Assembly: GCF_007860185.1 (NCBI RefSeq)
Contig: NZ_SJPY01000010.1
Span: 124,001-188,000, forward strand
Length of the DNA: 64,000 nucleotides
Source of the DNA: Novipirellula aureliae
GTDB lineage: Bacteria; Planctomycetota; Planctomycetia; Pirellulales; Pirellulaceae
Direction of reading: 5' to 3'
Notes under the pieces: model-generated
What the model was told of the DNA's origin: nothing
What the model saw: only the letters and a program-made list of their open reading frames with translations
The model's database searches: none
Shown: piece by piece, positions 1 to 64,000 of the stretch
How the letters are laid out: each line of letters starts with the position of its first letter
Position numbering within the stretch: the stretch's first letter is position 1
Position numbers and translations under genes: made by a program

Positions 1-352
1 CCCCAAGGCCAGAGGCCGACACATCGTTGCCGGTGGTGTAAACCACCGGACTCAAACTCCCGTACCCCCAAGGCCGGAGGCCGACACATCCTTGCCGGTG
101 GTGTAAACCACCGGACTCAAGCTCCCATACCCCCCAAGGCCAGAGGCCGACACATCCTTGCCGGTGGTGTAAACCACCGGACTCAAGCTCCCATACCCCC
201 AAGGCCGGAGGCCGACACATCCTTGCCGGTGGTGTAAACCACCGGACTCAAGCTCCCATACCCCCAAGGCCAGAGGCCGACACATCCTTGCCGGTGGTGT
301 AAACCACCGGACTCAAGGTCCCAATACCCCCCAAGGCCGGAGGCCGACACAT
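1..352. repeat. Hairpin repeat array, block 1 (5 units, cut by window start)
   Basis: Five direct units of 65-66 bp. Each has a GGCC(A/G)GAGGCC palindrome followed by GACACAT, then the hairpin CCGGTGGTGTAAACCACCGG (8-bp stem, GTAA loop), then a variable actcaa(a/g)ctccc(a/g)ta linker and a C run. The block ends with a bare GGCCGGAGGCCGACACAT joined directly to a deleted transposase element at 353. Long minus-strand reading frames through it are artefacts of the stop-poor repeat; the unit is not a multiple of three, so the frame changes at every unit. The array probably extends left of the window. Confidence 0.9.
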
Positions 353-644
353 ATTTCCCAATGAACTCCGTTATGGCTTCGCATCAACAGCTTCGTCGCG
401 ATCAAGATGTCAGTGGGTTCCGCACGATCTCTTGTAGAATTGAAGATGGAAATGTGTCGCCCTCTGGGCTAGGGAAAAAAACTAGCAAGTTTCCGGGGCC
501 TGACGACCCCGGCAGTTTATGTGTCGCCCTCTGGGCTGAAACAACAACGACTCTCGAACAAATCGATAAGAACTTGGCCATGGAGCTGACATATCGCTTC
601 CGCCCGCATAGAGGGCAGGCCACCAAGTAGAACACCCAGGTCAC
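353..644 (+). mobile_element. Internally deleted Y1-transposase element, copy 1
   Basis: This 292-bp piece keeps about 35 bp matching the 5' end of the transposase gene at 1920 (actccgttatggcttc, then caacagcttc). After unrelated filler it carries sequence matching the transposase 3' flank: aatgtgtcgccctctgggct, gcaagtttccgggg, and a CCGGGG/CCCCGG hairpin at 493-512. The short ORF it encodes is not a functional transposase. It looks like a non-autonomous derivative that kept both ends of the element. A near-identical copy lies exactly 901 bp downstream. Confidence 0.75.
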
Positions 645-1253
645 CAAGGCCAGAGGCCGACACATCCTTGCCGGTGGTGTAAACCACCGGACTCAAACTC
701 CCGTACCCCCAAGGCCGGAGGCCGACACATCGTTGCCGGTGGTGTAAACCACCGACTCAAACTCCCATGCCCTAAGGCCGGAGGCCGACACATCCTTGCC
801 GGTGGTGTAAACCACCGGACTCAAGCTCCCAATACCCCCCAAGGCCGGAGGCCGACACATCCTTGTCGGTGGTGTAAACCACCGGACTCAAACTCCCGTA
901 CCCCCAAGGCCAGAGGCCGACACATCCTTGCCGGTGGTGTAAACCACCGGACTCAAGCTCCCATACCCCCAAGGCCGGAGGCCGACACATCCTTGCCGGT
1001 GGTGTAAACCACCGGACTCAAGCTCCCAATACCCCCTAAGGCCAGAGGCCGACACATTTTTGCCGGTGGTGTAAACCACCGGACTCAAGCTCCCATACCC
1101 CTAAGGCCAGAGGCCGACACATCCTTGCCGGTGGTGTAAACCACCGGACTCAAGGTCCCAATACCCCTAAGGCCAGAGGCCGACACATTTTTGCCGGTGG
1201 TGTAAACCACCGGACTCAAGCTCCCATACCTCCAAGGCCAGAGGCCGACACAT
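645..1253. repeat. Hairpin repeat array, block 2 (9 units)
   Basis: Nine units of the same design as block 1. Small variants include a loss of one G after the hairpin (near 752), gtcggtgg instead of gccggtgg (near 866), and cacattttt instead of cacatcctt in two units. It again ends in a bare GGCCAGAGGCCGACACAT joined to the second deleted element at 1254. Confidence 0.9.
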
Positions 1254-1545
1254 ATTACCCAATGAACTCCGTTATGGCTTCGCCTCAACAGCTTCTCCGC
1301 GATCAAGATGTCAGTGGGTTCCGCACGATCTCTGGTAGAATTGAAGATGGAAATGTGTCGCCCTCTGGGCTAGGGAAAAAAACTAGCAAGTTTCCGGGGC
1401 CTGACGACCCCGGCAGTTTATGTGTCGCCCTCTGGGCTGAAACAACAACGACTCTCGAACAAATCGATAAGAACTTGGCCATGGAGCTGACATATCGCTT
1501 CCGCCCGCATAGAGGGCAGGCCACCAAGTAGAACACCCAGGTCAC
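1254..1545 (+). mobile_element. Internally deleted Y1-transposase element, copy 2
   Basis: Same 292-bp structure as the copy at 353-644, differing at only a few bases (for example gcatcaacagcttcgtc versus gcctcaacagcttctcc). The near identity at 901-bp spacing suggests that a block of array plus deleted element was duplicated in tandem recently. Confidence 0.75.
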
Positions 1546-1898
1546 CAAGGCCAGAGGCCGACACATCGTTGCCGGTGGTGTAAACCACCGGACTCAAACT
1601 CCCGTATCCCCAAGGCCGGAGGCCGACACATCCTTGCCGGTGGTGTAAACCACCGGACTCAAGCTCCCATACCCCCAAGGCCGGAGGCCGACACATCGTT
1701 GCCAGTGGTGTAAACCACCGACTCAAACTCCCATACCCCCCCAAGGCCGGAGGCCGACACATCCTTGCCGGTGGTGTAAACCACCGGACTCAAGCTCCCA
1801 TACCCCTAAGGCCAGAGGCCGACACATCCTTGCCGGTGGTGTAAACCACCGGACTCAAGCTCGCGTACGCGTACCCCCAAGGCCGGAGGCCGACACAT
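1546..1898. repeat. Hairpin repeat array, block 3 (5 units)
   Basis: Five more units of about 65 bp, one with gccagtgg in place of gccggtgg. The block leads straight into the intact transposase gene: the last GGCCGGAGGCCGACACAT ends 21 bp before its ATG, as it does upstream of both deleted copies. The motif is therefore best read as the left end of the element. Confidence 0.9.
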
Positions 1899-1919
1899 CA
1901 TTCCCCAAGGGACTCCGTT

Positions 1920-2372
1920 ATGGCTTCACATCAACAGCTTCTCTATCACATCGTCTTCAGCACGAAAGAACGCCGGCTGCTGTTGCAAGACAATCTTTTT
2001 CGTGATCATGTATGGACCTACATGGCAGGCGTCTGTACGAACTTGGAGGGACACGCTTTGCGGATCGGTGGTTACTTCGATCATGCACATTTATTGGTAC
2101 GTATCCCAGCCAAAATTGCCGTTGCCGATTTTGTCGGTAGGCTGAAAGCCAACACCAGTAAACATATCAACGAAAGTCGCGATGCGATTTTGAAGTTTCG
2201 TTGGCAGGACGGGTATGGTGCGTTCACGGTAAGTCCCTCAAAGGCCGCTGATGTCATCGGTTACATTGATCGCCAATTGGAGCATCATCGAAAGCGGACC
2301 TACAAAGAGGAGTTTCTCAAGATGTTGCAGGATCATGAAGTCGAGTTTGATCCGCAGTATCTTTGGGAGTAG
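1920..2372 (+). CDS. Y1-transposase, IS200/REP-associated type (HUH single-strand transposase)
   Basis: This 150-residue protein matches the IS200-like Y1 transposase fold. HIVFSTKER is near the N-terminus. The HUH metal motif is HAH in GGYFDHAHLLVRI at about residues 56-68. The likely nucleophilic tyrosine is in GYIDRQLEHH at about 116-125. Enzymes of this family recognise hairpins at element ends and cut and join single-stranded DNA through a 5'-phosphotyrosine. The frame is intact and the length is usual for IS200-type proteins. It is the only complete copy; two deletion derivatives and nineteen hairpin units lie upstream, and a hairpin right end lies downstream. The ATG follows the array by 21 bp with no clear ribosome site, so expression is probably weak. 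It could instead be classed with REP-associated (RAYT) proteins. Confidence 0.88.
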   Translation: MASHQQLLYHIVFSTKERRLLLQDNLFRDHVWTYMAGVCTNLEGHALRIGGYFDHAHLLVRIPAKIAVADFVGRLKANTSKHINESRDAILKFRWQDGYGAFTVSPSKAADVIGYIDRQLEHHRKRTYKEEFLKMLQDHEVEFDPQYLWE

Positions 2373-2471
2373 GGAAGATTGAATGTGTCGCCCTCTGGGC
2401 TTGAAGATCGCTAATGCAAGCTTCCGGGGCCCTGACGGCCCCGGTCGTTCATGTATCGGCCTCTGGCCTAG
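2373..2471 (+). mobile_element. Right end of the Y1 element with hairpin and inverted left-end motif
   Basis: Downstream of the transposase stop are aatgtgtcgccctctgggct, a hairpin CCGGGGCC-ctgac-GGCCCCGG at 2424-2444, and catgtatcggcctctggcc. The last is the inverted complement of the array motif GGCCAGAGGCCGACACAT with one change. The same order, hairpin included, occurs inside both deleted copies. This is the layout expected for the right end of an IS200/IS605-like element. The exact cleavage sites cannot be read from one copy. Confidence 0.7.
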
Positions 2472-2521
2472 TCGATCCGTGTTCTTGTGGACGAGCGACT
2501 TCTTGAAGACCGTCTACAAGA

Positions 2522-5254
2522 CTACCCTTTTTTGACTGTCCCTTTTTTTACAACGCCTTTCTTTTTGGTGGTTTTTTTCTTGGCCGCTTTCTTTTTCGTC
2601 GCTTTCTTTGCCGTCTTCTTTTTCGCTGCCTTCTTTTTCTTCTTTTTCTTGGTTGGCCCCTTCGCAGCTCGTTCGGCTAGCAGGTCGAGTGCCGCTTCGA
2701 ACGTCATCTCTTTCGGTTCCATTCCTTTGCGCAACGACGCATTTGTTTCGCCATCGGTGACATACGGCCCGAAGCGTCCGTCCAAGATTTTGACCTCTTG
2801 TTCGGTGATTGGAGACGGCTTTTCGAACATCCGCAGCGGCTCTTTCGGTGCTCCGCGGCGACCTCTTGTTTTCGGTTGCTTCAGCAGTGCGATCGCTTCG
2901 TCAAAGGTGACTTCGAGTGGCGATACTCCGGCGGGTAAGGAGCGCGTTTCCTTTTCGCATTTCACGTAGGGTCCATAGCGGCCATCGAACGCTTGTACGG
3001 GCTCGTTGTTCTCCGGATTCACACCCAACGTGCGTGGTAGCTCCAACAACTTACAGGCCATTTCCAGCGTCAAATCGGCGACTTCCATGCCTTGCAACAG
3101 CGATTGATTTCGTTTTTCCTCGTCGTCATTTTCGCCGAGTTGGATATAGGGTCCGAAGCGTCCGACTTTGACGTAGATCGGCTTTTGTGTTTCGGGGTGG
3201 ATGCCGATTGGTTCGTCTTCGACTTGGCTTTGCTCGATCAATTCGAGTGCCTTTTCCATGTTCATTTCGTCGGGGGCTAAGCCATCGGGGATCGAACCGC
3301 GTCGCTCGCCTTGTTCGATAAATGGGCCATACTTTCCGACGCGTACAAACACCTCTTCGCGATGCTCGCCTTCGGTGGGTGTGCCGAGCGAAAACTTCGC
3401 CGTCGTCCGTGGATCAATCTCTTCGACCTTGCTTTCGAGGCGTGGTTTCAAGCCGATCGGGCTGCCGGCCACATGTTCGAGCTTAGCGTCGCTACCGTCA
3501 CCGAAATAGAAGCGTTGCAGGTATTCGAGTCGCTCCGCTTCTTTGCGGCTAATCGTATCGAGGAAGTCTTCCATTTGGGCAGTGAACTCGTAATCGACGA
3601 GCGGTCCAAAGTGCGTTTCCAGTAGACGAATAACGCTAAAAGCGGTCCAGCTCGGGACCAGCGCCGTTCCTTTTTTGTAGACGTAGTCCCGCTTTTGGAT
3701 CGTGTCAATAATCGAGGCAAATGTACTGGGGCGTCCGATCCCTTTTTCTTCAAGAGTCCGGGTGAGCGCCGCCTCGCTATAGCGTGCGGGTGGCTGTGTC
3801 GTATGACTCTTGGGATCAAGCTGGTCGACCTTTAGCGAATCGTTCTCGTTCATCGCCGGAAGCAATCGTTCTTTGTTCGCCAATTCGGCTTCGGGATCAT
3901 CGCTGCCCTCGACATAGGCACGCAAGAAGCCTTCGAACAGAATACTGGTTCCCGATGCTGTAAACACCGCTCCGCCACCTTCGATGGTAACCGCAATTCG
4001 TTGTTTCTTGGCGTCTGCCATTTGGCAAGCGACGGTTCGTTTCCAGATCAGTTCGAACAAGCGGTATTGGTCGCTATCGAGTTCCCCGCGAACCGCTTGC
4101 GGGACTTTGAAAGGGGTTCCAGCCGGCCGGATCGCCTCGTGAGCCTCCTGAGCGTTTTTGACTTTTCCAGCGTACACGCGGACGGTCGGGTGCAAGAACG
4201 AGTCACCATACTCGCTCTTGACCAATTCACGTGCCGCACCGATCGCCTCGTTACTGAGCGTGGTCGAGTCGGTACGCATGTAAGTGATGTAACCGTTCTC
4301 GTAGAGTCGCTGGGCTGCCTGCATCGCACGGCGCGCGGTGAAGCCGAGTTTTCGGTTCGCTTCTTGCTGCAGCGTACTGGTCGTAAACGGTGCTTTGGGT
4401 CGTTCGGTAAACGGTTTGACTTCGACGTTTGTGACTTTGAAATCGGCTCCACGAAGGCGTTCGGCCAGCTCGCTCGCGGCCGTCTGATCCATTTGCAGCA
4501 AATCTGGATTTTTTAATTTCCCATTGGTCGAATCGAAATCTTTGCCCGAGGGGATTTTTCGGCCTTCGACCGAGGTCAGAGTGGCGGTGAACGATTCGCC
4601 ACGGACGGTTGCGAACGCGGCTTCCAAGTCCCAGTATGTGGCATCGTGGAACGCGATCCGCTCGCGTTCACGTTCAACGATCAAGCGAACCGCAACGCTT
4701 TGAACTCGTCCGGCACTTAGCCCACGACCGACTTTTTTCCAAAGCAATTGGGAGACGTCGTATCCGTAGAGCCGGTCCAAAATCCGCCGTGTTTCTTGGG
4801 CGTCGACGAGCCCCGCGTCGATTTGGCGAGGGGTTTGGATCGCGTGCTCGATCGCTTCCTTGGTGATTTCGTGAAAAACGAGCCGATGGACTGGCACTTT
4901 GGGCTTAAGAATCTCCTGCAAATGCCAACTGATCGCTTCTCCTTCGCGGTCTTCATCGGTCGCCAGATAGAGTTGGTCGGCACCCTTGAGGGCTTCTTTT
5001 AATTTGTTGACCTGTTTTTTCTTATCGGCTGGCACGATATAAATAGGCTCGAAGTCGTTATCCGTGTTGACGCCCAGGTAGGCCCACGGTTCTTTTTTGT
5101 ATTTTTCGGGGACCTCTTTGGCGCCTCCCGGCAAATCACGGATGTGGCCGATACTCGCTTCGACTTGGTAGTCTTTGCCCAGATACTTCGAGATAGTGCG
5201 TGCTTTTGCGGGTGATTCGACAATCACCAAGCTCTTGCTCGTGCTTTTAGCCAT
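2522..5254 (-). CDS. topA: DNA topoisomerase I (type IA) with a lysine/alanine-rich tail
   Basis: This 910-residue type IA topoisomerase relaxes negatively supercoiled DNA in the cytoplasm. The N-terminal TOPRIM domain starts LVIVESPAKARTISKYLG and has the acidic TDEDREGEAISWH motif. The active-site tyrosine is in ENGYITYMRTDST at about residue 325. The C-terminus has four topoisomerase C-terminal repeats, each with a G(K/R)(Y/F)GP(F/Y)(I/V) core, instead of the four-cysteine zinc ribbons of the Escherichia coli enzyme. The last 40 or so residues are almost all K, A and T, like a histone H1-type DNA-binding tail, encoded by T-rich plus-strand DNA at 2522-2660. It is monocistronic and diverges from the gene at 5591. 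Confidence in the identity is very high. Confidence 0.97.
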   Translation of the reverse strand: MAKSTSKSLVIVESPAKARTISKYLGKDYQVEASIGHIRDLPGGAKEVPEKYKKEPWAYLGVNTDNDFEPIYIVPADKKKQVNKLKEALKGADQLYLATDEDREGEAISWHLQEILKPKVPVHRLVFHEITKEAIEHAIQTPRQIDAGLVDAQETRRILDRLYGYDVSQLLWKKVGRGLSAGRVQSVAVRLIVERERERIAFHDATYWDLEAAFATVRGESFTATLTSVEGRKIPSGKDFDSTNGKLKNPDLLQMDQTAASELAERLRGADFKVTNVEVKPFTERPKAPFTTSTLQQEANRKLGFTARRAMQAAQRLYENGYITYMRTDSTTLSNEAIGAARELVKSEYGDSFLHPTVRVYAGKVKNAQEAHEAIRPAGTPFKVPQAVRGELDSDQYRLFELIWKRTVACQMADAKKQRIAVTIEGGGAVFTASGTSILFEGFLRAYVEGSDDPEAELANKERLLPAMNENDSLKVDQLDPKSHTTQPPARYSEAALTRTLEEKGIGRPSTFASIIDTIQKRDYVYKKGTALVPSWTAFSVIRLLETHFGPLVDYEFTAQMEDFLDTISRKEAERLEYLQRFYFGDGSDAKLEHVAGSPIGLKPRLESKVEEIDPRTTAKFSLGTPTEGEHREEVFVRVGKYGPFIEQGERRGSIPDGLAPDEMNMEKALELIEQSQVEDEPIGIHPETQKPIYVKVGRFGPYIQLGENDDEEKRNQSLLQGMEVADLTLEMACKLLELPRTLGVNPENNEPVQAFDGRYGPYVKCEKETRSLPAGVSPLEVTFDEAIALLKQPKTRGRRGAPKEPLRMFEKPSPITEQEVKILDGRFGPYVTDGETNASLRKGMEPKEMTFEAALDLLAERAAKGPTKKKKKKKAAKKKTAKKATKKKAAKKKTTKKKGVVKKGTVKKG

Positions 5255-5590
5255 TCAGAATTGATGCGGGTTGATGGGTGACTTATTGACAGAGTGAACA
5301 TTTTTTAAGGGAATCTAGCCTTGACCCTGGAATTTAGCGGGCGATACGCTCTCTATCTTCTTGGAAACGAATCGCAAACGAATTACAAAATCCTGGATCT
5401 TCACTGGTTCTGAACCAGAGAGTTGGTCGAGTTGGGCAAGTTGTCAAGATCACTGATGTGACAACAGCGCCTATTTGAGTCACGAAAACACGTCATTTTG
5501 AAGAAAAAATCAAAAAAAACATTTTGCTAGACATTCACGCGGAATGCACGAAAAACGGCTTCTCCGCACCGACACGAGAAAGAATTGGTC
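5255..5590. other. Divergent intergenic region between topA and the PpiD-like gene
   Basis: 336 bp without a supportable gene. It must hold the promoters of both flanking genes. It contains a perfect 15-bp palindrome, CTGGTTCTGAACCAG at 5404-5418, a possible regulator site, and an A-rich tract near 5500-5522. I could not assign -10/-35 boxes with confidence. Confidence 0.5.
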
Positions 5591-8158
5591 ATGAATAACA
5601 GTCCGTTTGAAATTTTTCGCCGAAATCTGAAGCCGCTGATGGTGGTCTTGATCGGTCTGGCGATGTTCTCCTTTGTGGTTCTGCCCGCGCTGCAGACCTA
5701 TTTGCAGCGAAATCAAGGTGCCGGTGACCAAGTCATGGTGGCAACGTTTGACGGAAAGTCGTTCTCCGAATCGCGAGTCGCGTACCTGACCCGCAATCAT
5801 GGATCGACCGTTCGCTTTCTACGTGAATTGGCCGAAGAGACGATTCGCCGCGGCGGGATGCCGAAGACCCCCGGATTTCGCTACGACGCCGAAAACAAAC
5901 AAGTCACTTCGCTTGGCATTAGTGAAACGCCCGACGACCGCTTGTCCGTTCGCACGCTGCAGTTTGCAGCCGAAGCTAAAAAGGCAGGACTCGAACTCGA
6001 CGATGCGGCAATCGGATCTTGGTTGGCCTCCTTCACCGACGGCATGTTGAGCGACGGTGAAATCGATGCCTACTTGATGGAAAGCACGCAAAACCGCATG
6101 GGGCGAATCCATTTGTACGAGCAATTGCGAACCCATTTGTTGGCCGATTTGTACCAACGAGCCGGCTTTGCCACCGTTGCGATGGGACAAATGCCGATCA
6201 TGACGCCTGCCGAACAATGGCAGAGTTTTCTGAAACTCAACCAAGAAGCGACCGTCAACGTCTACCCAATCTTGGTACGTGACTACTTGGATGAAACCGA
6301 CGACTCTCCAACGGAGTCCGAGATCAAAAAGGTTTACGACGAGGGCAAAGATCGCGATTCGAGCGAACAATCGCCTGAACCAGGCTTCCATCGTCGGTAT
6401 TCTGCTGAGTTCGAATATCTCGCTGCTGATATCCAAGAATTCATTGATGAGGAAGCAGCAAAGTTTTCCGAAGAGGAATTGCGTGCTGAATACGAGCGGC
6501 GTCTGAAGGGCGGCGATTTCCAATTGCCTGAAGCGGAGGCTGCAGCCGATGCTGCCATGTCCGATGACTTGGAAACGGAAGAACCCGCAACGGAAGAACC
6601 CGCAACGGAAGACCCATCTGTTGAAGAATCAGCTGTGGAAGAATCATCTGTTGAAGAATCCGTTGTGGAAGAATCCGTTGTGGAAGAACCAGTAATGGAA
6701 GAATCATCTGTTGAAGAATCCGTTGTTGAAGAACCCGCTGTGGAAGAACCCGCAATGGAAGAATCATCTGTGGAAGAACCCGCTGTGGAAGAACCCGTTG
6801 TGGAAGAACCCGCTGTTGAAGAATCAGCTGTGGAAGAACCAGCTGTGGAAGAATCAGCTGTGGAAGAACCGGCTGTTGAAGAACCAGCCGAGGAAGACCA
6901 ATCGAGAATGGATCGGTTTAGCTCCTCCAATGGCGTTCGTTTGGTTGCAATGCAGGACGAAGAAGCGACGGATAATCCAGCGGAGGAAGCCGAAGCGGAA
7001 CAGCCCAATACAGACCAACCTGAAGCCGGGGCTGACGAATTAGAAGCTGAAACGGACACAGAAGCTGAAATGGACACAGCCGAAACGGAAGTTGTAGCCG
7101 AAACAGACGACACAGCCGAAACGGAAGACGTAACGGAAACGGAAGATGCAGCTGAAACGGAAACGGAACAGCCAAAAACCGAATCCTTTGAAGACGTCCG
7201 AGATCAGATCGCGAACTCATTAGCGGTCCCGAAGGCATTGAAGCGAATGGAAACGTCTGTCATGGAACTGGATTCAAAGATGCGTCGTTATTTCAACGAA
7301 AAAGCGATCTACGACAGCAACGCATCGATCGGTCAAGCTGGCGACGCGCCTGAGCCGCTCGACCTGAAAGCGATCGGCGAAGAACTTGGCTTTCGCTACG
7401 AAAAGATTGGCCCTTACAACACGATCTCGATTGCGGAACATCCGATCTCGAACTCGCTCGACGTTGGTTCTCAGGAAATGGAAATGCAACGAGGGCCCTC
7501 TTTCGCAACGATCATGTTCGGTGGCGTCACACGAACGGGACAGCAAATTCCGATGCAAGAGCTCTACTCGCCACTTCGCACCGTAGACGATCAAGGCGGA
7601 AAGATCTTTGTTTCTTGGAAGATCAACGAGACGGAAGCCTACACGCCCAAGTTGGAAGAGGTTCGTGAAGAGGTGATTGCATTCATTCGATTGCGAGAAG
7701 CACGCAAGTTGGCCGTAGCGGCCGCTGAGAAGATCTCAAACGATGCAAATGCCGAAGGCAAGAGTTTGATTGATGTGCTGCCGGAAGACAAACAGGACCA
7801 GGTTTTAACGGATCTAGGACCCTTTAGTTGGATGGATTCATTTGGTTTTCAAGGAGCATCGATCGGCAACGTGCCTGAACTCGATTCGGTGGGGGAAGCC
7901 TTCATGAAGACGGTCTTCAATACCGAGATTGGCAAGACCGGGGTCGCGCTCAATCAACCCGAGCGAGTCGTCTTCGTGGTCGAACCAACCGCCTTCCAGC
8001 CTGACATCGAAGCACTCAAGGCGCAATTCAAGAACCCTCGTGACCGAATCATGGCGATGTTCTCTGGTGGTGGTTCGGCCAATCAAATCATAACTGGCTT
8101 CTTCGAGTCTATCGATGAGCGAACCGGTTTCACGTTCACGCAAACCGACGAAGAGTAA
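5591..8158 (+). CDS. PpiD/SurA-like membrane-anchored protein with acidic repeat region
   Basis: An 855-residue protein with a short cytoplasmic N-terminus (NNSPFEIFRRNLKP), one membrane helix at about residues 12-35, and a large extracytoplasmic part. The N-terminal layout and the residue 40-240 region resemble SurA/PpiD-type chaperones, but I do not see a convincing parvulin isomerase domain, so enzymatic activity is doubtful. Residues about 326-436 are a low-complexity run of VEES/VEEP pentapeptides built from repeats of about 15 bp (6570-6900). A second Glu/Thr/Asp-rich stretch spans about 460-533. The C-terminal third is ordinary folded sequence. I chose the ATG at 5591 over an in-frame TTG at 5585 because it is an ATG with GAGAAAG upstream. 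Probable role: folding or handling of exported proteins; inferred. Confidence 0.65.
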   Translation: MNNSPFEIFRRNLKPLMVVLIGLAMFSFVVLPALQTYLQRNQGAGDQVMVATFDGKSFSESRVAYLTRNHGSTVRFLRELAEETIRRGGMPKTPGFRYDAENKQVTSLGISETPDDRLSVRTLQFAAEAKKAGLELDDAAIGSWLASFTDGMLSDGEIDAYLMESTQNRMGRIHLYEQLRTHLLADLYQRAGFATVAMGQMPIMTPAEQWQSFLKLNQEATVNVYPILVRDYLDETDDSPTESEIKKVYDEGKDRDSSEQSPEPGFHRRYSAEFEYLAADIQEFIDEEAAKFSEEELRAEYERRLKGGDFQLPEAEAAADAAMSDDLETEEPATEEPATEDPSVEESAVEESSVEESVVEESVVEEPVMEESSVEESVVEEPAVEEPAMEESSVEEPAVEEPVVEEPAVEESAVEEPAVEESAVEEPAVEEPAEEDQSRMDRFSSSNGVRLVAMQDEEATDNPAEEAEAEQPNTDQPEAGADELEAETDTEAEMDTAETEVVAETDDTAETEDVTETEDAAETETEQPKTESFEDVRDQIANSLAVPKALKRMETSVMELDSKMRRYFNEKAIYDSNASIGQAGDAPEPLDLKAIGEELGFRYEKIGPYNTISIAEHPISNSLDVGSQEMEMQRGPSFATIMFGGVTRTGQQIPMQELYSPLRTVDDQGGKIFVSWKINETEAYTPKLEEVREEVIAFIRLREARKLAVAAAEKISNDANAEGKSLIDVLPEDKQDQVLTDLGPFSWMDSFGFQGASIGNVPELDSVGEAFMKTVFNTEIGKTGVALNQPERVVFVVEPTAFQPDIEALKAQFKNPRDRIMAMFSGGGSANQIITGFFESIDERTGFTFTQTDEE

Positions 8159-8163
8159 CCTAG

Positions 8164-8247
8164 CGGTGTCTCGCCAAGACACCGAATGGTGTTCTTGTCA
8201 TTCATCGCGGGTTTGATTTCCGCCGGGCTCGTCCCGGCGAAATCAAA
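8164..8247 (+). terminator. Two hairpins after the PpiD-like gene
   Basis: A perfect 8-bp stem CGGTGTCT/AGACACCG at 8164-8184 lies just after the stop codon. A longer stem at 8212-8247 (TTTGATTTCCGCCGGG pairing with CCCGGCGAAATCAAA, one bulged base) follows. Neither has a strong U-run, so they may act in mRNA 3'-end protection as much as in termination. Confidence 0.5.
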
Positions 8248-8297
8248 TCGCTCTTCTAAGATTTTGTAAGAGCACCCCTACCGAAGTATTGAGCGCC

Positions 8298-8400
8298 TAG
8301 CCCGGATGATACGCAGACTGTTTTTCGAGCAATGAACGTAAACGCTTGAAGGCGTAGACGTTAGCAAAACAATTTGCAAGCCCATGAATCATCCGGGCTA
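8298..8400. mobile_element. 103-bp MITE, family A
   Basis: Bounded by perfect 13-bp terminal inverted repeats TAGCCCGGATGAT/ATCATCCGGGCTA with TA at both outer ends, as in elements that insert at TA. It has no coding capacity. The same sequence in the opposite orientation forms the outer part of the 45519-45781 element. It sits 15 bp upstream of the start of a broken oxidoreductase gene. Confidence 0.8.
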
Positions 8401-8415
8401 ATTCCACCTTGGCTC

Positions 8416-8887
8416 ATGGCGAATCGATTGGTCCGAACGAAAACTTGGTGTCTGTGTCGTGGGCGTCAACAGTCGTGGAGCCGAACACATTCGTGGATTT
8501 CTCCATGATCCACGAACCGAGATTCGTGCGATCGTTGATCCGGATGAGGAGGTAGGCCAAAAAAGGGTTACTGAAATCGCCGACAAACAAGGCGTTCGGC
8601 CGGAGTTTTTCAAAGACATCCGTGATGCGTTAGAGATGAAGGGCATCGATATCGTCAGCTCGGCTACGCCCAACCATTGGCACGCCTTGATGGGAATTTG
8701 GGCGATGCAGGCTGGGAAAGACGTATACATCGAAAAGCCGATTTGCCACAACATACACGAGGGACAGGCCTTGGTTGCAACGGCAGCCAAATATGGTCGC
8801 CAATGCCAAACCGAAGCCGATGGGATGTTGAGTCGTGAATATCGAAAAGGTTTCGAAGTTCCCGCAGCGAATAAGGTTTCGTTTGAC
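8416..8887 (+). pseudogene. Broken Gfo/Idh/MocA-family oxidoreductase (N-terminal remnant)
   Basis: From about 8441 the frame reads a Rossmann start, KLGVCVVGVNSRGAEHI, followed by the Gfo/Idh motif YIEKPICHNIHEG and YGRQCQTE, typical of planctomycete secreted-type oxidoreductases. Two faults are visible. The only good start (ATG 8416, MANRLVRT) is in a different frame, implying a +1 shift in the A-run near 8440. The protein also stops resembling the family after about residue 140, where the sequence runs into the 3' end of the convergent channel gene; the remaining codons to 9007 are antisense to that gene. Most of the substrate-binding C-terminal domain is missing. It is probably a decaying fragment flanked by the MITE at 8298. 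Confidence 0.75.
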
Positions 8888-11800
8888 CTACTTCATGTGA
8901 ACGTCACGCTGTGGGAACGGAATCGAGATGCCTGCCGCTCTGAACTCGTTAAGAATCATATTGTTGATTTCATGGGTGACCATCACGCGACGATCCAGGT
9001 TTGCTAGGTAGAACCGAACGACAAAGTTTAACGAACTGTCGCCAAAGGAATCAAAATTGATAACGGGGGCAGGGTCGTCCATGACATCGGGGTGCTCGTC
9101 GGTAATCCGAATCAGGATTGCTTGCACTTGTCTCGTATCGCTTTCATAGTCGACACCAATATTGATTGTCACGCGGTTGACGACGTTGGTTAGCGACCAA
9201 TTGAGTAGTTTGTCGGTGATGAGCGTTTTATTGGGAACGATAAACTCTTTGCGGTCCCAATTCGTGACCGTCGTAGCCCGCATTTGAATTCGCGAGACAA
9301 CGCCAGTGGTGTCATCGATCGTAACGATGTCGCCAACTCGTACAGGGCGTTCGACCAATAGAATCAAGCCGCACACGAAGTTGGCGACGATCTCTTGCAT
9401 TCCAAAGCCCAAGCCGACCGATGCCGCAGCGAGCAGCCAACCAAGCTGGGTCCAGGGAATCCAAAGCAGATTGAGCACCGCAATGGTCGCGATTGTGATA
9501 ACGATGTATCGAAAAATCGTTGTCATTGCATAACGAGCCCCGCTATCGAGCGAGGTACGCGAAAGGATCAACAGTTCCAAAAAACTCGGCAAATTCTTGG
9601 CGGCAAACATGGCACCGACGATCGTGACAATCACATACACAAGCGTTCGCAGCGAAATCTCTTCAACTCGTTCCCCTGTACTGACTTCAAAAAAGACCGC
9701 CCGGTCTAAAATATTGATTGCCGGTAGGACATCGCTCCAAACGTAGGCCAGGGAGAACAAAGTGATGGCCGCAGAGGTAACGTAGATCAATTGCCGCGTA
9801 TTTCGATCAAGAGTCGGCAAATCAGCGGCCTCTTCTTCCTCGAGCTCAATCCCGATGTCACTGGCCAATCCTTCGCCAGCGGCATTCGGTGTCGCTGCTA
9901 ACCTCTTTTCCCGTCGCTCAATGGCTTGGCTGCGGGCCACATCGCGGTAATGCAAACTCAAGGCACGAAACGTTAAGGCGGTCAGCAGAAGTAGTAGCAC
10001 CAACATCAACACCGATGTCTGCAATAGCCGACCGAGCGAGAATGCGGTTTCTAAGTATCCCGATAACGCAAAGAGGGCAAACACGATTGGCAAGCCGGTC
10101 GCAACAAGCCATATCACTCGACGCCATCGATAAGAGACCGAATCAGGATGTTCGCGGCGAGCCTGCACATAGATCGGACTCTTCGGCGAAAGGATACAAT
10201 GATGGAACAGCGCAGTCACCCCAAACAAAAAAACCGAAGTGATACGAGTCACGCTAATTCGCCATTGGACATCAGGACATTCGTGGTAGACGATCATAAG
10301 AAAAATCAAAATACCACCGACTGCCGTATACCATCGCAAGTGCAATCTTAGCAAGGAGCGGATCGCTTTGTCCCAACCAAAATGGCTGTCCGCTAATCCA
10401 TTGTCGCGGCAAACATCCTTGATCAATTCACGCGATGCCACATAGATTGCCGTGACGACAAAACCCATTCCGAGGCCGCGAATCAGCGGATCCGTGCCGT
10501 TTGAGATCAGCAACAACCATCCAATGAATGCGAATACAATGGGCCATTGAAAGGCCAAAGCGATACTGTACCCTAACGATTTAGCGGTTGCCAAGAACGT
10601 CGCATGGAAGGTCGACGCCTCCGCCCCGGTCTCCAAAATCCCCTGCTTTAGTCTTGAACGATAGCCGATCAAACCGAGGGTCATCAGCAGCGCAAGGATC
10701 GATGAAATCGGTTGGTGTTTCGCACCAGCGATCAGATGTCGCCATACCGAAGACCAATGCGAGGGGTTCAGCAGCCAAGCGGACGCAGGAACAAGTCGTC
10801 CGATCTCCATGACAGAGAACGCCGGTGCGCTACGAATCCAGAACAAGTTTTGATCGACAAACTCGATGTAATCGTCGATGACCATTCGCAACTGCCGCCG
10901 CTGGGTATCCGCGTTTAGCATGATCTGCAATAGCGTATTCTGAGTATCGAGCGTGTCGATAAGCAGTTCTCGACGCTGGTCCCATAATTCGATTTCTTCC
11001 TGATTCGGGTTGGAGCCTTCGCCATCGTCGACTTGTAAAGATTCGATCTGCTCTCGAACATGGGCTAGGTCGTCTTCCAGTTCGAACGCATTGATCTGGT
11101 ACTGCTGAGTTTTTTCTCGCAAGTCGGGCAAGGGGCGAAATTTCGTTCGCAACTCTTCGAATTCAGCCCGTTTCTCTCTTAAGATGATTCCGAGCGCATC
11201 GGTTAAGCCAACCGTCCCGAGGCGTTCCTGCGACGTTGTCTTTGCAGCTTTGACTTCCACAAAGCTTTCTTGAGCGTCCGCAAGCAGCTTCGTAGCTTCG
11301 GATAGCTTGCTGACCAAAATTTGATTTTGGCGGGCGATTTCAATATTCCGTTCTGCTAGCGGCAATAGCGGCCCGGGGGTATTGGAAAGTTTGGCGGTTA
11401 AATCATCGATCGTATTCGCAGCTTTGCTTTCCTGACGCTCCACTAATATCGCTTCGAGCTTCTTGGTCGTTTCCTTCAGCTGATTGGTTTTCTGATTTGC
11501 CAATTGAATTTGGAGTGGCAAAAGATCGGTGGTCGCGGCGTAGGCCCCTTGCTCGGCCACCAACTCTTGTTTTCTTGCTTCCAGCGATTGAAGTTGTGAA
11601 CGAAGTAGGCTGATTCGCGTTTCCGTTTGAAGTGGCGTTTCGTTGGCTGGTGCAGATCGCGAGAGTTGCTCCTTGACCTGTTCCAATTTTTGATCGACCG
11701 CCAATTGCTCAACGGGGATTTCAGCGATTCGTTTTTGTCGGCGTGTCCGTTCGGCTGACCATTCGCCATCCGCTTGTACAGCCGACGCTAATTCCACTTT

Positions 11801-12340
11801 CTTGGCAGCTAACTGCTGTTTGATCACCTCAATCGACGTTTCTCCGTCAACCTCGAGAGTGGATGATTTTTGAGGCTTGTTGAGTTTGTCTTTGACCGCT
11901 TGGGTTTGTCCGCTAACGTCGTCCGCCATCGCAACAAACTTAGCTTGGTTCTGTTTGCTGGTCTCCGCCGCCTGGATATTCTGTTCGGCTTGGCGATAGA
12001 TTTCTTGAAGTGAGGCCTTCAATGCATCATCCAAATCCGAGTTGCCTTCGACTTGGGCGGAGCCTTTCTTGATATCTTCGAGCGTGATCGCAGCGTCGGC
12101 AGAACGATCAGCACCAATCGTTTCGGGGCCATTTGTTTCGGGTGCTGGCGATTCGGAGGCAGGCGATTCGGAGGCACTGCGATTTTCCGTAGGCAGCGTC
12201 GCTTCCGGCGGGGGTTGCAATTCTGATCGCTGCGCCTCAGCGATCGTCCATGGCGGACCGCCTACGGCCATCACGCCGATGATCCAAACAAGAAGCGACG
12301 ATTTCGAAAACCACGTAAGCTGACGCAAGCGAACGAACAT
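8888..12340 (-). CDS. Large MscS/MscK-type mechanosensitive ion channel
   Basis: 1150 residues. An N-terminal signal or membrane segment (LVWIIGVMAVGG) precedes a Pro/Glu/Ser-rich stretch, then a long periplasmic coiled-coil region at about residues 70-480. About ten membrane helices follow, ending in the MscS core: pore helix GWLLAAASVGLGFGMQEI, then the beta domain with RPVRVGDIV, TNWDRKEFIVPN and LNWSLTN. The architecture is that of KefA/MscK rather than the short MscS. These channels open under membrane tension to release solutes after osmotic downshock. It is followed 6 bp upstream (same strand) by the deoxyhypusine synthase-like gene, so the two are probably co-transcribed, the latter first. 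Confidence in the family is high; the gating stimulus is unknown. Confidence 0.92.
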   Translation of the reverse strand: MFVRLRQLTWFSKSSLLVWIIGVMAVGGPPWTIAEAQRSELQPPPEATLPTENRSASESPASESPAPETNGPETIGADRSADAAITLEDIKKGSAQVEGNSDLDDALKASLQEIYRQAEQNIQAAETSKQNQAKFVAMADDVSGQTQAVKDKLNKPQKSSTLEVDGETSIEVIKQQLAAKKVELASAVQADGEWSAERTRRQKRIAEIPVEQLAVDQKLEQVKEQLSRSAPANETPLQTETRISLLRSQLQSLEARKQELVAEQGAYAATTDLLPLQIQLANQKTNQLKETTKKLEAILVERQESKAANTIDDLTAKLSNTPGPLLPLAERNIEIARQNQILVSKLSEATKLLADAQESFVEVKAAKTTSQERLGTVGLTDALGIILREKRAEFEELRTKFRPLPDLREKTQQYQINAFELEDDLAHVREQIESLQVDDGEGSNPNQEEIELWDQRRELLIDTLDTQNTLLQIMLNADTQRRQLRMVIDDYIEFVDQNLFWIRSAPAFSVMEIGRLVPASAWLLNPSHWSSVWRHLIAGAKHQPISSILALLMTLGLIGYRSRLKQGILETGAEASTFHATFLATAKSLGYSIALAFQWPIVFAFIGWLLLISNGTDPLIRGLGMGFVVTAIYVASRELIKDVCRDNGLADSHFGWDKAIRSLLRLHLRWYTAVGGILIFLMIVYHECPDVQWRISVTRITSVFLFGVTALFHHCILSPKSPIYVQARREHPDSVSYRWRRVIWLVATGLPIVFALFALSGYLETAFSLGRLLQTSVLMLVLLLLLTALTFRALSLHYRDVARSQAIERREKRLAATPNAAGEGLASDIGIELEEEEAADLPTLDRNTRQLIYVTSAAITLFSLAYVWSDVLPAINILDRAVFFEVSTGERVEEISLRTLVYVIVTIVGAMFAAKNLPSFLELLILSRTSLDSGARYAMTTIFRYIVITIATIAVLNLLWIPWTQLGWLLAAASVGLGFGMQEIVANFVCGLILLVERPVRVGDIVTIDDTTGVVSRIQMRATTVTNWDRKEFIVPNKTLITDKLLNWSLTNVVNRVTINIGVDYESDTRQVQAILIRITDEHPDVMDDPAPVINFDSFGDSSLNFVVRFYLANLDRRVMVTHEINNMILNEFRAAGISIPFPQRDVHMK

Positions 12341-12346
12341 ATTGAA

Positions 12347-13471
12347 TTACATTTCCATAACGTAAGCAAAGATCAACGGAGCGACGATCGAGGCATCACT
12401 TTGGATCATAAATTTGGGAGCTTCTGGTTCAAGTTTGCACCATGTGATTTTCTCGTTCGGCACCGCACCACTATAGCCACCGAAGCTAGTGACCGCGTCA
12501 CTAATTTGACAGAAGTATGCCCACAGCGGGATGTCGAGTTTTAGGTCTTGCATCATCAAGGGGACGACACAAATCGGGAAATCGCCAGCAATCCCACCGC
12601 CTACTTGAAAGAACCCGATCGGATTATTTGGCGAGGTATCCTTGTACCAGTGGATGAGCCGTTCCATCTGCATCGTGCCCGAACAGATTGCTTGGTGGTT
12701 GGCCACTTTTCCTTCGTACACGCGAGCGGCAAAGATGTTGCCAAGTGTCGAGTCTTCGAAGCCAGGGACAATGACGGGAATGCCCGCATCTTTGGCGGCA
12801 GCGAGCCAACTGTTTTCTCGAGGAATTTGGTAGTGCTGGACCAAGTCGTCATCATCGAGCAGGTCAAACATGAAATCGGCAGGCATTCGCATCGCCTGTT
12901 CTTCCGCCGCCTTTTGCCATAGCACCAGCAGTTTACTCTCGATATGCCGCATCACGGTTTCAGGGATACACGTGTCGGTCACGCGGTTGAAGCCTTGATC
13001 GCGGAGTGCCACCTCGTCTGCGACCGAGAGCGCCCGCCAATCTTCGATGATCCGATACTCGTCATGAGCGACGAGGTTAAAGACGTCTTCTTCTAAATTT
13101 GCCGCCGTACAGGTGATGGCGTGAACCTTATCCCGACGGATCATTTCCGCTAGCGAAATCCCCAATTCCCCGGTACTCATCGCACCAGCGAGCGTGACCA
13201 TCATTTTCCCATTGCCCTCGGCAGAAACGAATTGCCGATAACTCTTGGCCGCACTCAGCACTTCGCGAGCATTGAAATGTTTGAAATTTCTCTCTAAAAA
13301 CTCAGATACGTTCACGGGATCAATCACTCGCGTTATTTGGGTCGGAATCCGAAGGGAGGATTCTAACGACTCTAGCAGTGATTCGCCAAGTGACCCGTGG
13401 CGTAGGCTTCCTGCGTGGGTGCGTGGCGTAAACTTCCAGCTTTGATGTAGAAAATCGCAAACGGGAAGCAC
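12347..13471 (-). CDS. Deoxyhypusine synthase-like protein
   Basis: Up to 374 residues, matching the deoxyhypusine/homospermidine synthase family. Visible parts are AGAMSTGELG near residue 96, TCTAANLEEDVFN, the NAD-binding-type GGGIAGDFPI, and the C-terminal EKITWCKL, whose lysine aligns with the substrate-linking lysine of the eukaryotic enzyme. In eukaryotes the enzyme modifies eIF5A; bacteria lack that protein, so the bacterial enzymes are thought to act on polyamines. The start is uncertain: the first 45 or so residues are poorly family-like, and a GTG near 13332 giving a start at IDPVNVSEFLERNF is a good alternative. It lies 6 bp before the channel gene and 17 bp after the lipoprotein gene, suggesting one operon. 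Confidence 0.85.
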   Translation of the reverse strand: MLPVCDFLHQSWKFTPRTHAGSLRHGSLGESLLESLESSLRIPTQITRVIDPVNVSEFLERNFKHFNAREVLSAAKSYRQFVSAEGNGKMMVTLAGAMSTGELGISLAEMIRRDKVHAITCTAANLEEDVFNLVAHDEYRIIEDWRALSVADEVALRDQGFNRVTDTCIPETVMRHIESKLLVLWQKAAEEQAMRMPADFMFDLLDDDDLVQHYQIPRENSWLAAAKDAGIPVIVPGFEDSTLGNIFAARVYEGKVANHQAICSGTMQMERLIHWYKDTSPNNPIGFFQVGGGIAGDFPICVVPLMMQDLKLDIPLWAYFCQISDAVTSFGGYSGAVPNEKITWCKLEPEAPKFMIQSDASIVAPLIFAYVMEM

Positions 13472-13488
13472 ACGCCAGATTTTGTTCC

Positions 13489-14274
13489 CTATTTCGTTAT
13501 CCGGTTGCCGGACGGCAACTCGGCGATCTGAGTGGCGGGGGTGGAAGGCAGTGGTGCAGTTGCCTGATCAATCATTTTGACTGGTGCAGCCTTGGCAACG
13601 TTTGTCCCCGTCGACATAAAGCTACCGCCAACTCCGTTGAAACCGACCGCCCGTGATCGCTGATCCAAAACCGAACCGGACCGGAAAGGGCCGACGCCGA
13701 AGACGTAAGTATCGTTGTTATGCGTCAATGCGGTCGCTTCGCCACCGCCGCCGAGTGACATTCCAGTTTTCGCGTCGTAGCACGTCAGCCCAATTTTGGC
13801 GGTCCCCATTTGAGTTGCCCGCGATGCAACCTTGATTTCAGGCAGTTCGATGGGAAGTCCTGGAATACCAATCGCTGGAATACCCACGAAGCTTTCTTGT
13901 GAGTCCGTTCCAACACCGCCACTACGTGGTTCCAAAACGACATCGGCCTGATCGAGGGCGGGAACCAATTTCCCGCCTGAGCCGAGTACTTTCTGTCGTA
14001 GTGAGCTTACCAGGTAGCCTTTATCGACCGAGTCAAGGTATTTTTCATCAATGAATACGCTGTAGCCAGCCAAGTCTTCGAACTGGACATTCGAGAAAGC
14101 TCGATCGATGGCCGCCGAAATCAGAAGCTGTTCCGTCCCGGTTCGCGATGTATTGGAGGTGGTTGTCGAAGCACAGCCAACGCTGATCAGGACAGCTGCC
14201 CCGGCAAGCGAGTGAACTGCGCTGGAAAGCCAAGCGGAACGAGAATTTTCTGATTTTGCAGATGTTTTCGACAT
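13489..14274 (-). CDS. Planctomycete lipoprotein of unknown function
   Basis: A 261-residue predicted lipoprotein. A basic N-terminus and the hydrophobic stretch AGAAVLISVGC end in a lipobox cysteine, followed by a Ser/Thr-rich linker and RTGTEQLLIS. The central region has glycine- and proline-rich segments (GIPAIGIPGLPIELPEI) and a beta-rich end. I recall similar planctomycete proteins labelled as a domain of unknown function (possibly DUF6655) but cannot confirm it here. It is first in the probable operon with the deoxyhypusine synthase-like and channel genes. It is likely an outer- or inner-membrane-attached periplasmic protein. Confidence 0.7.
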   Translation of the reverse strand: MSKTSAKSENSRSAWLSSAVHSLAGAAVLISVGCASTTTSNTSRTGTEQLLISAAIDRAFSNVQFEDLAGYSVFIDEKYLDSVDKGYLVSSLRQKVLGSGGKLVPALDQADVVLEPRSGGVGTDSQESFVGIPAIGIPGLPIELPEIKVASRATQMGTAKIGLTCYDAKTGMSLGGGGEATALTHNNDTYVFGVGPFRSGSVLDQRSRAVGFNGVGGSFMSTGTNVAKAAPVKMIDQATAPLPSTPATQIAELPSGNRITK

Positions 14275-14898
14275 AAAAAGACCTGTTCGAAGGAGAGAAG
14301 CGTTTGATTGATCGGATTGTTAGGGTTATTTCGTCAAACTCGATGGGATGCATTGAGCAGAATGAACAAATCGGTGTACAAAATTCGGTTTGCTCGCACT
14401 GTTCATAAATTTGGAATCACCCGTAGTGGATCTTGTTAAAGATCCCCCCCGTATGCCAGCCGTCAGGATGCTGGGATCTTTGACAAGATCCACTACGTGA
14501 CGATGCTGGGATCTTTAACAAGATCCACTACGTGACGATGCTGGGATCTTTAACAAGATCCACTACGTGACGATGCTGGGATCTTTAACAAGATCCACTA
14601 CGTGACGATGCTGGGATCTTTAACAAGATCCACTACGTGACGATGCTGGGATCTTTAACAAGATCCACTACGTGACGATGCTGGGATCTTTAACAAGATC
14701 CACTACGTGACGATGCTGGGATCTTTAACAAGATCCACTACGTGACGATGATTCATACGGACAAGCCGCGGGTAGCGGTTGTAGGAATCAAGCCCGCTCT
14801 TTGTGGACGAAGCTTCGATCGGCGGTCGATACGAAAGACAATGGTTTCGTGCATCACTTCCATTCATCCCGTCCGATTCTCGAAAACGCTTCTTTCCC
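14275..14898. other. Divergent region between the lipoprotein gene and ftsK
   Basis: The 624-bp gap is dominated by the 35-bp array. Outside it there are about 150 bp beside the lipoprotein start and about 145 bp before the chosen ftsK start. An ORF extends 32 codons upstream of that start, but its sequence is basic and not FtsK-like. No clear promoter could be assigned. Confidence 0.4.
14423..14751. repeat. 35-bp tandem repeat x 8 headed by an inverted copy (REP-like family B)
   Basis: Eight direct copies of a 35-bp unit from about 14466 to 14751. Each contains the palindrome GGATCTTTAACAAGATCC and then ACTACGTGACGATGCT. At the left (14423-14445) is one inverted copy, gtagtggatcttgttaaag. 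The same inverted-pair element occurs singly at 29885-29941 and 56394-56451, so one arm has been amplified here. The copies are identical except that the first has tgac for taac. The array lies in the 600-bp gap upstream of ftsK. Confidence 0.93.
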
Positions 14899-17655
14899 AT
14901 GTCGAATCCCGATGATAACGCTCGCCAGATGAACTTGGTTCGGGATGTGATTGCGATCGCGTTGGTTGCCATCACATTGATCGCGGTCGTTTCGATTGTG
15001 ACTCGCAATCCTGCTGATCCGATCGAGCCGCCGATTTGGCCGATCAGTGCTCTGTATTCGCCCGATAGCACGGTCTACCCGACCAATCCGAGTGTCACCA
15101 ACGCTTGCGGTTACTGGGGTGCGCTGATCTCGTCGGCAATGTTCGATGCACTCGGCTTAGCGTCTGCGGTGGTGATTGCAGCCAGCGGTGGGGTGGCAAC
15201 CGCGCTTCTTGGACGCGGGAAAGTGAACGCGCCGGTGCTAAGATCACTCGGTGGAACGATCATCCTGCTGGGGGCGGCGACGGCGTGTGGGCTATTGAGT
15301 TTCAAGATTGACGGGATGCCCGTCGTCGGCAATGGCGGCTATCTCGGTGCGATGGGGTCAACGCTCCTGCTCGATCATTTTGCACCCGCAGGCGCTTGGA
15401 TTTTGTCGCTCACGATTTTGGCGGTTGGTCTTCTACTGACCACCGACTATGCGCTCGTGTATGCCGGGCGGGCAATTGTAGCTGGGGGGGCGAAGGTGTC
15501 CAAATCGGGGATCCGTCGGGCGGCCCAGGTTGTGCCCGTCTCGGTACGCCGTCGCCGAAAACCGTTTACGGATCTGCAAGAACCGATCCGAGTGGATGGT
15601 GACACCTGCGAGGTTGCTAGCACGGGTGCGATCGCCAATGCAAATGTTGCTGAGACCGCTGCGACTGCGAAAAATGACGAAGCAGACGAAAGTGGCGTTG
15701 TGGGCGATCACCTTGAAGAGGGGCCTCGAATTCGCTTTAAAGCTCCACGTCGCAAACACAAACTTCAGGGTGACGAAACAAGCGGCGAGTCAACGTCGGA
15801 TCCTACGGCGACTGCGCCGGGATCCGTGATGGAAACGACCACTTCCAATCATCGCTCGGACGCTGACGCGACCGATCAAATCAGCGAGGATGTCGCCGAG
15901 CAAGAGGAGGACGAATCGGTCTATCGAGAGCTGGAAATCGACGATGAAACCGTCGCCCTCCGGGGCGATGAAGCGCATGAATTGCCTAGCCCGAAGATCA
16001 ACATGCCCCGGCGAAAACGCAATGGGGATGCGAAAGCGGAATTGGATGCTGCGGTCCAGGAAACCAATCCGTATGATTCGGACGATTATCAATTGCCCAG
16101 CATTGAGTTACTCGAGCAAAGCGATGACATTTGTTACGACGAACAAATCCTAGATGCAAAACGAAAATCGCGGGTTTTGGAAGAAACGTTTAAGAGTTTC
16201 GGCTTCAAAGTGGATGTTGTTGCGGTCGAAACGGGGCCAGTCATCGCCCAATACGAAGTGGAACTGGAAGCAGGACTTCGGCTTAGCAAGATCACTGGGT
16301 TGGCCGAAGACTTGGCGATCGCTCTTCGCGTTCCAAGCGTTCGCATCGTAGCCCCAATCCCCGGAAAGAACACCGTGGGAATCGAAGTCCCCAACGAGAC
16401 TCGCCAAGTCGTTCGACTACGTGACGTTATCGAAGAGTCGGACATACGCCGTTCGAAGATGAACATTCCCGTCTTCTTAGGGCAAGACGTCTCGGGGGCA
16501 CCGATGGTCGTGGGGCTAGAGAAAATGCCTCACCTATTGATCGCAGGCCGGACCGGTACGGGCAAGAGTGTGTGTCTCAATGCGATCATCACTTCGATCC
16601 TGATGATGTGCCGACCCGATGAAGTTCGGATGCTGATGATCGACCCCAAGATGGTTGAACTCAGTGGCTATGGACGCTTACCCCATCTGATGCACCCCGT
16701 CATTACCGACATGCGCAAAGCGGAAGCGATCTTGGGTTGGGCGGTTGATAAGATGGAAGAACGCTATTCGTTATTGGCGAAAGCGGGCGTGCGTCATATC
16801 AACAGCTACAACGACTTGGGTCGCGAGGAAATTTTGAAGCGGCTCGAAGTGGATGAGAGCGATGGATCGAGCGATGTGCCAGACAAGCTGCCGTTCATTG
16901 TGATCGTTGCTGACGAGATGGCCGACTTGATGATGACGGCCGGCAAAGAGGTCGAAACGCATATCATTCGTTTGGCTCAGAAGAGTCGGGCCGTTGGAAT
17001 TCACTTGATCTTGGCAACCCAGAAACCGACGGTCGATGTCATTACAGGCTTGATCAAAAGTAATCTGCCCGCGCGACTTAGTTTTCAAGTTGCCAGTAAG
17101 ACCGATAGCCGCGTCGTGCTCGATGAAAACGGTGCCGACAAACTGCTCGGTAACGGCGACATGCTGTTTCTGTGGCCAGGCACCAGCACGCTGATTCGCG
17201 GTCAAGGGACCTACTTGTCCGATGATGAGATCGATAAGGTCGTAGAACACTGCAGTAGGGGCGAGCAAACCTTCGTCAATGAGTTGATGAGTTTGAAGGT
17301 CGAAGCGGATGGAGAAGGTGGGGATGGCTCCAAAATTGGAGATATCAAGAATCGCGACGAGCTTTACGAGAGTGCGATTGAAGTGGTGATCCGCGAAGGA
17401 CGCGGCTCGCTTTCGATGCTGCAACGCTGCTTGGGAATCGGTTACGGCCGAGCCGCCCGGCTGATCGACTTTATGGCCGAAGACAAAATCGTTGGCGACT
17501 ACAATGGCTCGAAGTCGCGTGAAGTTCTGATGACAATGGAACAGTGGCAGAAGATGCAAGGACTTGAATCGGAGGACGATTCCTCTGGGGAAAACGACGT
17601 CGACGATGAAGAGGATTCAGAGGAATACGAGGACTATGAAGAAGAGACTGCATGA
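14899..17655 (+). CDS. ftsK: FtsK/SpoIIIE-type DNA translocase
   Basis: A 918-residue septal DNA pump that moves chromosome ends into daughter cells. About four N-terminal membrane helices (first about residues 12-35) are followed by an acidic, low-complexity linker to about residue 390. The motor domain follows: alpha/beta part, Walker A GRTGTGKS at about 549, Walker B VIVADEMADL at about 672. A C-terminal winged-helix gamma domain (LYESAIEVVIREGRGS, GYGRAARLIDFM) reads polar sequence signals. The tail is acidic. I chose ATG 14899 (SNPDDNARQ) over the upstream frame start at 14803 because family homology and the first helix begin just after it. Planctomycetes divide without FtsZ, so retention of a complete FtsK points to a role in chromosome segregation. 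Confidence 0.95.
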   Translation: MSNPDDNARQMNLVRDVIAIALVAITLIAVVSIVTRNPADPIEPPIWPISALYSPDSTVYPTNPSVTNACGYWGALISSAMFDALGLASAVVIAASGGVATALLGRGKVNAPVLRSLGGTIILLGAATACGLLSFKIDGMPVVGNGGYLGAMGSTLLLDHFAPAGAWILSLTILAVGLLLTTDYALVYAGRAIVAGGAKVSKSGIRRAAQVVPVSVRRRRKPFTDLQEPIRVDGDTCEVASTGAIANANVAETAATAKNDEADESGVVGDHLEEGPRIRFKAPRRKHKLQGDETSGESTSDPTATAPGSVMETTTSNHRSDADATDQISEDVAEQEEDESVYRELEIDDETVALRGDEAHELPSPKINMPRRKRNGDAKAELDAAVQETNPYDSDDYQLPSIELLEQSDDICYDEQILDAKRKSRVLEETFKSFGFKVDVVAVETGPVIAQYEVELEAGLRLSKITGLAEDLAIALRVPSVRIVAPIPGKNTVGIEVPNETRQVVRLRDVIEESDIRRSKMNIPVFLGQDVSGAPMVVGLEKMPHLLIAGRTGTGKSVCLNAIITSILMMCRPDEVRMLMIDPKMVELSGYGRLPHLMHPVITDMRKAEAILGWAVDKMEERYSLLAKAGVRHINSYNDLGREEILKRLEVDESDGSSDVPDKLPFIVIVADEMADLMMTAGKEVETHIIRLAQKSRAVGIHLILATQKPTVDVITGLIKSNLPARLSFQVASKTDSRVVLDENGADKLLGNGDMLFLWPGTSTLIRGQGTYLSDDEIDKVVEHCSRGEQTFVNELMSLKVEADGEGGDGSKIGDIKNRDELYESAIEVVIREGRGSLSMLQRCLGIGYGRAARLIDFMAEDKIVGDYNGSKSREVLMTMEQWQKMQGLESEDDSSGENDVDDEEDSEEYEDYEEETA

Positions 17656-17911
17656 TGCAACGTCGTACGCGATTCGTTGCGTTGACTAATGTCACTCCGC
17701 TGGTTGATGTTTTGCGAGTGTGAATCTGGAAACAAGAGTGTGTGGTTGGGCGTAAAGCGAGCGAAGCATTCCGAGAGCAGATGAGCATTCAGTTTGATGC
17801 AGTCCTGCCTCGATGGAATTACCGTGCTGTACCGATCGAGCGAATCCTAAGCCCGATTGATTGTTAGAAACTTGTTTTTCCAAGTTCTACAACGTGAAGA
17901 AAATCAGCTTT

Positions 17912-18670
17912 TTACCGACCATCCCGCAATCGGTAACCCAGGAAATTATCCAGTTCTGGCTCGGCTTCGATCTCTTTGACCGTTTCTTCGATATCATATT
18001 CGACGCGGCGATATTCAATGGTTTCTTCATCATAGATGACGTAACAGCTTCGTGGATCACCATCGCGTGGTTGTCCGACGCTGCCGACGTTAACCATCAG
18101 GCGCAGTTCTGGATTGGATACCGAGTAGCCACCGACGATATCGAGTGGACGAATGAAGCGAAGTTCAGGAGTAAAAACTCCTGGGACATGCGTGTGTCCT
18201 TGGAAGCAGAGATGAGGGACCATGGAGAATAATTTCTCCATCTTCTTGCCGTTTTGGGTGTCTTCGGGGAAGACGTATTCGTTGGTTGGGCTGCGTGGTG
18301 AGCCGTGGACGAACAACACGCCGCCTTCGCGTACCGTGCGTGGCAAGTTGCACAAGAACTCCATCCGTCGCCGACTGGCGTCGGGGCCGTCCGAGCTGCT
18401 TTCAAGTTGCGTACGCGTCCAGAAAATCGCTTGTTCGGCGGCAATGTTGAAGCCTTCTGGATCGAACAAAGCACTGCTGTCGTGATTGCCGAGAACGCAA
18501 AACTCGAACTCCATCACTTGATCCAAACAGGCACAGGGTTGAGGTCCATAACCGACAACATCGCCTAGACAAACAATTCGGTCGACCTTCTGACTTTCCA
18601 CGTCGGCAAGCACCGATTTAAGAGCGGCCAAGTTGCCATGAATATCACTTAAGATGGCGGTTCGTGTCAC
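17912..18670 (-). CDS. Metallophosphoesterase, YfcE/MJ0936-like (paralogue 1)
   Basis: A 252-residue calcineurin-fold phosphoesterase with all metal motifs: SDIHGN at residues 8-13, GDVVGYGP, GNHDSS, HGSPRSP, GHTHVPG. Such enzymes hydrolyse phosphodiesters or phosphomonoesters using two metal ions; the substrate cannot be told. It has no signal peptide, so it is cytoplasmic. It is paired with a very similar gene of equal length 71 bp upstream on the same strand, evidently an old tandem duplication. Confidence 0.9.
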   Translation of the reverse strand: MTRTAILSDIHGNLAALKSVLADVESQKVDRIVCLGDVVGYGPQPCACLDQVMEFEFCVLGNHDSSALFDPEGFNIAAEQAIFWTRTQLESSSDGPDASRRRMEFLCNLPRTVREGGVLFVHGSPRSPTNEYVFPEDTQNGKKMEKLFSMVPHLCFQGHTHVPGVFTPELRFIRPLDIVGGYSVSNPELRLMVNVGSVGQPRDGDPRSCYVIYDEETIEYRRVEYDIEETVKEIEAEPELDNFLGYRLRDGR

Positions 18671-18741
18671 GATGAGTGCTCAGATTGGCGATTGGGAATA
18701 CGAACAGAAGAAAAGGAATGGTCTGAGCGCGATCGATACAA

Positions 18742-19500
18742 CTATCGTCCGTGCTTCAGCCGGTCCCCCAAGGCGTTTGCCAATTCGGCAACCGCGTAGA
18801 TTTTTTCGGCTACCGAATCAATATCGTACTCGACACGCCGGAACGTAACGGTTTTTGCATCGGTATCCAAAATCACATAGCAAGCACGATTGTCTTCGTC
18901 ACGCGGTTGGCCAACACTGCCGACGTTAATCATCGCTTTGGCTTTATCTAACTGATAAACGTGGTCACATTCCGAAGGCATGACAAATTCGCATTCGGTC
19001 GTAAAGACCCCAGGCAAATGCGTATGTCCCATGAAACAGTACTGCTCTATCTTTCCAAACAGAATTTCCATTTTGCGAGTGTCAAACACGTATTCGGGAA
19101 ACACGTACTCGTTTGTCGGATCTCGCGGCGAACCGTGAACGAACCGGAATTCACCTTCATCAATCTGTCTTGGCAATTCGCCAAGGAAGTCCCAGCGGGC
19201 GTTGATCTGCTCGGCCGATCCGGGACCGTTATCCAATTGATCGCGAGTCCAATAGATCGCTTGCAAGGCCATCGGATTGAATCCCTCGGGATCGAACAGA
19301 GCGGCTTGATCATGGTTGCCCAGAATCGTCATTTTGGCTTGGCTCATGACGGCATCAAGACATTCGCAAGGACTGGGGCCATAGCCGATGATGTCACCGA
19401 GGCAATAGATTTCGTCGCATTGCATGCTTTGGATATCCGCCAACACTGCCGTGAGTGCGCCGTAGTTGCCATGAATGTCGCTTATCAACGCACGTTTCAC
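18742..19500 (-). CDS. Metallophosphoesterase, YfcE/MJ0936-like (paralogue 2)
   Basis: A 252-residue paralogue of the 17912-18670 gene with the same motifs: SDIHGN, GDIIGYGPSPCECLD, GNHDQA, HGSPRDPTNEY, GHTHLPGV. The open frame extends to 19638, but I start it at the GTG at 19500 (KRALISDIHGN). A GAGGGA sits about 8 nt upstream, and the resulting length equals that of the paralogue exactly. Transcription probably continues into the second copy. Keeping both copies suggests different substrates. Confidence 0.9.
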   Translation of the reverse strand: MKRALISDIHGNYGALTAVLADIQSMQCDEIYCLGDIIGYGPSPCECLDAVMSQAKMTILGNHDQAALFDPEGFNPMALQAIYWTRDQLDNGPGSAEQINARWDFLGELPRQIDEGEFRFVHGSPRDPTNEYVFPEYVFDTRKMEILFGKIEQYCFMGHTHLPGVFTTECEFVMPSECDHVYQLDKAKAMINVGSVGQPRDEDNRACYVILDTDAKTVTFRRVEYDIDSVAEKIYAVAELANALGDRLKHGR

Positions 19501-19677
19501 GAAAACGTCCCTCGAAGTTGGGAGAGGTAATGGATGGTTGGAAGGATTGAACTGACATTGTAAGGGGAAGCGTTTTTTAACGGCAATCCCACTCACCCTA
19601 AGATTGTTGCGTTTCTTCTCGCTCGGTAGCGAGACCAATCGAGTGAGTTGGCCGAAAAACCTTGCTAAATTGGACTG

Positions 19678-20544
19678 GTGGCTTTGCGGCTGCCCTTAAT
19701 TCCGTTAAAAAAACAGGCTTTCTATCGATCCTTACGTCCCCTGATTACATTGCCGCACCCCATAAGCCCTTCTGAAGCGAATCCTTTTGGCACCCAATTG
19801 GCCATCGAAACGACGGGGCGAGTCGGTTCGGTCGCGGTTTTGAGTGGTGGGATGGTCGTTTTTGAACAGCAAATCGGAGAGCCATCGGACAAACAAACCC
19901 GTACCGCATCTGAGATCGGACCGGTCTTGCAAGCGGCGTTAGCGTGTTGCCACGAGCAAGCTGAACCGCTGGCGTTTGTTAGCGTTGCGGATGGCCCAGG
20001 GTCGTTTACAGGTCTTCGTATCGGCGTCACGTCTGCGAAAATGCTCAGCTACGCTTTGCAGGTCCCACTGGTTGCCGTCAATTCACTTGCCGCGATCGCG
20101 GCGAACGTGTTCGATCAACAGCAAAAACGGATGGAAGATGGGGGCACGCTGGCAACCACGTTGCTAGTTGCCTGCGACGCCTATCGGGGGCAAGTGTTTT
20201 GTGCCACGTTCGAGAAGTCTCTACTGATGCCTGCCGTCGAGTGGGTTCATCCGTCTTGGTCGCCGCTTTGCGAACAAGTGGAAATTTTAGAGTCGGAGGC
20301 ATGGGACAGTCAGCTTGCTAGGGTTGGTGCAACGGTTGACGGAGTTGCGGGCGACGAAAAGCCCTTTCGAAAATATCCCATCCGCCCGATCGAGCGAGTG
20401 CAAGCCGATGCGGTCGGTGTCGGCATTCTAGGCGTTCGTGCTGCTATGATCAGCAGATGGACCGACCCCTTTGCGTTGGTTCCGCGATATTTGAAACCGA
20501 GTGCGGCGGAAGAAAAAGCCGCCGCTTCCTTGAAACCTGAGTAA
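19678..20544 (+). CDS. tsaB: tRNA threonylcarbamoyladenosine biosynthesis protein TsaB
   Basis: Matches TsaB, the partner that holds TsaD in the complex making t6A37 on ANN-decoding tRNAs. The ASKHA-fold start is LAIETTGRVGSVAV and the key motif is DGPGSFTGLRIGVTSAK. The C-terminal half is divergent, as usual. The first 35 or so residues before GTQLAIETT are not family-like, so the true start is probably downstream of GTG 19678, perhaps a TTG near 19750; I could not identify a ribosome site. It is followed after 6 bp by the ligase gene, probably co-transcribed. Confidence 0.88.
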   Translation: MALRLPLIPLKKQAFYRSLRPLITLPHPISPSEANPFGTQLAIETTGRVGSVAVLSGGMVVFEQQIGEPSDKQTRTASEIGPVLQAALACCHEQAEPLAFVSVADGPGSFTGLRIGVTSAKMLSYALQVPLVAVNSLAAIAANVFDQQQKRMEDGGTLATTLLVACDAYRGQVFCATFEKSLLMPAVEWVHPSWSPLCEQVEILESEAWDSQLARVGATVDGVAGDEKPFRKYPIRPIERVQADAVGVGILGVRAAMISRWTDPFALVPRYLKPSAAEEKAAASLKPE

Positions 20545-20550
20545 ACAGCA

Positions 20551-21825
20551 TTGAACGACTTTCACTCTGACGAACCGCAACGTCACCCAGACGCACGGGA
20601 TTGGGCAAGCAATCAAATCAATCGCCTCAATGCACTCCTGCAAACCATTCAGCAACGCCCTTTCTACAAAGATCGACTTTCGCATGTCAAACTTCCGCTC
20701 GAGTCGATCTCCCAGATCGGAGATATTCCATTCCTAACAAAGGCGGACTTGATTCCCGCTTCGCCAAGTGAGCCCGCGAAGATTTTTGATTTGCCAATTC
20801 ATTGTTACACCCGGCTGCATCAAACCAGTGGCACAAGCGGCCATCCCTTGTCCATTCTTGATGCACCTGACGATTGGCAATGGTGGTTGAAATGTTGGCA
20901 ATACGTGTTGGACGCAGCCGACGTGACGAGTCGAGATGTTGCCATGATGGCGTTTTCATTCGGTCCCTTTATCGGGTTTTGGACGGCAAGCGATGCAATG
21001 ATCCAGCGAGGTGTGTTGGTCGTCCCCGGCGGTGGGCTATCAAGCCAAGCAAGGCTAAAGATGATCGCAACCCACCGCTGCACGGTGTTGTGCTGCACGC
21101 CGACCTACGCATTGCACCTGATCAGAACCGCCGAAGAAATGGGGGTTGATCTGAAACAAAATCAGGTCCGACGAGTCATCGTCGCAGGGGAGCCGGGCGG
21201 ATCGATGCCAGCGGTGCGAGATCAAATCGAACAGGCCTGGGACGCCAGAGTAATCGATCATAGCGGTGCGAGTGAATTGGGAGCCTGGGGCTTCGGCAGC
21301 GAAGATGGACGAGGGTTGCATGTGATTGAACCAGAGTTCATCGCCGAGGTTTTGGATTTCAGCGCAGACCCATGGAAAGGAAGGCCGGTTCCTGATGGTG
21401 AAATGGGCGAGTTGGTATTGACGAACTTGGGCCGAATCGGCGGTGCGGCGATCCGTTATCGAACGGGCGATATCGTTCGCGGTTACCGCAAACACGATTA
21501 CCCATGCCCCTACTTATGGCTTGAAGGAGGCGTTATCGGTCGAAGCGATGATATGATCGTGATTCGCGGCGTCAATATTTTCCCCAGCAGCATTGAGGCG
21601 ATCGTTCGAGAAGTGGAGCCGGCGGCCGAGTATCGCATGATCGCTAGCCGTTTCGAAGAAATGGATCAACTGAAAATCGAAGTGGAAGGAACCGAGCGAT
21701 TAGCCAAAATGATTGCTGGTGTGCTTCGGGAACGCTTGGCACTGCGGATTGAGGTTATTGCGGTCAAGCAGGGCTCGTTGCCTCGCTTCGAAGCGAAATC
21801 ACGTCGCTTGGTCGATCGGCGATAA
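20551..21825 (+). CDS. Phenylacetate-CoA ligase (PaaK)-like adenylate-forming enzyme
   Basis: A 424-residue adenylate-forming protein of the PaaK type. The phosphate-binding loop is TSGTSGHPL, the adenine region includes DHSGASELG, and the core has YRTGDIVRG and the hinge GRSDDMIVIRGVNIFPS. It probably activates a carboxylic acid to an acyl-adenylate and then to a CoA thioester. The substrate is not evident, and there are no aromatic degradation genes nearby. The start is a TTG 6 bp after tsaB (NDFHSDEPQ); no other start fits the N-terminal helix. Confidence 0.85.
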   Translation: MNDFHSDEPQRHPDARDWASNQINRLNALLQTIQQRPFYKDRLSHVKLPLESISQIGDIPFLTKADLIPASPSEPAKIFDLPIHCYTRLHQTSGTSGHPLSILDAPDDWQWWLKCWQYVLDAADVTSRDVAMMAFSFGPFIGFWTASDAMIQRGVLVVPGGGLSSQARLKMIATHRCTVLCCTPTYALHLIRTAEEMGVDLKQNQVRRVIVAGEPGGSMPAVRDQIEQAWDARVIDHSGASELGAWGFGSEDGRGLHVIEPEFIAEVLDFSADPWKGRPVPDGEMGELVLTNLGRIGGAAIRYRTGDIVRGYRKHDYPCPYLWLEGGVIGRSDDMIVIRGVNIFPSSIEAIVREVEPAAEYRMIASRFEEMDQLKIEVEGTERLAKMIAGVLRERLALRIEVIAVKQGSLPRFEAKSRRLVDRR

Positions 21826-22265
21826 GGGGCAATACTGTATCGCTTTCTAGCTCGTTAGGGTGTAAAAAAAATAGATTCCGCAATGGTGGAAGTGATGTTT
21901 TGTTTCCCTTCAACCTGATTGTCCACGTCATGGGACGCAGAGTCTGTAGCTCGTTTGGATTGAAACGTTTGTGTGATTCGTTGGGAAAACACTCTGCAAA
22001 TTAGCTGTTCTGACGTTTGCACGATTCGTAGGATTCGTACGATAATTCACCTCACCGTGGCTAACGGCCTGCTGATTTAATCGGTTTGACTCGACTTATT
22101 GTTTAACGCCAAGCCATAGGCGACCGCTTACGGAAAAGCTGACGCCTTCGGCTAAGCGTTAAACGATTAAATCGACAGCCCGCTAACGGCAAAACGGCTA
22201 ATGAATCCACCTGGTCAAACGGGACCGTGAATAGGACCGTGAATAGGACAGGTCGACCACCTGGC
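21826..22265. other. Convergent intergenic region with a MITE
   Basis: 440 bp between two converging genes. The last 200 bp hold the MITE-like element at 22061-22207 and a short duplication (gaccgtgaatag twice, 22225-22250). The first 220 bp show nothing I can name; no terminator-like hairpin with a U-run was seen. Confidence 0.5.
22061..22207. mobile_element. MITE-like element, family C
   Basis: About 147 bp closely matching, in the opposite orientation, the inner part of the 45519-45781 element. It includes cggcctgctgattta, a central near-palindrome around gttaaac/gtttaac with the ggcgaccgctt and gacgccttcggct arms, and cagcccgctaacgg. The right end ggcaaaacggctaatgaatc is shared. The left terminus is truncated compared with the 45-kb copy. 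It is non-coding. Confidence 0.75.
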
Positions 22266-24104
22266 CTACAGGTACTTACTGATTGGCTCATTTCGGCTGG
22301 CTCGAGCGTCTACTTTCGCCATCGTTTGGGGATCTTCGATCAAGGGCGGCGCGTGCCAAGGCTTGGCTCGCGCGTCGATCAACAACGGGCCTCGACACCC
22401 CCAATGCTTGTCAACCGTTGAGGCTCCGATGCCCCCGATATCCACCGCTGGATCGCTTCGCGTGAACGTTGTCCAAAGCCAATTGTTGAGCGTCCGTGCC
22501 GCAAACTCACTGTCGTCGACCATTGTCATGATCGGAAAATCAACAAGCCGATTGTCCTGTTCAAGCCAATCGGCCAGTTTCTGCAAATCCTCGCGACGCT
22601 CTGGCGAGGCAAAATGCGGTGACGAAATTGCCAAGACACCTGGAAACACAATTCGCGGATTCGAAAACCCAGCGGGAAGAGAAAACTCACTCGGCAATTC
22701 TGTCGGCAATGATCGCACCGGGCGTCCTGTCGCCGCAACCACCACTTTCGATCCACGGTTCATTCCTGCTCCGCTATAGTCGAGTGTATCGATCGTTGTA
22801 TTCGTATGGAAATGCAAATCACGTCTCCAATCGACTCGCTCGAGCACGTAGCGGATGAACCCTTCGATGTTATGAATGTCGAGTTGGTCGTTGGGGTCAT
22901 CGGTAATCCAAAGATACTTGGTAAGCGATAGTTGGCCGTTGCCAAGGATCGCGTTGGCTTGAGTCAATAGCTCTTGCGGTTCGGTGTCTTCGTCTTTCAA
23001 GAACGGCATGTACCGTTCGCTTCCGATCGCCAACAACAATGGATGCACCCCCGCTGCATCAACGGCATGAACCGCTTTGACGCCGGGGATCACTTCCGGA
23101 ATGATGGGGTCGGTCAACTCGTGAATCAATTGTCCAAACGTCGTATCTTCTTGGGGCGGACGCCCGACGACGGTAAAAGGCCAAATCGCACCTTCTCGGT
23201 GCCAAACCTTTTCAACGTTCAATAGTGGGAAATCATGTTGCAAACTGTAGTAGCCGAGATGGTCGCCGAAGGGACCTTCGGGTTTCCGCCGGGTAGGATC
23301 AATGGTTCCGGTAATGGCAAAATCGGCATCTGCATAGACGGGAGCATGATTCCCACGGACCATGCCGATCCGCCGGCCCGCCAAAGCACCAGCGAAGGTG
23401 AGTTCAGTCAACCCTTCGGGCAGCGGCATAACCGAAGCAACCGACATCGCCGGAGCACCGCCCACCGTGATCGCAACCTTTAATGGTTCGCCTCGGCTGA
23501 GAGCCGTTTGATGATGGACGCCGATGCCACGATGGATTTGATAATGCAATCCAGCCTCTTGGTCGGAAACGTAGTCGTTCCCTGATAGCTGTATGCGATA
23601 CATCCCCAAATTGACTCGCATCAAGTTGTTAGGGTCCCTGGGGTCTGCACTGAGAACTTGTGGCAACGTCACGAAGGGGCCCCCGTCATCAGGCCAACTG
23701 TGAAGCATCGGCAAGTCAGATAAACGGCATTGATGTTTGCACACAAGTCCGCGTGAAACGAACTTGGGAAGCGTTCGCAGGGCCGTGATCGGGATGCCCG
23801 CATAACGAAAGGGCCGTTTGGCCAAAGCCGACGGATCGACCTTCACTTCGACGAGTCGCCGTACCGCTTCAAGTGTATGGCGAAAGAGGAACCTCGCTTG
23901 GTCGAGCGAGGCAAACAGGTTCGACACCATTGGAAAACGGGTACCCAAAACATTCGTGAACAGGATTGCGGGCCCACCCGATTGATAAACGCGGCGTTGG
24001 ATTTCTCCCATCTCTAGATACGGATCGACTTCATCGGCGATTTCAATCAACCGCCCGTTGGACCGCAAATCGTTGACAACGTCTTTTGTGCTTCGGTGTT
24101 TCAC
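22266..24104 (-). CDS. UbiD-family decarboxylase
   Basis: A 612-residue protein of the UbiD family, which uses prenylated FMN to decarboxylate aromatic or alpha,beta-unsaturated acids. Visible parts are the N-terminal domain (VDPYLEMGEIQRRV), the segment with VGGAPAM, and the conserved PEGPFGDHLGYYS carrying the catalytic/cofactor glutamate region. In menaquinone-using bacteria without ubiquinone, members often act in the late futalosine route, which is the likely role here. No UbiX or UbiA gene lies nearby. The start is a GTG at 24104 (KHRSTKDVV) and the length is somewhat above the usual 490-500. The function class is secure; the substrate is inferred. Confidence 0.88.
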   Translation of the reverse strand: MKHRSTKDVVNDLRSNGRLIEIADEVDPYLEMGEIQRRVYQSGGPAILFTNVLGTRFPMVSNLFASLDQARFLFRHTLEAVRRLVEVKVDPSALAKRPFRYAGIPITALRTLPKFVSRGLVCKHQCRLSDLPMLHSWPDDGGPFVTLPQVLSADPRDPNNLMRVNLGMYRIQLSGNDYVSDQEAGLHYQIHRGIGVHHQTALSRGEPLKVAITVGGAPAMSVASVMPLPEGLTELTFAGALAGRRIGMVRGNHAPVYADADFAITGTIDPTRRKPEGPFGDHLGYYSLQHDFPLLNVEKVWHREGAIWPFTVVGRPPQEDTTFGQLIHELTDPIIPEVIPGVKAVHAVDAAGVHPLLLAIGSERYMPFLKDEDTEPQELLTQANAILGNGQLSLTKYLWITDDPNDQLDIHNIEGFIRYVLERVDWRRDLHFHTNTTIDTLDYSGAGMNRGSKVVVAATGRPVRSLPTELPSEFSLPAGFSNPRIVFPGVLAISSPHFASPERREDLQKLADWLEQDNRLVDFPIMTMVDDSEFAARTLNNWLWTTFTRSDPAVDIGGIGASTVDKHWGCRGPLLIDARAKPWHAPPLIEDPQTMAKVDARASRNEPISKYL

Positions 24105-24246
24105 AAGATTCTTCTAAGAGGGGGGGGAGGGTAAAAGCTCGAGTCAGCCGCTGACTATCGTTTTTGACACTTTTCGCTGTTCGCCATCAAGCCTAGCAAA
24201 AAAAATCGTACTCAATGAAATGAAACTCGGACGCCCGCGAATCTTC

Positions 24247-24400
24247 GAGTAGGAGTAGGAGTAGGAGTAGGAGTAGGAGTAGGAGTAGGAGTAGGAGTAG
24301 GAGTAGTAGTATCGCTGAAGGCTGAGCACGAGTACGAAAGTACCGTTTTTTCAGATCTTTGGCAGCAATCGGTGATGGCGTTTTAGCGAGAAACGTCAAC
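24247..24400. repeat. Hexamer microsatellite (GAGTAG)10 plus conserved 80-bp tail (family D)
   Basis: Ten perfect GAGTAG copies at 24247-24306 are followed by gctgagcacgagtacgaa and ttttcagatctttggcagc through tggcgttt. The same tail follows a degenerate GTAGGAGATACGG tract at 54160-54345, in the same orientation and without indels over the tail. It is a dispersed compound repeat; its role is unknown. Confidence 0.85.
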
Positions 24401-24646
24401 GATTTTGCATCGTATTCCTGCGCAAACGTTCGCGTAACTCTCTAGCGTTTTGTCCAGATTTAACTTTGGGGGGTGCGGGATAACGTGACGGTGGCTTCCA
24501 GCCGCAGCATGCTGGGGCAAGATGCCGCAGCCACTCTTTTGCCAAGCCTAAAATCAAGTTATGACGCAGCACTAGGCCTATTACCGATCAAATGGCAACG
24601 AGGCAACTGGAATCAAGCCAACCATCATTGCTTGGCGTCTCGACAT

Positions 24647-24663
24647 TGGCACAACAAGTGCAA
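24647..24663 (+). promoter_or_regulatory. Candidate sigma-54 promoter for the aldehyde dehydrogenase
   Basis: TTGGCACAACAAGTGCA matches the -24/-12 consensus TGGCAC-N5-TTGC at all positions except one T, with exactly ten bases between GG (24648-24649) and GC (24660-24661). It would start transcription near 24673, about 109 nt before the ATG. No activator site is evident. It is a single motif match, so moderate confidence only. Confidence 0.45.
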
Positions 24664-24781
24664 TGATTTCGAGTGCAGCGCTTTCAGTGCAATCAATGAC
24701 CATTACAAACCATCTACCACCTCCCAAGTTTCTGCTATTCTGAGTGAATCAAGCAGAGCGACAATCCGAAGGATAGCCCTC

Positions 24782-26152
24782 ATGAGCATCACCAGCATCA
24801 ATCCGGCCAACAACGAAACGCTTAAAACATTCGATTCATTGACGAAAGAACAGGCCGTGGCTGCCATTGAGCGAGCCGACACGGCTTACCAAAGTTGGCG
24901 AGGCACATCGTTTGGTGAACGAAAAAAGATCATTATGACGTTCGCCAAACAGCTACGGAGCCGCGTCAGTGAGTTCGCTCGATTGATCACCTTGGAGATG
25001 GGTAAGCGGATTTCGGAGAGCGAATATGAGGTCAACTACTGTGCCGACATCAGCGAGTTTTACGCAAATGGTGCTGAAAAATTCTTAGCCGATCAACCGA
25101 TGGATCTTGCGAATGTGGATGCGTACATCCACTACGAGCCACTCGGCGTGTTGTTGGGGGTAATGCCATGGAACTTTCCGTTTTATCAGGTGGTACGATT
25201 TGCAACACCGAATATCATGGCGGGAAACACGGTGATGGTGAAGCACGCCAGCAATGTGCCGCAGTGTGCCAAGGCGATCGCCGATTTGTTCGCCGAATGT
25301 GGACTACCCGAAGGCGTTTACACCCACTTGTTCATTCCGACTGAGTTTGTCGAAACAATCGTTTCGGATTCACGCGTTCAAGGGGTCTCGCTAACCGGTA
25401 GTGAACGGGCGGGCGCGTCGGTCGCTGCATTGGCTGGCAAGAATCTCAAACGGAGCGTCATGGAACTCGGAGGTAATGATCCATTTATCGTTTTGGAGGA
25501 TGCCGACATCGAGGCAGCCATTGAATTAGCCGTCAAAGGAAGAATGGTAAACGCTGGGCAATCTTGCGTGGCATCGAAACGGTTTATCATCGTCGAACCG
25601 TTAGCCGAGCAATTCATAGCCGGTTTCAAAGAGCAACTGGCAAAGCTAAAGATCGGTGATCCGATGGACGAACAGACGACGCTTGCGCCCTTATCGACCG
25701 AACAAGCCGCCCAAAAACTGCTCGAACAGGTACAGGCTTCGATCGATGCTGGCGCGACAGTCCTTTTAGGGGGCGATCGACCGGACCGGCCGGGCGCCTA
25801 CTTTCATCCCACCCTACTGACGGATGTCACACCCGGCATGCCAACGTTTGACCAGGAATTATTTGGTCCTGTCGCAACCGTCTACGTTGTAAAAGATGAG
25901 CAGGAGGCGATCGAATTGGCGAACCAATCGTCGTATGGGCTCGGTGGCTGCGTTTTTACCAAGGACGTCGAGAGAGGTCGCCGGGTTGCGGAACAGATTG
26001 AAACGGGGATGGTGTTCTTAAACCAACCAACCAAGTCACAAGCCGAGTTGCCGTTTGGCGGCATTAAGAATTCTGGCTATGGGCGTGAGTTGTCACACCT
26101 TGGCATTTTGGAATTCGTGAACAAAAAGCTCATTCATCTCGGCAAGAGGTAG
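24782..26152 (+). CDS. NAD(P)-dependent aldehyde dehydrogenase, succinate-semialdehyde dehydrogenase type
   Basis: A 456-residue aldehyde dehydrogenase. The nucleotide and active-site motifs are GVMPWNFPFYQVVR, the catalytic-base region MELGGNDPF, the catalytic cysteine in NAGQSCVASKRF, and PFGGIKNSGYGRELS near the end. The sequence is closest in type to short succinate-semialdehyde dehydrogenases (GabD/Sad), which oxidise succinate semialdehyde to succinate. I start at ATG 24782 (SITSINPANNE), with AAGGA 8 nt upstream and the family N-terminus beginning there. It stands alone as a transcription unit with a possible sigma-54 promoter. Confidence 0.88.
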   Translation: MSITSINPANNETLKTFDSLTKEQAVAAIERADTAYQSWRGTSFGERKKIIMTFAKQLRSRVSEFARLITLEMGKRISESEYEVNYCADISEFYANGAEKFLADQPMDLANVDAYIHYEPLGVLLGVMPWNFPFYQVVRFATPNIMAGNTVMVKHASNVPQCAKAIADLFAECGLPEGVYTHLFIPTEFVETIVSDSRVQGVSLTGSERAGASVAALAGKNLKRSVMELGGNDPFIVLEDADIEAAIELAVKGRMVNAGQSCVASKRFIIVEPLAEQFIAGFKEQLAKLKIGDPMDEQTTLAPLSTEQAAQKLLEQVQASIDAGATVLLGGDRPDRPGAYFHPTLLTDVTPGMPTFDQELFGPVATVYVVKDEQEAIELANQSSYGLGGCVFTKDVERGRRVAEQIETGMVFLNQPTKSQAELPFGGIKNSGYGRELSHLGILEFVNKKLIHLGKR

Positions 26153-26550
26153 GCTCGGTCGAGTCGTTTTCTTTCAAGCGACGTAGACCCGGCATCCACA
26201 TCGTCGTTCGTCAAGCCACGTGGTCTTCACCCCGCGCAGTTGTGGTTGGCAAGGCAGTCGCATCGCGATCGCCATTTTCGGGCAGCCCCAATAAGGAAAG
26301 AGCTTCTCTTGGTCTCCAGCGAGTGCGCCCGGTTCGGGCCTCAAGATTTCAGTAATGCCATCGACTTGCTCGGTATGATTGCCGACCGAAATGTAGTAGA
26401 ACACACCAACGTTTTTTTCTGGTTACCAGGCTTCAGCCTGCCGAGCCAATCGCTCGCGAGTCGGGAGTCTCGACTGCAGTGAGTTCCCAGGCTCCAGTCT
26501 GGGAACGAGCGTAAAGTCGGCCAAAGCTAGACTCCAACATTCCCTGAAAT
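26153..26550. other. Intergenic region with palindromic repeats
   Basis: 398 bp between the dehydrogenase and bioF. It holds a minus-orientation partial copy of the gtggatgccgggtct repeat (about 26184-26204) and a strong palindrome GTTCCCAGGCT-cca-GTCTGGGAAC at about 26480-26504. A minus-strand frame of 76 codons at 26174-26404 has no recognisable homology and overlaps the repeat; I do not call it a gene. Confidence 0.5.
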
Positions 26551-27702
26551 ATGAAGCCACTTGCAAATTCGACCTTTGCCTATTTAGCCGAACGTCTCGA
26601 CCGCTTAGCGGATGGGCATCGCTTGCGCCGTCTGGTACCCCGACAATCGATTGGAGCTTTTCTAATCGATGGTTCTGGAAAACGTCTGGTCAATTTTGGT
26701 GGGAATGACTATTTGGGGTTGGCTGCCGACCGTACGACGGCGAGCCAACCGACTGGCAGCATGGCCAGTGCCCTGGTTTGTGGATGGACTCCATTGCATC
26801 AGCGGCTTGCAAAGCAAGTTACGGAGCTAGAAGGTACCGAGGCGTCGGTTTTGTTCCCGAGTGGTTATGCGGCCTGCAGCGGCACTGCTGCGACGCTAGC
26901 GGAAAAGGGAGATTTGATTCTGAGTGATCAGCTCAACCACGCATCGCTGATCGACGGATGCCGATTGTCTGCTGCCGAGTGTATTGTCTTTCCACACCGA
27001 GATGTCAAGTTTGTAGCCGAGACTTTGCACCAGAGGGCCGGCGAGTTCGAACGGATATGGATTCTAACCGATGGCGTCTTCAGTATGGATGGGCACGTCG
27101 CCCCTTTAAAAGAATTGTGCGATGTCGCGGATACTTACTCGGCGATCATGGTCGTCGATGAGGCGCACGGGACGGGTGTACTGGGCAAAACGGGCAGCGG
27201 TATTTGTGAAGCGGCGGGAGTAAAAGACCGTGTTGCTATTCGCATCGGAACGCTTAGCAAAGCGATCGGCTGCCAAGGAGGGTTCGTTGCTGGCCCGAAA
27301 GTAGTGGTTGACTATTTGATCAATCGATGTCGATCGTTAATCTTCAGTACCTCGCTCGCACCGGCATCCGTTGCGTCGTCGATTGCGGCGATTGATTCGT
27401 TCCGTAGCGAACCCGAGCGTCGGCATCGTGTTGGTCGCTACGCCCAGTTGATTCGAGATCGGTTATCGATCGATGCCGTCGACGAAAATGAAGCCTCCGT
27501 GCCAATCATCCCCGTGGTGATGGGCGATGATGAACGGGCCGTTGATGCGGCCGAGCGGTTGGCGGGGGCGGGGTTTTACGTTCCTGCCATCCGTCCCCCC
27601 ACGGTACCGATAGGCAGTTCAAGGCTGCGGATTTCGGTTTCTGCGATTCACGACCAATCAATGATTGACGAACTTTTGAGGCAACTGAGTAAACTAACCT
27701 GA
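26551..27702 (+). CDS. bioF: 8-amino-7-oxononanoate synthase
   Basis: A 383-residue PLP enzyme of the alpha-oxoamine synthase family. BioF joins pimeloyl thioester and alanine to make KAPA in biotin synthesis. Motifs are NFGGNDYLGLA, LFPSGYAACSG, SDQLNHASLIDG, VVDEAHGTGVLG and the PLP lysine at about residue 237 in IGTLSKAIG. The start is ATG 26551. No other biotin genes are adjacent, and close relatives (Kbl, serine palmitoyltransferase) share these motifs. BioF is favoured by length and the HASLIDG/FSMDG pattern. Confidence 0.88.
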   Translation: MKPLANSTFAYLAERLDRLADGHRLRRLVPRQSIGAFLIDGSGKRLVNFGGNDYLGLAADRTTASQPTGSMASALVCGWTPLHQRLAKQVTELEGTEASVLFPSGYAACSGTAATLAEKGDLILSDQLNHASLIDGCRLSAAECIVFPHRDVKFVAETLHQRAGEFERIWILTDGVFSMDGHVAPLKELCDVADTYSAIMVVDEAHGTGVLGKTGSGICEAAGVKDRVAIRIGTLSKAIGCQGGFVAGPKVVVDYLINRCRSLIFSTSLAPASVASSIAAIDSFRSEPERRHRVGRYAQLIRDRLSIDAVDENEASVPIIPVVMGDDERAVDAAERLAGAGFYVPAIRPPTVPIGSSRLRISVSAIHDQSMIDELLRQLSKLT

Positions 27703-27828
27703 ACATTGAGGTGGACCCCATCCGAGGGTCTGTTTAATCTGTATAATGGGCGGACCCGATTATTGACTGAGGGACCTCCTCCTGTGCGCATCGGATTATG
27801 ATGGACAACGGACACAAATTGAGATCGA

Positions 27829-28833
27829 ATGAGGAACCAAAAAATGCGACGAACAAAAGCGATTCTAGTAAAGACTCTGCCATCAAGGCAAGCGATTGCG
27901 ATGATAGTCTTGTTTTACTTTTTGATCGTCTCGGTTGCCTCGGTCGCGGTGGGTCAAGAAAAGGCGAAGGGTGAAGACGAAGGACCCCAACCAACCACCG
28001 AAACGCTGAAAACGAAAGATGGCATTTCGTTAAGAGCGTTCTACTTTCCTACCGACAAGGCATTCGATCCGAACAAGGACGAAATGGTTCCCATCAAGGG
28101 CACCGAAGTGATTCCGGTCATCTTGGTCCATGAGTGGCAAGGCCAAGGGAGTCCCTATCTGAAATTGGTATTGGCTCTTAATGAAGTAGGCTGTAGCGTT
28201 TTGGTTCCTGAATACCGAGGTCATGGCGGTAGCAAAGAGTACACCGACGTGCGTGGTCGCTCACAAACGTTTGATCCGACTGCCATGGGACGAGCCGATG
28301 TCGCGAAGATCGTCTCGCTTGATATAGAAGCGGCAAAGCAATTTTTGAAAAAGAAAAACGACGATGGCGATCTAAACTTGAACGCTTTGGTGATGATCGG
28401 GGTTCGTGAAGGAGCCGTCTTCGCCTCTCATTTTGCGGTTGCCGATTGGCGTTGGCCATCGGTTGGCCGGTTGAAGCAAGGTCAAGATGTCAAGGCATTG
28501 GTTTTGATCTCGCCTGAAAAGCATATGAAAGGGCTGGCGATCGATTCGACGATAAGTGATCCGAATCTAATTCGATTGCCAATCATGGTCGCGGTCGGTA
28601 AAACGAGCAGCGAAGCCACGGAAGCGACTCGGATCGCGAAGCGAATTGAAGGCCTCAAACGTCGTCTAGGACAAGGCGAGGCGCGAGGATTCAAAGAGGA
28701 AGTGATCGACACCAATCTCAGCGGGCCGGCATTGGTGAACGAGACGGACGAGTTGATTCCTGCGGTGGTTTCTTTCATTAAGGAGAATGTGAAGATCAGT
28801 GATAGTGAAAACCCTTGGATCCGACGAAACTAA
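27829..28833 (+). CDS. Secreted alpha/beta-hydrolase-like protein, probably inactive
   Basis: 334 residues with a basic N-terminus and one signal/membrane helix (AIAMIVLFYFLIVSVASVAVG), ending near residue 42. The rest has an alpha/beta hydrolase outline: ILVHEWQGQGSPY in the oxyanion region and VPEYRGHGGS. Where the nucleophile elbow should read GxSxG it reads GVREG (in MIGVREGAVF), with arginine in place of the serine, so normal hydrolase chemistry is unlikely. Upstream, TATAAT at 27742-27747 may be a -10 box, without a good -35. The 3' end overlaps the next gene by 35 bp, implying coupling. A binding or scaffold role is my inference. Confidence 0.7.
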   Translation: MRNQKMRRTKAILVKTLPSRQAIAMIVLFYFLIVSVASVAVGQEKAKGEDEGPQPTTETLKTKDGISLRAFYFPTDKAFDPNKDEMVPIKGTEVIPVILVHEWQGQGSPYLKLVLALNEVGCSVLVPEYRGHGGSKEYTDVRGRSQTFDPTAMGRADVAKIVSLDIEAAKQFLKKKNDDGDLNLNALVMIGVREGAVFASHFAVADWRWPSVGRLKQGQDVKALVLISPEKHMKGLAIDSTISDPNLIRLPIMVAVGKTSSEATEATRIAKRIEGLKRRLGQGEARGFKEEVIDTNLSGPALVNETDELIPAVVSFIKENVKISDSENPWIRRN

Positions 28834-29875
28834 ATTGGATCAAACCGAGCTTAGCGAGTTTTTGCATCTTTTAGGCGGTTTGGTCCGGGAACCGTCGGTC
28901 GTCGGTGTCGAGGCAGCATTCTTTCGAGCCCTGCTGCGCGAACTCGAAGAGTTGCCGCTTAGCATATCGCTCTACCACGGCGTTTTGGTTGCCCATGGGA
29001 CGCGGCCCCATTCACTCTTGCTCTCGGCCCACGTGGACCGCCACGGTTTGCTATGCACGGGGCCGAACGAGTTTCAATACGCCGCGTTTATCGCAGGGAA
29101 CCGCGGCGAGTTGAATGGTGACTCGGTTTCCGAGCAGATGATGGAATTGATACAAGATCGGTTTATCGGACAACGCGTTCAATCGCATGTCCCCCATTCA
29201 GGAACCTATTTGGGGCAAGGCATTATTACTCGCTCGTTCGTATGTCCCTACCGCCGCAACTTGATCTTTGAGATTGATGGGTTGAGCCATCTGCAGCCTG
29301 GAACACCGGTATCCTTTGTTGATCGGCTCGGCATTTCGGACGGGTTCATTTCGGCACAGCTCGACAATGTGCTCTCGGTCGCATTGTTGATCCATTTGTT
29401 TCGCAGCGGATTTCAAGGAACCGTGCTATTCACCGCTGGCGAGGAAGCGGGGCGGTCTTGGCGGTATGCACTGGAGTGGTTTCTACGGCAACAACTTTGG
29501 ACCCGGCGATTGATCGTCTTGGATACCAGCCCTTATCCAACTCCGTTAGCTGCGGCAAACCAAGAGGTTGTTCTCCGCCGACGTGATGCGTCGGCGGCCT
29601 TTGATCCCGCGATGACGGAAGAACTAAAACGGCGATGCGAAACCCTTCGAATCTCGTATAATTTCAAGGACGACTATGTCGAATCGGTGAATCGGCAGCG
29701 AGAAAAGCCACTGTCGTATGGGAGGACGGAATTGGGGCGTTTGGTGGCCGCGACCGAGGGAAAAATCAACGGCACGACGTTGCAAATTCCTACGACAAGC
29801 TACCACACCGCCTCGGAGACCGCTTCGCTGCAGAGTATCATCGCGATGCTCAAGCTACTGATGAGCTATATTTGA
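28799..29875 (+). CDS. M42-like metallopeptidase (glutamyl/leucyl aminopeptidase type)
   Basis: 358 residues resembling the M42 aminopeptidase family of two-zinc enzymes. Candidate ligands are in order: SAHVDRHGL, SAQLDNVLS, TAGEEAG (with the catalytic Glu pair), VLDTSP, and SYHTASE near the C-terminus. These enzymes trim peptides in the cytoplasm; no signal peptide is seen. It overlaps the hydrolase-like gene by 35 bp. The start is GTG 28799 or GTG 28805; an AAGGAG at about 28780 serves either. It is followed by a hairpin repeat of family B. Confidence 0.8.
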   Translation: MIVKTLGSDETKLDQTELSEFLHLLGGLVREPSVVGVEAAFFRALLRELEELPLSISLYHGVLVAHGTRPHSLLLSAHVDRHGLLCTGPNEFQYAAFIAGNRGELNGDSVSEQMMELIQDRFIGQRVQSHVPHSGTYLGQGIITRSFVCPYRRNLIFEIDGLSHLQPGTPVSFVDRLGISDGFISAQLDNVLSVALLIHLFRSGFQGTVLFTAGEEAGRSWRYALEWFLRQQLWTRRLIVLDTSPYPTPLAAANQEVVLRRRDASAAFDPAMTEELKRRCETLRISYNFKDDYVESVNRQREKPLSYGRTELGRLVAATEGKINGTTLQIPTTSYHTASETASLQSIIAMLKLLMSYI

Positions 29876-29884
29876 ATGCACCCC

Positions 29885-29941
29885 GTCGTGGATCTTGTTA
29901 AAGATCCTACCCTGCATGGATCTTTAACTAGATCCACTACC
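29885..29941. repeat. REP-like inverted pair, family B
   Basis: GTGGATCTTGTTAAAGATCC and GGATCTTTAACTAGATCCAC face each other across an 11-nt spacer, 10 bp after the peptidase stop. Outer bases (cccgt/acggg) also pair. Each arm is itself palindromic. It could act as a transcription terminator or mRNA stabiliser; the same element is at 56394-56451. Confidence 0.85.
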
Positions 29942-30000
29942 TAAACGGGGGCCGGCAGCTTAGGCTATACTTTTATCCAACAACCATTCGTGGAGACTGC

Positions 30001-31173
30001 GTGTTCGAACGCCGAATCAAATTAGGGAAGTTCTTAGGAATTGGGGTCTACGTCCACTGGACGTTTGCACTTCTGGTCGCCTATGTCGCGTTTAGTGCGA
30101 AAGAGGATGGATTAGGCGGGATTCTGTTTGGCATCTCCCTTTTGTTCGGGGTGTTTTTGTGCGTCACGCTACACGAATACGGTCACGCATTGGCCGCGCG
30201 GCGTTTTGGCATTCCTACGCTTGATATCACCCTGCTACCGATCGGTGGCGTTGCTCGGCTCGAACGAATGCCGAGGATTGCTTGGCAAGAATTGGTCGTC
30301 GCGGTCGCTGGACCCGCTGTCAACGTTGTGATCGGGTCGCTGCTGCTGGTCGGTATCTATTTGTTTGGTGCAGGCGGCTATCTGGTTTCGCTGCTCGGAT
30401 TGCCGACCGATGAGGCGACTTTCAACGAAGCGAATCGTCTCTTCGGAGCACCATCCATCTTCGGGTTTACGTTGCAAATGCTAGGCGTCAATATCATGTT
30501 GGTGCTCTTCAATTTGGTGCCCGCATTCCCGATGGATGGTGGGCGAGTCCTGCGTAGTTTACTAGCGATGGTCACCACCTACCGGACCGCCACCTTTGTT
30601 GCTTCGCGAATTGGGCTTGGATGCGCCGTGTTGATGGCAACCTTTGCGATCTTTAGCGGAGCCTATATGTTATTGTTCATCGCCATGTTCATCGCCTATG
30701 CAGGTCTTGCCGAAGCGAGGCAAGTGGATTTGATGGAATCGGTAGAAGGACTGTTGGTCGAGGATTGCATGATCCAATACCCCACGTCGATCCCGATGGA
30801 CATGACGCTAAGTGAATTGGCCGGCCGCTGGCAAACGGCGATGTGCAGCAGTTTACCGGTGGTCGCTCCGAGCGGGGTTGTGGTGGGTGTGGTCAAGCTA
30901 AAAGAGATCATTTCCGCAATCGATTCCGGTGTTGCTCCTTCCACGACGGCTGGCCAATTGGCAAATCACGACGTTCCGGTCGCGCGAATCGATAGTGAGT
31001 TAAAGCAAGTTATCACCGGGCAAACGGGGCGTGATCGGCAAATTCCGGTCGTCGACCAAGGGGGGCGATTGATCGGGATGCTCGATCTCGATTCGGTGTT
31101 GTTGAGAGCAACGATCGCAAAACATTTAGCCCAATCGACGTACAGCCCCGATCGATTTGATGCAATAACGTGA
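30001..31173 (+). CDS. Site-2-protease-family membrane metalloprotease with CBS domains
   Basis: A 390-residue intramembrane zinc protease of the SpoIVFB/S2P type. Six or so helices carry TLHEYGHAL (zinc histidines 58 and 62, catalytic Glu59) and NLVPAFPMDGGRVLR (third ligand Asp in PMDGG). The C-terminal third, from about residue 245, forms a pair of CBS-type segments (EDCMIQYPTSIPMDMTLSEL; RQIPVVDQGGRLIGMLDLD) that usually sense adenosine nucleotides. Such proteases release membrane-held regulators. The start is GTG 30001. No obvious substrate gene is adjacent. Confidence 0.9.
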   Translation: MFERRIKLGKFLGIGVYVHWTFALLVAYVAFSAKEDGLGGILFGISLLFGVFLCVTLHEYGHALAARRFGIPTLDITLLPIGGVARLERMPRIAWQELVVAVAGPAVNVVIGSLLLVGIYLFGAGGYLVSLLGLPTDEATFNEANRLFGAPSIFGFTLQMLGVNIMLVLFNLVPAFPMDGGRVLRSLLAMVTTYRTATFVASRIGLGCAVLMATFAIFSGAYMLLFIAMFIAYAGLAEARQVDLMESVEGLLVEDCMIQYPTSIPMDMTLSELAGRWQTAMCSSLPVVAPSGVVVGVVKLKEIISAIDSGVAPSTTAGQLANHDVPVARIDSELKQVITGQTGRDRQIPVVDQGGRLIGMLDLDSVLLRATIAKHLAQSTYSPDRFDAIT

Positions 31174-31382
31174 TGGTCTGACATGGTTGGAGCCGCCAAT
31201 CCCTCGCAAAACGCGTCGCAGCGACGCCTAAACGCCGCTTGACCTGCAGGCCGAGAAACTCCTATAAGCCGAGGAAGATTTTCCGAGTTTTTCGGTTCTT
31301 ATCACGTGGTAGCGGCTTGTTCCTGAAACTGCATTTTGCAACACCTCTTGCGATTCAAACGGCTTTTTGGGCCGATTCGCGA

Positions 31383-33170
31383 ATGGTTTATGCCGTCGCG
31401 ACGGTTGCCGCTGCGCTGCTTCTCGCAACGATCTGGCTGTTTCGTCGGCGGAAAAAACAAGGTCGCCAAGCCGGTTTGATCTGCCTGCTAATCGCTATTG
31501 TCCTGCACGTCGCACTCGTGTTTTGTATCCCCCTTCTGCCTAAACCGCGTGGTGGTTCGCACACCGCTGACCCCGAAGCGACAGAGATGGTCGGAATTGA
31601 CGAGGTCGCTTTTTCGACGTTTGACCCTGAGATGGATGACCAAGCGAATTCTGCCGCTAACGATCAAGCGGACATCGCACCGCTGCCGCTCTCCGAAATT
31701 TCCGATTCACTCGTTAGTGAAATCGAAGAAATGGCGGAGCCAGTCGCCGAACCGATTGCGGAGCCGGTTGATGGCAGTGTTGCCGAAAACGAAAGCGAGC
31801 TTTTGATACCGAGCGTCATTCCGGGCCAGCTTGACACGCCGATTGAGCCGCTTGCAGCGGAAGAGATTGAGGACATGTTCAAGTCGCTCGATGCCGATTT
31901 CGCGAAGTTGGCTCAGCTTGGCACGCCAACACCCGCAATCAAAAGTCAAACCGTATCGGCTCGTTCAGAGCAAGCTACCCCCAGCCCGAATCCGCCCGAA
32001 TCGGTTCCACCGTCGCCCCAGTCGCCTGTGCCCCCATCAACCGTGCCCCCATCAACCGTGCCCCCATCAACCGTGACGGCCTCATCCATACCGGCACCGG
32101 CAACGATCGCAGGCGAAGTCGAAAACGATTTTGCCAACCGTGTGGGTGACGCAAAAACGAGAGCCCTCATGCAAACAGGGGGATCGGTCCAGACCGAAGC
32201 GGCTGTGGCCGCCGCGTTAAAATATCTTGCATCAACACAACGCCGAGATGGCGCCTGGGATCCTGTTTCGACTGGAGCAGGTGAAGAACGGCAAACGCTG
32301 GGAATGAATCGGTTTGGTGCCGGCTCAAAAGCGGATACGGCGATTACGGGTTTAGCGTTGTTGTCATTTATGGGGTCCGGGCAAACTCATCAAAACGGTG
32401 AGTATGCAAACAATATCTACAAGGGGCTGGTCTTTCTGATTAACCAACAAAAGGCAGATGGATCCTTGGCGGGCGATGCGGCCATCTACGCTTCTACCTA
32501 TTCACACGGGATGGCTTCACTAGCCATGGCGGAGGCGGCTGCGATCACGCAAGATCCATCGGCAATCGAATCGGCTCGCCGAGCGATCCACTACTCGCGT
32601 CGGATGCAGCATCCCACGACCGGCGGTTGGCGCTACACACCCCATGATAAAGGCGACCTGAGCCAATTGGGGTGGCAAGCGATGGTGCTCGTTGCAGGCG
32701 ATCGGGCGGGCATTCCGGCTTCGCGAGAATCGATGCGAGGCGTTGAACGTTTTTTACGATCTGTCCGCAAGGGACGATATGGCGGTTTGGCATCCTACCG
32801 GCCGGGCGAAGCGACCAGTGTAACCATGACGGCCGAGGCACTGGCAACACGTCTTCTGATGGGCGAAAAAGTTCGACCCGAAGAGATTGCCGAAGCCGAG
32901 CAATCCTTACTGCGGCAAAAACCGGGCAGCGGACAAGACAACTATTACTACTGGTACTACGCGACGGTGGCACTGCACCAACTGCAAAGCGATGCATGGA
33001 CCGAATGGAATGAGGCGATGCAGAAACGTTTGCTCGAAACACAATTGCCCAACGGACAATGGCCCACCACAAGCGTCTGGGGCGGGTACGGCGGATCCAT
33101 TTACACGACATCGATGGCCACGCTGTGCTTAGAAAGCTATTACCGCCATTCGGTGAAGAAGGAAGAGTGA
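31383..33170 (+). CDS. Membrane-anchored terpenoid-cyclase-fold (squalene/prenyltransferase repeat) protein
   Basis: About 595 residues. Two N-terminal hydrophobic helices ([38 protein letters not shown]) are followed by an acidic and Pro/Ser-rich linker with a PPSTV triplet repeat. From about residue 270 come alpha/alpha-barrel repeats with motifs like [32 protein letters not shown] and [10 protein letters not shown]. These are QW-like repeats of squalene cyclases and prenyltransferases. Planctomycetes carry many such proteins without known activity; I see no DXDD cyclase motif, so a binding role is likely. An open frame extends 48 codons upstream to 31239; ATG 31383 precedes the first helix. 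The 3' end overlaps the convergent fmt by 31 bp. Confidence 0.8.
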
Positions 33171-34342
33171 GGGAGTTGGGAGTTGGGAGTGAAGGAGTGA
33201 AGGAGTGAAGGAGTGAAGGAGTGAAGGAGTGAAGGAGTGAGGGAGTGAAGGAGTGAAGGAGTGAAGGAGTGAAGGAGTGAAGGAGTGAGGGAGACTAACA
33301 ATCTATGCGTTCCTATCTTCCCAACTCCCAGCTCCCAACTCCCAACTCCCAACTCCCAACTCCCAACTCCCAACTCCCAACTCCCAACTCCCAACTTTTC
33401 TCTGTGTCCTCTCAGGAACTGCTCTGCTGACATCTCTCGTTTTCCTGCGGGCTGAACCGTCAGAATATCGAGCATGTAGTCGTTCGCCGCCACTTGAAGG
33501 CCTTCCCGGACGACATAGGTCCCAGGTGATTTCGTGCCTGCTGGCTCTTCGGTGACACGAACTTGCTTGATTGCCAAACGAATCACTTCGCCTTTTGGCT
33601 TGGTGGGAATCAACGCAAATGCGGTCGGCCATGGTTGCATGCCTCGCACATGGCAATCAACCATGCGAGCGGATTGATTCCAATTGATTTCCCCTTCGGG
33701 TTTACTCAACCTTGCCGCTCGGGTTGCTTTGGATGGATCTTGCCGAACACCGATCTCGGATTTCCCATCCCAATGCATCAGTTGGTCGACCGCATCGATG
33801 GTTGCCGCGATCCCAATCTCGGAGAGACGTTGTTCCAATTCACCAGCTGTTTCGGTATCCGAGATCGATGTTTTTCGAGTAGCAATGATCGGTCCACCAT
33901 CGAGTTTCGGCGTCATGTGAATGACCGAAACGCCGGTAACGGTATCGCCGCTTAAAAGTGCCCTCTGCACTGGAGCGGCGCCACGGTAGGCAGGCAACAG
34001 TGATCCGTGCAAGTTGATACCGCCGAGCCGAGCGGTTGACAGTGCGTCAGGTTTCAATATTTGGCCGAAATCACAAACGACAAGCAGATCGGCCGAGCAA
34101 GATCGGACGCACTCAATCGCCTCGGGGTCATTGATCGATTCAGGAGCCGCGACGTGGAAACCATGCTCTTGAGCCCATTGGCGAACCGGGGACAGAGGCA
34201 CTTTTTTTCGGCTTTTCATGATCGGCGTTGGTCGCGTCACGACTAATTCAATCACATGACCTGCGGCACGTAACGCTTCGAACGACGGCACCGCAAACGG
34301 ACCGGTACCCATCATCACCATCTTCAATATCGAGTCAGGCAT
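33140..34342 (-). CDS. fmt: Methionyl-tRNA formyltransferase with repeat-encoded C-terminal extension
   Basis: Formylates Met-tRNAi for initiation. Residues 1 to about 316 are a complete Fmt: N-terminal [18 protein letters not shown], the formyl-folate/catalytic region [20 protein letters not shown] with the HGSLLPxYRG core, then the C-terminal tRNA-binding barrel ending [13 protein letters not shown]. After that the frame enters heptamer then octamer tandem repeats, giving repeated GVGSWEL and SLLHSFTP blocks. It stops inside the complement of the last codons of the convergent gene: about 84 extra residues not present in normal Fmt. The extension is probably a by-product of microsatellite growth that removed the native stop. 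Its ATG overlaps the def stop by 8 bp, the usual def-fmt coupling. Confidence 0.95.
33187..33395. repeat. Octamer and heptamer tandem repeats inside the fmt 3' end
   Basis: Two adjoining microsatellites. An 8-bp unit (gagtgaag, plus strand) runs from about 33187 to 33290. A 7-bp unit (ccaactc, plus strand) runs from 33321 to 33395. A short gggagttgggag piece also precedes the octamers near 33172. Both are open in the fmt frame because neither unit creates stops: three octamers encode eight residues and three heptamers encode seven. Confidence 0.93.
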
Positions 34343-34919
34343 ATCGGGTCGTCCATTCTGCTAGCCGGGCAACCAACGTTTCGTCGTCCAAGATCGACCC
34401 CGTCGCCTGTTGTGACCGATAGGTCGTCTCGAACTCGGCGAGAGGCTCTGCCAATTCCCGACTAGCTTCTTCGCTCATGCGGTCAAAAAACATGACTCCA
34501 TCGAGATGGTCGTTCTCGTGCATCAGGATCCGAGCCAAAAAGCCATCCACTTCCCGTTCGATCGGATTGCCCTTCAAATCGTAGGCACTGATTCGAATCG
34601 ATTTCGGCCTTTTTACTTGTCCGTAGAGTCCAGGGACACTTAAGCACCCTTCTTGATCCGACTCGTTTCCCTTGGGCAACTGTAGTTCGGGATTAACCAC
34701 GATCAATTCCTCACCTTCGCCTTTGACGCCAGCTGGATTCGCTACGAACAGCCGAATCGGCAAATCAACCTGATTCGCTGCCAATCCTACGCCATTGAAT
34801 TCGTACATCAAATCGAGCATCTCGTCGGCGATGTTTTTCAGCGTTTGATCGACGCGACGGATCGGTTTGCTGCGATAACGCAGAGTTGGATGCGGGTAAT
34901 GGACAATGCTTAGGGTCAT
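34335..34919 (-). CDS. def: Peptide deformylase
   Basis: About 194 residues. It removes the formyl group from nascent proteins. All three signature motifs are present: [18 protein letters not shown] (metal Cys) and [10 protein letters not shown] (two metal His and catalytic Glu). The motif has MHEND rather than the more common QHExD. I start at ATG 34919 ([12 protein letters not shown]); an in-frame TTG 15 bp upstream is less likely. It is first in a two-gene def-fmt operon overlapping by 8 bp. Confidence 0.96.
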
Positions 34920-35111
34920 GAGCTTTTTAATCAATACAGTTCAATGGCGGATGGGATTGCTAGAGTCTATCATGAACCAAACGGGGCCAATTGTGCAGGG
35001 GTGCAGGGGTAGGGTAAAGTTGTTGTCGGCTGGGGGAAGTCGCGGTAACCGCGCTGTCCCGGCAAAAAAACGGGGCGCTGTGCCGGCAAAAAAACGGAAA
35101 ACCCGGTCGTG

Positions 35112-35163
35112 CATTCGCTTCGTGGTGGATGCCGGGTCTCCCGGTAGGTCGCCCGAGTCTACA
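35112..35163. repeat. Dispersed repeat, family E copy
   Basis: The core GTGGATGCCGGGTCTCCCG followed by gtaggtcg and agtctac matches 38585-38632 and, partly and inverted, 26184-26204. It lies between def and the coiled-coil gene, in a region also showing cggcaaaaaaacgg twice (35060-35098). Confidence 0.65.
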
Positions 35164-35183
35164 AAACGAGGCAGCCACCGACG

Positions 35184-36620
35184 TCAGTGTCGCTGGCGAT
35201 GATTCCAACTCGATTGATGGCGTTCTCCTGCACGGCGGGCGTGCGAAGCGAGCGCACTTCCTGCGGCGTGGGCCATCGCGTTGAGGAGCACTTGAGTCAT
35301 GGGATGGGTCGCGACGTTTGTGAGTGTATCTGTCGTCGTCGGCCCCCAGCGTTGGGCACTTCGGATGGCTTCCCAAATCGCTTCGACATCCTCCTCATTT
35401 TCCGCTTGATAAAGCAATTCGGTCACGTTCAAGGTACCCACAAATTGGCTACGCGATGAATCGAACTGCAGTGCTCGAAACCGCCCGATCAATGAGCCGA
35501 GTGCCTCCATCATCTGCTGGGTATGGAGAATCGTTTTTTGACGTTGCGTGGCTGCCCTTTTGAGCTTGTCGAATTCGGAATCGACGCCTGCCAAGCGGGC
35601 GACGATTTGGTCGTCGGTCAGATCGGGAGTCTGTTGTGCCCGACGATCGAGTTCGCCTGTATCCATTTGTTCGAGCATTTTTCGGAATACCTGAATTGCT
35701 TCCGTGTAATAGGGCCCTTTGAGCGATTCGATTTCGATCAATTCCGATTCGATGACTTGCGTTGTCTTGCCAGACCGTTCAAGCTGTTTCAAGTTAGCAT
35801 CACGGTGTCGCTCAATCTCCTTGATCGCCAGGACCATGTCAGGCAACCCCAAGCGTCTAGCGACTCGGTCGCGATGCTTTTCCAGTTCCTCCATCACGAC
35901 ATCAAACGCTTCACGGTCTTGGGCAATGATCTCTCGCATTTGCTCGGGCGTTTTCTTTAGAAAATCGTAGCTCTGTTTCGCTTCACGGAATCCGATATAA
36001 CGAGCCAACCAGCGATCGATACGACGCGTGACGCCCCGCCGCGCATATTGCGGTGTTCCAAATTGACATTTCCGTAAATATTGAAACAAATCGCTCCTTT
36101 CAAATGCCGGTAGTTTGCGGGCAGCGTCTTGGTCGACTTCCTGCAAATTTCCTTCGGCCCGTTCGAGTGCCGCTTCGGCAAGGGCGGCACGATCCGCTAA
36201 TTTCACAAAGTCAGGGTCCTTTTGCAATTCCGTCTCCACCTCATCCGCAATCTCCTGCATCCTTTCAAGAGCTCGATCACGATCGGTGTTGAGTGAAATC
36301 AGCTCCGATTCAAACTGATGCCGCCGCCGGTTCGCCTCATCGAGTTGGTTGTGAAGATCAAGACTTTTACTCTCTTTGCGTCGGAGGACGTGTGCCAATT
36401 GCGAACGGACGTCGGGCCAAGTCGACAAAATCGCTTCGCGGCTAAGCTGAGGCAGGTAGTACTCGGCCAATGTCACCAACGCTTCGCCACGACGATCCTG
36501 CAAATTCTCACGATCATCGTTTGAAAACATGGGTGCACGAGCTTGTTCAAGACGCGCTTGAGCGTTGTTGTAGGCATCGATCAATTGACGATGAACGACG
36601 GGACCTGAGATGGGCATCAA
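35184..36620 (-). CDS. Coiled-coil protein of unknown function
   Basis: 478 residues, highly charged, with no signal peptide or membrane helix. It has three long predicted coiled-coil stretches (about residues 85-165, 225-300, 345-400) and an Arg/His-rich tail ending HQSSWNHRQRH. I do not recognise the family; it resembles planctomycete-specific conserved hypotheticals. The start (MMPISGPVVH) lies 6 bp after the stop of the membrane protein gene at 36627-37067, so the two are almost certainly co-transcribed and probably work together, the small one as a membrane anchor. Coding is supported by the long uninterrupted frame and the absence of repeats. Confidence 0.7.
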   Translation of the reverse strand: MMPISGPVVHRQLIDAYNNAQARLEQARAPMFSNDDRENLQDRRGEALVTLAEYYLPQLSREAILSTWPDVRSQLAHVLRRKESKSLDLHNQLDEANRRRHQFESELISLNTDRDRALERMQEIADEVETELQKDPDFVKLADRAALAEAALERAEGNLQEVDQDAARKLPAFERSDLFQYLRKCQFGTPQYARRGVTRRIDRWLARYIGFREAKQSYDFLKKTPEQMREIIAQDREAFDVVMEELEKHRDRVARRLGLPDMVLAIKEIERHRDANLKQLERSGKTTQVIESELIEIESLKGPYYTEAIQVFRKMLEQMDTGELDRRAQQTPDLTDDQIVARLAGVDSEFDKLKRAATQRQKTILHTQQMMEALGSLIGRFRALQFDSSRSQFVGTLNVTELLYQAENEEDVEAIWEAIRSAQRWGPTTTDTLTNVATHPMTQVLLNAMAHAAGSALASHARRAGERHQSSWNHRQRH

Positions 36621-36626
36621 GCAATC

Positions 36627-37067
36627 CTAAGCAAAGAAGTACCACAAACCGCCAGCAACGACCGTCAAAGCACCTGCCGCCAATAGCACTCGATCTCGCC
36701 AAACCCACAGATGAGCAAGCACATTTTTGAAACCTGGTTTGGGGTCGTGGTACTGGTGGACAGCCGCCAAATATTGGCTGATGGCCATATCGATTTCGGC
36801 CTCCGTAACCTTGTCGCCTGTAATCTCGGTGGCCTTCAACAACTTTTTACGCAAATTTGTGCGTATGTCATCACGGCGAAACATCTCTTCCGCCGTTTCG
36901 CGGCGACTACGAAGCTCGCGGGCAACGTCGAGCACCCGCAAGGTCTCCTCGATCGTCAGATTCTCACCAGGCAATTCGATGCCCGACATCGATCGGGTAC
37001 GACGACGCGATGGCATCGACGGAGAAGGCGGTGCGGACGCTTGCTGATTTGCGGACGGATTTGACAT
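36627..37067 (-). CDS. Small tail-anchored membrane protein, possible DUF6384 type
   Basis: 145 residues after choosing ATG 37067 (SNPSANQQASAPP). The frame extends to 37280 but that part is not protein-like. A Pro/Ser-rich and basic N-terminus leads to a helical region (LTIEETLRVLDVARELRSRR, LLKATEITGDKVTEAEID) and one C-terminal membrane helix (VLLAAGALTVVAGGLWYFF) at the very end. It looks like a tail-anchored protein. I believe similar planctomycete proteins are listed as DUF6384 but cannot confirm. It is the first gene of the pair with the coiled-coil protein. Confidence 0.65.
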   Translation of the reverse strand: MSNPSANQQASAPPSPSMPSRRRTRSMSGIELPGENLTIEETLRVLDVARELRSRRETAEEMFRRDDIRTNLRKKLLKATEITGDKVTEAEIDMAISQYLAAVHQYHDPKPGFKNVLAHLWVWRDRVLLAAGALTVVAGGLWYFFA

Positions 37068-37317
37068 GATCGACAATCGCGGAGAAAACCCAGGTGTTCT
37101 GCTGCAAAACCAGTGACGAAAGCATTGTACAAAAGCATTGTACATGAGTTGGCGAAAAGAATGCAGCCCCATCAGGCATTGCCACGAAACGATAAGAATC
37201 GAGGCGATGGCTAACCCAGGGCAGCCCGGTTGCGAGCCCCTCGGATGACCTGATGCCCTAATACTTCTGGCGGCAGTCATTCTGTCGTAATCGCTGCAAT
37301 CGTAATATTATAAATCC

Positions 37318-37346
37318 TTGACACTCCCTACCATCCCTATCAGAAT
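37318..37346 (+). promoter_or_regulatory. Candidate housekeeping promoter for the PEP-CTERM gene
   Basis: TTGACA at 37318-37323, a 17-bp spacer, then CAGAAT at 37341-37346. The -35 is perfect and the -10 weak. The ATG at 37402 is about 50 nt downstream of the predicted start. It lies in the 334-bp divergent gap 37068-37401, where I see nothing else beyond a small gcattgtaca direct duplication near 37129-37146. Confidence 0.4.
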
Positions 37347-37401
37347 GCCAGATTGTCACACCTGCGTTCAACCAACCTGCCTTACCAACTTTGGAGTTTC
37401 C

Positions 37402-38415
37402 ATGCCAACGCAAACCATGCGTTTCTTGATAGGATTACTGTTTGTTGCCTTGCTCAATACCAGTAGCCAAGCGGCGATATTGACGACCGGCTATTTCTCA
37501 GGGACCGTTGAGAAATTCGACGAAGTTACTGGGGCGCAGACAACGTTTGCAACGTTTCAGCCTTTTACAGATGGATTGTCTGGTATTGCTTACAACCCGC
37601 TCAATAATCGAGTTTACGTAAGTGCATCCAACTCAGGACGGATTTATATGCTCAATGCCCAAACTGGCCAGGACTTGGGAACGTTTGAAGTGGGCGTCAA
37701 CGGAACAAGTCCACTAGGAGGTCCAGCAGGTCCAGGAGGAGTGGCCGTTGGTCCTACAGGAAACGTTTATGTTACCGATCTGGGGGCGAATCAAGTTCGG
37801 GTCTACGATTCAAATTTCACGAACCTAAGTAATCCAGGAATTATTACGATCCCTGACCCTGATGAACTCAATATCGTGACTTCGGGGGTTGGTGTTGACG
37901 CTGGCGGCAACGTGTATATCTCGACCTTAGAGAATGGTATTTTCAGGTACGATGGTGTCAGTGTAAATTCCTTTAATTCAAATACACTAGCGAGTGCTCA
38001 GATAGCTATTGACGCTAGCGATAATGTTTACGTCGGTCACGGACTGGCCCAGGCTAGTAGTGTTTTAGAAATTGATTCACTCGGCAACGATAGCCCTTTC
38101 TTAACAGTTGCGGCGGCGGATATCGGAGGCGCGGAGAATGGTCTTGGAATGAGTCCATCGGGTGTTGCGATTGACGAAAATGGCGATTTCATTGTGGCAG
38201 TACTTGGTAATGTCAACCCGTTCAGGGATGCTGAGGAAATCGGCGGTCTACTTCGATATGATTCTAGCGGCAACCTAAAAGACGCCATCGCGACCAACAC
38301 AGCAGCATTTTCAAGTGTCACTATCGTTCCATCGGCAGTCCCCGAACCGAGTTCCTTTGCCTTATTGCTTACCGCCGTAGGCGTAACATCCCTGTTCCGT
38401 CGGCGTAGGCGTTAG
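37402..38415 (+). CDS. PEP-CTERM exported protein with NHL-like beta-propeller
   Basis: 337 residues. Signal peptide [22 protein letters not shown] with cleavage after SQA; six or so repeats of about 45 residues with [15 protein letters not shown]- and [13 protein letters not shown]-like cores, which are NHL/SMP-type propeller blades. The C-terminal sorting tag is [16 protein letters not shown] followed by five arginines, the PEP-CTERM signature processed by exosortase. I chose ATG 37402 because GGAG lies 5-6 nt upstream and the signal peptide starts there. Probably surface- or matrix-associated. Confidence 0.88.
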
Positions 38416-38454
38416 GCTGGTATTTCGTAGGCAATCTTCAAACCGCAGTAGCGG

Positions 38455-38632
38455 TGCCGCCCCGGCAAGAATCCGGGGAAACCGTTCGGCATTCGGCAAG
38501 TGGTGGATGCGAGGCGGCCTACGTAGGCTGGGTCGAGTCGACGTAGACCCAGCAAGAAAACAGGAAAACGGACAGCGATTGGCAAGTGGTGGATGCCGGG
38601 TCTCCCGTTGGTCGACCCAGCCTACCAACGAC
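38455..38632. repeat. Dispersed repeat, family E, two tandem copies with hairpin
   Basis: Two copies of a motif starting ggcaagtggtggatgc (about 38495 and 38581) flank a hairpin GCTGGGTC-GACCCAGC at about 38527-38553. The second continues into GCCGGGTCTCCCG as at 35123. It occupies most of the gap between the PEP-CTERM gene and the DUF1559 gene. Confidence 0.65.
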
Positions 38633-38686
38633 GCTACAATACAGCAGCTATTTCAAATCCCACCGAATTCTTGTTGCAAAATAGCC

Positions 38687-39694
38687 ATGATCGTCCGCAT
38701 CAAACCATTCACTCGATCCTCTGGTTTTACGCTGGTCGAATTATTGGTGGTGATTGCTATTATCGGCGTGTTGATCGCACTTTTGCTGCCAGCGGTCCAA
38801 GCGGCTCGCGAAGCGGCTCGCCGCATGTCGTGCTCCAACAACATGCGGCAAATTGGGATTGCAATGCACAATCATCATGCTGCCTACAACAAACTGCCAC
38901 CCGGTTCCGTGGCGAAAGCCTACCCCGAAGTTCCTTACACCCCTTGGACCTTCTACCGTTGGTCCAGTTTGGCGATGTTGTCGCCGTTTTTGGAAAATAG
39001 TGCTGCCTACGAGATTTTGGATCTGAGCAAACCACTCTACAGCGTTTCACTCGGTGTCACTCCTGAAAACATTGAGGGTGCGAAAACACTCGTTCCGACA
39101 TTCCTTTGTCCGAGCGATCAGCCGAGACGGCTGCACCCCAGTTTCGGGCCAACGAACTACGCAGTGTGTACCGGCACAGGTATCGGTGGTGGAACGCCGA
39201 TCGACACGGACGGTGCTTTCTACGTGAATTCCGAAACCCAACTAAGCGACATCACCGACGGCACTTCCAATACATTGGCCCTTTCCGAGAGTTTGCTGGG
39301 CGAAGCAGGGAATCAAAATCAGCGATCCGAAACCGCTTACCGATTCTCTTTCTCTGCTCCGCTGACCGACGGTGCGTGCCGCACGGCATCCACTTGGAAC
39401 TACACCGACCCGCGAGGATTTTCGTGGGCCAATGGAGAGTACCGAAACGCTCTTTACAACCATTACTACACGCCCAACTCGCCAACGGCTGATTGCATGG
39501 GGGTTAGGATTTTTGGAAGTCCCGACATTGTCTACACGCCGTTTGGTTGGAAAACGGCTCGCAGTCACCACACCGGCGGCGTCAACGCAATGCGAGCCGA
39601 CGGATCATGCATGTTCATCAGCGACCAGATCGATGTCTCGGTATGGCGAGCATTGTCGACGCGCCGCGAAAGCGACTCGATTGGCGATTTTTAG
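38687..39694 (+). CDS. DUF1559 protein with type IV pilin-like N-terminus
   Basis: 335 residues of the large planctomycete DUF1559 family. A prepilin-type leader with the [20 protein letters not shown] motif gives cleavage before Phe and a membrane helix. This is followed by the conserved [17 protein letters not shown] and, near the end, [14 protein letters not shown], the family's H-x(n)-DG box. These proteins are exported by a type II/IV pilus-like system; the function is unknown. The ATG at 38687 places the leader at the start; the frame upstream to 38507 runs through repeats and is excluded. Confidence 0.93.
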
Positions 39695-39801
39695 TCGATA
39701 GTTGGAGTCCACGCTTTAGCCGCTCCGGAACGCTTCTTAAATCACCTAAACGCTGCACTCCAACGATTGCCTGAAGAAGTACACGCCGGAGGCGAGTTCG
39801 G

Positions 39802-40866
39802 CTATTCCGCCTGGGCTCGGTAATAATGAGTCGGGATGTAGCAACCGGGGCCATCGGGTGAATAGTGTTTCTCTAGAACCGCTTCGAATTGGTCTCGCGT
39901 TCTCAGCTTTCCAAACTCCAGCCGGACCGTTTCGTGCTGCGGATGATTTTGCGAATACTTGATATAAAACTTACGCATTAACATCGGCGCTCGCTCGAGC
40001 GAATAGGTTTGTTCACAAAGCGTGAAATGCTCCCGCATCACTTCGGCTTGCTGAGCCAATGTTGGCGGAGGTGGCAGAGGGCGACCTTCTGACAATGCGA
40101 TCGCTTGGCTGAAAATCCAAGGGTTCCCAATCGCTCCGCGGGCGACCGTCACTCCATCGACCCCCGTTTCATCGATCATTCGCAAACAGTCAGCGGCCGA
40201 AAACAAATCGCCACTGCCCAGAATCTTGATTCGCTCTCCCACATGATTTTTCACGTCGGTCAAAAAAGACCACCGACTTGGGCCGTTGTAACGTTGTTTG
40301 ACCGTGCGCCCGTGTACGGTGGCCGCAGCTACCCCCGCGTCAATGGCTCCATCGAGAATCTCGAAAAAAGCGTCTCGTGATTCCGCTGTATCGTCCATGC
40401 CACGTCGCATCTTCACCGTGACCGGGATCGAGTCCGGGACGATGTCACGTGTTCGCCGCAAAATCTCAATCGCGACTGATGGTTGTGACAAATGGAAACC
40501 GCCTCGGCATCGCCCCAGTACTTTCTTGACCGGGCAACCAAAATTCACGTCGATAATGTTGAAGCCAGCTTCCACCAACTTCATCGCGCCCGCAGAAAAC
40601 TGCTCCGGTTCGGCACCCATCAATTGCCCGCCGACGGGCGGTTCGTCAGGATGGATATCTAAAAAGTGCTTCGTCTTTTGTCGCTTGCTAAGAGCGAGCA
40701 AGAATTGATCGAGCATCACTTCGCAAACCGTGTAGCTAGCACCATGCCGACGAGCGATCAATCGCATCGGCAAATCGCTGTAGCCCGACAATGCAGCTTG
40801 GACAATGGGAAACCCAATCGAAACGTTTCCAATTTGCAGAGGTTTTAGAGAAACAGAGGTGAGCAT
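39802..40866 (-). CDS. tRNA-dihydrouridine synthase
   Basis: A 354-residue FMN enzyme that reduces uridines in the tRNA D-loop. The N-terminal barrel starts PIVQAALSGYSDLPMRLI. The catalytic cysteine motif is NFGCPVKKVLGRCRGG; FMN contacts include TVKMRRGMDD, ATVHGRTVKQRYNG and GSGDLFSAADC. The C-terminal helical domain is present. The overall type is DusB-like, though the position specificity cannot be fixed from sequence. It starts 56 bp from the large protein gene on the same strand; the two may share a transcript. Confidence 0.93.
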   Translation of the reverse strand: MLTSVSLKPLQIGNVSIGFPIVQAALSGYSDLPMRLIARRHGASYTVCEVMLDQFLLALSKRQKTKHFLDIHPDEPPVGGQLMGAEPEQFSAGAMKLVEAGFNIIDVNFGCPVKKVLGRCRGGFHLSQPSVAIEILRRTRDIVPDSIPVTVKMRRGMDDTAESRDAFFEILDGAIDAGVAAATVHGRTVKQRYNGPSRWSFLTDVKNHVGERIKILGSGDLFSAADCLRMIDETGVDGVTVARGAIGNPWIFSQAIALSEGRPLPPPPTLAQQAEVMREHFTLCEQTYSLERAPMLMRKFYIKYSQNHPQHETVRLEFGKLRTRDQFEAVLEKHYSPDGPGCYIPTHYYRAQAE

Positions 40867-40922
40867 AGCGGAATGAGCGAGGGATGATGATCGATGATGC
40901 GATGGCGATGATGGGATAGCGA

Positions 40923-43900
40923 TTATTCGATAGCGATATTGTGGAGATAGGACGAGTACTCGTAGCCGCTTTTGACGGTCGGGTCGAGTAGGCTATTACG
41001 CTGCGGAACCACGAAGACATCATAAGCGTCCACGTCGATGCGAGTCAATTTGGCAGGTATCTTTTCGGCTACGTAGTCGGCTGAAACGGTCAATAGCACA
41101 TCGAGTGGCCCGCCATTGTCAGAGAGCCTCGCGTCCCATACTTCAATACTCACGTATTGATCCGAATCGTCATCTTCAGAAGGAAGCTCCGTCAAGTTGA
41201 CGCTCTGCATTCCTGCAGCCACGGGTACTCGATCCTTCCATTGCAACTTGCTTTTTAGATCAGGTCCGACCCAATTTTTCGGTTCGTAGATGAGCGAAAA
41301 ATGTATCGCATTATCATCGGCTACCCCGTGGACGATACGAAAAAGTCGTTCTTTCGCGTTGGGCAATGTGTCAATGATCGCGATCGACAAACGGTCAACG
41401 TTTTGACTCCATTTCTCCGTAAGTGATTCGGGTATATTCGCAGGATCATAATTCGGTTGAGACCATTTGAGAATGATACGTTGGCCGCTATCGGAAACCG
41501 CTAAGAATGACTGCCCCGCTTCCTGTTCGATTGCCGCAACCGGCATGACTTGAAATGGCTCAGCGAAGAGGTCGTGAAGAAGCTGCCCCAGCTTATCTGA
41601 ACTCCAACGATCATCGTCTCCCGATGCGACAAGCAGCTGTCCGGATACGGCCGATTCAACAAACGTCACGGACGCTGGATACTTGGAAAGCAATCGACTA
41701 AGAAACTTGGTGTCCGATTTCTGCTGTAGAAGTTGACGCACGGTAGAGCGGGTCATCCATTCGTTTGCATCCGAGGCACTGGCTGAATCCAAGACCGCAA
41801 GGAGCGTTTGCTCATTTTCCATTGCCAAATCGATCAGGGCGGACGGCGGGATGGTGTCGTCCATTTCGGGAATCGAACGGAGCCAATCTCTCGCTTGCTC
41901 AGCTTGGTCGCTACGCAGCATTGCCAACATGGCATTTTCAGCTCGTTCGCGTAGTATCCATTGCTCCGATACATCGGTTGCGGCGACGGCTTGCCGATAC
42001 GCATTACTGGCTCTCGCATCGCTACCGACGCTAGCGTAATAGCCCCCCAATTGATCGTAGATACTTGCTGCCGATTCGCCCGACATGAGCCCAAGACTTA
42101 GAGCGTCCTCGGACCACCTCGCAATTTGCTCACGATCTTGAAGCGAAGCGGCCTCCGCAATCGCCGCCGAAAAGAGTGTCTGCAGGTCGTCTTGGCTCAA
42201 TACCTCCTCTACCGCAGAACTCTCAAAACGCATGCGGACCAAGTCTTCGCCCCACTTTCTTATCAATCCCGCCTGCAAGTATTGATGTTCATCGTCATAG
42301 AGTGCATCTCCGATCTCGATCGCTTCACGATGGAACTTGTCCGCAGACTCTGCATTTCCATCTCGCATCGCTTGCTCAGCCTTCAAGCGTAGACGCTGAA
42401 GCTTGATCGATGGTTGGAGCGAATCGGCTGTTGAAGCCAAGAACGAGGCAATCGATTCGTCCTGGCCGTCCGACAGCAAGTAAGTCGCCACTCGATCGTG
42501 GAAAACAAGGTCATTGGGATAACGCTCAATTGCCTTGACCGGTTGGTTGTTTTCATTTAGCGAGGCGACCAAATAGTAGTCAATCGACTCAACAATCCAT
42601 TGATCCTCACTGTCCAGAGCGTCGGGATTCGATTTGATCCAATCGGCGAATGCATCAAAATTCTCAATCGCTGCCTCATACTGATTATCCATGTACAATG
42701 CGTACCCTTTGAGTCCGGGAAGCCATGGATTGGGCGGATCATCGTTGAGCGCCGAGAGCGATTCGACCAATGTTTCGTAATCGCAGTACAGATCGTCATC
42801 GTAGGCTCTTTTGGTAAGGGATCGGATCAGTTCGACTCGATCGGGCGTTTCGCGAAACAGAGCCTCAAAGTTGTCCGTTTCCAAACGTAACTGTTCGTGG
42901 TTTTCGGAAGCGAGAGACTTGAATGCAGGAAGCTCGGCGATCGATTGAGCGGCCAAGAAGTGCTTAGCCGCCTTGTCGTTTTCTTCACGGGCCCAGGCAA
43001 GTTTGCCCTCGATCAAATCAGGCAATCCGCCGGGCACCATTTCCATCTGTGCCGTTTCTTTGAGCATCGCTTGACCGAACACGTTGTCGGTATAGCACTT
43101 GTCGATCATTCGGTTCCAACCGTAGTCGACGACCGACCTTTGCTGCGCCGCAATCAAATCCGCAACGTCACTTGGCCGGCCGTGATCGAGAACCATGCTG
43201 AGAAGCGTCGCGTCGTTCGTGCAAACTCTCAATGCACAGATGGCGTAATCGGCTGCTCTTTCATCCGCACCAAGGCGGTCATAGATTTCGGATAGCAGAA
43301 AATGGACATTCGGATGATTGGGCATCAACTGCTCCGCCTTCAAAGCGACCGAAAGAGCTTCCTCGTCATTGTCAAGATTCCAATAGCAGATAGCCATCGA
43401 TGGCCAAACCCCCCATACGGAATCGGGCTTTTCAATCGCTTGCAGGATCGCCAACGCTTCTTGCCATTGCTCTAACCGCATCCACGTATAGGCGACTCGT
43501 AGTTGGAACTCGGGGCGGTCGGCATCGAGCATTGGTTTACGTAGGGCTGCCTGAATCTGATGCCGTGCTTCTTCTTTTCGATCGTCGTACCACGCCGACT
43601 CGGCTTCGGATAAATCGACAATCGCTTCGTCAAAACCAGAATCTTGGGGCGGTTCACCTCGAATGTAGGACGCATACTCATCCGACATGCGACGGCCGAA
43701 CTCCAGTTTTTGCCAATCATAGATTTTCCATTTCCCATCCTCTTTGCCGAAGTACCATGTGATCGATTCGCATTGATTCCATGAGTCATAGCTCAGCAAA
43801 TCAACCTCGGCACGATTTCCTTTGGAGTCAAATCGGACACCCGCGATGCGGTGATGCCCCACGATCAAACTGGGACCAGGAGGAACTTGGGAAAGCCAAG

Positions 43901-44378
43901 AACGCAGCATCAAACGATCGAGAAGACCGATCTGGCCTTGGCTAAGTGGACTAGCGGTAACCGCAGCGATGAATAGGGTTTCGCTAAAAGGCACCAAATC
44001 ATCGTTCTCGGCTAATTCGATCGCTTGCTTCAGGCACGCTTCGAATGAAGCATCGGGAATGAGCGGTTCAAAAGACGGATCCTCGGCAAGTGTTGCGAGC
44101 GTCTGAATGAATTGTTCCGCATCGGCTTGGAAACCGCCACTTCGCTCGGGCAGCGTCACGTCGGATGTGCCACCCGCTATGCGCGAGATTGCGAAATAGC
44201 CCAAAATTCCGATCCCACCACAAAACAGAATGGCAACGGCCCCAACGATGCCAAGCACGGCCAAGAGTCGATGATTTGAACGCTGAATGGGCTTGGGTTG
44301 AAATCGTGGGTCCAGCTCAGACCGAGAAAACGGATTCTCGTGTTCAGATTCGGTACGAAAAGATGGATCGTTTGACAC
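40923..44378 (-). CDS. Large membrane-anchored TPR-type protein
   Basis: About 1151 residues. A polar N-terminus is followed by one membrane helix (LLAVLGIVGAVAILFCGGIGILGYF) at about residues 38-62. A region rich in W and acid residues follows, then helix-turn-helix repeats of TPR/SEL1 type between about residues 270 and 900 (for example MAICYWNLDNDEEALSVALK), then a beta-rich C-terminal domain. No catalytic motif was found. Such proteins often scaffold secretion or envelope complexes. I use a GTG at 44378 (SNDPSFRTES); the frame runs to an ATG at 44465, which abuts a 17-bp repeat array, so the start is uncertain. The specific function is unknown. Confidence 0.72.
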   Translation of the reverse strand: MSNDPSFRTESEHENPFSRSELDPRFQPKPIQRSNHRLLAVLGIVGAVAILFCGGIGILGYFAISRIAGGTSDVTLPERSGGFQADAEQFIQTLATLAEDPSFEPLIPDASFEACLKQAIELAENDDLVPFSETLFIAAVTASPLSQGQIGLLDRLMLRSWLSQVPPGPSLIVGHHRIAGVRFDSKGNRAEVDLLSYDSWNQCESITWYFGKEDGKWKIYDWQKLEFGRRMSDEYASYIRGEPPQDSGFDEAIVDLSEAESAWYDDRKEEARHQIQAALRKPMLDADRPEFQLRVAYTWMRLEQWQEALAILQAIEKPDSVWGVWPSMAICYWNLDNDEEALSVALKAEQLMPNHPNVHFLLSEIYDRLGADERAADYAICALRVCTNDATLLSMVLDHGRPSDVADLIAAQQRSVVDYGWNRMIDKCYTDNVFGQAMLKETAQMEMVPGGLPDLIEGKLAWAREENDKAAKHFLAAQSIAELPAFKSLASENHEQLRLETDNFEALFRETPDRVELIRSLTKRAYDDDLYCDYETLVESLSALNDDPPNPWLPGLKGYALYMDNQYEAAIENFDAFADWIKSNPDALDSEDQWIVESIDYYLVASLNENNQPVKAIERYPNDLVFHDRVATYLLSDGQDESIASFLASTADSLQPSIKLQRLRLKAEQAMRDGNAESADKFHREAIEIGDALYDDEHQYLQAGLIRKWGEDLVRMRFESSAVEEVLSQDDLQTLFSAAIAEAASLQDREQIARWSEDALSLGLMSGESAASIYDQLGGYYASVGSDARASNAYRQAVAATDVSEQWILRERAENAMLAMLRSDQAEQARDWLRSIPEMDDTIPPSALIDLAMENEQTLLAVLDSASASDANEWMTRSTVRQLLQQKSDTKFLSRLLSKYPASVTFVESAVSGQLLVASGDDDRWSSDKLGQLLHDLFAEPFQVMPVAAIEQEAGQSFLAVSDSGQRIILKWSQPNYDPANIPESLTEKWSQNVDRLSIAIIDTLPNAKERLFRIVHGVADDNAIHFSLIYEPKNWVGPDLKSKLQWKDRVPVAAGMQSVNLTELPSEDDDSDQYVSIEVWDARLSDNGGPLDVLLTVSADYVAEKIPAKLTRIDVDAYDVFVVPQRNSLLDPTVKSGYEYSSYLHNIAIE

Positions 44379-44460
44379 AGAAAAATGGAGGGTTATTGGG
44401 TTTTGTAAAAGGTGGACCAGCTGACGTGTTTGCTCGTAGCGGAAAAATGTCAAGACTTTC

Positions 44461-44553
44461 GTCATCCCAGTCCAGACGAAATCGCCAGCGCAGACGAAAT
44501 CCCAGCGCAGACGAAATCCCAGTGCAGACGAAATCCCAGTGCAGACGAAAGTC
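44461..44553. repeat. 17-bp tandem repeat x 5
   Basis: Five near-copies of cagacgaaatcccagtg. The array lies across the 5' end of the open frame of the TPR-type gene and may carry or disturb its promoter. Confidence 0.85.
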
Positions 44554-44706
44554 TTGATGCTTTCTTACCACATCCGTAATCGATGGGACGTCCTGTGATC
44601 GCTAGCTTACCGAAGTTTTACAGATTCGGTAAGCTTTCGGGGCCGTGCAAGTCCGCAGACTCAATCAATTTTTCACTCACTTTGCCAACATTTTTTTAAA
44701 ATCCAT

Positions 44707-45450
44707 ATGCTATTGATTCCAGAATCCCTCTTCGAACCCGCCGATCAATTGGCAATGGATGAGGCTTTACTCGTATGGGCCGAAGAGCAAACGGATCGGT
44801 CGTATGAATTTTTGCGACTGTGGGAGTTTGCAGGGCCAACGGTCGTTTTGGGGCGTTCATCGCGAGTCGACGAGGAGATCGACGTTCCCTACTGTGAGTC
44901 ACATTCAATCCCCATTTTCCGTCGTTGTAGCGGTGGAGCCTCGATTGTCGGCGGTCCGGGGTGCTTAATGTACAGTGTGGTCCTGGACCTGAATCTTCGT
45001 CCTGAGCTAAGCCAAATTAACGCCTGCCACGATTTTGTGATGCAGCGGTTAACGATGGCGATGCAAAAGCATGCACCAGAGATTGCTTTTCAAGGAATAT
45101 GTGATTTGACGATTGGGAACAGGAAATTCTCAGGAAACAGTATGCGGATGATTCGCCGGCACGTTCTTTATCACGGAACCATTCTCTACTCTGCCGATTT
45201 AGAACTGATTGCCAAATGTCTGCGGACCGCACCGCGGCAACCGGAATATCGAAGCGGCCGCGATCATGACTCCTTCATCACCAACATAAACGTTGATGCG
45301 AAGCGAATCGAATCAGAAATACAGCGATCGTTTGCTGTGAATGCAAAGAGGGATTCGGCAAAGGAAACGATTCTTCTGCAGATTTCCGAACGGAGCCAAC
45401 TGCTGAAACAAGAGCGATACGAAAAACGAGAATGGAATTTTTTGCGGTAG
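44707..45450 (+). CDS. Lipoate-protein ligase/octanoyltransferase-like protein
   Basis: 247 residues of the biotin/lipoate ligase fold. Motifs are LGRSSRVDEEI, RRCSGGASIVGGPGCLMYS (the RRxSGGG-type loop, here SGGAS), and the lysine-bearing GNRKFSGNSMR with the catalytic lysine region. It probably attaches lipoate or octanoate to E2 or GcvH lipoyl domains. The C-terminal accessory domain of LplA is reduced, so an LipM/LplA-like or octanoyl transferase role is equally possible. The start is ATG 44707. Confidence 0.82.
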   Translation: MLLIPESLFEPADQLAMDEALLVWAEEQTDRSYEFLRLWEFAGPTVVLGRSSRVDEEIDVPYCESHSIPIFRRCSGGASIVGGPGCLMYSVVLDLNLRPELSQINACHDFVMQRLTMAMQKHAPEIAFQGICDLTIGNRKFSGNSMRMIRRHVLYHGTILYSADLELIAKCLRTAPRQPEYRSGRDHDSFITNINVDAKRIESEIQRSFAVNAKRDSAKETILLQISERSQLLKQERYEKREWNFLR

Positions 45451-45959
45451 CCCAATGGCGGCGCGTGTTTCTCTCGCTCAAATTCCTCGATTTCCGTCCT
45501 CTCTTGAGACTTGCTGCCTAGCCCGGATGATTCATGGGCTTGCAAATTGTTTTGCTAACGTCTACGCCTTCAAGCGTTTACGTTCATTGCTCGAAAAACA
45601 GTCTGCGTATTAGCCGTTTTGGCGTTAGCGGGCTGTCGATTTAATCGTTTAACGCTTAGCCGAAGGCGTCAGCTTTTCCAAAAGCGGTCGCCTACGGCTT
45701 GGCGTTAAACAATAAGTCGAGTCAAACCGACTAAATCAGCAGGCCGCTATCGGCAAAACGGCTAATGAATCATCCGGGCTAGTGGGGGAGGGATCGCGAT
45801 CGGACAGATTGCGTCGACACCAGCGATGGATTGAGCCGAAAAGTCGGAGAATAGCTCTTGAATCGAAGTTCCGCCGATCGCTCTGAATTGCTAAGATGGA
45901 GCACTTGGTGAACTCAAGCCACTTTTTTTGTACGTTCTCATTCGCGTTGAATTGCTTCT
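45451..45959. other. Intergenic region with composite MITE
   Basis: Of 509 bp, 263 bp are the nested element at 45519-45781. The 178 bp before the signal peptidase gene hold its promoter region; I see no clear boxes. Confidence 0.5.
45519..45781. mobile_element. Composite MITE: family A with a family C insertion
   Basis: Outer ends are TAGCCCGGATGATTCATG and CATCCGGGCTA with TA at both tips. The left 92 bp equal the reverse complement of the family A MITE at 8298-8400 through cagtctgcgtat. The sequence then switches to a second inverted-repeat element (about 45609-45765; TTAGCCGTTTTGGCG and its near complement) that matches 22061-22207 in the other orientation, before returning to family A. 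One element has thus inserted into the other near its right end. It is non-coding. Confidence 0.82.
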
Positions 45960-47999
45960 ATGAGCCGAAAACCGACCTCGAAAACCGCCTCGACCGAATC
46001 GCCATCGGAGGCGGAAGCCCGCATCGCGGCGGAAAAGGCTAGCAAAGTTGAAGAGACTCGCAGCGATGCGGAGATCCGGGCGGAATCGTTCCGGACGGGA
46101 GCTCAGCGAGAGACCGTCGAAGCGTTTGTGGTCGCGTTTATTTTGGCGTTACTTTTCCGAGCCTTTTTGGCGGAAGCGTTTGTTATTCCAACTGGATCGA
46201 TGGCCCCAACATTGATGGGGGCTCATAAGGACGTCCGTTGCGATCGATGTGGGATGCCATTCCAAGTGGGGGCCAGCTTAGAACGACGCGGCCCAACCAT
46301 GGAAAAAACGGTGGTCGCAGGAATCTGCCCTAATTGCCGTCACGTCAATCCGATGGATTTGGTCAACGAGCCAAACGATTCGACCTTCAATGGAGACCGG
46401 ATTTTGGTCAGCAAGTTCGCTTACACGATTTGCGAACCGGAGCGATGGGATGTCATCGTTTTCAAATTTCCTGGCAACCCCAAACAAAACTATATCAAAC
46501 GACTTGTCGGTTTGCCCAAAGAGACGTTGACGCTGCGACACGGTGATGTATACGCACATCCAACCGGCTCGACGCAGAGACCTGAGATACTGCGAAAGCC
46601 GGCAAAGAAAATTTTATCGATGCGGCACATCGTTCACGATACCGATTATCAATCGGGCGAACTGATCCAAGCAAACTACCCAAGCCGGTGGCAACCTTGG
46701 CAAGAAAATGCGGCAACGCCGCCTACCGATTCTTGGCAGATTGAGCGGACGAGCGACTCGTTTGTGGCGATGCTAAAAGATGCATCGGACACCGAACCGC
46801 ACTGGCTTCGGTACTTCCATCGATGGCCCACCGAGCAGCAATGGGCCGAAGCGTCGAACAACCAAAAACTTGCTAATGTCGATCCCTACTCGAGTCGTTT
46901 GATTACCGATTTTTATGCTTACGACTCCTACATCCAAGTCAACGCGGATCAGGTCTATAGCGAACCGCCTTCTTTAATTCGAAACCGTAGCGGAGGTCGT
47001 AGCTTTGTTCCTCGGTTCGGCTATAGCAAAGGCGTGTTCGATCCTGACTATCAGCCGGGCGTCGGCCCAGATCAATTTCGAGGACGGGCTGCCTATGGGG
47101 CCCAGGGATTTTCCAAGGAAGGAGTACACTGGGTCGGTGACCTGATGCTCGAAGCGAATATCGAAACCTCGCCAAGCAGCAAGGAATTGATCGTCGAATT
47201 GGTCGAAGCGGGGATCCGCTATCAATGCCAATTTGATCTCACAAGCGGTCGTGCATCATTGTCGATCTTCGACCAGGAAGAGACGGTTGGTTTCGACGCC
47301 GACGGCGAATCGAATCTTCATCCCACCGCGGAAACCTCCGTTTTAGCAGGCTCAAAACACTCGGTTCGGATGAGCAATTTTGACGATCAAATCGTCTTGT
47401 GGGTCGATGACAACTTGGTGTCGTTTGATACGGCCACGACATTTGATTCACGCTCCTTTCGCACCGATGCCGAGGATCATCCTCGTTACGGCGGTTTGTC
47501 ACATCCACTTGATGCCGCTCCTGTTGCCGTCGCGGTTCGCGGCGGAGATGCAACGATTGACCATCTAAAAGTTGATCGTGATAAATACTATATTGCGACC
47601 AAGGATGCCCAAGAGTCGGTCATTGATTACGACATGCGAAAGGTTTGGCAAGTGTTTAGCCGGTCGATGTCGCAGCTTGACATTCAAGAACTGATGACGC
47701 ACCCAGCGGACTGGAATGATTCGCCACTTTGGCAAACTCGCCGTAGTGTCAGTTTCGTACTTGAAGACGATCAATTCTTTCCAATGGGTGACAATAGCCC
47801 GGAGAGCTTGGATGCTCGATGCTGGGCCGGAACAAAAGTACGTTTCGGGATGCCGGAAGGGGCGGATCGCTGGAGCGATGCCTCCTACGTTCCTCGCGAC
47901 TTGCTTGTCGGAAAGGCCCTTGTCGTCTTTTGGCCGCACTCGTGGAATTCGCCAGTCCCCTTTACTCCCAATTTTCGCCGAATGAAGTTGATTCGGTAG
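45960..47999 (+). CDS. lepB: Signal peptidase I with zinc-ribbon and a ~400-residue insertion
   Basis: A 679-residue membrane peptidase that removes signal peptides. One membrane helix (about residues 52-72) is followed by the catalytic Ser80 in PTGSMAPTLMG and Lys180 in NYIKRLVGLP. The late box GDNSPESLDARCW begins at 610, so the fold is complete. Two insertions stand out. A CxxC...CxxC zinc-ribbon-like loop (Cys94, 97, 123, 126) lies between the Ser and Lys boxes. About 400 residues lie between the Lys box and the GDN box, including a beta-rich segment that resembles a laminin-G/glucanase-like jelly roll (TSGRASLSIFDQEETVGFDADG). Typical enzymes are 200-350 residues. It lies just before lptB with a 29-bp gap, suggesting co-transcription. 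Confidence 0.92.
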   Translation: MSRKPTSKTASTESPSEAEARIAAEKASKVEETRSDAEIRAESFRTGAQRETVEAFVVAFILALLFRAFLAEAFVIPTGSMAPTLMGAHKDVRCDRCGMPFQVGASLERRGPTMEKTVVAGICPNCRHVNPMDLVNEPNDSTFNGDRILVSKFAYTICEPERWDVIVFKFPGNPKQNYIKRLVGLPKETLTLRHGDVYAHPTGSTQRPEILRKPAKKILSMRHIVHDTDYQSGELIQANYPSRWQPWQENAATPPTDSWQIERTSDSFVAMLKDASDTEPHWLRYFHRWPTEQQWAEASNNQKLANVDPYSSRLITDFYAYDSYIQVNADQVYSEPPSLIRNRSGGRSFVPRFGYSKGVFDPDYQPGVGPDQFRGRAAYGAQGFSKEGVHWVGDLMLEANIETSPSSKELIVELVEAGIRYQCQFDLTSGRASLSIFDQEETVGFDADGESNLHPTAETSVLAGSKHSVRMSNFDDQIVLWVDDNLVSFDTATTFDSRSFRTDAEDHPRYGGLSHPLDAAPVAVAVRGGDATIDHLKVDRDKYYIATKDAQESVIDYDMRKVWQVFSRSMSQLDIQELMTHPADWNDSPLWQTRRSVSFVLEDDQFFPMGDNSPESLDARCWAGTKVRFGMPEGADRWSDASYVPRDLLVGKALVVFWPHSWNSPVPFTPNFRRMKLIR

Positions 48000-48028
48000 T
48001 TTTAGATAAGGCTTTGTCCGAATAGGGC

Positions 48029-48901
48029 ATGGATGCGATGAACGAACGACAACCCATTTTACAAGCGATCGATCTGCAAAAAACCTATGGTCGGCGGCGA
48101 GTGGTTGATGGTGTCAACTTGCACGTGGACGAGGGCGAGATTGTAGGATTACTCGGTCCCAATGGCGCTGGCAAATCCACTAGCTTTCGAATGATCTGCG
48201 GCATGGTTCCCCCCGATCGTGGCCGAGTTTATTTAGAAGGTCAAGACGTGACCGATTGGCCAATGTTCCGCCGCGCCCGGGATGGCCACATGGGTTACTT
48301 GCCGCAAGAACCTAGTGTTTTCAAGAAGCTGACGGTCGAGCAAAATATTTCGGCACTGCTTGAACTTCTAGGGATGGATCGGAAAGCGCGTAAAGCGAGA
48401 ACCCAAGAACTACTCGAAGAGTTCAATATCACTCATATTCGAAAAAGCCGTGCGGCCGGACTTAGTGGCGGTGAGCGGCGGCGATTGGAGATCGCTCGAT
48501 GCTTGGTGTCGGATCCGAGAATTGTCATGCTTGACGAACCTTTCGCTGGCATTGACCCGATCACGGTCCAGTCGATCCAAGGTGTTATCAAACAACTTCG
48601 TGATAGCGGGATCAGCGTGTTGATTACCGATCATGCGGCGAGGGAAATTCTCGGCACCGTCGATCGATGTTATGTGATCTATCAAGGCGCCGTCTTGATC
48701 GACGGTACGCCAGAAGAAGTGAAGGAGCATCCCAAGGTGAGAGAAGAGTACCTCGGTGACTTAGACGGCGCGGCGCAAACGCTCAAAGAAAGAGCCCATG
48801 TCGGAACCGCAGCTAGCACCAATGAGATCGTTCCCCGCCCCCATTTTCGTGACAAAGCGGCTGGCAAACGCATGCCAGCGAGACGCGTCACGGACGTTTA
48901 A
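48029..48901 (+). CDS. lptB: LPS-export type ABC transporter ATPase (LptB-like)
   Basis: A 290-residue ATPase with Walker A GLLGPNGAGKSTS, signature LSGGERRRLEIAR, Walker B IVMLDEPFAGIDP and the switch His in LITDHAARE. Sequence order and the YLPQEPSVFKKLTVEQN Q-loop match LptB, which powers lipopolysaccharide transport through the LptB2FGC bridge. Planctomycetes have an outer membrane with LPS, in keeping with this. The C-terminal 45 residues are an extension beyond the usual end. The start is ATG 48029; a second ATG at 48038 is also possible. Confidence 0.9.
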   Translation: MDAMNERQPILQAIDLQKTYGRRRVVDGVNLHVDEGEIVGLLGPNGAGKSTSFRMICGMVPPDRGRVYLEGQDVTDWPMFRRARDGHMGYLPQEPSVFKKLTVEQNISALLELLGMDRKARKARTQELLEEFNITHIRKSRAAGLSGGERRRLEIARCLVSDPRIVMLDEPFAGIDPITVQSIQGVIKQLRDSGISVLITDHAAREILGTVDRCYVIYQGAVLIDGTPEEVKEHPKVREEYLGDLDGAAQTLKERAHVGTAASTNEIVPRPHFRDKAAGKRMPARRVTDV

Positions 48902-48919
48902 GCCATCGAACGGCGGAGA

Positions 48920-49276
48920 CTACTCAGCGAGCAATTGGTCGATTTGGTGAAGGAGTTCATTAATCGCCGGCTTAAGTTCTCGATAGCATCCGCTAGCCGT
49001 TTTCAGGTCACCTTCCTTCGCCGCGTCCATGATCGCCTGCAATTGCTCGACCGGCGTGCCCGTCTCAAATGTACTCAAGAGTCCCTTGAACGCATGCGTT
49101 GTCTTGGCGACGCCGGAAAGCTCTTGATTGGCGAGTTGTGCCTCAAGCTTTTCCATCAATGGTGGGGCATCTTCGACCGCCATTCTAGCAAGCACGATCA
49201 GCATCTCTTCGTCGCCGCCAACGCGTGTCAGCGCCTGATCGAACCGAGTGCGTTGTTGTTGGGTAAGTAAGCTCAT
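48920..49276 (-). CDS. Histidine phosphotransfer (Hpt) protein
   Basis: A 118-residue all-helical Hpt domain with the phosphorylatable histidine at about residue 61 in TTHAFKGLLSTF. It relays phosphate between a hybrid kinase and a response regulator. It lies 72 bp downstream of the NtrC-type regulator on the same strand and is therefore probably its partner; no histidine kinase is encoded in the window. Confidence 0.88.
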   Translation of the reverse strand: MSLLTQQQRTRFDQALTRVGGDEEMLIVLARMAVEDAPPLMEKLEAQLANQELSGVAKTTHAFKGLLSTFETGTPVEQLQAIMDAAKEGDLKTASGCYRELKPAINELLHQIDQLLAE

Positions 49277-49348
49277 AATTCAAATTGCTTCGCATTAGAA
49301 AACCATGGCAAGCATAACGTCCGTTCGTACCCTCACGCATGGAGACTC

Positions 49349-50887
49349 TCAAGAGGGCATGGCAACATCGCTGCTAAGTACGATGTCGAACGACTTGATC
49401 CGATCACGCAGCTTGCCACGCGTAATCCCTAAAATCTCCGCCGCTTGACTTTGGTTCCCGTTGGTTTCCTTCAAAACCACGCTGATGACGTACTTCTCCA
49501 TATACTCCAGCGATTCGGAATAAACATTTGTTGATTTATTCCTGAGTAAACTCTGAACCAAAGCAGGTAAACCGGCTCCCGAACGAGCGTTATCGGGTTC
49601 GGCAGTAGAACCACTGGCATCATTCGATTCGATCACGCCAAGTACCTCTCGTGGCAATCCATCGGGCGTGATGACTGGCATGACGGAATCGAGAACGCAG
49701 CGGCGAATCACGGCCCGCAGTTGACGCACGTTGCCTGGCCAATCGTATGCCGTCAATTTCCCAACGGCTTCGGGTGACAAGCCTTCCAAGTCGAGCTTGT
49801 TAAATTCACGCTTGGCCTGTCCAAGAAAGAATCGCACCAATGCCGGAACATCGCTAAGTCGGTCCCGAAGCGGCGGCAGTTCGATTGTCACCCCGTTCAA
49901 TCGGTACAACAAATCCTCTCGATAGTCACCCTCTTCGACCATTTGTTCGAGTGGACGATTGGTCGCCGCGATAATACGAACGTCGGTTTTGAGTTCCTTG
50001 TTTCCACCAACCCGTTCGAATCGCTGTTCCTGAAGCACACGCAGAACCTTTGCTTGTACCGAAGGAGCCATGTCACCAATTTCGTCTAAAAACAACGTAC
50101 CACCGTTACATTGTTCAAACTTTCCGATCCTCCGTGATTCGGCCCCGGTAAAGGAGCCCTTCTCGTGCCCAAACAATTCGCTTTCAAGCAAATTATCAGG
50201 CAATGCGGCACAGTTCACGGCCAAGAACGTTTCACTTTCGCGATGGCTGTATTGATAAAGGGCTCGGGCAACCAATTCCTTACCCGTTCCACTTTCGCCG
50301 CGGACTAAGATTGGAACGTCCTGCTTGGCGACCTTGCCAATCGCTTTGAAAACATCCAACATCGACGGAGCTGCCCCGATGAACAATTCGCCTGATGCGG
50401 ATTCGGTTTCATCGTCTGCAGCAATTGCGACCGGAACACTGCTTATTTTTCGCTGCTCGATTGCCTTGTCAAGAAGGTCGCGGAGCGGATCGACCGCCAA
50501 CGGCTTGGCGATGTAATCGAAAGCGCCTAACTGCATCGCTTCAATCGCAGTATTGCTTGCCGCATCGATCGTCATGAAGATAACAGGGATTCGACGATCA
50601 TGCTCGCGAATTTCGCAGTAAACAGCCAGCCCATTCTGATCAGGCAGCTGAATGTCCAGCAATACGGCATCAAATTTACCGCTTCGAAGCTTGACCAATC
50701 CTTCCTCGGCCGTTGCCGCAATTTCAACGTCTGCAATGGGAGCTAACGCTTGCTCGGTCAATGTCAGCACGAGACGATCGTCATCAATGACTAACACACT
50801 TGGCATTGTCTTGTATCCAGTATTTTGGGAAGTCTGGTCTCTAGAAAAGAGCTTTGGCTCAGCGAGTCCCGCCGTTGCGGTTGTCAT
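49349..50887 (-). CDS. NtrC-family sigma-54 activator (response regulator)
   Basis: 512 residues. REC domain (SVLVIDDDRLVL, phosphoacceptor Asp at about 78 in VLLDIQLPDQNG), AAA+ domain with Walker A GESGTGKE and Walker B LFLDEIGDM, and a C-terminal Fis-type helix-turn-helix (NQSQAAEILGITRGKLRDRI). The loop that contacts sigma-54 reads GSFTGA instead of the usual GAFTGA, a tolerated variant in some members. I start at ATG 50887: CGAGGTG lies 7 nt upstream; the GTG at 50896 is less likely. The protein activates sigma-54 promoters when phosphorylated. Its neighbours are a sigma-54-like stress operon upstream and an Hpt gene downstream. Confidence 0.95.
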   Translation of the reverse strand: MTTATAGLAEPKLFSRDQTSQNTGYKTMPSVLVIDDDRLVLTLTEQALAPIADVEIAATAEEGLVKLRSGKFDAVLLDIQLPDQNGLAVYCEIREHDRRIPVIFMTIDAASNTAIEAMQLGAFDYIAKPLAVDPLRDLLDKAIEQRKISSVPVAIAADDETESASGELFIGAAPSMLDVFKAIGKVAKQDVPILVRGESGTGKELVARALYQYSHRESETFLAVNCAALPDNLLESELFGHEKGSFTGAESRRIGKFEQCNGGTLFLDEIGDMAPSVQAKVLRVLQEQRFERVGGNKELKTDVRIIAATNRPLEQMVEEGDYREDLLYRLNGVTIELPPLRDRLSDVPALVRFFLGQAKREFNKLDLEGLSPEAVGKLTAYDWPGNVRQLRAVIRRCVLDSVMPVITPDGLPREVLGVIESNDASGSTAEPDNARSGAGLPALVQSLLRNKSTNVYSESLEYMEKYVISVVLKETNGNQSQAAEILGITRGKLRDRIKSFDIVLSSDVAMPS

Positions 50888-50970
50888 GATTGGCACCTCG
50901 ATAGTTTACTGGATTATTTAAAAATGAAAATATGCGGGAGCGGCTGACGCGAGGAGCTAAGAGGAGGGGG

Positions 50971-50987
50971 GCAAGGCAGAGTGCCAA
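50971..50987 (-). promoter_or_regulatory. Imperfect -24/-12-like element before the NtrC gene
   Basis: On the minus strand TTGGCACTCTGCCTTGC has both the GG and GC elements but eleven bases between them instead of ten, so it would be weak or non-functional as a sigma-54 site. It lies about 85 bp upstream of the NtrC start and next to the tandem 21-bp repeat at 50995-51036. Confidence 0.3.
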
Positions 50988-50994
50988 TTACATC

Positions 50995-51036
50995 GTCAGC
51001 TTTCGCTAATCCGATGTCAGCTTTCGCTAATTCGAT
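50995..51036. promoter_or_regulatory. Tandem 21-bp direct repeat, possible activator site
   Basis: Two adjacent 21-bp copies reading GTCAGCTTTCGCTAAT(C/T)CGAT with one mismatch. Twenty-one base pairs is two helical turns, so two proteins could bind on the same face. It lies upstream of the NtrC gene and just after the last gene of the stress operon. Confidence 0.45.
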
Positions 51037-51046
51037 AGCCAGCGTC

Positions 51047-51265
51047 CTACGGTTTCAGCTTCCAACCGACGACGACTCCGATCGCAAAAGCCCAGCATGC
51101 GGCGACATCGGGATTGTCTTTTGCATAAGTCTTTGCCAAAGAAAAGAGCTCATTTGCTGGCTCTCGAACATAATGATTTGTGGCGCCCTGTACCCCATCG
51201 CCCGCTTGGGAAGCAACGCAATCGGCGGCAGGACGGGCTTTATCGGATATGTCGGAATTGAACAT
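51047..51265 (-). CDS. Small YqjD/DUF883-like membrane protein
   Basis: 72 residues with a single C-terminal membrane helix (AACWAFAIGVVVGWKLKP) after an amphipathic stretch with LAKTYAKDNP, a DUF883/YqjD-like ending. Such proteins associate with ribosomes or the inner membrane in stationary phase. It is last of five genes in the stress operon, 27 bp after its neighbour. Confidence 0.7.
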   Translation of the reverse strand: MFNSDISDKARPAADCVASQAGDGVQGATNHYVREPANELFSLAKTYAKDNPDVAACWAFAIGVVVGWKLKP

Positions 51266-51292
51266 TTGAATACCTGTTGTCGGTTGGCTGAG

Positions 51293-51820
51293 TTAGCGAG
51301 CAGGTCTAGCGGAACCATTCCGCCAATGGCTCCGGTAGGCAGATTCTGAAGCAGACTCTGAATAGGATCGTTGATCGGAACCGGAAAACGATTCACGGCG
51401 AATTTGGTTTCTTGGTGACCTCGAGGGGCGCAGTAAGGTTGCTTTTAGCCAGCGAAGGTTCTCGGCAAACTCCGACTTCGTTTCGCTCATCGCACTGCCG
51501 GCCGCCGTGACAGCTTTTAGAGCCATAAACAGCAGCACGCCAACGACGGCAATGAAGACAGCTCCCGTCAACAGTATGGCAGTGCCAACCGAAAGCGAAG
51601 TCATTTCACTGAGGAGTAAACCGCAGCCGGCCAACGCGATCGTTAGCGCAGCCCCTCCCAACGGTATTGCAACGCCCGCAAGAACGGCGGCTTTTGTAAG
51701 TTTGCGTGTTGCTTCTTGGCTATCAACCGACATCAATTCCAGCTGCAATTCAAACAGATCAATTATGTCGGCAATTACCTTTTGAACGCTGGATGGTCGC
51801 GTCTTTGCTTGTTCTCCCAT
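51293..51820 (-). CDS. Phage-holin-3_6/YqjE-like membrane protein
   Basis: 175 residues with two strong membrane helices (AAVLAGVAIPLGGAALTIAL and VGTAILLTGAVFIAVVGVLL) and a basic Ser/Arg-rich tail. The helix-pair layout matches the Actinobacterial holin-like/YqjE family, which pairs with DUF883 proteins in stress operons. I start at ATG 51820 (GEQAKTRPS), 5 nt after the preceding stop. Confidence 0.72.
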   Translation of the reverse strand: MGEQAKTRPSSVQKVIADIIDLFELQLELMSVDSQEATRKLTKAAVLAGVAIPLGGAALTIALAGCGLLLSEMTSLSVGTAILLTGAVFIAVVGVLLFMALKAVTAAGSAMSETKSEFAENLRWLKATLLRPSRSPRNQIRRESFSGSDQRSYSESASESAYRSHWRNGSARPAR

Positions 51821-51825
51821 TGCGC

Positions 51826-52026
51826 TTACCACTCTTTGCGTTTGAAGAGCCAGCCGATGACCATACCCATGCCGACGGCCGTGGCAAGGGATAGCATCGG
51901 TTTCGCCGTCAGCATCTGATTTAGCTTATCCGTTAGGACCTGCTGGTCCTGCTCGATCGCTTCAGCATGAGCCTGGTTCGATTGTGCATACTGGCGAAAC
52001 GTTTCGTCTTGATGGTGTGCAATCAC
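51826..52026 (-). CDS. Small tail-anchored membrane protein
   Basis: 66 residues. The N-terminal half is hydrophilic and helical (QDETFRQYAQSNQAHAEAIEQ); the C-terminal half is one membrane helix (LSLATAVGMGMVIGWLF) with a KRKEW end, again a DUF883/YqjD-type design. It starts with a GTG that overlaps the upstream stop by GTGA (4 bp), typical of coupled translation. Confidence 0.65.
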   Translation of the reverse strand: MIAHHQDETFRQYAQSNQAHAEAIEQDQQVLTDKLNQMLTAKPMLSLATAVGMGMVIGWLFKRKEW

Positions 52027-52406
52027 AGTCGACTACCTTGTTTTAATTTATGAGTGAAGTGGTCTGCGGCTAACGACACGGCTTGGCGCAGTATCATCGT
52101 GCCAGCCGCTGCAACGATACCGCTCATGACTCCTCTCTTCGCCAGCGCTCTGACTTGCTCCGAACCGGTATGATGGAGGACAATTGTCGATTGTTCGCGT
52201 TTTCTCGAAGGCACAATCAAATAGCCTGCTATCGCGACCGCAGCCAGAATGGGCAGTGGGCGTCGTGCGAAGTGATACTTCCAATCCGTCAATTGTTTGA
52301 CACGTTCTCTGGCGTCGTCGACGTCGTATGGTAGATCGCATCGAATCTCGCTCATTCGATCCCGAATCGCCGCGCTCTGTTTTCGCGTTGCTAGAGTTGA
52401 TGCCAT
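52023..52406 (-). CDS. Membrane protein of the stress operon
   Basis: 127 residues starting at ATG 52406 (ASTLATRKQ), one base after the CsbD-like stop. It has one or two hydrophobic helices (PILAAVAIAGYLIVP and GVMSGIVAAAGTMILRQAV). I do not recognise a named family; the position and design fit the YqjD/YqjE-like neighbours. The frame upstream to 52460 is excluded because it lies in the preceding gene. Confidence 0.65.
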   Translation of the reverse strand: MASTLATRKQSAAIRDRMSEIRCDLPYDVDDARERVKQLTDWKYHFARRPLPILAAVAIAGYLIVPSRKREQSTIVLHHTGSEQVRALAKRGVMSGIVAAAGTMILRQAVSLAADHFTHKLKQGSRL

Positions 52407-52407
52407 G

Positions 52408-52839
52408 TTACCGCCTGCGCCCTGCGAAGAATAACGCACCGGCGGCGATTCCAATTCCAAACGCGATCGCTAGCGACTCGGTCGGCCGCGTTCGTATCGT
52501 ATCAACGATCTTCGCAGAGTAGTCACTCGACTGAGCGGCCAATCGCCGCGCCTGCTCTTTCGCATAAGCGCCGGCCTCGTCGGCAAACCCTTGGGCTGCT
52601 TCGCTGTATTGACGAACGGTTTCCGAGGCTTGGTCACCCAAGCTGCCTCCAAGTATATTGTTCAAGAACTTTTCAACCTCCTTCCGCGTTGCCCCCGTTT
52701 TTTGCTGGACCACGCCGACAAGTTGCTCAGCAGAACCTTCTGCTCTTTGCAGATCATCCTCCGTCAGTTGCCCCCAGTGCTCCTTTAAACGGCCCTTTAC
52801 TTCGTTCCAATGACCGCGAAATTGTTCTCGATTTGCCAT
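52408..52839 (-). CDS. CsbD-like stress protein fused to a DUF883-like membrane tail
   Basis: 143 residues. The N-terminal 60 residues are CsbD-like ([24 protein letters not shown]), a general stress protein family. A long amphipathic helix follows ([20 protein letters not shown]), then a C-terminal membrane helix ([17 protein letters not shown]) with GRRR. The fusion tethers a stress protein to the membrane. It is first in the operon, with a sigma-54-like promoter about 90 bp upstream. Confidence 0.85.
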
Positions 52840-52931
52840 CGTTGTTGTCCCTTGCGTAAATTGATTTGGTGGTTTGAGGTGGGGTTTGCGTTATTCGCGA
52901 GTTTCCCACTGTGATTGTCCCCAGAATGAGG

Positions 52932-52949
52932 TCGCACATACTGTGCCAA
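52932..52949 (-). promoter_or_regulatory. Sigma-54 (-24/-12) promoter of the stress operon
   Basis: The minus strand reads TTGGCACAGTATGTGCGA: TGGCAC at -24, GTGC for TTGC at -12, with exactly ten bases between GG and GC. The transcription start would be near 52922, leaving an 80-nt leader. An NtrC-type activator is encoded just downstream of the operon. Confidence 0.6.
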
Positions 52950-52970
52950 CTGATTTTTGCGAACCGAGGA

Positions 52971-52991
52971 TGAATCCAAGTGAGGGATTCA
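52971..52991. promoter_or_regulatory. Inverted repeat upstream of the sigma-54 promoter
   Basis: A perfect TGAATCC-N7-GGATTCA lies 22 bp behind the -24 element, about 50-70 bp before the expected transcription start. It is a candidate enhancer for a dimeric activator such as the NtrC homologue at 49349-50887. The distance is at the short end for such enhancers. The inverted repeat is directly visible; the role is inferred. Confidence 0.5.
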
Positions 52992-53130
52992 AACGCATTT
53001 TTGAGCCAAATCATTGCTCATGGGAGCCTATGCCGCGATGAAAGCTCCGACTAGCATTTACCAACGGTCGGCAATCGACCAGTCTGCGCCACAATTGTGC
53101 AATCGACTTAACGTAGAGCGGAACAAATTC

Positions 53131-54078
53131 ATGAATAAGACTGACTGTATCGTATGTGGCTCATGCGTCGTTGACATCTTCATCCGGCCTGTGCCCCTCG
53201 AGACATCGATCGGCAGCGGGCAATTGCTGCGAGTCAATCCGATTGAGTTGACGACGGGGGGAATGGTCTCGAATGCCTCCATTGCCTTTTCGAAACTGGG
53301 AATGCGTGCTGCCGCCTTCTCTTTGGTCGGCGATGACCATTGGAGTGACGTGATTCGCTCGCAATATTGTAAACATGAAATCGCAAGCGAGGGCTTGCTT
53401 ACTCGCTCGGGAGCAACCACTAGCGTCACAGCCGTCATGGTAGACCATGAGGGTCAGCGAAGCTTCGCTCACTGTGTCGGTGCTGCGAAACAAATGGACA
53501 AGGCTTTGTACATGAAGCATTTGGATTTGTTCGCAAACAGCCGCTATGCTCTCATCGGCTACTATCCATTGATGCCCCATTTGCTAGATGACTTGGCGGA
53601 CGTGTTGGCTGCGATCCGGTCGACGGGGTGTCGGACAGCAATGGATGCAGCGGGCGATGGCGGCGGCATGCAACCTCTTGATCGAATATTGCCGCATTTG
53701 GATGTCTATGTGCCAAGTTACGCCGAAGCGAGTCATCAGACGGGCAAAACCGATCCGAAAGCGATCATCGATTGTTTGCGTGATGCAGGTGCGACGGGAT
53801 TGATTGGAGTTAAACTAGGCGAGCAAGGGGCGATGCTAAGCCGATCCGATGGTGAGTACCAAAGGATTGAAGCAGTTAAACCTCCAGGCGAAGTGATGGA
53901 TACAACCGGAGCTGGGGATTGTTTTTATGCAGGCTTGTTGACGGGGTTGATACGAGGAAACTCGGATCGGGAAGCGGGTCGCTTAGCAGCGGCGACCGGT
54001 GCTTGTTGTGTGACCGCCGTTGGAGCCACGACGGGGCTGCGAGATTATTCCCAAACCGCCGCGTTGGCAGGAATTTAG
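53131..54078 (+). CDS. PfkB-family carbohydrate kinase
   Basis: A 315-residue ribokinase/PfkB kinase. The N-terminal sugar-binding GGMVSNASIAFSKLG and the C-terminal ATP/anion-hole motif DTTGAGDCFYAGLLTG with the catalytic Asp are both intact. The substrate (ribose, fructose or nucleoside) is not clear. I start at ATG 53131 (NKTDCIVCG), not at the upstream frame start 53014, because the family N-terminus begins there. It diverges from the stress operon. Confidence 0.88.
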   Translation: MNKTDCIVCGSCVVDIFIRPVPLETSIGSGQLLRVNPIELTTGGMVSNASIAFSKLGMRAAAFSLVGDDHWSDVIRSQYCKHEIASEGLLTRSGATTSVTAVMVDHEGQRSFAHCVGAAKQMDKALYMKHLDLFANSRYALIGYYPLMPHLLDDLADVLAAIRSTGCRTAMDAAGDGGGMQPLDRILPHLDVYVPSYAEASHQTGKTDPKAIIDCLRDAGATGLIGVKLGEQGAMLSRSDGEYQRIEAVKPPGEVMDTTGAGDCFYAGLLTGLIRGNSDREAGRLAAATGACCVTAVGATTGLRDYSQTAALAGI

Positions 54079-54493
54079 CGGTTGTTCGCCGGTTGACACC
54101 CTGAACGGTTTAACACGAGGTATGAAAAATTTCGCACCGCTCGATAATCGTCACCAAGAGATAGGGGTAGGAGATACGGGTAGGAGATACGGGTAGGAGA
54201 TACGGGGTAGGAGATACGGGTACGGGTAGGAGTAGGGGCGACCGCTGAGTAGGAGCACGAATTTTGCCCCAGGCTGAGCACAAGTACGGAAATGCAGCCT
54301 TTTCAGATCTTTGGCAGCAATCGGTGCTGGCGTTTGCCGAGAAGCTTTAAAATTTTTCTTGAAAACCTTCCACCCGACGCTTCGCCTAGCGAGTATCATA
54401 ACGACTTCTTAGTTTGCCGTTTTTCAATTCCTGCCAACTGCTGCTATTTCATCGTGGTTGTTTAGGAGTATCCAATGAGGGAGCGAGACGCCT
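54079..54493. other. Intergenic region with family D repeat
   Basis: 415 bp. It contains a degenerate GTAGGAGATACGG tandem tract (54160-54235) and the conserved tail from about 54270 to 54345, equivalent to 24310-24400. Beyond this I see nothing coding. Confidence 0.5.
54160..54345. repeat. GTAGGAGATACGG tract plus conserved tail (family D)
   Basis: Four or five imperfect copies of a 13-14-bp unit, then a GGAGTAGGGG piece, then ttttcagatctttggcagc as in 24247-24400. On the minus strand both loci read PIAAKDLK in the same frame over about 23 codons, because the tails have no indels. Confidence 0.8.
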
Positions 54494-55234
54494 ATGTGGC
54501 ACACTAGCCGGGGAGACAGGACATTACGTGGCAGCGAAGCAGCATTGGTCAGTTTGGCGATCGATACGATGATTGACGCATTACTCGTCCATCTCGATGA
54601 AGAAGAGGAAGCGGTTATTGCACCTGAATGCCAGTCCGGGATTTCGGTCTATGATTCGTTGACCGCATCACAACGCATCGGCCTTTTGCACGATGTGGCC
54701 CGACATTTATTGACCGACACCAAAACGATCTTGCCGTTGTCGGCGACGACCGAAGCAGCGGTCGCGGCAATCTATACCGAAGTGCGCGACCAGGTTGCAA
54801 TCGAAATTGATTTGTATAGCGAAAAGCCTCAACAGGGTTTACCAAGCGAAGCATTGTTTTGGCGTCGAGCGGTTTCCGCGGCTTACCAATCACTGTCCCA
54901 AATCACTCATTCCAATGACCCTACTTGGAATCCACTGGTTCGCATTGACCATTTTCTTGCCGATGGGGCCGCCACTTTACCGACAACGGATTCCAGTGAC
55001 CTTGAGGTTTGGGAGACGCTTATTGATGATTTGACCGATGCCATTCTTTGGGATCGCGACTTCGAATTGGCGGATAGCTTCTTAGATATTGATCCCACTT
55101 TATCGCTCGAACGACGCCGGTTAATGGGGATCGACCGTGATTACTTTACTTATGTGGCACCCGATCCACGTCCCGATCAAGTCATGCGATTGATTTGGAA
55201 CACACGGGACATCTTGCGATCAAAACCGCGGTAG
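54494..55234 (+). CDS. Conserved-looking protein of unknown function, coupled to a glycosyltransferase
   Basis: 246 residues, soluble and acidic, with no signal peptide and few cysteines. A run of five acidic residues occurs at about 35 (LDEEEEA). The frame is cleanly open with planctomycete-like codon use. I do not recognise the family. Its last 40 nt overlap the glycosyltransferase frame, so the two are translationally coupled and likely linked in function. Confidence 0.6.
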   Translation: MWHTSRGDRTLRGSEAALVSLAIDTMIDALLVHLDEEEEAVIAPECQSGISVYDSLTASQRIGLLHDVARHLLTDTKTILPLSATTEAAVAAIYTEVRDQVAIEIDLYSEKPQQGLPSEALFWRRAVSAAYQSLSQITHSNDPTWNPLVRIDHFLADGAATLPTTDSSDLEVWETLIDDLTDAILWDRDFELADSFLDIDPTLSLERRRLMGIDRDYFTYVAPDPRPDQVMRLIWNTRDILRSKPR

Positions 55235-56385
55235 TCGTCATCTGTTATCTCATGCTGAGCCTGACAGTTGGTTCCGGCGTTGTGGCGTTTTTCTCGATTT
55301 GTATCGCCATCGCATTTTTGCGAGTCTTGATGGTCACTCGCTGGCTCACCGCCAAAAATCCTATCGATGATTCGCCTCGCTGCGTCGATGTCATTATTCC
55401 AGCTCGTAACGAAGAACAAGATCTACGGCATGCGGTCGAGAGCATTCAGAAGCAGCGATCGGTCTCTATTCGCGTCGTCATCATCAATGACCATTCGACC
55501 GATGAAACCGCTTCGATTGCAAAATCGTTGGCTGAATCGGATGATCGCATAGGTGTCATCAATGACCCAACCCTTCGAGATGGATGGTTCGGAAAAGCGA
55601 ATGCAATGCAACATGGGCTCGCAGCAACGAGTCAATCGCTCCTCATTTTTACAGATGCCGATGTCCTTCATCACCGAGATAGCTTCGCCGAGGCGATTCT
55701 TGAAATGGAGCGTCGGGAAGATCACTTCTTAAGCCTGTTCCCAACCGTTGAGTTAGAATCTTTTTGGGAAAACGTTTTGGTTCCTCACTTGATGATCGCA
55801 GGTATGGTCGCATTCCTCCATCGCCGACTGGAAGATCCGCGTTCACCCCATGCCGTTGCCGCGGGCGCATTCATCTTGGTGCAACGTGATGCCCTCGAAG
55901 CTATTGGAGGGCTCGAATCCGTAAAGAACGAAGCACTTGATGATGTGAAACTAGCCCAGCGCATTAAGCAGAACGGCTACCAAACCGGATTTTGTTTTGC
56001 GCCCGATTTAATTCGTGTTCGATTGTTCAAAAGTAACCGAGATGCATTTTGGGGATTTACGAAAAACATCTTGTCACCGTTTAACCCAGTTTGGTTGGCG
56101 ATACCCTTTATGTTTCTTCCAATCTTTGTGTATGCATCTCCGCTGCTGGCGATCGCCGCCGGGCTTTACCAGCACGAAACGCTGATGGTGGCAATCGGGA
56201 TATTTGCTTACGTGACGCAGGCAATCGTCCTCGTGCCTGCGACGCGGCTATGTCGGTTGAAGTGGTACAAAGCACTCTGTTTTCCAATAGCCGCCCTACC
56301 GATTACCTGCTGCATCATCAAAGCGTACTACCACCACTACATCGACCGAGGCGTAAAATGGCGAGGCCGAGTGATGCAGAAATAG
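55195..56385 (+). CDS. Glycosyltransferase family 2, HpnB-like (hopanoid type)
   Basis: Up to 396 residues. An N-terminal membrane helix (VVVICYLMLSLTVGSGVVA) precedes a GT-A domain with IIPARNEEQDLRHAV, NDHSTDETA, FTDADVLHH (DxD metal motif) and LDDVKLAQRIK as catalytic region, then two to three C-terminal helices. The layout matches HpnB-like transferases in hopanoid clusters, though other squalene/hopanoid genes are absent here. The start is a TTG at 55195 overlapping the previous gene by 40 bp; ATG 55252 is an alternative. It is closely followed by a REP-like inverted pair. Confidence 0.82.
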   Translation: MEHTGHLAIKTAVVVICYLMLSLTVGSGVVAFFSICIAIAFLRVLMVTRWLTAKNPIDDSPRCVDVIIPARNEEQDLRHAVESIQKQRSVSIRVVIINDHSTDETASIAKSLAESDDRIGVINDPTLRDGWFGKANAMQHGLAATSQSLLIFTDADVLHHRDSFAEAILEMERREDHFLSLFPTVELESFWENVLVPHLMIAGMVAFLHRRLEDPRSPHAVAAGAFILVQRDALEAIGGLESVKNEALDDVKLAQRIKQNGYQTGFCFAPDLIRVRLFKSNRDAFWGFTKNILSPFNPVWLAIPFMFLPIFVYASPLLAIAAGLYQHETLMVAIGIFAYVTQAIVLVPATRLCRLKWYKALCFPIAALPITCCIIKAYYHHYIDRGVKWRGRVMQK

Positions 56386-56393
56386 AGTTTGCC

Positions 56394-56451
56394 GGTAGTG
56401 GATCTTGTTAAAGATCCCTGTGCGTCAGGATCTTTAACAAGATCCACTACC
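56394..56451. repeat. REP-like inverted pair, family B
   Basis: A 24-bp perfect inverted repeat (GGTAGTGGATCTTGTTAAAG onward and its complement) around a 10-nt loop, 8 bp after the glycosyltransferase stop. It is the cleanest copy of the family seen at 14423-14751 and 29885-29941. A terminator or mRNA-stabiliser role is plausible. Confidence 0.88.
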
Positions 56452-56462
56452 TAAGGTCGGAT

Positions 56463-56735
56463 TTGGAAGATTTACTGTATCGAAATCAGGATGGGCGTTT
56501 TGTCTTTTACACGACCGTCTTTGCAGCATACTCGTTCGGAGGCAAACCAGCCGAGCCAGCCCGTTATCAGACCGGCAGTGCTCCGATTCGGATTGAAGCT
56601 GAGGGAAGCCAACCGTTGACCGTTCAATTCTTCGACGAGATGCCAGACGTACTGATCACGCTCAATCCAGCAAACTCTGAGCCGTCCGACGAACACCGCA
56701 ATGTCCCGAGAGACAGTGCAGAGTTTTCTCGTTAG
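56463..56735 (+). CDS. Possible small protein, unrecognised
   Basis: A 90-codon frame with an ordinary-looking composition (YTTVFAAYSFGGKPAEPARY, then TLNPANSEPSDEHRN). The start is a TTG with no ribosome site, directly after a repeat. It may be a real small gene or a remnant of one; there is no domain I can name. Together with the repeat it fills most of the 474-bp gap between the glycosyltransferase and sigma factor genes. Confidence 0.3.
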   Translation: MEDLLYRNQDGRFVFYTTVFAAYSFGGKPAEPARYQTGSAPIRIEAEGSQPLTVQFFDEMPDVLITLNPANSEPSDEHRNVPRDSAEFSR

Positions 56736-56859
56736 AATTATGTTTTCTGTGGCGGGTTTTGATTTTCGTCGCAACTGAATCAATAGCGTCCGATGAGTCG
56801 TTTAACCGCGTGCTCATCGGTTCGCGAGCAATCACGGAGCGGGGCGAGATGCCGCCGCG

Positions 56860-57501
56860 ATGAAACGCATGATGGAACCTACACGAACCGATGCATCCAG
56901 CAACCGCACGTCGCAACTGATCGCTGCTGCGCAAAGTGGTGACCCCGACGCTCTAGGCGAACTACTGAACCACTACCGAAAGTACGTCGTCTTTTTAGCT
57001 CGAACGGGGCTACACCATCACATGCAGGGCAAGGCTGATCCGTCGGATTTGGCACAGGAGGTTTGCTTGGCCGCGCATGGGAACATTGCCGACTTTCGAG
57101 GCAACTCGGCCGAAGAGTTCGCTGGATGGTTGCGGGGCATTTTATCAAATGTCTTGGCGATGCACGTCCGCAAATACTTGGGCACTCAAAAACGGGACCC
57201 GCGTTTGGAACAAAATCTCAACGCTAGTCTTGCCAGCGCGTCGGGTTTTTTGCAGTCCCACATCGCTGCGGACATGACTTCGCCAAGTCAGCACTTCGCT
57301 CGCAACGAAGCGTTCCTGGAATTGGCAGCCGCACTTGAGGCGCTGCCGGAGGATTATCGCCAAGTGATCGTGCTGAGGAATATCGAAGGAATGGCGTTTG
57401 CCGATGTCGCACAAGCGATGGGGAAAACAGTAAACAGCGTCGAAAAGCTATGGGTTCGTGGCTTGGCAAAATTGAAAACGGCAATGGGAGAGCGAGGGTG
57501 A
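56860..57501 (+). CDS. ECF-type sigma factor
   Basis: 213 residues. Region 2 (GKADPSDLAQEVCLAAHGNI, FRGNSAEEFAGWLRGIL) and region 4 (LPEDYRQVIVLRNIEGMAFA, VAQAMGKTVNSVEKLWVRGL) are clear; there is no region 3. It resembles planctomycete ECF groups that sit beside protein kinases. Its final codons overlap the start of the kinase gene by 4 bp (GTGA), so the two are co-translated and the kinase probably controls the sigma factor. Confidence 0.9.
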   Translation: MKRMMEPTRTDASSNRTSQLIAAAQSGDPDALGELLNHYRKYVVFLARTGLHHHMQGKADPSDLAQEVCLAAHGNIADFRGNSAEEFAGWLRGILSNVLAMHVRKYLGTQKRDPRLEQNLNASLASASGFLQSHIAADMTSPSQHFARNEAFLELAAALEALPEDYRQVIVLRNIEGMAFADVAQAMGKTVNSVEKLWVRGLAKLKTAMGERG

Positions 57502-59804
57502 GTGGCAACGATGTGACCGAAGACCTACCGCCTCGATCCACCGATGACAGTCATGACGAGGATCGCGTCGTCGATGCGGTCAAGCGATACATGCGTCTGC
57601 TCGATGAAAAAAGAGCACCATCGATGGACGAGTTCCTTTCGCAGCACGCTGATATCGCCGACGAACTGCGGCCATCTTTGGAAGGGTTGGCGATCGTCCA
57701 TCGGGCTGGCCCGGCGAAGCCGACAACGATGGTCGCACCCGACGCCGAGTTCACGGCTCAACCAATCGGTGACTTCCAGATCGTTGGAGAGATCGGGCGA
57801 GGCGGGATGGGCGTCGTTTACGAAGCGGTTCAGTTATCGCTCGGTCGCAAGGTCGCGTTGAAAGTATTGCCGTTTGCAAGTAGTTTGGACGACGTGCGAC
57901 TAAAGCGTTTTCACAATGAAGCTCATGCGGCAGCGGCGCTACACCATACGAATATCGTGCCCGTCTACGCGGTCGGCAGCGATCGAGGGGTACATTACTA
58001 CGCGATGCAACTGATCGACGGGCAAACACTCGGCGATTTGATCTTAACGGTCAAGATGGACCGCGGTTTTACCCTCCAGCCTGGGGAGAAAACGCAGCCA
58101 TCCCAGGTTGGAAGCCCAGGCCACGATGAAAAGACATGGTCAACGCGATTGAATGAATCGACCCAGTTCAATACAAGCGGCGATCGATTGCGTTTTTTCC
58201 AGTCGATGGTCCGCATGATCGTGCAAGCGGCGCAGGCTCTCGAATACGCCCATGGTTACGGAATTGTGCATCGCGATATCAAACCCGGAAATCTGCTGCT
58301 CGATACCACCGGCAAACTATGGGTCACCGATTTCGGTCTCGCGCAGGTCCAAGACGCAGCATCGCCGTTGACTCGCACCGGCGATCCGATGGGAACACTC
58401 AAGTACATGAGTCCCGAGCAGGCGGCTGGCAATCGCACCATGCTCGATCATCGTACGGACATCTACTCGCTGGGCATCACGCTCTATGAACTGCTGACAC
58501 TCCAACCAGCGATTCGTGGCGAAGGCTACCGCGAAATGCTCAACGAAGTCGTCGAGCACGAACCGGCGTCGCCCAAATCGGTTGAACCGAATTTACCGAC
58601 CGAACTCGACACCATCATCCGCAAATCGATCGCCAAATTACCGACCGAGCGATACGCCACCGCAGCGGCGATGGCAGATGATTTGCAAAGTTGGCTCGAT
58701 GATAAACCGATCAAAGCCAAACCGCCGACGGCCTGGGAACGATTGGCAAAGTGGCGTAGGCGAAACAGTGGCTTAGTACTCGTGGCGGGTGGCTTACTGT
58801 TCGTGTCGACGCTTGCACTTTCCGCGACGACGGTGTTGGTTTGGCGCGAACAACGTGCGACTCGCGAAGCCCTTCAACGAGAAACACAACAGCGGGAAGT
58901 GGCCGAACAGAATTTTAGCCAAGCTCGATCGGCGGTGGATTCCTTCAGTAACTTGGCCGAAAGCGAATTGGCGTACCGCGGCGATCTGCAAGACCTTCGA
59001 CGCAGCTTTCTAGAAACGTCATTGGAGTTTTATCGAGACTTCCTCGTCGTTCAGTCCGACGATCCGGCCGTTCTACGAGAACTCGCAATCACTTCCGCTC
59101 GCGTGGAAAAGATGATCGAGGAACTGCGGGTGCTCGACAATGTTTCGCCATTGATGCATTTGGCCGATCCGCTGGTGCAGACCGAGCTCTCCATTGATAA
59201 CGAAACGGCTCAATTGATCAAAGCCGCGATCGACAGTTTTCAATCACAGCGTCGTTCGATGGCAAATCAAAATCCAGGCGGGCTGAGCAGCGAAAATCCC
59301 GAGATGACGTTGATGTTGCAGGAGTTTGATTCTTTCATTTCCCACCATTTGAACAATCAACAACTGACACGGTTGAGGCAAATTGCTCGACAAAGACGCT
59401 TGCCACTGACATTCAAATCGTCCGAGGTTGTCGCTGCCTTAGCTTTCAGTCGCGAACAACGACTCGAAATCAATCGGATCATCGAGCAATCACGACCAGG
59501 CCGAATCGATGATCGACGTAATCAAGTTGGAAGAAGCAACGACGGCCCGCGAGGTCCCGAACGCTTCGATTTTGGCACGGGTTTACGTCCTGATCGTTTT
59601 AGCGGCGGCGATGGTCCACCCCCAGACTATTTTGGACGCGGCGATGGTCCACCGCGAACTGGATTGGATGTTAGTACTCTCCGTGATTTGAGGCGATCGA
59701 CCATGACACAGAACACGGTTAACAACATCCTGGAAATCCTAACACCCGACCAACGCGCCAAGTGGGACGAATTGGTTGGAGAACCATTCGATCCACCGTA
59801 CTAG
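57498..59804 (+). CDS. Membrane Ser/Thr protein kinase with LTxxQ-like sensor region
   Basis: 768 residues. A short N-terminal segment has a helical DEFLSQHADIADEL motif. The kinase domain spans about 90-400: GEIGRGGMGVVYE glycine loop, catalytic lysine in KVALKVLPF, HRDIKPGNLLLD at about 257, DFGLAQV, GTLKYMSPEQAAG. One membrane helix (VLVAGGLLFVSTLALSATTVLVW) lies at about 424-447. The outer region has coiled coil then Spy/CpxP-like LTxxQ segments (QQLTRLRQIARQ and LTPDQRAKWDEL), which usually bind unfolded proteins. Two GDGPP repeats interrupt it. I start at GTG 57498, overlapping the sigma stop. It is a plausible envelope-stress sensor for the adjacent ECF factor; inferred. Confidence 0.88.
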   Translation: MSGNDVTEDLPPRSTDDSHDEDRVVDAVKRYMRLLDEKRAPSMDEFLSQHADIADELRPSLEGLAIVHRAGPAKPTTMVAPDAEFTAQPIGDFQIVGEIGRGGMGVVYEAVQLSLGRKVALKVLPFASSLDDVRLKRFHNEAHAAAALHHTNIVPVYAVGSDRGVHYYAMQLIDGQTLGDLILTVKMDRGFTLQPGEKTQPSQVGSPGHDEKTWSTRLNESTQFNTSGDRLRFFQSMVRMIVQAAQALEYAHGYGIVHRDIKPGNLLLDTTGKLWVTDFGLAQVQDAASPLTRTGDPMGTLKYMSPEQAAGNRTMLDHRTDIYSLGITLYELLTLQPAIRGEGYREMLNEVVEHEPASPKSVEPNLPTELDTIIRKSIAKLPTERYATAAAMADDLQSWLDDKPIKAKPPTAWERLAKWRRRNSGLVLVAGGLLFVSTLALSATTVLVWREQRATREALQRETQQREVAEQNFSQARSAVDSFSNLAESELAYRGDLQDLRRSFLETSLEFYRDFLVVQSDDPAVLRELAITSARVEKMIEELRVLDNVSPLMHLADPLVQTELSIDNETAQLIKAAIDSFQSQRRSMANQNPGGLSSENPEMTLMLQEFDSFISHHLNNQQLTRLRQIARQRRLPLTFKSSEVVAALAFSREQRLEINRIIEQSRPGRIDDRRNQVGRSNDGPRGPERFDFGTGLRPDRFSGGDGPPPDYFGRGDGPPRTGLDVSTLRDLRRSTMTQNTVNNILEILTPDQRAKWDELVGEPFDPPY

Positions 59805-60012
59805 GATCGGTAAACTCTGACCCCACGTCTTTACCCCCTCTAAACTTGAAATTCCTAAAATCGTGCTGCCGGTCTAGCCCGGAAAGGCTGCGAGTTTTTG
59901 TAGCGAACCTCGCCAAGAGTTTCGGCAGCGGTTAAGAAAGCTCTCGAGCGTCGAACGTCGCGGCAGCATTCGTTACGGGTTTGGGCAGAGCCTCGTGATC
60001 TTGCCCACGCCG

Positions 60013-60510
60013 CTATACGGTCTCGCTATTTCCATCGACTTCAGGTGGATCGGGGCTTCCGTTTCTACTTGGCTTGGCGATTTTTGGCGGTTTACGAACG
60101 ACTCGCTCCATCAGGATGCTGCCGATCAAGATCACAAAGTTGACGAGAATGAGTTCCGCGTAACTGGTCTTCTTGTTTGACAACGAGTTGATAACCGCGA
60201 TGCCGATTAAGATGAATAGATACGTCATCTCTTTGGTGCGGATCGCATCGGTACGGAACCGCAGCACCCCAAAGATGGCAAACAAGCCGATTGCCATGCC
60301 AAGTTCGATTTCCAATTTTTTCAGTGTGAAGCAGATGAAAAACACCATGATGTTCATCATCACGGCCGAGAATGCGAACTCACTTTTGCTCTTCAGCCCC
60401 GGCATGATCGCAAGCCACATGAGCAGGAACAAGAATGTGAGATTAAACAAGAAACGTACCCCCAGCTTGAACAGATCATCGTCAAACAAGGGAACTTCCA
60501 AATACTCCAT
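60013..60510 (-). CDS. DUF4956 membrane protein
   Basis: 165 residues with four membrane helices (first FLFNLTFLFLLMWLAIM) and the conserved GLFAIFGVLRFRTDAIRTKEMTYL stretch, whose charged core RFRTDAIRT is the signature of DUF4956. The family commonly travels with CotH kinase-like and VTC-type polyphosphate polymerase genes. Here it is 112 bp downstream of CotH on the same strand; no VTC gene is seen. The function is unknown. Confidence 0.85.
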   Translation of the reverse strand: MEYLEVPLFDDDLFKLGVRFLFNLTFLFLLMWLAIMPGLKSKSEFAFSAVMMNIMVFFICFTLKKLEIELGMAIGLFAIFGVLRFRTDAIRTKEMTYLFILIGIAVINSLSNKKTSYAELILVNFVILIGSILMERVVRKPPKIAKPSRNGSPDPPEVDGNSETV

Positions 60511-60622
60511 ACTGCTGCTTCATCGTAAAGGTAGAAATAGATAACGACTCGATCGACGTTGCCCTTGGCTTCGGTATGTCACCCGTTGAAAATACCGAAG
60601 CCAAATGGCAAATGCCAAATAC

Positions 60623-62476
60623 CTACTTCAACAAGTACGCTCGACGTCCGTTGGCGAATTCTTTCAGGTTCATGCTACCGTGACCGCCGCGAGACTCGGT
60701 CGCTGCATCCGCGTTGGATATCGAATCCGAAGAGACGGCAGATCGGAAGGCCTCGTAGCTGCCGAGTTTGCGTGTCTCCGATTTTACGGCATCATCGATC
60801 AAGTTTACTTGCGACTGAATGAAGGGACCGATGTTTTTCCAATCGAGCGAGACATCCGCAATCTGGCGAACTTTGGCGAGGTACTTTTGACGATACTCCG
60901 GAACCGCCAAGACTTTACTTCGCAGTGGCTTGTCCGCGGCATTCAATCCGATCAGCGGATCGAGTTCTAGCGGCGAAGTTTGCGTCCGGGCCTCCTGTGC
61001 TCGGCCCCCCATTTCTCGGGCCCCCATTTCTCGGGCCCCCATTTCTCGGGCCCCCATTTCTCGGGCGCCCATCTCTCGGGCCCCCATTTCTCGGGCGCCC
61101 GATCCGGCACGGCCACCGGGCCCACCTCGGCCGCCGCCAGGACCACCGGCACCGCCCGCGCCACGAAAAGCCTCGTTCATGTCATGCGGAATGAAATGAA
61201 ATTGGTCCTCTTTATCCATGAAGATGCTGTAGTCACTTGCGCGGATCCAGTAACCATCGGAGTTAATGAGTGATACATCCAACGCCAGGAACCACAACAA
61301 TTCGTCAACATCCACGATTGGCTCGAGTGCCGCTGGTAACGATTCGGGCGGCGTTTGGTCCAATACGCGGCATAACTCGATCAGCTTCGCTTGCGCATTT
61401 TTATCGTTCGATTTCTGTTCGTAGGGGGAATCATACGCCGACGGATCTTCACCACGATAATCCAAACCGCCTCCACCCCGAGGCGATCCGGCGACTTTCC
61501 AACGGCTGCCTTTGCTGGAGCCATAGTTCTCCTTCAAAAAATCCTTGTTGAACTGCTGGACATTGGTGTAGACGCCCCAGTTCTCGCCGTTGATCACGAC
61601 ACGGACAAAGTTGGCTTTTGGCGCTGGCATATATTGTCGAGCAATGTGCGAGTACAGAACCGTACTCATCATCGAATCATCGCTTGCACCGTTGAGCAGG
61701 TTTAACGTCTTGTAGCCTAGCAACCGTTGGTCGCTATCGGCCATGTCGAGTGACACGTTCAGCGACCGTTTGTAGCCAGCTTGAACCATGCCATAAGACG
61801 ATGCGCCACGAAAGTGGATACCGACATTTGGGTACGTCTTGCCGTCGACGGTCAGCGTTGCGGCGACATCAACGTCTGTGCCATAAAAGTCTTCGAGTTC
61901 GCTTTCCCAATCTTCGTTTTCAAAGTCGATGAAGATCGTCCGCAGCACGCTCGTGTCATAGAGGTCGGCTTGTATTGGATCGACCGAAGACTTCTCAATG
62001 TGGTCTCCTTCGCTTGCCTCGGGCCGGTTTCCCCCCATGCCGGGAGGCCCGCCGCCGCCGCGTGGTCCACCACCACCGCCGCGGGCACCGCCGCCGCCGC
62101 CGCCGCCGCGACCGCCGAAGCTTTCGCGGCCGCCAAGGCCACCGCGTCCACCGAAATCAGGTCCACCGAAATCAGGTCCACCGAATCCGAGAGGCGGGCC
62201 AAAGCCTGGACCGCCAAAGTCGGGGGCGCCACCCGGTCCACCGAGACCGGCTCCACCCCGACCTTGGCCAGGGGTTTCCTGCAAAAACGCTCTCGCTTCC
62301 TTTCGCTCTTCGCGATCGAGCCAACCGTTTTGGTCTGTATCAAACTGGTCAAGCAGTTCACGGTCACTGCCGCCGAAACCGGGCGGCTGCGCATTGACCG
62401 AGGCACTACAGCACAAACATAAGGAAGCGAAGCTCATCGAGAGCATCGACCGAGCGAACGAGGACTGTCGAATCAT
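60623..62476 (-). CDS. CotH-family spore-coat-kinase-like protein, secreted
   Basis: 617 residues. Signal peptide (FARSMLSMSFASLCLCCSAS, cleavage near VNA), an EF-hand-like DTDQNGWLDREE at about 45, a Gly/Pro/Phe-rich low-complexity stretch (about 65-155), then the CotH fold: IHFRGASSYG, YKRSLNVSLDM, WGVYTNVQQFN, HDMNEAF. The proposed phosphotransfer residues are in that last region. A run of six GAREM pentapeptides interrupts the C-terminal part right after it. I start at ATG 62476 (IRQSSFARS), which gives a proper signal peptide; the upstream 13 codons are not used. Some CotH proteins phosphorylate other secreted proteins; the function here is untested. The DUF4956 gene follows. Confidence 0.85.
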   Translation of the reverse strand: MIRQSSFARSMLSMSFASLCLCCSASVNAQPPGFGGSDRELLDQFDTDQNGWLDREERKEARAFLQETPGQGRGGAGLGGPGGAPDFGGPGFGPPLGFGGPDFGGPDFGGRGGLGGRESFGGRGGGGGGGARGGGGGPRGGGGPPGMGGNRPEASEGDHIEKSSVDPIQADLYDTSVLRTIFIDFENEDWESELEDFYGTDVDVAATLTVDGKTYPNVGIHFRGASSYGMVQAGYKRSLNVSLDMADSDQRLLGYKTLNLLNGASDDSMMSTVLYSHIARQYMPAPKANFVRVVINGENWGVYTNVQQFNKDFLKENYGSSKGSRWKVAGSPRGGGGLDYRGEDPSAYDSPYEQKSNDKNAQAKLIELCRVLDQTPPESLPAALEPIVDVDELLWFLALDVSLINSDGYWIRASDYSIFMDKEDQFHFIPHDMNEAFRGAGGAGGPGGGRGGPGGRAGSGAREMGAREMGAREMGAREMGAREMGAREMGGRAQEARTQTSPLELDPLIGLNAADKPLRSKVLAVPEYRQKYLAKVRQIADVSLDWKNIGPFIQSQVNLIDDAVKSETRKLGSYEAFRSAVSSDSISNADAATESRGGHGSMNLKEFANGRRAYLLK

Positions 62477-63048
62477 AGGAAAAACACCTTGCAGGTTGTT
62501 ATAGGAACAGAGCACAATCGGCTCCCGCTAAACAACCCGTTGCCTCGCGTCCTTCCAATCCGCCGCAAAAACTTCAACTTTTTGCAGTCTCCCGCTGTTT
62601 TCGCTCCCTAAGTCACTACAAGATATCCGCGAAAACATCGGAATCGACCGTTGAACCGGCTCTTGTAGAACGCTCATTGATGCAGCCTTCAACGCACTCG
62701 AAGGTCCTGGGACGCAACAGAACCCAAATTCCCAAGATTGGGGTCCCCTCTTACTTGCAATATCGTTGCATTTCACTCAACTTGCAATTTGATCTTCTGG
62801 GCATTTTGCCCCAGGAAACTGCGGCTGGAAGCCACAGCCACGAAAGATTCTTACCCTCGTTCTTCGTGTCGACAAAGCACTTGCCTTGTTGAGCCTTCAC
62901 GCTCAATGCAAATTTTGCTGGCCCCCCACTATTCGGTTGCTAGGCCTGAAAAGAAATCCATTTTTGTGTGACATTTCCGTCCTGAATGTTCCCTCTCAGG
63001 ACAAGGGAAGTACTCGATCATTCTTTTCATCTCCTCAGGACAAGCGAA
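62477..63048. other. Divergent region between CotH and the matrixin
   Basis: 572 bp. It contains a copy of the repeat seen near 24487 (gcattttgccccag and ctgcggctggaagccac, about 62797-62845) and no supportable gene. Promoters of both neighbours must lie here; I could not place boxes with confidence. Confidence 0.45.
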
Positions 63049-64000
63049 ATGCGATTTTTCCGTTCCACTCGATCACGCCGACGTCCGATCGTGAAGCGTC
63101 GCCGACTGGCTGCCGAGCCGCTCGAAGCTCGACGCGTATTGGCAGCCAGTCTTGGCTGGGATGGACCGGGCTTGGGAAGTGCGGAACTGAGCTACTATAT
63201 TGGCAATTCACCCGATTCACTGTCGCAAGCGGAAACCAATGCTGCGATCGAAATGGCCCTCAATGCGTGGTCTAGCGTGGTGGATATCACGTTTACACCG
63301 ACCGACGAAGCGGGATTGCGTGATTCGATCGACATCCGCTTTACCAATATTGACGGCGTCGGCGGTACACTGGCCCAAGCCTACTTTCCCGACGACGTGA
63401 ATCCCGCCCGCGTCGCTGGCGATATCCAATTTGACGTTGCCGACGCATGGGAAGTCGGCAATTCACTCGGCAACCAAGCCTTCGATCTCGTCTATGTTGC
63501 CGTTCACGAAATTGGCCACTCGCTTGGTCTCGACCACACCAGCCAAGCGGGTAGCGTGTTGACTCCGTTTGTGTCGCCGAGCCAGTTGTTTACCGGCCTT
63601 GACGACGTGGATGTCACGGCAATTCAGGCTCTGTACACAACCGCCGACGTTGCAACGACGTCCGATACCCCGACGGATGAAATACCAATTGATGAGACAC
63701 CCGTCAATGAGATACCAACTGGCGAGACGGAGAGTGGTGACACGCCCACAAACGATACAGATACGGACACAGATACGGACACGGACACGGACACGGACAC
63801 GGATGACACCAGCGACAGTGACGACGATCCGTTTCCCCGTCGTCGCTGGCATCGCGGTGGCAATTGGCATCACTGGGGTGACCGGTTAGATGCCTCGGTC
63901 CCTGAATACAACTACCTCGATCCAACCGACGTGAATGGTGACGGCAGCACGTCCGCGCTCGATGCGCTGACGATCATCAATCAGCTCAACCAAACATCGC
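63049..64000 (+). CDS. Secreted matrixin-type metalloprotease with LEPR export signal and dockerin (cut by window end)
   Basis: At least 317 residues, open to the window end. A basic N-terminus with AAEPLEARRVLAAS is the planctomycete LEPR-type export signal. The metalloprotease domain follows, with zinc motif HEIGHSLGLDH (His153, Glu154, His157, His163). After it, where matrixins have a Met-turn, the sequence is GSVLTPFVSP, apparently with Leu in place of Met. A Thr/Glu/Asp-rich linker includes a DTDTDT repeat, then a basic WHRGGNWHHWG stretch. A dockerin-like segment DVNGDGSTSALDALTIINQLN begins near residue 298. The gene continues past 64000. Substrate unknown. ATG 63049 is preceded by AAGCG. 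Confidence 0.85.
   Translation, partial: MRFFRSTRSRRRPIVKRRRLAAEPLEARRVLAASLGWDGPGLGSAELSYYIGNSPDSLSQAETNAAIEMALNAWSSVVDITFTPTDEAGLRDSIDIRFTNIDGVGGTLAQAYFPDDVNPARVAGDIQFDVADAWEVGNSLGNQAFDLVYVAVHEIGHSLGLDHTSQAGSVLTPFVSPSQLFTGLDDVDVTAIQALYTTADVATTSDTPTDEIPIDETPVNEIPTGETESGDTPTNDTDTDTDTDTDTDTDTDDTSDSDDDPFPRRRWHRGGNWHHWGDRLDASVPEYNYLDPTDVNGDGSTSALDALTIINQLNQTS

Follow-up and report, generated by a model that had tools for sequence, protein, structure and literature searches.

A probable REPtron-like locus of a TnpA-Y1 subclass 1.2-type enzyme with a tandem hairpin array in Novipirellula aureliae

The stretch of DNA analysed here (the window) comprises 64,000 nucleotides, positions 124001-188000 of contig C10, of the Novipirellula aureliae genome (7.27 Mb; 40 contigs). 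The locus under study lies at the left end of the window, between a 383-aa open reading frame on its left (L003 10597-11748) and topA on its right (2522-5254, minus strand; topoisomerase domains matched). It comprises three blocks of an array of ~65-bp units, two gene-less elements, a gene for an HUH/Y1 transposase, and a set of right-end hairpins, with the array, the elements, and the gene on the plus strand. Array block 1 (1-352) contains five full units, array block 2 (647-1253) contains nine, and array block 3 (1548-1898), which constitutes the left end of the transposase gene region, contains five. The gene-less elements, each 295 nt, occupy positions 351-645 and 1252-1546; the first contains the opening codons of a related gene and hairpins of the right end, in addition to ~100 nt of other sequence. 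The final hairpin region of the array stops ~20 bp 5' of the start codon of the transposase gene (1920-2372), and the gene is followed by an inner right-end REP with a GCCC stem (2383-2401, minus strand; guide side towards the gene), a GC-rich right-end hairpin predicted by folding between both right-end REPs (2424-2444), and an outer right-end REP with a GGCC stem that matches the REP motif (2451-2469, minus strand). The inverted array motif that the initial annotation had placed at the right end is found, at 2383 and 2451. In two congeners there is no array after topA and a different small gene is present there instead; an exact empty site is unreadable in both, because another gene follows topA.

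The nineteen units in three blocks of the initial annotation are confirmed: the 19 full units in the window start at 6-1809 and are divided 5+9+5, and a lone REP head closes each block (at 334, 1235, and 1880). The array starts ~90 bp to the left of the window, where there are one further full unit and a half unit, giving a total of 20 full units. Full units on C10 are 63-71 bp long and consist of AGGCC-NGA-GGCC-GACACAT, followed by the hairpin CCGGTGGT-GTAA-ACCACCGG, followed by a spacer. The unit consensus is predicted to form two hairpins in single-stranded DNA of either strand (z -2.6 and -3.7), matching the two palindromes per unit of the initial annotation. With a tolerance of up to 2 mismatches, the REP motif has 28 matches in the window, all inside 1-2471; in 20 shuffles, there were 0 matches in 19 and 1 match in one.

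A second array, on contig C4, has 6+4 full units, 10 in all, and the final unit bears the spacer of the dispersed elements. The 30 units of the C10 and C4 arrays represent 27 distinct sequences, and identical units occur in separate blocks: those at -59, 137, and 907, and those at 202 and 1613. Unit identity is 92.8% for neighbours, 93.1% for all C10 pairs, 89.3% for C10 vs. C4, and 87.5% within C4. Simple recent duplication of neighbours is not seen, adjacent units being no closer to each other than all pairs are. The unit similarities would fit block exchange and local homogenisation, and would be compatible alike with slippage, recombination, and enzyme action.

The two gene-less elements are 98% identical to each other, and a third copy (98%) lies on C4, inside the array there, where this transposase is absent. 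The initial annotation had proposed that two such elements keep both ends of the transposase region as fossil deletions. The elements are present, but the idea that they are fresh deletions of the present gene is rejected, since all that they have in common with the present gene region is 42 nt on the left (90%) and ~139 nt on the right (76%). Sharing just these two segments, the elements are old relatives of the gene region.

The transposase gene is, as initially annotated, intact: it is an open frame for a 150-aa protein that matches Y1_Tnp with an E of 8.9e-24. The protein passes the NCBIfam IS200 model (65.7 bits; cut-off 55) and fails the NCBIfam REP-transposase model (23.3 bits; cut-off 80); among 20 aligned relatives, at E 0.001, the IS200 model matched 20/20 and the REP-transposase model 17/20. 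A structure search with the predicted structure of the protein (pLDDT 89.6) gave ISDra2 and IS608 TnpA as the best PDB matches, followed by further structures of IS200 type; REP transposase 4er8 came at rank 30 (E 1.5e-5). A sequence search of solved structures gave one match, SAKe6BC, over 18 residues only. The closest named relative among the matches listed is from an uncultured Pirellula sp. (75% identity), in a scan that may have excluded the genome studied here and very close ones. We conclude that the enzyme is an IS200-like HUH/Y1 protein.

These model and fold matches, together with hairpin ends that flank the gene on both sides, are what would be expected of an IS200/IS605 insertion sequence whose ends have degenerated or been amplified. 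We nevertheless consider such an insertion sequence distinctly unlikely: the genome contains one copy of the transposase and one paralogue (48% identity), which has a different flanking hairpin; ends occur without the gene; and the relatives of the enzyme are set apart from IS200 enzymes by motif and by phylogeny. An intact mobile insertion sequence is rejected on the single gene copy in the genome. The phylogeny comprised 66 proteins: 53 relatives picked by similarity (20 from the family set, among them the own protein, and 33 from the 80 named loci described below), 8 IS200 controls (9 of 13 loci tried, of which 8 gave a usable frame), and, as root, 5 other Y1 proteins of the genome. All 53 relatives fall in one group (support 0.76), apart from the 8 IS200 controls (support 0.97). 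The combination of Y---Q--HH and WQ is present in 53/53 relatives, and Y---Q--HH is present in 0/13 other proteins, including 0/8 IS200 controls. In the window protein these motifs are YIDRQLEHH and WQ, the latter invariant in alignments of relatives, and the HUH motif is DHAH, which is DHVH in more distant aligned relatives. The motifs match those of TnpA-Y1 subclass 1.2, and it is on these motifs that we provisionally place the enzyme in that subclass. In the available text of the published classification, subclass 1.2 is described as being without REPs and generally without IS200-type ends, as occurring mostly in Cyanobacteria and Bacteroidetes, and as having an HUH consensus of DH[IV]H and a median length of 148 aa (Quentin et al. 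2018, PMC6006769).

The REP motif of the locus, AGGCCNGAGGCCGACACAT, is dispersed in the genome. It occurs at 139 sites with up to 2 mismatches (79 forward and 60 reverse; C10 array included), and a reversed-pattern control gave 0 sites. In 19 regions picked from the 139 sites for reading of REP layout, there are 14 REP-REP inverted centres (a plus-strand REP, then a minus-strand REP at 20-32 bp), and 8 of the 14 have a complete layout: REP-hairpin-REP, 8-9 bp, and inverted REP-hairpin-REP. The complete layout reads as the left and right ends of the transposase locus without the gene. Among the 77 sites listed outside the C10 array, 11 inverted pairs have a spacing of 92-96 bp, and the spacings of same-strand pairs are concentrated at 64-68 and 73-74 bp. 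REP arrays also occur far from the gene, on contig C1 (24-bp unit, 10 copies; 73-bp unit, 4.7 copies; 86-bp unit, 4.0 copies) and on contig C7 (73-bp unit, 3.5 copies). The window contains, in addition, a second REP family, GTAG-tagged like classical REPs. It forms an array at 14474-14741, in which 8 copies follow one another every 35 bp, as well as inverted pairs at 29885 and 56395.

A sample of 149 family genomes, searched for the REP motif at up to 1 mismatch, shows an association between the REP and the enzyme. The motif is present in 31/149 genomes, with 0 sites throughout for the reversed control, and at least 3 sites are present in 10/10 genomes that have the enzyme at 63% identity or higher (own genome included), vs. 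13/139 others. A second enzyme search, at E 0.001, in 12 of these 13 REP-bearing genomes (G067 left out) revealed more distant members of the enzyme family (34-58%) in 8 and no enzyme relative at this threshold in 4 (G038, G088, G050, and G122). The four REP-bearing genomes without an enzyme relative are the main result against a strict link between REP and enzyme. One of them, G038, has 25 same-strand REP pairs at 66 bp and five REPs in a row at one contig end; its enzyme gene may have been lost or, since 24/93 of its REP sites are no farther than 350 bp from a contig start, may be unassembled. The proposal that the hairpins belong with the enzyme is supported. Co-occurrence of unit and transposase across relatives holds without exception in genomes with the enzyme at 63% identity or higher and fails, at E 0.001, in a third of the re-searched genomes; in part, this is the observation that the initial annotation had named as counting against its reading.

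The sequences around genes of relatives reveal a shared end motif. We analysed 45 family loci (2 own-genome loci, the 29 best loci of other genomes, and 14 loci from REP-bearing genomes) and 80 named loci (the best 80 of at least 559 relatives, with no Cyanobacteria by record title); because similarity to the window enzyme was the basis of selection and the loci are related to one another, the counts are not independent. When tetramers beside hairpins were counted in the 45 loci with no preset motif, GACA ranked first of 256, with 163 occurrences vs. 2.8 expected from Markov shuffles, and GGCA was second commonest; GACA and GGCA correspond to TGYC on the REP strand. The own locus supplies 21 of the 163 occurrences, and three or more occurrences are present in 16/45 loci. 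The base before hairpin-GRCA is A in 210/217 cases in the 44 loci without the own locus (36 contributing; null 47%) and in 67/81 cases in the 80 named loci (34 contributing; null 41%), both nulls being computed with C excluded.

The more general motif A-hairpin-GNNA is concentrated next to the gene. In 56 non-Planctomycetota loci (by record title), the first 500 bp from the gene contain 153 motifs, or 2.83 per kb. The count then falls to 23 between 500 and 1000 bp and 6 between 1 and 1.5 kb; there are 2 between 1.5 and 2 kb and 4 between 2 and 3 kb, and these two farthest bins together have 0.04 per kb. In the 24 Planctomycetota named loci the excess is weaker, with 21 motifs within 500 bp (0.90 per kb), 0.09, 0.36, 0.14, and 0.12 motifs per kb in successive farther bins, and two motifs within 500 bp in only 6/24 loci. 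In 13 IS200 control loci, there was 1 motif in 12,043 bases within 500 bp and 1 in 23,410 bases within 1 kb. The spacing of same-strand motifs is 65-74 bp for 33/74 pairs in the named loci and 90/130 pairs in the family loci; at 1.5-2.5 kb from the gene, the named loci have one same-strand pair, at 145-149 bp, and the family loci have almost no DNA. A gene-facing motif is present on both sides within 300 bp in 25/80 named loci and absent from this arrangement in 55/80. That many relatives have few or no such end motifs is counterevidence.

A genome-wide, REP-like spread of the hairpin is not general among relatives, as is seen from one exact Bacteroidota hairpin searched for in 16 genomes, most of them chosen for showing it at the locus. 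The hairpin was present in 14; it is scattered over contigs in two, G157 (35 sites) and G163 (19 sites; Desulfococcaceae), and lies mostly near one or two places elsewhere, which slightly lowers our confidence in the REPtron-like reading given below.

Because the motif and the 65-74 bp pitch recur near the genes of relatives, the double hairpin end looks old, and the window array looks like an expansion of it. The unit, which had initially been taken for a mobile left end, is accordingly better described as the ordinary end of this enzyme type, two hairpins ~65-74 bp apart, tandemly expanded. The same observations bear on the possibility that the hairpins of the array have a passive or regulatory role (as a terminator, an mRNA stabiliser, or an expression control of the gene) and surround the enzyme only by chance. 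REPs affect transcripts, and the nearness of the last array hairpin region to the start codon would suit such a role; however, the recurrence of one end motif near the gene in many phyla, at a preferred pitch and with 25/80 named loci faced from both sides, and the accompaniment of the enzyme clade by the REP in family genomes, speak against this possibility, which we regard as improbable.

Tandem arrays are enriched near genes of relatives. With criteria of a 20-300 bp unit and at least 1.9 copies, which admit some mere duplications, 42 arrays lie within 1.5 kb of the gene, in 28/80 named loci, vs. 8 arrays at 1.5-3 kb, in 8/80 (P 0.0002). Arrays with a score of at least 250 in the named loci number 24 near the gene vs. 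0 far from it, two of the 24 being without a clear hairpin. Such arrays are present in 15/45 family loci (own included) vs. 0/13 IS200 control loci (P 0.014), which bears out the earlier statement that the layout is not a usual IS200 layout. One example, in L161 (Pollutibacter soli; 1589-2659), has ~23 positions at 47-bp pitch, 17 of which match the hairpin at up to 1 mismatch; in genome G133 (L086), seven 65-bp units lie downstream of the gene. Since arrays and ends recur at other loci, we reject the idea of a unique, one-locus invention. Arrays scoring at least 250 also flank 7 of the 11 other Y1 matches of the own genome (6 of 9 distinct places), and we therefore conclude that such arrays are not specific to subclass 1.2 but a mark of Y1 genes with REPs generally.

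These results bear on the possible copy-number mechanism proposed in the initial annotation, tandem multiplication of the left end by the transposase itself on single-stranded DNA. Consistent with it, arrays are commoner near subclass 1.2-like genes than at 1.5-3 kb and are missing, at the higher score, from the IS200 controls; units grow by one hairpin pitch; and C10 units are more alike (93%) than units on C4, which has no copy of the gene. Direct repeats of ~65-bp unit length are, however, expected to expand without a transposase, arrays of other unit lengths are present at places remote from the gene, and arrays also occur with REPs of the GTAG type and beside other types of Y1 gene. Slippage or unequal exchange accounts for the arrays as well as enzyme action does, and we regard self-multiplication as unlikely. 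Nor is tandem growth a peculiarity of this locus or of DNA next to this enzyme, since it is seen at each of those other places and in Pseudomonas fluorescens SBW25, where tandem REP arrays and REPIN clusters are described beside RAYT genes in the available text of PMC3116915.

We consider it probable that the locus is a REPtron-like locus of a TnpA-Y1 subclass 1.2-type enzyme that is present in low copy and has its own family of short palindromes (REPs). From the observed arrangement, dispersal, end motif and pitch, enzyme family, and recurrence across phyla, we infer how recognition, cleavage, mobilisation, and array growth would proceed. The enzyme most likely recognises short GC hairpins on single-stranded DNA, through a signal that would comprise a guide lying 5' of the hairpin foot together with a T past the 3' foot (5'-TGYC-hairpin-T on the REP strand in closer relatives). 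Each end of the gene region is made up of a pair of these hairpins at a distance of one pitch (about 65-74 bp). Acting in trans, the enzyme would spread gene-less copies of both ends, with the left end followed after 8-9 bp by the right end. The long array would have arisen from the left-end pair by addition of whole pitches, most likely through slippage or unequal exchange between direct repeats at replication-stalling hairpins, possibly initiated by enzyme cuts.

A bolder reading is that subclass 1.2 TnpA proteins constitute a separate REP-handling lineage across many phyla that uses bipartite double-hairpin ends and a guide code peculiar to it, either TGYC or a relative of it that reads GNNA on the other strand, and that they actively drive tandem growth of these ends, a distinct single-stranded-DNA copy-number mechanism. 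We hold this reading to be doubtful, if conceivable. On the preferred, REPtron-like reading, the novel part appears to be the enzyme, a REPtron-like system in a type thought to be without one; the array itself is striking, yet, going by the available text of PMC3116915, of an already described kind. No published account of subclass 1.2 REPs was found in the open-access literature, and the subclass 1.2 transposases have so far been orphans, relatives of IS200 enzymes with no DNA partner on record. If the reading is true, a further enzyme lineage handles genomic palindromes, beside the RAYTs. The defined end motif, guide, and pitch provide a substrate that can be ordered as an oligonucleotide for testing, and the numerous natural arrays, which lie upstream or downstream of the gene, provide material for asking how REP arrays grow.

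Comparison with known systems places the locus closest in layout to REPtrons. Like the REPtron/RAYT systems of E. coli, Pseudomonas, and Stenotrophomonas, it has a low-copy Y1 gene, flanking inverted hairpins of one REP type, tandem clusters by the gene, and the same hairpins dispersed genome-wide, often paired. It differs from them in guide (GT[AG]G there; TGYC in the window type), in enzyme motif (Y---NP there; Y---Q--HH in the window type), and in having ends that are double hairpins at 65-74 bp pitch. With IS200/IS605 elements (IS608 and ISDra2), it shares the HUH/Y1 fold, here predicted, hairpin ends, and, putatively, a guide at the hairpin foot; it differs in having a single gene copy, in having ends that occur without the gene, and in having strong tandem arrays, which are lacking at the 13 control loci. 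TnpA-Y1 class 3, as characterised in the available text of PMC6006769, resembles the window type in its occurrence in Planctomycetes, its REP-like atypical hairpins, and its Y----Q motif; however, its guide CnGA, its NHVH and YV...EQ motifs, and its longer protein do not match the window enzyme, and identity with class 3 is rejected on motif and guide. With subclass 1.2, as characterised in the same source, the window enzyme shares Y---Q--HH, WQ, a length of ~150 aa, and low copy number with a diverged paralogue. It differs from that description in that relatives here occur in Planctomycetota among other phyla, in having DHAH vs. the published DH[IV]H, and in that the window type has hairpin ends, where generally none are described, and dispersed REPs, where none are described.

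The genome carries a paralogue of the 150-aa HUH/Y1 transposase, 48% identical to it, on contig C3 (extracted region L004, 5137-5730). The flanks of this paralogue bear a hairpin unlike that of the transposase, of the form GTCGC-TTC-GCGAC or similar, with the foot CCTG(T/C)C. Because the hairpins differ, we suggest that each of the two enzymes may have its own palindrome. An additional REP-like system of the same genome is present on contig C8, where Y1 genes (regions L128-L130) that encode the motifs NHWH and YVERN have tandem copies of the repeat GAGTCCTGACACC on their flanks.

Many of the dispersed composites, gene-less elements built from both ends of the transposase locus, have in common a flank of 40-50 bp at one end, with the terminus CATTGTTTTC or a near variant (L063 4366-4430; also L065, L067, L068, L071, L072, L073, L077, and L079). 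This flank may be either part of the element itself or a favoured target. Near the gene-less array on contig C4 lie a 349-aa ORF with HLH and YVDLNL stretches, resembling other Y1 proteins (L063 5757-6806), and, next to this ORF, sequences of 34 bp and 102 bp that contain CAGAATCATGCTCTGTCCCTAACTGA and are repeated in tandem (L063 6877-7564).

Within the window, two short arrays, GGAGTGAA x13.5 and TCCCAAC x11, adjoin each other at 33186-33396. A second REP family, with the pattern GTAGTGGATCTT-loop-AAGATCC, occurs as a tandem array (14423-14750; eight copies, 35-bp pitch), as two inverted pairs with members 33 bp apart (29885-29940 and 56395-56450), and, upstream of the window, as seven copies at 28-bp pitch (L003 8391-8570); this family carries GTAG, the tag of classical REPs.
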